A stretch of DNA of 20,252 nucleotides, taken from positions 1-20,252 of the forward strand of contig JALGZO010000151.1 in NCBI GenBank assembly GCA_025774865.1, written 5' to 3'. Positions within the stretch are counted from its first letter, which is position 1; every line of letters begins with the position of its first letter. Of the stretch, positions 1 through 20,252 are shown in pieces. Origin of the DNA: a bacterium. Its GTDB lineage: Bacteria; ARS69. The position numbers and the translations under genes are program-made. The notes below the pieces were generated by a model that had not been told where the DNA came from, searched no databases, and saw only the letters and a program-made list of their open reading frames with translations.

Positions 1-941
1 GGGAAGAAGTCGCGGTGGTTCTCGACGATCAGCGTGTTGCTGAACTTCACGCCGAAGCCGAGCCCGAGCGACGTTGCCGTTTCGCCGAGCCGCTCCACGA
101 ACCCTTCCATCTGCTCCCACTTCGTGTCGCGCTCGAACGCGCTGTCCGGGATGCGAAGCTCCTCGTACCCGAGCGTGTCGTTGAGAAGCCCGCGCGCGAC
201 CTGGGGGCCGAGCAGCATCGGGTTGAGCTTCACGACGCAGTGAAGCCCGTTCTCCTTCAGGAGGAAGTCGATGATGCGCTCGATCTCGTCCGGCGGGCAC
301 CCGTGGAAGGTGCTCAACGTCAGCGTCTTCGACAGATCCGTGTCGAAGTCGAGGTCGCGGAACTCGCGGTAGCCGTCGGGAATCTGGGCCCGCAGCCGCT
401 CGACAATCCCGTCCGCGCTTCGCATCCCGTGCACGAACGCCTGCACGCGCTCCGTGCGAATCCCCTCCAGGTCGTAGCCGACGCTCATGTCGTAGAGCAC
501 CGGCTCGAAGCCCGCCGCTTCCGGGAGCTTCCCGCTCGCCTGGAGGATCCGGACGAGCATCGCCCCCTTCACATACTCCTCGAGCGACTGCTCGAGCCTG
601 AGCTCTTGCGACCACTCGACGTTGTAGCCGACCGTCTGCATGTCGATGCACGGGCGCGGGATCTCGAGCTCGTCGAGGACCTGGACCGTCTTGAGCTCCA
701 GGATTCGCGAACCGCCGAGCCAGGCGAGCACGATGTTCTGCGCCATCTGGGACTGTGGCCCGGCGGCCGGGCCGAAGGGGCTCCCCGCCGACAGCCCGTG
801 AAACTGCACCGAGAAATCCAACTCCTCGGAGCCGAGGAAGAACTTGCGCTCCGGCAGGTCGAAGATCGCGCGCTTCTGGTCCAGCTCCCGAAACATCCGC
901 CGGACGAGGGTCGCCATCGGAGCGGGGCGCAGCTCGGCCAT
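1..941 (-). CDS. ygfK: YgfK-like putative oxidoreductase (selenate reductase YgfK family), N-terminal part, cut by window edge
   Basis: The 313 visible residues resemble the N-terminal half of E. coli YgfK, a flavin/iron-sulfur protein related to dihydropyrimidine dehydrogenase and glutamate synthase small subunit and linked to purine/selenium-dependent catabolism. Matching blocks in order: GPAAGP near residue 58, QMAQNIVLAWLGG near 65, LELKTVQVLD near 81, PCID near 97, MSVGYDLEGI near 152, TLSTFHGCPPDEIE near 208 and GFGVKFSNT near 295. This part corresponds to the dihydroorotate-dehydrogenase-like barrel; the FAD/NAD and 4Fe-4S portions would lie beyond position 1. The ATG at 941 is supported by a GGAAGGAG SD site a few bases upstream. 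The reading frame is intact throughout. The true substrate is unknown, as for most of the family. It is divergent from the uracil-DNA glycosylase gene. Confidence 0.88.
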   Translation of the reverse strand, partial: MAELRPAPMATLVRRMFRELDQKRAIFDLPERKFFLGSEELDFSVQFHGLSAGSPFGPAAGPQSQMAQNIVLAWLGGSRILELKTVQVLDELEIPRPCIDMQTVGYNVEWSQELRLEQSLEEYVKGAMLVRILQASGKLPEAAGFEPVLYDMSVGYDLEGIRTERVQAFVHGMRSADGIVERLRAQIPDGYREFRDLDFDTDLSKTLTLSTFHGCPPDEIERIIDFLLKENGLHCVVKLNPMLLGPQVARGLLNDTLGYEELRIPDSAFERDTKWEQMEGFVERLGETATSLGLGFGVKFSNTLIVENHRDFF

Positions 942-1044
942 TGGTCTCCTTCCTCGAAGCGGCCCGGGATTCTCTCAGAAATGCCCGGCAGCGGGAAGGC
1001 GCCCGGCTGCCGCCGGTATGGGGGGCGTCGGAAACCCGAGTTTC

Positions 1045-1086
1045 CGCCAACCCGAGTACGCCCGCAGCGGGCGTACCGCGGTTGAC
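1045..1086. repeat. 42-bp direct repeat, copy 1, containing a perfect 10-bp palindrome
   Basis: This copy matches the one at 1275-1316 at 36 of 42 positions by hand alignment. Both begin CGCCAACCCG and end GTTGAC. Inside this copy, 1056-1065 (GTACGCCCGC) and 1067-1076 (GCGGGCGTAC) form a perfect dyad around one A. It resembles a REP-type extragenic palindrome, but no family could be assigned. Confidence 0.7.
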
Positions 1087-1116
1087 ATGACCAGTCGGGT
1101 GACGCGCGCCCGAGTG

Positions 1117-1227
1117 TCCGGAAGAGAGGGTCGGGGTCTCTTGGCCGCATCAAGGGCCCGGGTTCCTCGAGGGGTGTGGCATGTTGGAGGGCCCAGCGGC
1201 CAAGAGACCCCGACCCTCTCCTCCGGA
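1117..1227. repeat. Long inverted repeat (25-bp perfect arms, 32 bp with one mismatch)
   Basis: Arms 1124-1148 and 1196-1220 are exact reverse complements over 25 bases. After one mismatch (1123/1221) the pairing continues six more bases to 1117/1227. The 47-base loop holds further self-complementary pieces (GGGCCC twice, CCTCGAGG). No ORF with coding character overlaps it. The element sits in the 421-base gap between the divergent ygfK-like and uracil-DNA glycosylase genes, between the two 42-bp direct repeats. It could be a BIME/MITE-like element or a structured RNA. Nothing else supported was seen in this gap apart from a weak promoter candidate at 1329. Confidence 0.85.
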
Positions 1228-1274
1228 TTCGTCCCCCGGTGATTCCCGGCCACGGGTAGTTGCTCCTGCCGCGG

Positions 1275-1316
1275 CGCCAACCCGCGTACGCCGGCTGCGG
1301 GCGTACTCCCGTTGAC
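1275..1316. repeat. 42-bp direct repeat, copy 2 (imperfect palindrome)
   Basis: Second copy of the unit at 1045-1086, in the same orientation and of identical length, with six substitutions. Its internal dyad (1286-1295 against 1297-1306) has one mismatch, whereas that of copy 1 is perfect. Confidence 0.7.
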
Positions 1317-1328
1317 GGTAAACGCGTT

Positions 1329-1357
1329 CTGACACCGTCCGCGCCCCGTGGCACACT
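1329..1357 (+). promoter_or_regulatory. Weak promoter candidate for the uracil-DNA glycosylase gene
   Basis: CTGACA (1329-1334) is one base off the -35 consensus, followed by a 17-base spacer and a poor -10, CACACT (1352-1357). Transcription would start about at the ATG (1364). That would be a leaderless mRNA and agrees with the absence of an SD site there. The poor -10 keeps this tentative. Confidence 0.25.
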
Positions 1358-1363
1358 CCGCGC

Positions 1364-2068
1364 ATGGCTCCCGCGACATCCGCCCGCCCGCTCGCCAATC
1401 GAATCGTTCGGTGCCGGAAGTGCCCGCGGCTGATCGACCACTGCCGCGACGTGGCGCGCGTGAAACGTCGCGCCTACCGAGACGAGACCTACTGGGGCAA
1501 GCCCGTAGCCACGTTCGGAGCGGCGAACCCGCGACTCTTCGTCCTGGGCCTCGCGCCGGGCGCGCACGGCGCAAACCGGACCGGGCGGGTCTTCACCGGA
1601 GACTCCAGCGGCGACTGGCTCTACCGCGCGCTCTTCGAGGCGGGCTTCGCGAACCAGCCCGAGTCGACCGCGGCCGACGACGGATTGAAACTGATCGACG
1701 CCGCCGTCGGCTGTGCCGTTCGCTGCGCTCCGCCCCAGAACAAGCCGGCGGCGAGCGAGCGCGACACGTGTCTCCCCTGGCTCGTGGAAGAGCTCCGTGG
1801 CTACCGGCGACTTGCCGTCGTCATCGCGCTCGGCCGCTTCGCGTTCGACGCGCTTGGCCGGGCATGGCCCGCGAGCGGCCGCACCCCCTGGGAAGACCCG
1901 CAGTTCGCGCACGGCCGTGAGAGCTCGGGCCCCGTCTCCCTGATCACGAGCTACCACCCGAGCCGGCAGAACACGCAGACCGGACGATTGACCCGCGAGA
2001 TGTTCGCGGCCCCGTTCGCGCGCGCGAGGAACATCGTGGATGCCGCGACCAGGAGCAGCAACCCATGA
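1364..2068 (+). CDS. Family 5 (UDGb-type) uracil-DNA glycosylase
   Basis: This 234-residue protein removes uracil (and in this family often hypoxanthine or xanthine) from DNA, starting base-excision repair. Visible signatures: the family 5 motif 1 region GLAPGAHGANRTGR at 62-75 followed by FTGDSSG, the CAPPQNKP segment at 121-128, and the motif 2 block SYHPSRQNTQTGRLT at 196-210. Four cysteines fit the 4Fe-4S cluster of the family: C17 and C20 (CRKC), then C121 and C136 (C117 also nearby). Family 5 enzymes lack the catalytic Asp/Asn of family 1, consistent with the Ala/Gly-rich motif 1. Length is normal. No SD precedes the ATG, so the mRNA may be leaderless. The stop overlaps the next ATG (ATGA, 2065-2068), implying translational coupling to the DoxX-like gene. 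Confidence 0.93.
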   Translation: MAPATSARPLANRIVRCRKCPRLIDHCRDVARVKRRAYRDETYWGKPVATFGAANPRLFVLGLAPGAHGANRTGRVFTGDSSGDWLYRALFEAGFANQPESTAADDGLKLIDAAVGCAVRCAPPQNKPAASERDTCLPWLVEELRGYRRLAVVIALGRFAFDALGRAWPASGRTPWEDPQFAHGRESSGPVSLITSYHPSRQNTQTGRLTREMFAAPFARARNIVDAATRSSNP

Positions 2069-2502
2069 ACTTCGACGGACTCAAGTGGACCGCGTTCTTC
2101 GCCCGGTGGGTGCTGGGCCTCGTCTTCCTGATGGCGGGCTGGTGGAAGGTGTTCGAGCTCGGCGCGGGTCAGCACGCGCGAGGCTTCTTCGTGGACGGTT
2201 TCGCGGACACGTGGATCCCGGCGTGGCTGCTCTGGGGGCTCGGCGTCGCGATCCCCCTCGTCGAGCTCGCAGCCGGCCTCTTTCTCTGCGTCGGCTTCCG
2301 TCGCCGCGAGGCGTTGATCGCGCTCGGCGGTGTCCTGGTCGTCGTGACCTACGGCCATCTACTTCAGGAGCCGCTCTACGCGATCACGAGCCACATCTTC
2401 CCGCGGCTCGTCCTGCTGCTGGTCGTGCTCGTGATTCCGGCGGATCGCGATCGACTGAGCCTCGATCAGTGGCTCGTATCCCGCCGACCCGGATCCGGCT
2501 GA
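2065..2502 (+). CDS. DoxX-family integral membrane protein
   Basis: A 145-residue inner-membrane protein with four predicted helices (about residues 9-29, 53-75, 83-100 and 108-124), the usual DoxX/DUF4870-like size and topology. The N-terminal RWVLGLVFLMAGWWKVFE block resembles the DoxX start (R.xLGxxFxxaGxxKl). Members are linked to quinone or thiosulfate oxidation or redox stress, but most, including this one, have no defined role. AGGAG lies about 12 bases upstream inside the glycosylase gene, and the ATG overlaps that gene's stop by four bases. Co-expression with a DNA-repair enzyme is the only contextual clue. The convergent neighbour ends 25 bases downstream. Confidence 0.8.
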   Translation: MNFDGLKWTAFFARWVLGLVFLMAGWWKVFELGAGQHARGFFVDGFADTWIPAWLLWGLGVAIPLVELAAGLFLCVGFRRREALIALGGVLVVVTYGHLLQEPLYAITSHIFPRLVLLLVVLVIPADRDRLSLDQWLVSRRPGSG

Positions 2503-2527
2503 CCGGGAACCGCGGCGTCAACTCGCG

Positions 2528-3592
2528 TCACTCGCGGCGTTCCGCGGCGGGAGCGCCGACGGCCATCGCGCCCATCCGCTCCAGCACCGCCCCCGCGACG
2601 AGCGGCCACGCGATCGTCGCGTCGGAGGGCACCTCCGCGAACCGGCCTCCCTCCTCCGGCGGCACGAACTTGCCCCACGACACGCCTTCGGAATACGTGC
2701 AGCCGGAAAGCCCGCCCCAGTGGACCGGTTCGGGGCAGATGCGGACGCCGTACCAGAAGCGGACGACGTCGACGCTCTCTCCCAGCCGCTTGCCCAGCAC
2801 CTCCCAGAACGGTCCGACCTGTTGCGCCCAGTTGCGGGGCACCCCGCCGCCGATCGTGAAGATCCCGAGCTTCTTCTTCGTCCGGCACAGATCCGCGTAG
2901 TGCGACAGATCGAGGAACGGATCGAAGGCGAGCCGGTCGCGTCCGTCGCGATCCCGCTTCCGGTTCGCGACCTCGAAGTCGAGACCGAGCTCCGAGTCCG
3001 TGAACGCCGGCACGTAGATCGGAATGCCCCGACGCCGCGCGACGGGAAGGATCCCGCGCGCGTGCCCGCGCTCGAGCAGCAGGTCGCCGATCAGCTCGTG
3101 GACGCGCCGGCTGCACATCGTCTCACCGTCGACCGGCGCCAGCGCCTCGCCGAGGATCTCCTCCACGTCGTCGAGGTTCGCTTCGAGCTCGAGCGTGTCG
3201 TAGACGCGGTTGTAGCCCTTCTCGTAGAGCTCGCGGTCGTCCATCGAGGGGTCGTACTTGAAGTGGGAGAGCCCGGCCGACTGCACGAATCCGTGCGCCA
3301 TGAGCGCGCCGGTCGACACGACGGCGTCGAGCATGCCCGCCTCCATCATGTCGCAGAGGAGATGCCCCATCATCGCGACGGTCATCGCCCCGGTGAACGT
3401 CCCGACGACGAGACAGTCGTCGTCCTCAGCCATCACCTGGAGCACCTCGGCCGCTTCGCCGACCTGGCGGCCGCCGAAGGCCGTGGACTTCATCTGGGCT
3501 ACGAGGTCGGAAACGCCCTTCACTTCCGCGATCTCAAGCGGACGAACCGGCTCGAGGCCGTCGGAAACGCCGTCGCGGTTCTCTCGCTTCAT
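2528..3592 (-). CDS. Deoxyhypusine-synthase-family protein (probable polyamine-modifying enzyme)
   Basis: A 354-residue member of the deoxyhypusine synthase family, which uses NAD to move the aminobutyl group of spermidine. Eukaryotes and archaea use it to modify eIF5A/aIF5A. Bacteria lack that target; bacterial homologues studied so far act on small polyamines (for example homospermidine synthesis). Seen here: GTFTGAMT near 64, STGALMAHG near 93, LGIFTIGGGVPRNW near 242 and SEGVSWGKF at 301-309. K308 aligns with the lysine that carries the aminobutyl intermediate in human DHS (SWGK). Length is near normal. GGGAG lies about ten bases before the ATG at 3592. No other polyamine gene is in the window, so the substrate is inferred only from the family. 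Confidence 0.88.
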   Translation of the reverse strand: MKRENRDGVSDGLEPVRPLEIAEVKGVSDLVAQMKSTAFGGRQVGEAAEVLQVMAEDDDCLVVGTFTGAMTVAMMGHLLCDMMEAGMLDAVVSTGALMAHGFVQSAGLSHFKYDPSMDDRELYEKGYNRVYDTLELEANLDDVEEILGEALAPVDGETMCSRRVHELIGDLLLERGHARGILPVARRRGIPIYVPAFTDSELGLDFEVANRKRDRDGRDRLAFDPFLDLSHYADLCRTKKKLGIFTIGGGVPRNWAQQVGPFWEVLGKRLGESVDVVRFWYGVRICPEPVHWGGLSGCTYSEGVSWGKFVPPEEGGRFAEVPSDATIAWPLVAGAVLERMGAMAVGAPAAERRE

Positions 3593-3616
3593 CTGGGGAC
3601 TCCCGCGTGAGGCAGG

Positions 3617-3625
3617 AAGCTAGCA
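3617..3625 (-). promoter_or_regulatory. Candidate extended -10 (TGC-TAGCTT) upstream of the deoxyhypusine-synthase-like gene
   Basis: Read on the minus strand this is TGCTAGCTT, with the TAGCTT hexamer at 3622-3617 and the TG extension at 3625-3624. It closely resembles the extended -10 in front of the aconitase gene (TGCTAGATT). The start site would fall near 3610, giving an 18-base leader with an SD. No good -35 box is visible. Confidence 0.35.
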
Positions 3626-3684
3626 CAGCGGGAGAGCGGGGGAAACGTGGAGCCGGGACAAGACGTCGCGGCTCGGGATACCTG

Positions 3685-4263
3685 CTACCGGTAGCGAGCC
3701 TTGGTTCGGCCCCAGCTGCGATCCCCCACCGAAGTCGGTTCCTCCACGAGAATCCGTCCCGCGAGAAACGGTCCGCGCGGACAGTCCGGCACGGTGAAGA
3801 GGAGATCGGGAAAGGGGCTGCCGGCGGGGGCCAGCTCGACTCCGTTCATCGGCTCGAAGCGCAGAGGAATCAGGGTCCCGGTCAGCCGGAACTCCGCCGC
3901 CGCGAAATCGTCGGCCACGGCCGCCCAGAGATAGAGCCAGCGGTCCACGGGGATCGGTCCCACGTTCGCGAGCGGATCCGTGGCGCTGGCGCTGATGGAC
4001 CACACGAAGTCGCTGCTGCAGAGCCGCCCCTTGTCGTTGAACGGGCACGGACCGGGTTCGCAGGGGCAGTCCATGCAGACATCCTCGGGGTCGTCCGAAT
4101 ACCCCAGCCAGCGGCCCGGCCAGAGCACCGGGAACGGCGAGCAATCCATGGTGCCCATGATCGAGTCGACGCTGTGGGGGGCGAGACAGAGCATCGTTCC
4201 GCTCCCAGCTCCGGGCAGAACGCACCCGCAGACGCTGAGGACGAGCAGGCTCTTCGAGAACAC
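3685..4263 (-). CDS. Secreted cysteine-containing hypothetical protein
   Basis: A 192-residue protein starting at GTG 4263 with a strong GGGAGG SD six bases upstream. The N-terminus (MFSKSLLVLSVCGCVLPGAG) is a Sec-type signal. Cysteines at 12 and 14 do not form a canonical lipobox, so secretion is more likely than lipidation. The mature part is rich in Cys, Pro and Trp, with a cluster CMDCPCEPGPCPFN near 63-76. The C-terminal half (LYLWAAVADDFAAAEFRL...) looks like a beta-rich extracellular domain, ending in a basic tail RSWGRTKARYR. I do not recognise a named family; short conserved tails with SWG/K/YR in secreted proteins can be sorting tags, but that is a guess. It has its own -10 box (TATAAT) and follows tkt by 50 bases. 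Confidence 0.65.
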   Translation of the reverse strand: MFSKSLLVLSVCGCVLPGAGSGTMLCLAPHSVDSIMGTMDCSPFPVLWPGRWLGYSDDPEDVCMDCPCEPGPCPFNDKGRLCSSDFVWSISASATDPLANVGPIPVDRWLYLWAAVADDFAAAEFRLTGTLIPLRFEPMNGVELAPAGSPFPDLLFTVPDCPRGPFLAGRILVEEPTSVGDRSWGRTKARYR

Positions 4264-4265
4264 GG

Positions 4266-4313
4266 CGCCTCCCGGCTCGTCTGGTTCCGATCGATCCGAT
4301 TATACGGGAGGCG
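4266..4313. repeat. 9-bp inverted repeat covering the SD site of the secreted-protein gene
   Basis: CGCCTCCCG (4266-4274) and CGGGAGGCG (4305-4313) are exact reverse complements with a 30-base loop. On the minus strand the second arm contains the GGGAGG SD of the gene starting at 4263. The first arm directly follows the tkt stop codon and lies upstream of the TATAAT box. Only a read-through transcript from tkt would carry both arms. Confidence 0.7.
4299..4304 (-). promoter_or_regulatory. Consensus -10 box TATAAT for the secreted-protein gene
   Basis: A perfect TATAAT on the minus strand, in a region otherwise very GC-rich, about 36 bases before the GTG start. The predicted leader is roughly 29 bases with a well-placed SD. 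No convincing -35 hexamer lies 16-18 bases upstream, so an activator or another recognition mode may be needed. Confidence 0.5.
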
Positions 4314-6347
4314 TCAGCCGAGAATCTCGCGCGCCTTCCGGGCGACCACGTCGGGATCGAGACCGAGCCGCTTCGCGACCTCCGCGCCGGGCGCCGACGC
4401 CCCGAACCGGTCCAGGCCGTGGAAGGCGTCCGATGCGCCCATCCACTTCGCCCAGGTGGCGCCCGTCCCGGCCTCGACGAACAGGCGCGGCACACCGGCC
4501 GGCAGGAGCGCTTCCCGCTCCTCGTCCGACGCCGCGGCGAACGTCTCCAGGCACGGAATCGACACCACCCGCGCTTCGATGCCGTCGCCCGCGAGTCGAT
4601 CCGCCGCGTCCACGCAGAGTGAAACCTCCGACCCCGACGCGACGAGAATCACCCGCGGCGGACCCGCCGCTTCCCGCACGACCCCGGCGCCCGCCACGGA
4701 CGGAGAGCCCTTCACCCTTTCCAGCACGGGCAGACCTTGCCGCGTGAGCACGATGGCGGTCGGCCCGTCCTCCCGCTCGAGCGCATGCCGCCATGCGTCC
4801 ACCGTTTCGCGCGCGTCAGCCGGGCGAACCACGTGCAGGTTCGGGATGACACGAAGCGCGTCGACGTGCTCGACGGGCTGATGCGTGGGACCGTCCTCCC
4901 CCACGTGCACACTGTCGTGTGTGAAGACGTGGATCGCGGGGATCTCCATGAGCGCCGCGAGCCGGATCGACGGACGCATGTAGTCGGAGAACACGAGGAA
5001 CGTGGACCCCATCGCGCGGACGCCGCCGTGGAGGACGAGCCCGTTCACGACGGCCCCCATCGCGTGCTCCCGGACCCCGTAGTAGACGTTACGGCCGCCA
5101 AAGGCCTCGGGGCCGATGGGCGACGAATCCTCGACCGCCGTCAGGTTCGACTCGAAGAGATCCGCCGAACCGCATACCAATTCGGGCACTTGCCGGGCGA
5201 CCTCCTGGAGGACGGCCTTCCCGGCCTTGCGGGTCGGAACGACATCGCCCGTTTCCCAGGTCGGCGGCTCGGTCAGGAAATCGACCGGCAAGAGCCCCGC
5301 CACCGCCCCCTCCCAGGCTGTCGCCTCCTCCAGATGGTGCTTCGCGTACTCGGAACGCCGAACGGTCCAGGCCGCCGTCTCCCGGGCCCGCTCCGAGCGC
5401 CACCCCGCGAACCACTCCCCGACCTCGGGCGGCACGTGGAAGGAGACGTCGGGGTCGAAGCCGAGCCGCTCCTTCACGAGGCGGACCTCGTCCTCTCCCA
5501 GGGCAGCACCGTGCGCCTTGTTCTTCCCCTCGAAGTTGGGGCTACCGTGCGCGATTCGCGTGCGGCCGACGATGAGGCTCGGCCGTTCGTCGTCGAGGCC
5601 CTCGCGAATCGCGGCGTCGATCGCGGCCCGGTCGTGGCCGTCGATCGGTCCGACGACGTGCCAGCCGTACGCGCGGAAGCGAGCGCCGACGTCCTCGGTG
5701 AACGTGAGCTCCGTGCCCCCGTCGATCGTGATGTCGTTGGAGTCGTACCAGGTGATGAGGTTCCCGAGCCGGAGGTGGCCCGCGAGCGACGCCGCCTCGC
5801 TCGCGACGCCTTCCATGAGATCCCCGTCACCCGCGAGGCAGAACGTGCGGTGGCCATCCGGGCCGTCGGGCTGGCCCGGGAAGCGGGCGGCCAGGAGACG
5901 CTCCGCGAGCGCCATCCCGACGGCGTTTCCGAACCCCTGCCCGAGCGGCCCCGTCGTCGTCTCCACCCCCGGCGTGAGCCCGTGCTCTGGATGCCCCGGC
6001 GTCTTCGAACCCCATTGCCGGAAGCGGCGGACCTCGTCGAGGGACAGATCGAACCCGGAGAGATGCAGCATCGAGTAGAGAAGCATCGAGCCGTGACCGG
6101 CGGAGAGGACGAAGCGATCTCGACCCGGCCACTCGGGCCAGGTCGGATCGACGCGAAGATGCCGCGTCCACAAAACGGTCGCGAGGTCGGCGGCACCCAT
6201 CGGCAGTCCCGGGTGTCCGGATTTGGCCCCCTGAACGGCATCGAGGGACAGCGTCCGGATCGTATCGACGATCTTCTGCTCGACACCCGCGGGCGGCGGA
6301 CCCAGGGGCGCTCGGCTCGTGGCCGCTTGCGGCTCGGCGGTTCGCAT
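4314..6347 (-). CDS. tkt: Transketolase
   Basis: Thiamine-diphosphate enzyme moving two-carbon ketol units in the pentose phosphate (or Calvin) pathway; cytoplasmic. The protein is about 677 residues. Residues counted from ATG 6347: SGHPG 43-47, [10 protein letters not shown] near 82, GPLGQG 133-138, the ThDP/Mg signature GDGDLMEG 173-180 with ND at 204-205, and later the pyrimidine domain with YGVREHAMG, whose Glu activates the cofactor, followed by the C-terminal domain. Length and domain order are normal. Two starts are possible. ATG 6377 has no SD; ATG 6347 has GGAG ten bases upstream and suits a possible -10 (TATCAT, 6386-6391), so I prefer 6347. It follows citF by about 40-70 bases on the same strand and could also be read from that operon. 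Confidence 0.93.
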
Positions 6348-6419
6348 CGATCGAGTTCTCCGGCTGGGGTTGGACATCGCGGCGGATGATAGGAGAACGA
6401 GAGTCCCCCGGCTACCGGT

Positions 6420-7991
6420 CTAACGGACCCGCCGGACCGCGTCGATCACCGTCCCGTCCACCCACTTGATCGTCGCGACGAATTCCTCGCCGAGCTCGGG
6501 CGTCTCCGGCGGCCCCCCGCACAGGTGCTCGATCTCCGCCTTGATGTCCCGGATATCGCGGATCGGCAGACCGGTCCCCTTCACCGCTTCGATCAAATCC
6601 TCGCGCCGCGGGTTGATCGCGATCCCGCGCTCGGTGGCCACCACGTCGATCAGCTCGCCCGGCCCGGTCAGCGTGGTGACCTTCTCGACGACGACCGGAA
6701 TCCGATCGCGGAACGAAGGAATCGCGAGGATCACGCACTTCCCGAAGAGGCAGTTCTGCCAGCCGCCGATCCCGTGGAGGAGCTTGCCGTCCGAGTGCGT
6801 GACCACGTTCGCGTTGAAGTCGACGTCCACCTCGGTCGCTCCGAGGACGACGACGTCGATCATCGACGCGAAGTTCCCCTTGCCGTGGAAGTTGTAGCTC
6901 GTGAACGGGCTCGTATTCACGTGAGTGGGGTTCTCACGCATCGAGCGGACCCCTTCGAGATCGAACGTCTGCCCGTCGAGGAGCGCCGGCGTGAGCCCCT
7001 CCTCGAGCATCTCGACGAGGAACTTCGTACTGCCGCCGCGCACGAAGGACGCGCTCACCCCCGCTTCCTTCATCATGTCTTTCAGAAAGAGCGTGAACGC
7101 GAGCGCGATTCCGCCCGCGCCGGCCTGGAAGCTGAAGCCCTCGCGAAGAATCCCCGCGTCGCGGACGAAGCGCGCGGTGTTCTCGGCGATGAGGAGCCGG
7201 TCGGGACTCTTCGTCACCTGGGTCGTGCCCGAGACGATCTGCGCCGGATCGCCCACCCGCTCGACGACCACCACCTGATCCACGTGGTTACCCTGGATCT
7301 GCCAGGGCAGGCACGGGAACGGCACGAGGTTGTCGGTGACGACGATGACGTGCTCGGCGTACTGGCTGTCGGCGAGCGCGAACCCGAGCAGGCCGCAGGC
7401 GGACGGGCCGCGGTCTCCGGTGGCGTTGCCGAAGGCGTCGGCGGCGGGCGCGGCGATCACGGCGATGTCGATGACCAGCTCGCCGTCCTGGATCGCCTGG
7501 TACCGGCCGCCGTGCGAGCGGAGCACTCCCATGCCGCACATGCCGCCCTTCGACGTGAAGTCGCCGAGCGGGCCGTTCATCGATCCCTCGATGTGGTGAA
7601 TCACGCCGCTCTCGAGGTGCTGCACGAGCGGCGCGTGGCACGGGAACGACGCGCTCGGTGCCCACACGAGATTCTTCACGCCCATCTCGGCCGCGAGCTC
7701 GAAGATCTGGTTCGCGACGAGATCCCCGTTCCGGAAGTGGTGGTGCGTGGAGATCACCATGCCGTCGCGAAGCCCGGCTTTCTCCAGGGCCTCCCGCAAA
7801 CCGGCCGCTCGTTTGTCCCCGCTCTCCGGATAGTCCGCGGCGCTCGCTACCCGCGCCCCGTGCTTCCGACCCTGGGGCCGGTGAGCCCCGACGCCCCCGT
7901 ACGGGACGATCGCCCGATCGTTCACGAGCTCGGGGATCTCACGCCCGGCGGCATTGATGACGCTGGCGACCGCAGTCTTCGTCTCAGGCAT
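6420..7991 (-). CDS. citF: Citrate lyase alpha subunit (citrate CoA-transferase)
   Basis: This 523-residue protein is a full-length CitF. It exchanges the acetyl group on the lyase acyl carrier for citrate, forming citryl-ACP, which the beta subunit cleaves. Recognised blocks: GREIPELVNDRAIVPYGG near 16-33, the ISTHHHFRNGD segment near 80, GMGVLRSHGGR near 153, IVIAAPAADAFGNATG-like near 180, FSFQAGAGGIALAF near 285, HVNTSPFTSYNF near 360, DVVVLGATEVDVDFNANV near 379 and the C-terminal TERGIAINPRR. The ATG overlaps the end of the citDE gene by eight bases (ATGCCTGA), and GGAGAG precedes it, so the two are translationally coupled. No citX, citG or citC follows. Activity therefore depends on maturation genes elsewhere. 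Confidence 0.93.
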   Translation of the reverse strand: MPETKTAVASVINAAGREIPELVNDRAIVPYGGVGAHRPQGRKHGARVASAADYPESGDKRAAGLREALEKAGLRDGMVISTHHHFRNGDLVANQIFELAAEMGVKNLVWAPSASFPCHAPLVQHLESGVIHHIEGSMNGPLGDFTSKGGMCGMGVLRSHGGRYQAIQDGELVIDIAVIAAPAADAFGNATGDRGPSACGLLGFALADSQYAEHVIVVTDNLVPFPCLPWQIQGNHVDQVVVVERVGDPAQIVSGTTQVTKSPDRLLIAENTARFVRDAGILREGFSFQAGAGGIALAFTLFLKDMMKEAGVSASFVRGGSTKFLVEMLEEGLTPALLDGQTFDLEGVRSMRENPTHVNTSPFTSYNFHGKGNFASMIDVVVLGATEVDVDFNANVVTHSDGKLLHGIGGWQNCLFGKCVILAIPSFRDRIPVVVEKVTTLTGPGELIDVVATERGIAINPRREDLIEAVKGTGLPIRDIRDIKAEIEHLCGGPPETPELGEEFVATIKWVDGTVIDAVRRVR

Positions 7992-9192
7992 CGTTCTCTC
8001 TCCACGCAGCGTCGAGCTGGCCGCTCCGGACGGCGAGATCGACCGCGCGCTGCGCCCGCTTGACGACGGGCGGGTCGATCATCTTCGTGCCGATCGAGAC
8101 GACACCCTTGCCCTCCGCGACCGCTGCATCGTACGCGCGAACGACCTTCTTCGCGTGGGCGAGCTCGTCCTCGGTGGCGGCGAACGCCTCGTGCACCACC
8201 GCGATCTGGCGCGGGTGGATGCACCCCTTGCCCTCGAAGCCGAGCGATCGGGCTTCCCGCGCCGCGGCCAGCAGTCCTGCGCTGTCCCCGACGTCGGAGT
8301 GCACGGAATCGATCGGCTGCACACCGGCCGCCCGCGCCGCCGCGACCACCTGCGAGCGCGCCCACAGACTCTCCCGGCCCTCGGCCGTGCGGGCGGCACC
8401 GATGTCGGCGGTGTAGTCCTCGAGCCCGATCGTGAGCGCCGCCACGGTCGAGTGCGCCGCGGCGATCGCGGGCGCCTCCCCGACGCCCCTGGCGCTCTCG
8501 AGAATCGGCATGAGCCAGGGTGGCTGAGCGTCGCCGGCCAGTCGCGCGGCCTCCTCGGCGACGGCCGCGACCTCCGCGGCCGACTCGACCTTCGGGATGA
8601 GGATCATCTGCGTCCCGTGCCCGACGACGAACGGGAGGTCCGCGAGCCCGGCCTCGCCCTGGTTGATCCGCACCATCCGCTCGGACGGACCCCAGTCGAG
8701 AAAGCGAAGCGCGTTCCGGACGAGAACTCGGGCCGCCGGCTTCCCGGCCTCGGCCACGCTGTCTTCGAGATCGAGAATCACGCCGTCCGGCCGGTGGAGC
8801 GCCGCGTTGATCATGAGCTTCGGTGACGATCCGGGGAGGTAGAGACGCGACCGGCGGAAACGATCCTTCTCGGACGGCGCCGTGTTCTCCTTGCGAAGCT
8901 GCGGCAACCACGAGCGGTCCGTCGCCGGATCGGCCGCGCGCACCGCCGCCTCCAGGCGCGCGGCCAGCACGAAGGGCAGCGCTCCCCCGTCGACGACCGT
9001 GATCACGACGTGCTCGACGCCGAGCGCCTCGCAACCCTCGTCGAGCTGTTGCCGGATGGCCGCCCCGTACAGCGACTCCACCTTGCTCGTGAGCTCGATC
9101 ATCCGGCCGCCGGACTTCTTCAGTTCGACGCGGATGCGGGCGTCCGCGCGGACCTCCGAGCCACCGGGACCGGCTGCGCCCGAGCGCGTCAA
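7984..9192 (-). CDS. citE: Citrate lyase ACP (CitD) - beta subunit (CitE) fusion
   Basis: A 402-residue fusion. Residues about 5-95 resemble CitD, the acyl carrier protein: AGPGGSEV then RIRVEL, SKVESLYGAAIRQQL (34-50), VVDGGALPFVLAARLEAA (66-83). Ser12 aligns with the serine that carries the phosphoribosyl-dephospho-CoA arm. Residues about 111-402 are CitE, which splits citryl-ACP into oxaloacetate and acetyl-ACP: RSRLYLPGSSP, VILDLEDSV (138-146), LESARGVGEA (231-240), GLEDYTADIG (256-265), GFEGKGCIHPRQI (318-330). I place the start at TTG 9192. It overlaps the aconitase stop (TTGA), has GAGAGG seven bases upstream, and is the only nearby start that keeps Ser12. A start at the internal Met31 would lose the attachment site. 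CitD and CitE are normally separate polypeptides. Confidence 0.85.
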   Translation of the reverse strand: MTRSGAAGPGGSEVRADARIRVELKKSGGRMIELTSKVESLYGAAIRQQLDEGCEALGVEHVVITVVDGGALPFVLAARLEAAVRAADPATDRSWLPQLRKENTAPSEKDRFRRSRLYLPGSSPKLMINAALHRPDGVILDLEDSVAEAGKPAARVLVRNALRFLDWGPSERMVRINQGEAGLADLPFVVGHGTQMILIPKVESAAEVAAVAEEAARLAGDAQPPWLMPILESARGVGEAPAIAAAHSTVAALTIGLEDYTADIGAARTAEGRESLWARSQVVAAARAAGVQPIDSVHSDVGDSAGLLAAAREARSLGFEGKGCIHPRQIAVVHEAFAATEDELAHAKKVVRAYDAAVAEGKGVVSIGTKMIDPPVVKRAQRAVDLAVRSGQLDAAWRENDA

Positions 9193-11129
9193 ACCGCGGC
9201 CTCTCGCACGAGTGCTTCCGCGCCGCCGGCGACCACCAGGCGTTGCGGCACTTCTCCGAGCGGTACGAACGGCAGCTCGTCGTTCCCCCACCGGACGCAC
9301 GACGCCTGGAAATCCACGACCGCCTCGGCCGCGGTGCGGATCGTCAAGCGGTCGTCGCCGGCGAACTCAGCGCTCAGCCGGTCGACCAGCGCCGGACACT
9401 CGATCACGAGGAACCCGTTGTTGAACGCGTTGCGCTTGTAGGTCTGTGAGAAGGACGCCGCGATCACGAGCGGAATCCCGAAATACTGGATCGCGGTGGC
9501 CGCCTGCTCGCGACTCGACCCCGAGCCGAAGTTGCGGCCCCCGACCACGATGTCCCCTGACCGCGCGACGCTCTGGAAGCCCGGGTCGTAGTTGCGAAAG
9601 GCGTGGGTCGCCATCTCGTCCGGGCTCAAATCGTCGCGGTAGGTGACGTCCTTTCCGTAGATGCCGTCGGTGTTCATGTTGTCCTTCGGCAGCCATACGA
9701 GCGGACCCCGAATCTCGGGCGGGAACCCCGGCAGGATCTCGGTGGCCCCGGCGGGCGCCGCGGCCACGGCCCCTTCGCGAATCGACGTGACGAGCTCCTG
9801 CTCCTCGAACGGGGCCGGCCCGGTGATCTTTCCCGCGACCGCCGACGCCGCCACCACCGCGGGACTCGCGAGGTAACACTCGGCGTCGCGCGAGCCCATC
9901 CTTCCCTTGAAGTTCCGGTTCGTCGCGGAGATTCCGACCTCACCCTCCTCCAGCGTCCCCTCGCCGAGTCCGATGCACGGCCCGCAGCCGGGGGGTAGCG
10001 CGATCGCACCCGCGTCGACCAGGTCGCCCCACGCCCCGATCTCGGTCGCGGCCCGCTCGATCGAGGCGCTGGCGGCCGCCAGGTAGAACTTCACGCCGTC
10101 CGCGACCCGCTTCCCCTTCACCACCCCCGCCGCCGCGACGATGTCCTCGAGACGCGAGTTCACGCAGGAGAGGAGATACGCCTTCTGGACCGCGATCCCG
10201 CGGCTCGCGATCCGGGGCAGCGACTGGATCGTCTTGACCTCGTTCGGCCCCGCCACGTGCGGCACCACCCGGCTCAAGTCGAACGTGATCTCCTTCGCGT
10301 AAGTCGCATCATCATCGGATGTTATCTTCTCGGATTTCAGCCGATCGACCTCCTCGTCCGTGAGCCGGGGGCGCTCGTCCCCGCGCGCCGCGAAGGCCCG
10401 CGCGCGCTCCCGGAGGTAGCCCTCGAGCACGTCGTCGAACGGGAAGATTCCGGAGAGCGCCCCCCACTCCGTCGTCATGTTCGCGATCGTCATGCGCTGG
10501 TCCATCGACAGCGCCGCGACGCCCTCTCCGGCGAACTCGACCGCGTGGTTGAGGACCTCGTCCCTCCGGAACGTACCGATCAACGAGATGATCACGTCCT
10601 TGCCCGAGACGCCGGGCGCGAGCCGGCCGGCGAGGCTCACCCGCACGTTCGGGGGCACCTCCCACCACGTCTCGCCGGTCGCCCAGATCACGGCGGCGTC
10701 GGTTCTCACGACGGGCGTGCCGCAGGCGCCGAGAGCACCGTAAAGGTTGGAGTGCGAGTCCGAGCCCACGACGAACGTGCCCGGGAGGACGAAGCCCTCC
10801 TCGACCATGATCTGGTGGCTGATCCCGCTTCTCGCGGGGTAGAACGCGACTCCCTGGTCCTTCGCGAAGGCCTCGATCTTCGCGTACTTCGAGAGGTTCT
10901 CGGGGCTCGTGTTCTGGATGTCGTGATCGAGGGCGAAGACGGGTTGGTCCGGGTTCTTGATCCGCGCCGCCCCGATCGACCGGAACTTCGGGACGACCGC
11001 CGCGGTGTTGTCGTGGGTCATCACGTGAAACGGCCGAATCCGGACGACGTCCCCGGCCCGGACCTCGTGCCCCGGAGGGAGGCCTTCCGCGAACCGCTGC
11101 GTGATCTTCTCGAGAACCGTCTGGCGCAT
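9189..11129 (-). CDS. acn: Aconitate hydratase, homoaconitase/IPM-isomerase-like type
   Basis: A 646-residue member of the aconitase superfamily that should interconvert citrate and isocitrate. Sequence style and length resemble the mitochondrial aconitase/homoaconitase (Lys4) branch rather than AcnA or AcnB. Visible: HDNTAAVVPKF 39-49, DHDIQN 68-73, SDSHSNLYGALG 123-134, the three 4Fe-4S cysteines C322 (LLSCVNSRLEDI), C382 and C385 (PPGCGPCIG), NRNFKGRMGS 404-413, and the swivel domain with GSGSSREQA 535-543 and YKRNAFNNG 564-572. ATG 11129 is chosen because GGGAG lies about ten bases upstream and a promoter sits at 11158-11186. Homoaconitate or isopropylmalate as substrate is possible, but coupling to citrate lyase (TTGA overlap) argues for citrate. 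Confidence 0.92.
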   Translation of the reverse strand: MRQTVLEKITQRFAEGLPPGHEVRAGDVVRIRPFHVMTHDNTAAVVPKFRSIGAARIKNPDQPVFALDHDIQNTSPENLSKYAKIEAFAKDQGVAFYPARSGISHQIMVEEGFVLPGTFVVGSDSHSNLYGALGACGTPVVRTDAAVIWATGETWWEVPPNVRVSLAGRLAPGVSGKDVIISLIGTFRRDEVLNHAVEFAGEGVAALSMDQRMTIANMTTEWGALSGIFPFDDVLEGYLRERARAFAARGDERPRLTDEEVDRLKSEKITSDDDATYAKEITFDLSRVVPHVAGPNEVKTIQSLPRIASRGIAVQKAYLLSCVNSRLEDIVAAAGVVKGKRVADGVKFYLAAASASIERAATEIGAWGDLVDAGAIALPPGCGPCIGLGEGTLEEGEVGISATNRNFKGRMGSRDAECYLASPAVVAASAVAGKITGPAPFEEQELVTSIREGAVAAAPAGATEILPGFPPEIRGPLVWLPKDNMNTDGIYGKDVTYRDDLSPDEMATHAFRNYDPGFQSVARSGDIVVGGRNFGSGSSREQAATAIQYFGIPLVIAASFSQTYKRNAFNNGFLVIECPALVDRLSAEFAGDDRLTIRTAAEAVVDFQASCVRWGNDELPFVPLGEVPQRLVVAGGAEALVREAAV

Positions 11130-11157
11130 GCCGTGCTCTCCCACCGAGACCCGCGAG

Positions 11158-11186
11158 AATCTAGCAGGGGGCGCAGGGACCGGCAA
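11158..11186 (-). promoter_or_regulatory. Promoter of the acn-citDE-citF operon
   Basis: On the minus strand: -35 TTGCCG (11186-11181), exactly 17 bases, then -10 TAGATT (11163-11158) preceded by TGC, an extended -10 motif. The start site would fall near 11152, giving a leader of about 22 bases that contains the GGGAG SD. Hexamers match consensus at four of six positions each. Confidence 0.55.
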
Positions 11187-11263
11187 GCGACGCGGACGCA
11201 AGAAGGCGCGACGGGAGCCGTTCCCCGCCGCGCCCGGTCTTCGGCTCTCCGAGCGGGCTTCGT

Positions 11264-12244
11264 CTAGTTCGCGCTCGCCTTCCGGATCGCCTCGAAGCGT
11301 TCGAGCTGCTCCTGGTAGTACTCGCTCTCCGGGGCATCCTCGATCGCCATCCGGATCAGCTCGACGGCGTCATCGCAGTTTCCGCGCGCGTTGCAGATCT
11401 CGGCCACCGTGTCGAGGATCATCGCCCGCTCCGTCCCGGCCGGAGCCAGCTCCACGCCACGGCGGCCCAGGGCCTCGCCCTCCTCCAGATTGACCATGCT
11501 CTCGAAGCACCACCACGAGAAGCCGTTCAGCTGCTTCGGGTCGTCTTTCCAGCCCTCGGGCATCGACGCGTACTTCAGCTTGACGGCCGTGGCCTCGTCC
11601 TTCTTCACGAAGAGCGTGTGATCGATCTTCAGCTGCGCGTGACGCTTCTGCATGCGCTCGTCATCACTATCGGCGGACGCAGTGAGCGCGGGCTCCAGAT
11701 ACGGAAGCCAGAGGTCCCGGTCTTCCACCTTCGACCCGACGTGCTTCATCCAGAACGCGACATCGACGATCTCGTCCGGGTCGCGACCCTCGTGCGCGAG
11801 CACGGCGTCGGCGGCCTTGCGGACCTCGTCGACCGTGAACGCTTCGGCCTTGCGGAAACCGGTGAACATCTCGTCGAAGATCTGGAACGAGTAGTCGACC
11901 GAGGGGTCGAGCTGCTCCCCCTTCGAATAGAGCTTCACCGCATCTGCATAGTTACCGCGGGCCCCCTGGTAACGGGCGAGCTTGCCCGCGTCGACCGCCG
12001 TCGGGGCGGAGGCGAACCGGGCCTCTTTCTGCTCGATCGTCGTGGGATCGGCGAGGGCGTCCCCGATGTTCGTGAGGAAGTGCGCTTTCTCGTATCCCAT
12101 CCAGGTATCCATGGTCTCGACTTCGGTGTTCGCGAGGATGTACGTGGGATACCCGTTGACCCGGTACTGCTCCTTGAGCTCCGGTCCCTCACCCTTCTCC
12201 GCGTCGACCTTGAACAGGACGACGTCCTCGAGAGCCTTCATCAC
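11264..12244 (-). CDS. Thioredoxin-fold/helical-repeat protein, C-terminal fragment (frame broken from its N-terminus)
   Basis: A 326-residue reading frame that begins in mid-domain. Its first residues (ALEDVVLFKVDAEKGEG, then ELKEQYRVNGYPTYILAN) are the second half of a thioredoxin fold with the cis-Pro segment (GYPT). The remaining ~250 residues look like TPR-type helical repeats (for example YQGARGNYADAVKLYSKGEQ; AEICNARGNCDDAVELIRMA). Upstream of the ATG the same frame reads SDPEVMKALEDV, which is typical of the segment just after the CXXC loop in secreted thioredoxin-like proteins. The matching N-terminus is in another frame at 12252-12401. The CXXC redox motif is absent from both pieces, so the protein is probably inactive as an oxidoreductase, or the sequence is misassembled here. 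Confidence 0.7.
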   Translation of the reverse strand: MMKALEDVVLFKVDAEKGEGPELKEQYRVNGYPTYILANTEVETMDTWMGYEKAHFLTNIGDALADPTTIEQKEARFASAPTAVDAGKLARYQGARGNYADAVKLYSKGEQLDPSVDYSFQIFDEMFTGFRKAEAFTVDEVRKAADAVLAHEGRDPDEIVDVAFWMKHVGSKVEDRDLWLPYLEPALTASADSDDERMQKRHAQLKIDHTLFVKKDEATAVKLKYASMPEGWKDDPKQLNGFSWWCFESMVNLEEGEALGRRGVELAPAGTERAMILDTVAEICNARGNCDDAVELIRMAIEDAPESEYYQEQLERFEAIRKASAN

Positions 12245-12251
12245 TTCTGGG

Positions 12252-12401
12252 TCAGAAGTCGACGAGGAGAGGCTTGTTCTCCTTCGCGGCCAAGGCCTTC
12301 GCCTCGGCGAACGTCTCGGGGGAAGCCGCCGCCGTCCCGGCCAGGAGCCCCAAGAGGGCCACGGCCGCGGAAGCAGCGAGGAAGGATCGAGAGATGCTCA
12401 T
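12252..12401 (-). pseudogene. N-terminal fragment of the thioredoxin-fold protein: Sec signal and first strand, ends at a premature TGA
   Basis: ATG 12401 has an AAAGGA SD. The 49 residues comprise a Sec signal peptide (SFLAASAAVALLGLLAGTAAAS) and the thioredoxin start FAEAKALAAKENKPLLVDF. In homologues this continues into an aromatic residue and WCxxC, but here a TGA follows immediately (12254-12252) and the downstream frame is different. Joining the two pieces would need restoration of the missing CXXC segment (probably a dozen or more codons) plus a frame correction. The mature protein would have been periplasmic. Confidence 0.65.
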
Positions 12402-12514
12402 ACCGGATTCCTTTCGGACGGATGGGAGTTGCACCGGGGAAGGACGGCCATGGTCGCTGATTACGAGTGGCGAGGGCCAGCAAAATCGGCCGGAACCGCC
12501 GCCTCCGCCTTACC

Positions 12515-13267
12515 CTACGGACTTCGGGAGCTGATAGGGACTCTCCTCCCCCGACACCCAGTACGCGTAGGCGTAGGCGTCGCCTCATTGCCCTCTTCGA
12601 CCTGGAGATACGCTCGCCGGGCGCCCCGCGCAACCCCCCAGGCGAGTAGCCCCTCCGCGAGGCGTGTCCCGTGACCGCGCCCCCGCCGCTCCGGATCCGT
12701 CACCAGATCGAAGAGTCCCACCCATTCCGCATCGCTGACGGCGAGTCCACCGGCCACCGGGCCTTCGTCGTCGTGGACGGTGGCGCATGCTCTCGGCCGG
12801 CGGATCGCGTCGAGGATCCACCGGAGCGCGTCCCGCCGCTCCGCGGCCAGATCCGTCCACGTGACGATCCGTTCGAACCAGGCGTCCTCGACCCGGTCGG
12901 TGAGCTCGAGCGCGGCAGCGGGCGCTCGGGCCGGCCGACCGGTGAGGTCCGCGGTCATGACTCGAGTCGGCGAGCGCAGCACGTAACGTTCGCCCTGGAG
13001 CACCGAGACGAGCTCGGACGGTTCGAGCAGCGGGGTTGCGCGGAACAGCGGCCGCAGGTGCCGAGCCCGAAAGAGCTCCTCGCACTCGCGGACTCTCTCC
13101 CGGAGGTCCCCGCTCACCGAGCCCATCGGATTCACGGAGTTGGCTCGGCCGGTGTGGCCGCCGGCGAAGCGGACGAGCCAGCCTCCGATCCGAATCTCCT
13201 CTCGTGCGGGCCAAGCGCGGAACGCCGCTCGTTCCAGTCGCCGGACGAGGGCGCGGTCCGCGGTCAC
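12515..13267 (-). CDS. GNAT-family N-acetyltransferase with disrupted C-terminus
   Basis: Starts at GTG 13267, overlapping the stop of the lipoprotein gene (GTGA). Residues 1-110 are the N-terminal GNAT-like half (IGGWLVRFAGGHTGRANSVNPMG, LRPLFRATPLLEP); residues ~130-235 are the catalytic half, with the acetyl-CoA loop DPERRGRGHGTRLAEGLLAWG and the strand RRAYLQVEEGNEA. After GNEA the frame turns into a meaningless Pro/Thr/Arg tail. One frame over, the sequence reads DAYAYAYWVSGEESPYQLP and stops at TAA 12510-12512, which is the expected end of such proteins. The intervening LYxxLGFR motif is missing. So a deletion with frame loss has removed the last core helix/strand. Substrate unknown. 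Confidence 0.75.
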   Translation of the reverse strand: MTADRALVRRLERAAFRAWPAREEIRIGGWLVRFAGGHTGRANSVNPMGSVSGDLRERVRECEELFRARHLRPLFRATPLLEPSELVSVLQGERYVLRSPTRVMTADLTGRPARAPAAALELTDRVEDAWFERIVTWTDLAAERRDALRWILDAIRRPRACATVHDDEGPVAGGLAVSDAEWVGLFDLVTDPERRGRGHGTRLAEGLLAWGVARGARRAYLQVEEGNEATPTPTRTGCRGRRVPISSRSP

Positions 13268-13791
13268 TTCCCGGGCAGCGGCGGGAAGTCGTGGAGGATC
13301 TTGCGGACGATGTCGAACATCTGGTCCTCGGAGTGCCGGACTTCCGCCCGGATTCCCTCCGCCCATCCGCGCCAGACCACTTCGTCCAGCTTTCGATCGA
13401 CGAAGTCGAGAACGAGGGTCCCCTCCTTGTAGCGCGCGTAGCTCGCACCCCCCGGGTAGTACCCGTAGCTGTAGACGTCGACGACGTCGCGCAGGTGCAG
13501 CCAGTAGACGACGATCAGGTCGCCCTGCCCCGCCTCGACGGGCCGGAGACCCTCCGGCTCGAGCTTGGCGGTCACCGCGCGCCTGATCCGTTTGTCGAGA
13601 AAGACGCGGTTGGAAACGGCGGGGGCGGTTTTCTCATCCTCGGGGCTCGCGGCGAACTCGAACGTCCGGTACGCCGCGAAGTCGACATCCCGGTCCCAGT
13701 CGGTGGCGACGTGAAGGGACGAGCACCCGGTGAAGAGGAACGAAAGAAGCAGCAGCAGAGGCAGGACCGCGGACGGTCGGGACGAGCTCAT
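13264..13791 (-). CDS. DUF4136-family outer-envelope lipoprotein
   Basis: A 175-residue lipoprotein. The signal ends in a clear lipobox LFTGC, with Cys23 as the lipidated residue. The mature part has the DUF4136 pattern: VATDWDRDVDFAAYRTFEFA near 28-47, then LDKRIRRAVTAKLEPEGLRPVEAGQGDLIVVYWL, a YSYGYYPG segment, EGTLVLDFVDRKLDEVVWRGWAEG near 122-145, and a final helix DQMFDIVRKILHDFPP. Function of this domain is unknown; many members are probably anchored in the outer membrane. GGGAGGA lies six bases before the ATG. It is coupled to the GNAT gene by a GTGA overlap and follows the VIT/VWA gene by 95 bases. Confidence 0.88.
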   Translation of the reverse strand: MSSSRPSAVLPLLLLLSFLFTGCSSLHVATDWDRDVDFAAYRTFEFAASPEDEKTAPAVSNRVFLDKRIRRAVTAKLEPEGLRPVEAGQGDLIVVYWLHLRDVVDVYSYGYYPGGASYARYKEGTLVLDFVDRKLDEVVWRGWAEGIRAEVRHSEDQMFDIVRKILHDFPPLPGK

Positions 13792-13818
13792 GAGGGTCCT
13801 CCCAGGGGTGGCGAGGGC

Positions 13819-13843
13819 GGCCGGGGGGCGGCGCCCCCCGGCC
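13819..13843. terminator. Strong GC hairpin between the VIT/VWA and lipoprotein genes
   Basis: GGCCGGGGGGC (13819-13829) pairs perfectly with GCCCCCCGGCC (13833-13843) around a 3-base loop. It lies 43 bases past the VIT/VWA stop and 28 bases before the lipoprotein ATG. No T-run follows on either strand, so it may be an attenuator or mRNA-stabilising hairpin rather than an intrinsic terminator. Confidence 0.5.
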
Positions 13844-13886
13844 AGTGTACCTCACCGTGCGGTCGCGAGGCGACGCGACGCAGAGG

Positions 13887-14996
13887 TCAGGCGACCACCC
13901 GGATCGTGAGGCGGTTCGAGTCCTTCGTCCCGAACGCTCCCCCCTCGAGCACGAGATGGACGGTTCCGGGGCGGCCGAGGAACGGGAAGTCCGCGGCCCG
14001 GAGCCGGACCTCCAACGTCACCCGATCGCCGGCCGAGAGCTTCTTCACTTCCGGCTTCTCGCCGCGGCCGAGCACGGTCTCGCTCCACTGGTGATCCAGG
14101 ACGCGGAGACGCAGGTGCTCCGCCGAGAGATCTCGCGGGACCTCGCAGACGCCGGTGCCCGTGTTCTCGAACGTGACTTTCAGAACGAGGTCGTCCCCCG
14201 CCCGCAGTTGCTTCGCGGTCGCGTCGATCCGGATCCGCACGGAGGCCGCGAACCCCGGCGCGGCATCGTCTTCCTTCTTCTCCTGCGGTCGAACGAGGAC
14301 GGGCGTGGTCGGCTCGCTCGCGACCGGGACGTCCACGAACCCGGCTTCGCCGGGAGACCTCTCGAAGGAGCTGACGTACCCGAGGGCCCGGAGCTGGTCG
14401 GTGGGAGCTGCCTTGGCCGTCGCGCGGTACTGCGACATCCGGCCCGCCGTCACCACGATCTCCTCCCCGTGGAGCTCACCGAACACGCCCTCGTAGCTCA
14501 CACCCTCCGGCATCTCGACCGGCACGCGAACCGTGCGCGGGTTCCCGTCGGAGACGACGAGTTTCTCCTCGACGGCGACGAAGGACGTGTACTTCGTGAC
14601 GAGCCGGTGGTCGAGCCCGAGCTGGGTGATCTCCTCCACGAGCGCTGCCTGCTCGCCGTGCACCATCGCCCGTTGGAGGTCGCTGATTCGCGCTCGCGCC
14701 CAGAGGCTGCCGATCGCCGGGTTCCCCGACTCGCGCGCCGGCAGCTCGAGCTCGATGCGATCGCGCCACTCGCGCCCCGCGATCTTGCCGCGGATCTCCA
14801 GTTTCCCCCGCGCCGCGTCGTCGTAGCGGGCGTGGATCGTCAGCGGCCGCCCCACGAACAGGTCCGGGACGCGCGCCGGATAGACGTCCGCCACCTCGAC
14901 GCCGTTCCAGACGAGCTCGATGTCCGTGAGGTACGGGCTCCGGATCCGGTCGTAGAACTTCGCGACCTCGCTCGAGACCTCGCTCCCCGGCAGAAA
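13887..14996 (-). CDS. VIT/VWA-type surface protein, C-terminal fragment (out of frame with its N-terminus)
   Basis: From about 14996 this frame reads FLPGSEVSSEVAKFYDRI and then VADVYPARVPDLFVGRPLTI, the segment that follows the VWA domain in bacterial VIT/VWA proteins. The first in-frame start is GTG 14894, so as it stands the fragment has no credible translation start or signal. It continues through LITKY-like LVTKYTSFVAVEEKLVV, then EEIVVTAGRMSQ and QLRALGYVSS. The last ~115 residues (VRIRIDATAKQLRAGDDLVLKVTFENTGTG...) look like an Ig-like beta-sandwich. Together with the fragment upstream this would make a protein of over 800 residues. Confidence 0.75.
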   Translation of the reverse strand, partial: FLPGSEVSSEVAKFYDRIRSPYLTDIELVWNGVEVADVYPARVPDLFVGRPLTIHARYDDAARGKLEIRGKIAGREWRDRIELELPARESGNPAIGSLWARARISDLQRAMVHGEQAALVEEITQLGLDHRLVTKYTSFVAVEEKLVVSDGNPRTVRVPVEMPEGVSYEGVFGELHGEEIVVTAGRMSQYRATAKAAPTDQLRALGYVSSFERSPGEAGFVDVPVASEPTTPVLVRPQEKKEDDAAPGFAASVRIRIDATAKQLRAGDDLVLKVTFENTGTGVCEVPRDLSAEHLRLRVLDHQWSETVLGRGEKPEVKKLSAGDRVTLEVRLRAADFPFLGRPGTVHLVLEGGAFGTKDSNRLTIRVVA

Positions 14997-16312
14997 GGGT
15001 TGTCGTTGCCGATGTAGCCGTCCGTCAGGAACATCACGATGCGAAGACGGTTCGCGTCGCGCGGCGTGTCGAGCGCCGCCTTGATTCCCTCGATCATCAT
15101 GGTGCCGCCGGAGCCCCTCAGCTGCTCCAGGTAGGCGATGCCGTCGCGCACGTTATCCGGCGTGCACGCGAGCGGCGTGGGCGAGAGCCCGGAGGCGTTC
15201 GTCGAGAAGCGAATGATCTGGAACGTGTCCGACGGGTTCATCTGTCGGAGCGCGTGCCGGGTGAGGCCCTTGGCCGCCGCCATCGGCTCGCCGGACATCG
15301 AGCCCGAGCAGTCCAGCACGAAGATCATCTCCTTCGGCGTGATCTTGGAAGCCGACGGCGCGATCTCCGGATGCAGCAGCACGGTGACATAGCCGTTGTC
15401 GCCGTCGTGGTTCGTGAGCACCGCGGTCTCCGGCGTCTCGCCGGCGACCCGCCAGCGCAGCACGAAATCCTTGTTCGGGATCGTGTCGAGATCGTTCAGG
15501 GTAATCGTCGCCCGCGCCTTACCGTTCCGGACGACGCGGACGGCGTGCGTCGCGCTCTTCAAATCCTCGAAGGGCACGCCGGATTCGAGATCGACGGTGA
15601 TTCCGATGTCATGACCCGAGCGAACGGTCGGCGGCAGGAACGGCGGATTGATCCGGTTCGCGTCCGGAACGCCCGGCGCCGGACGTAGCGTCGGCTCGCC
15701 CCCGGCCGGGACGACGTCCGCGGGGGCACCCGGCGGGATGAACCGCGGCCCGACGACCATCGGAAACGCGAGCTCGTACGACCCCTTTTCGTAGTCGAGC
15801 GTTTCGACGTAGACGAGCGTGATCTCGATCTCGTTGCCGGGAAGAATGTTCGCGACCGACTGGGTGAAGATGTTCGCGCGCTCTTGCTCGAGCAGCGCCG
15901 CGACCTTTCCTTGCGCCTTCGCGGTCTCGTAGATGCGGCGAGCCTCCGCGCGCCGGTCGATGACACCGCGAATCACGCGCTCACCGAGGCGCATCGTCAG
16001 GTCGTTCACCGCCGCCTCGTGCGGCAGCGGAAACACGTAGACCGCTTCGATGGTCTCTTCGTAGGGATTGGCGAACGTCTGCGTGACCTCGACCCGGGTG
16101 ACCGGTCCCGAGACCTCCGCGTGGACCTCCGTGTGCTTCAGGGGGAAGTCCTTCTGCACCGGCCGGCCGTCGACCACGACGTGGAGTCCACCGGTGCCGC
16201 AACCCGTCCATCCTTCGGGGACCGGAACGGGGGTGTTCGATCGACCGTTCGCGAGGCCCGAGGCGGCCCCGAGCACGACCGAGAGTGCCGTGAGCATGAG
16301 ATTCCGTTTCAT
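14840..16312 (-). CDS. VIT/VWA-type exported protein, N-terminal fragment ending in a frameshift
   Basis: ATG 16312 has a near-ideal GGAGG SD. Residues 1-22 are a Sec signal. Residues ~40-170 form a VIT domain (VTRVEVTQTFANPYEETIEAVYVFPLP; ILPGNEIEITLVYVE). Residues ~328-438 are a von Willebrand A domain: the MIDAS motif DCSGSMS begins at 334 and GGTMMIEGI and MFLTDGYIGNDN follow. The homologous frame ends at Asn438 (14999-15001); the rest to 14840 is an Arg/Ser-rich out-of-frame tail. The final VWA strands and helices (normally a few dozen residues) are missing before the C-terminal fragment resumes. Such proteins bind metal through the MIDAS and are thought to act in surface adhesion or envelope integrity. 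It is divergent from the ECF sigma gene. Confidence 0.82.
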   Translation of the reverse strand: MKRNLMLTALSVVLGAASGLANGRSNTPVPVPEGWTGCGTGGLHVVVDGRPVQKDFPLKHTEVHAEVSGPVTRVEVTQTFANPYEETIEAVYVFPLPHEAAVNDLTMRLGERVIRGVIDRRAEARRIYETAKAQGKVAALLEQERANIFTQSVANILPGNEIEITLVYVETLDYEKGSYELAFPMVVGPRFIPPGAPADVVPAGGEPTLRPAPGVPDANRINPPFLPPTVRSGHDIGITVDLESGVPFEDLKSATHAVRVVRNGKARATITLNDLDTIPNKDFVLRWRVAGETPETAVLTNHDGDNGYVTVLLHPEIAPSASKITPKEMIFVLDCSGSMSGEPMAAAKGLTRHALRQMNPSDTFQIIRFSTNASGLSPTPLACTPDNVRDGIAYLEQLRGSGGTMMIEGIKAALDTPRDANRLRIVMFLTDGYIGNDNPFCRGARSRARSRSSTTGSGARTSRTSSSSGTASRWRTSIRRASRTCSWGGR

Positions 16313-16335
16313 GATTCCTCCGAACCTGCCGTCCG

Positions 16336-16358
16336 GGCCCCGGGGGGTTCCCGGGGCC
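16336..16358. other. GC hairpin in the leader of the VIT/VWA gene
   Basis: GGCCCCGGG (16336-16344) pairs with CCCGGGGCC (16350-16358), 9 bp with a 5-base loop, placed 24-46 bases upstream of the VIT/VWA start codon on the minus strand. It leaves the GGAGG SD free, so it may stabilise the mRNA rather than block translation. Confidence 0.5.
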
Positions 16359-16375
16359 GCGGGGGGGCCTTTGGA

Positions 16376-16406
16376 GGGAATACCGGCGGGCTCCCCGTTT
16401 ATTCCC
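16376..16406. promoter_or_regulatory. Symmetric GGGAATA/TATTCCC dyad between divergent VIT/VWA and sigma genes
   Basis: GGGAATA (16376-16382) and TATTCCC (16400-16406) are exact reverse complements with 17 bases between. Each half reads GGAATA in opposite orientation, resembling GGAA-type -35 elements of ECF promoters, so the site could be a two-way ECF promoter or an operator dyad. Another AT-rich piece, TAGAAT at 16464-16469, is a possible -10 for the sigma gene. Two imperfect 17-18-bp direct repeats starting GGCCGGTCG (16435 and 16474) also lie here. Confidence 0.4.
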
Positions 16407-16505
16407 GGTCGTTCGAGCGTTGACCGTCGCGGCCGGCCGGTCGAGATTCGGTGGACGGCGGAATAGAATCGACGGCCGGTCGGTATTACGGGGTGAGATG
16501 CGAGG

Positions 16506-17072
16506 TTGAGCGAACCAGCGGCCGAAGACCGGAGCTTCGAGGAGGAGCCGACCGACCGGGACCTGGTATTGCGGTCCCGGAGCGGGGACCAGGCCGCCTT
16601 CGGCACGTTGGTCCGGCGCCACCAGCGGCGCATCTTCGGACTGGGGGTCCGACTGCTGGGGGGCGTCGCCGACGCGGACGATCTCGTGCAGGAGACGTTC
16701 CTCCGGGCCTGGCGGGCGCTCGATCGCTTCGACGAAGACCGACCGCTCGCCCCGTGGCTCGTGAGGATCGCGACGAATCGCGCTCTCAACGTCCTGGACT
16801 CTCGCAGCCGGCGCACGGCCGATGAGCTGACCGAGACGATTCGTTGGGAGGGCCCTTCACCGGAAGAGGACGCGGAGCGTTCGCGTCTTCGCGAGGAGAT
16901 CATGAGAGCACTCGATCAGCTGCCGAGCGACCAGCGAACGATTCTGGTGCTGCGCGCCTTCGAGGGTCTCTCCTATCGCGAGATCTCCGAGTCGCTCGAC
17001 GTCCCGATCGGGACCGTCATGTCGCGGCTGGCGAGGGCGCGAGAAGCCGTTCGCAAGAGGGTGAAGCGATGA
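16506..17072 (+). CDS. ECF-type RNA polymerase sigma factor
   Basis: A 188-residue extracytoplasmic-function sigma factor. Region 2 covers about residues 22-95: FGTLVRRHQRRIFGLGVRLLG, DADDLVQETFLRAWRAL and WLVRIATNRALNVL. Region 4 covers about 130-183: LDQLPSDQRTILVLRAFEGLSYREISESL, then DVPIGTVMSRLARAREAVRKRV, the helix-turn-helix that reads the -35. I take TTG 16506 as start. The only nearby ATG (16498) hits a stop after three codons, and GGGGTGAG lies about nine bases upstream of the TTG. The stop overlaps the anti-sigma ATG (ATGA), the standard arrangement. Its divergent position next to the VIT/VWA gene suggests that gene may be a target. Stimulus unknown. Confidence 0.95.
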   Translation: MSEPAAEDRSFEEEPTDRDLVLRSRSGDQAAFGTLVRRHQRRIFGLGVRLLGGVADADDLVQETFLRAWRALDRFDEDRPLAPWLVRIATNRALNVLDSRSRRTADELTETIRWEGPSPEEDAERSRLREEIMRALDQLPSDQRTILVLRAFEGLSYREISESLDVPIGTVMSRLARAREAVRKRVKR

Positions 17073-18502
17073 ACGAGTGCAGCGAGCTGCGAGAACTGCT
17101 TTCCGCCTACCGCGACGGCGAGCTCTCGGCGGAAGAGGCGCGCCGGATCGAGGAACACCTCGGGACGTGCCCGGACTGTCGCGACGCCCTCGCGACGGAC
17201 GAACGCGCCGAGACCGCGCTCGCCGACGGCCAGGTCGCGCGAACCGAGGCCGAGTGGGAAGCGCTGAGTCTGCGCGTCGAACGGGCGGTGGCGAAGGAGG
17301 CCGAGGCCCTTCGACCGGTGGCGTCCGTGGGCGCCTGGCGCCGGTTCTTCCGGTCGCTGACCCCGGCGCGGGTCGCATTCGGCTCGATCGGCACGCTCGC
17401 CGCCGCCACTCTGATCTTCCTCCTGCAGCCGTGGCAGGAGGAGCTCATGCCCGATCCCGAGTCTACTCTATCGCGGGCCCCGTCTCCGGAGGCCACGGAA
17501 GACGAGAAGTCGCCGGACCCGGAGGAGCGGCTCCGGGCTCTCGGCTACGTCGCGGGAGCGGATGCTCCCGCCGCGTCGGCGGCGGCGCCCGAGGTCGTCG
17601 CCCGTCGGGACACGCGGCCCGTCGCGAACCAGCCACCGCTCGAGTCCCCTCTACTGGCGAAGGTGAAGCTGTCGGACCCGTTTTCGAAGGAGGAGCAGAC
17701 GAAGCCGAGCTCACCGGCCCTACGATCGGAGCCCGAGAAGGGCATCGACGAGTTCGACTTGGTGGACCGATACGCGCCCCGCGGCCGGGTGCCTCTCGAT
17801 CTCGATCAGCTCGCCGGGGTCGACCTCGTAGAAGAAGTCGTCGTCACCGCTGGACGGCAATCGTCGGACGCGGCTCTCTCGTCGCGGATCGCCGCGGGAC
17901 CGTCGTTCGCGCCCGCCGCGCCCGCCGGCGGGGCTCAGTCACTGCAGGACGTGAGCGATTGGGTTGCGCGCGGAGAAGAGGGGCGGATCTCGGGCGTCGC
18001 GGGCTTCGCAGAGAAGAAGACGATGCGCGTTCAGTCGAACGAGGCGGGCGCGGCGGCCGCGCCGAGCGACGTCACGATCCTCCCGCGGGCGCTGTCCCGA
18101 GCGAACGCATGGATCTCGCAGGGGAAGGTCGAGAGTGGCCGCGAGGGGCTCGCACTTCTGACCGGGGACTTCGAGGGGAACGAGCTGCGCGAAGAGGCCT
18201 GGACCACGCTGCTCGATCTCGACGCGGGGGTAGCGCTCGGCACAAAGCGGACTGACGTGATCCTCCCCATCGCGTTGTCGTTCGACGCCTTCCTCGAGAC
18301 CTACCCGGAGAGCGAGACCGCGGAAGCGATCCGCGACCAGCAGGTCCGGGTCTGGGCCCATCTCGCGTCGATCGACCCGGATTTGTTCTGTGCCGCGGCG
18401 CTTGAGCGGGCGAAGGAATGGGAAGCCTCGCTCGGGAACTGGGTGCCGTTCGAGACTCGCATGGTCGTCGCTCGCATGCGAGATGGCCCCTGCACCGAGT
18501 GA
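17069..18502 (+). CDS. Zinc-finger transmembrane anti-sigma factor with long periplasmic domain
   Basis: A 477-residue membrane protein. Residues 1-45 are a putative zinc-finger (zf-HC2) anti-sigma domain: C4, H30, C34 and C37 (HLGTCPDC). A single membrane helix lies at about 103-119 (AFGSIGTLAAATLIFLL), preceded by basic residues, placing the long C-terminus (~350 residues) outside. That part is Ala/Pro/Glu-rich and low-complexity to ~300, with ERLRALGYV at 153-161 and VEEVVVTAGR at 254-263. It ends in a helical region (~340-470) with spaced Ala/Leu typical of repeat-like helices. It should hold the sigma factor inactive until a periplasmic signal releases it. The extracellular part is much longer than in simple anti-sigma factors. 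Translationally coupled to the sigma gene. Confidence 0.85.
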   Translation: MNECSELRELLSAYRDGELSAEEARRIEEHLGTCPDCRDALATDERAETALADGQVARTEAEWEALSLRVERAVAKEAEALRPVASVGAWRRFFRSLTPARVAFGSIGTLAAATLIFLLQPWQEELMPDPESTLSRAPSPEATEDEKSPDPEERLRALGYVAGADAPAASAAAPEVVARRDTRPVANQPPLESPLLAKVKLSDPFSKEEQTKPSSPALRSEPEKGIDEFDLVDRYAPRGRVPLDLDQLAGVDLVEEVVVTAGRQSSDAALSSRIAAGPSFAPAAPAGGAQSLQDVSDWVARGEEGRISGVAGFAEKKTMRVQSNEAGAAAAPSDVTILPRALSRANAWISQGKVESGREGLALLTGDFEGNELREEAWTTLLDLDAGVALGTKRTDVILPIALSFDAFLETYPESETAEAIRDQQVRVWAHLASIDPDLFCAAALERAKEWEASLGNWVPFETRMVVARMRDGPCTE

Positions 18503-18518
18503 TGGAGTGATGGAATGG

Positions 18519-18554
18519 GAGAGCCCCCCGGCGTCGACGCGTCGGGGGGCTCTC
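18519..18554. terminator. Bidirectional terminator-like hairpin between convergent genes
   Basis: GAGAGCCCCCCG (18519-18530) pairs perfectly over 12 bp with CGGGGGGCTCTC (18543-18554). The 12-base loop contains GCGTCGACGC. It lies 17 bases past the anti-sigma stop and 40 bases past the end of the opposing gene. There is no clear T-run on either side, which is common in GC-rich genomes. Confidence 0.7.
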
Positions 18555-18593
18555 GCGGATCGAGGCGCGTGGGGCGTTCGCGTCCCCCGGTCC

Positions 18594-19244
18594 TCAAGAC
18601 TCTTCGACTTGGATCTTCTTGATCAGAGCTTCTTCGCTCAACTTCTCGTCCGCATAGGCACGAAGGTCGGCCATCTTGACCTTCATCGTCAGCCGGTCGA
18701 TGCTCTTCTCGTCGAAGAGCTCGGCCCGCCGCAGGCGCGCCTCGATCTCGAGCCACTCGTCGTCCTTCGCGAACGCGAGCACGTCGCCGAAGTCGAGAAT
18801 CGTGTCGGTGATCTCCACCTTGCCTCGGCCATAAAGGCGCTCCTGCTTCTTCAGGTGGCGATCGCGCCACTTCTTCGAGTCATCCTTCGCGTCGGTGACC
18901 TCTTCGCCACTCGAGTCGAGAATGATCACGCGCTCGTCGTGGTCCCAGGCCCAATCCCACCAGTGGTGCTTGCCGCCGTGCCCGCCGCCCACCAGCGACA
19001 CGTCGAACGTGACGATTACCCCTTGGCCCTCGATGTACGAGCCACGGGCTTCTTCACTGCTCTGAACCAGCCAGTTCGGGCTGTCGACGAGCATCTGGTC
19101 GACCATCGCCTCGAACACCCGGATCTGCTTTCGAATCTTGCGGGTCTTGGAGCTGGCCGATGCCTCGGAGGCGAGCCCCGCCACCATGACCAGGACTCCC
19201 AGCGTCCCGATCCAGCGGAGGGCCCGGCGGCTTCGCGTGCTCAC
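18594..19244 (-). CDS. Secreted hypothetical protein with His/Gly/Trp-rich loop
   Basis: A 216-residue protein starting at GTG 19244, chosen because GAGGAG lies about eight bases upstream and a clean Sec signal follows (RRALRWIGTLGVLVMVAG, probable cleavage after ASA near 30). A longer reading from 19301 would bury the signal. I do not recognise the family. The mature protein has a helix (FEAMVDQMLVDSPNWLVQSS), a strand (GSYIEGQGVIVTFDVSLV), a striking loop GGGHGGKHHWWDWAWDHDE at 86-104 that could bind metal, a charged region with KKWRDRHLKKQERLYGRG, then WLEIEARLRRAELF and a final Leu/Glu helix. It is convergent to the anti-sigma gene and possibly part of the same envelope function, but this is not shown by the sequence. 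Confidence 0.7.
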   Translation of the reverse strand: MSTRSRRALRWIGTLGVLVMVAGLASEASASSKTRKIRKQIRVFEAMVDQMLVDSPNWLVQSSEEARGSYIEGQGVIVTFDVSLVGGGHGGKHHWWDWAWDHDERVIILDSSGEEVTDAKDDSKKWRDRHLKKQERLYGRGKVEITDTILDFGDVLAFAKDDEWLEIEARLRRAELFDEKSIDRLTMKVKMADLRAYADEKLSEEALIKKIQVEES

Positions 19245-19344
19245 AGTCGTCTCCTCGCGTTCCCGGTGGTTGATCGGCCCCCTCAGCGGGACCTCGATCA
19301 CTCATCGGATAGGACGAGAAGCGTGAGCCAGCCGTTCAATGCCG

Positions 19345-19368
19345 CCCGGCGCCCGGAGAGCCGCCGGG
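19345..19368. terminator. Possible terminator after the epimerase gene
   Basis: CCCGGCG (19345-19351) pairs with CGCCGGG (19362-19368), 7 bp with a 10-base loop, starting 9 bases beyond the epimerase stop on the minus strand. No T-run. It may separate the epimerase from the secreted hypothetical gene that starts at 19244. Confidence 0.35.
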
Positions 19369-19376
19369 AGGGATCC

Positions 19377-20252
19377 CTAAAAGAAGAGCTTGGCGAGCCC
19401 CAGAATGCCCTGTTTCCAGGGAACCCGGTGGGACACGCCGGAGGCGTTCTGGAAGCTCTCGAGATTCTCGAGATACCACTCGAAGTTCCGGAGGAGCGCA
19501 TCCTGATTCGAGTACTTCGGCCGGTAGCCGAGGATCCGCTCGGCCTTCTCGATCGAGACGAAGGAGTCTTCACAGGCCGTCTCGTACACCCATTTGTAGA
19601 GAGGCGAGAGCCGGAAGAACTCGAGAATCCGGAGTGTCCCGATCGTGAGCCAGGCCGGCGTGGGAACGATCTTCTTCCCGAAGCCGGCCCGATCGAGCAC
19701 CGCCTGCCAGTCCTCTCTCATCGTGGCGAACTCCTTCGCTCCGATGTTGAAGACGTCGTCCACCTTCTCGCGGGGCAGCGTGGCGGACAGCCAGATCGCG
19801 TCGCAGAGATCCTCGACGTCGAGGAGCTGGTAGCGGTTCTTCCCGCTCCCGATCATGGGAAAACCGCGACCGTCCTTCGCCCAGTCGTAGAGCAGTGCGA
19901 AGACCCCGAGCCGCTCCGGGCCGATGAACGATTTCGGACGGATGATCGGAACGCACATCCCTCGTTCGCGGAAGCTCGCGCACGCGGCCTCCGCTTCCAC
20001 CTTCGAGATCCCGTACGGACCCACGCCTTGGAGCTGGTCGTCCTCCAGCAGTGGATGGTGATCGGGGATCCCGTACACGGCGGTCGAGGAGACGTGGATG
20101 GCTCGCGGCACGCCGTGCGCGGCCGCCGACTCGTACACCGTCCGCGTGCCGTCGATGTCGGTCGAGAAGATGTCTTCCTTCTTGTAGAGCGGAAGGGCCG
20201 CCGCCGTGTGCACGACGCAGTCGATCCCTTCCATGGCCCCATCGACCGCCGC
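19377..20252 (-). CDS. NAD-dependent epimerase/dehydratase (extended SDR), N-terminus beyond window
   Basis: 292 codons of an extended short-chain dehydrogenase acting on nucleotide sugars, sterol-like or related substrates; the class cannot be fixed. Seen: VVHTAAALPLY, DIDGTRTVYESAAAHGVPRAIHVSSTAVYG and the catalytic YGISK (YxxxK) with the upstream Ser of SSTAVYG, followed by IIRPKSFIGPERLGVF, YQLLDVEDLCDAI and FNIGAKEF. The last stretch (AERILGYRPKYSNQDALLRNFEWYLEN) is the usual SDR C-terminus, followed by a basic tail. The NAD-binding GxxGxxG would be in the missing N-terminal part, so the ATG at 20234 is internal, not the true start. Length after completion would be about 330 residues, normal for the family. 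Confidence 0.85.
   Translation of the reverse strand, partial: AAVDGAMEGIDCVVHTAAALPLYKKEDIFSTDIDGTRTVYESAAAHGVPRAIHVSSTAVYGIPDHHPLLEDDQLQGVGPYGISKVEAEAACASFRERGMCVPIIRPKSFIGPERLGVFALLYDWAKDGRGFPMIGSGKNRYQLLDVEDLCDAIWLSATLPREKVDDVFNIGAKEFATMREDWQAVLDRAGFGKKIVPTPAWLTIGTLRILEFFRLSPLYKWVYETACEDSFVSIEKAERILGYRPKYSNQDALLRNFEWYLENLESFQNASGVSHRVPWKQGILGLAKLFF

Follow-up and report, generated by a model that had tools for sequence, protein, structure and literature searches.

Frame-breaking losses in three neighbouring genes of a fragmented metagenome-assembled genome are very probably assembly errors

Bacterial thioredoxin selenoproteins with a UxxC active site in a PF00085 domain have been described (PMC13188914). 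In the bSECIS model, a stem of 4-16 bp carrying a loop of 3-9 nt lies 16-37 nt from the UGA, with a G among the first two bases of the loop and an MFE of at most -7.5 (PMC13188914). Another described family is that of the VIT/VWA proteins of TIGR03788 (marine_srt_targ), for which the curated cut-off is 551.65. A different kind of precedent is provided by the indel and gap-closing errors of short-read metagenome assemblies. These are short losses or duplications free of Ns, which change the frame of conserved genes, leave scars at repeat boundaries and are commoner in fragmented assemblies. The genome described here carries marks of the same sort, differing in that three of them fall within 2.7 kb, denser than in the rest of the assembly. 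A search of the literature on this type of artefact gave nothing directly usable.

The DNA analysed, referred to here as the window, is the entire contig C154 (20,252 bp) of a fragmented metagenome-assembled genome (MAG), G000, which has 785 contigs and 4.72 Mb, and is 92.65% complete and 8.3% contaminated. It was compared with four sister genomes (G001-G004), the five together representing one family of the phylum with a separate genus each; G003 is a well-assembled, high-quality relative. For the syntenic locus, the sequences of G002 (L023), G004 (L024) and, in part, G001 (L025) were read. The features concerned are as follows.

11264-12253, minus strand: C-terminal piece of a thioredoxin-TPR protein, out of frame with its N-terminus, 54% identical to residues 69-400 of the G004 protein
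12253-12254, minus strand: junction 1, in the thioredoxin-TPR gene; about 50 nt lost (tblastx offset against G004, G002 and G003) with the W-U/C-x-x-C active site and what is, in the sisters, a UGA codon and a SECIS-like hairpin
12254-12401, minus strand: N-terminal piece of the thioredoxin-TPR protein, from the signal peptide to PLLVDF, the ATG of MSISRSF being taken as the start
12581-12583, minus strand: junction 2, in the GNAT gene; about 34 nt lost with the ARRLYxxLGFx segment, against the G002 GNAT protein
12584-13366, minus strand: GNAT acetyltransferase, portion before the break (PF24553, 2.3e-26; PF00583, 4.3e-9); this open frame runs upstream over the end of the lipoprotein gene, and the true start is uncertain
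13264-13791, minus strand: DUF4136 lipoprotein, itself intact, flanked by the broken genes (PF13590, 5.3e-29)
13887-14996, minus strand: C-terminal piece of a VIT/VWA protein
14996-14999, minus strand: junction 3, in the VIT/VWA gene; 124 nt lost with the end of the VWA domain (QILAAVR...GRGEVHY in G002), offset against G002, G004 and G001
15000-16312, minus strand: N-terminal piece of the VIT/VWA protein (VIT, 3.2e-36; TIGR03788, 358.7 bits)

A sequence-only reading of the window had proposed that each of these three genes lost a conserved segment together with its frame, and had suggested comparison with a sister genome. All the missing segments were found at the same locus in the sisters, in frame apart from the UGA, and each break lies where it had been placed. 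The thioredoxin-like gene passes from ...PLLVDF directly to SDPEVMKAL..., and the VIT/VWA gene from ...FLTDGYIGNDN to FLPGSEVSSEVAKFYDRI. Similarly, the GNAT frame ends in ...YLQVEEGNEA and DAYAYAYWV... follows in another frame, where the G002 protein has YLQVMDDNVGARRLYSRLGFEDAYPYW; the figure of 34 nt is deduced from this single homologue. None of the three losses is divisible by three, in agreement with the proposal that each break combines a deletion with a frame change. The claimed loss of LGFR from the GNAT protein and of the VWA domain end was also borne out, as was the integrity of the lipoprotein gene. Programmed frameshifting was rejected because the cores of conserved domains are missing and not merely the frame.

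The N-terminal VIT/VWA piece matches VIT and most of VWA in TIGR03788. Its score falls under the family cut-off because the protein is cut and the first piece alone was scanned. A scan of a genome collection returned mostly distant VIT/VWA genes, and the window's MAG itself holds a second, divergent one (G000:C617, L027). In G001, the VIT/VWA gene has a one-base frame break (L025:815-1016, G001:C26).

A decaying operon, one of the three causes offered by the sequence-only reading, is not supported. The pieces downstream of the breaks keep their full coding signal, and no secondary decay (extra stops, indels or relaxed selection) was found in the remnants. Against G004, pN/pS is 0.283/0.551 for the C-terminal thioredoxin piece, and 0.406/0.566 and 0.229/0.491 for the C-terminal and N-terminal VIT/VWA pieces. 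The intact lipoprotein gives 0.398/0.618 against the same genome, and aconitase 0.202/0.546 against G003. The broken pieces thus lie below 1, as do their intact neighbours, and purifying selection persists in them. Real but recent deletions would mean that the sampled population lost three gene functions through separate small events. Every junction is indeed a clean, well-defined loss, and three of them in one operon-like stretch would suit the loss of one shared function. However, the pieces show no further decay, the gene between them is intact, and breaks of the same type occur in the tuf gene of the same MAG and at the mraY-murD boundary of a sister MAG. Such deletions are therefore considered unlikely. 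It is quite improbable that three adjacent genes have just been lost together from this lineage, with the Sec codon and SECIS of a selenoprotein thioredoxin precisely excised.

The second cause on offer, a deletion-prone stretch, finds little support. The junctions, where microhomology had been suggested as a check, show only 0-3 nt of homology, and the homology of about 3 nt requires that serine was encoded at the site by TCT, a rare choice (4% of Ser codons). The conserved loop at which the breaks had been placed need not be special: in the sisters the deleted segments are not unusual hairpins, and a stability ranking of them there gave no outliers. The same ranking bears on hairpin-driven polymerase skipping during library preparation or amplification, a bench artefact in which the reads themselves would carry the deletions. 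The DNA is GC-rich, and a 40-nt window of the GNAT segment in G002 ranks at the 7.5th percentile for local stability, a 30-nt window of the VWA segment at the 3.7th. Nevertheless, these values are minima over several windows, and the deleted segments of the sisters mostly fall at the 10th to 40th percentile. Skipping would also leave unexplained a duplication in tuf that ends at a repeat boundary, and it is regarded as very improbable.

Coding sequence was examined with a frame scan trained on codon usage, over about 399 kb of the window's MAG, 331 kb of G002, 270 kb of G003 and 48 kb of G004; the breaks in the first two were mostly judged by eye. Apart from the VIT/VWA gene, two genes of the window's MAG were found to be broken internally.

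L071:4464-4486 (G000:C625): O-antigen ligase-like gene, 14 nt and the frame lost
L064:16517-16550 (G000:C760): tuf, 17-nt tandem duplication, C-terminus of EF-Tu out of frame

In G002, breaks of the deletion type were seen in PBP1A-like, PMT/TPR-like, MacB-like and glycosyltransferase genes and at the mraY-murD boundary, where the end of mraY is fused to murD.

L026:8231, L079:2814, L088:19108, L231:371 and L232:13214: deletion-type breaks of G002

The scan gave no internal break in G003 or in G004. Its counts are lower bounds, since the thioredoxin and GNAT breaks escape it when it is used alone. A separate tblastx scan of the window's MAG, over about 131 kb of comparable coding bases, recovered the thioredoxin and VIT/VWA breaks of the window along with the 14-nt loss. 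A one-base call on C514 (L061:7869) probably reflects noise at a gene boundary and was disregarded. Frame chaos throughout the genome was ruled out, the majority of genes being intact.

The tuf scar lies in an essential gene family. Towards the end of the EF-Tu sequence, the gene on C760 carries two tandem copies of GGTGGTCGCACGGTGGG (17 nt), and the resulting open frame runs to 756 aa. The start of the same contig is the end of another tuf copy, with 114 nt identical up to the duplicated unit. Right after this unit the two near-identical ends cease to match (GGTGGG followed by T or C). The unit thus ends where the repeats part and is repeated once, which is the expected product of joining overlapping contigs end to end with the overlap left uncollapsed. 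In a sample of 305 kb of this MAG, tuf was the only out-of-frame tandem duplication within coding sequence. Contigs of the sister MAGs likewise terminate at tuf.

The three breaks are therefore very probably errors of metagenome assembly and not the marks of decaying genes, as the scars in tuf and the O-antigen ligase-like gene of the same MAG, the breaks in G002 and the unbroken sample of G003 together indicate. Clustered assembly collapse is accordingly the best supported of the causes first put forward. Short contigs would have been joined end to end over small unassembled gaps of about 34, 50 and 124 nt with no Ns inserted. A gap closed to nothing would shift the frame of each gene, and overlapping ends would instead leave a short duplication that disrupts the frame, which is what tuf shows; where overlaps are left uncollapsed, gaps could equally close to nothing and give losses of the window's type. 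Ns are absent from about 305 kb of sampled contigs of this MAG, bar two contigs that are wholly N (C200/L038 and C300/L039). Against this reading, a plain de Bruijn assembler needs reads that span the junction. A scaffolding or gap-closing step is assumed to be the source of the joins; we infer such a program step as well as low local coverage at the window.

The clustering is also a point against assembly error, as three events in 2.7 kb exceed the sampled rate of two others in about 380 kb by frame scan. Taking the sensitivity of that scan as about 3 in 5, a stretch of 20 kb should hold some 0.2 events. The MAG comprises roughly 230 windows of this size; three events would be unusual at one given place, yet not in the most extreme window among them. 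Finding three within 2.7 kb is rarer, which makes low coverage or another local cause likely, unless the window is simply a selected extreme.

The segment lost at junction 1 deserves separate attention. The sequence-only reading had described the thioredoxin-like gene as losing CXXC. The active site is indeed lost; in the three sisters that have the gene, however, its first cysteine is replaced by a single in-frame TGA, probably a selenocysteine codon.

L024:8400-9610: thioredoxin-TPR gene with in-frame UGA, active site FYATW-TGA-GPCK (G004)
L023:1-1010, minus strand: thioredoxin-TPR gene with in-frame UGA, active site FFTTW-TGA-AACK (G002)
L093:16717-17088, minus strand: thioredoxin-TPR gene with in-frame UGA, active site FFADW-TGA-GPCK (G003)

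These genes match the thioredoxin domain (5.5e-17), and tRNA-Sec and SelB score above their curated cut-offs in the window's MAG and in all four sisters. In each of the three, a hairpin with a 7-bp stem and the loop CG[T/G]GC lies 21 nt past the TGA, and one of its base pairs changes from U-A to G-C to A-U across the genomes. Its spacing, loop size and loop G fit the published bSECIS model (PMC13188914). The MFE values are -13.6, -11.8 and -7.5, no more stable than shuffled sequence; in G003 the MFE fold is a different structure, and the bases of the hairpin also encode the conserved FARA segment. For these reasons the hairpin by itself is weak evidence. Taken with the domain, the UGA and the Sec machinery, it makes the sister protein a probable selenoprotein of the UxxC type, resembling the described bacterial thioredoxin selenoproteins (PMC13188914). 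Unlike them, it is longer and probably exported, and has a C-terminal TPR-like part; the window copy differs further in lacking the UGA region itself. Where the motif would stand, a more distant paralogue of G002 reads S-Y-S-C.

From the sister UGA and hairpin, and from the Sec machinery in all five genomes, it follows that the roughly 50 nt missing from the window probably contained the Sec codon and the SECIS. A second, intact thioredoxin region was not found in the window's MAG, where the junction sequence occurs once.

Frame-breaking losses in a fragmented MAG can thus pass for pseudogenes or for the decay of an operon, and here the sister loci and the tuf scar point to assembly instead. 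In the organism, all three genes would then presumably be intact, the thioredoxin-TPR protein probably carrying selenocysteine in a U-x-x-C active site. A probable thioredoxin-TPR selenoprotein common to three genomes of the phylum, with five compared, is a useful by-product of the analysis, and one which gene callers would cut at the UGA even in intact sequence.
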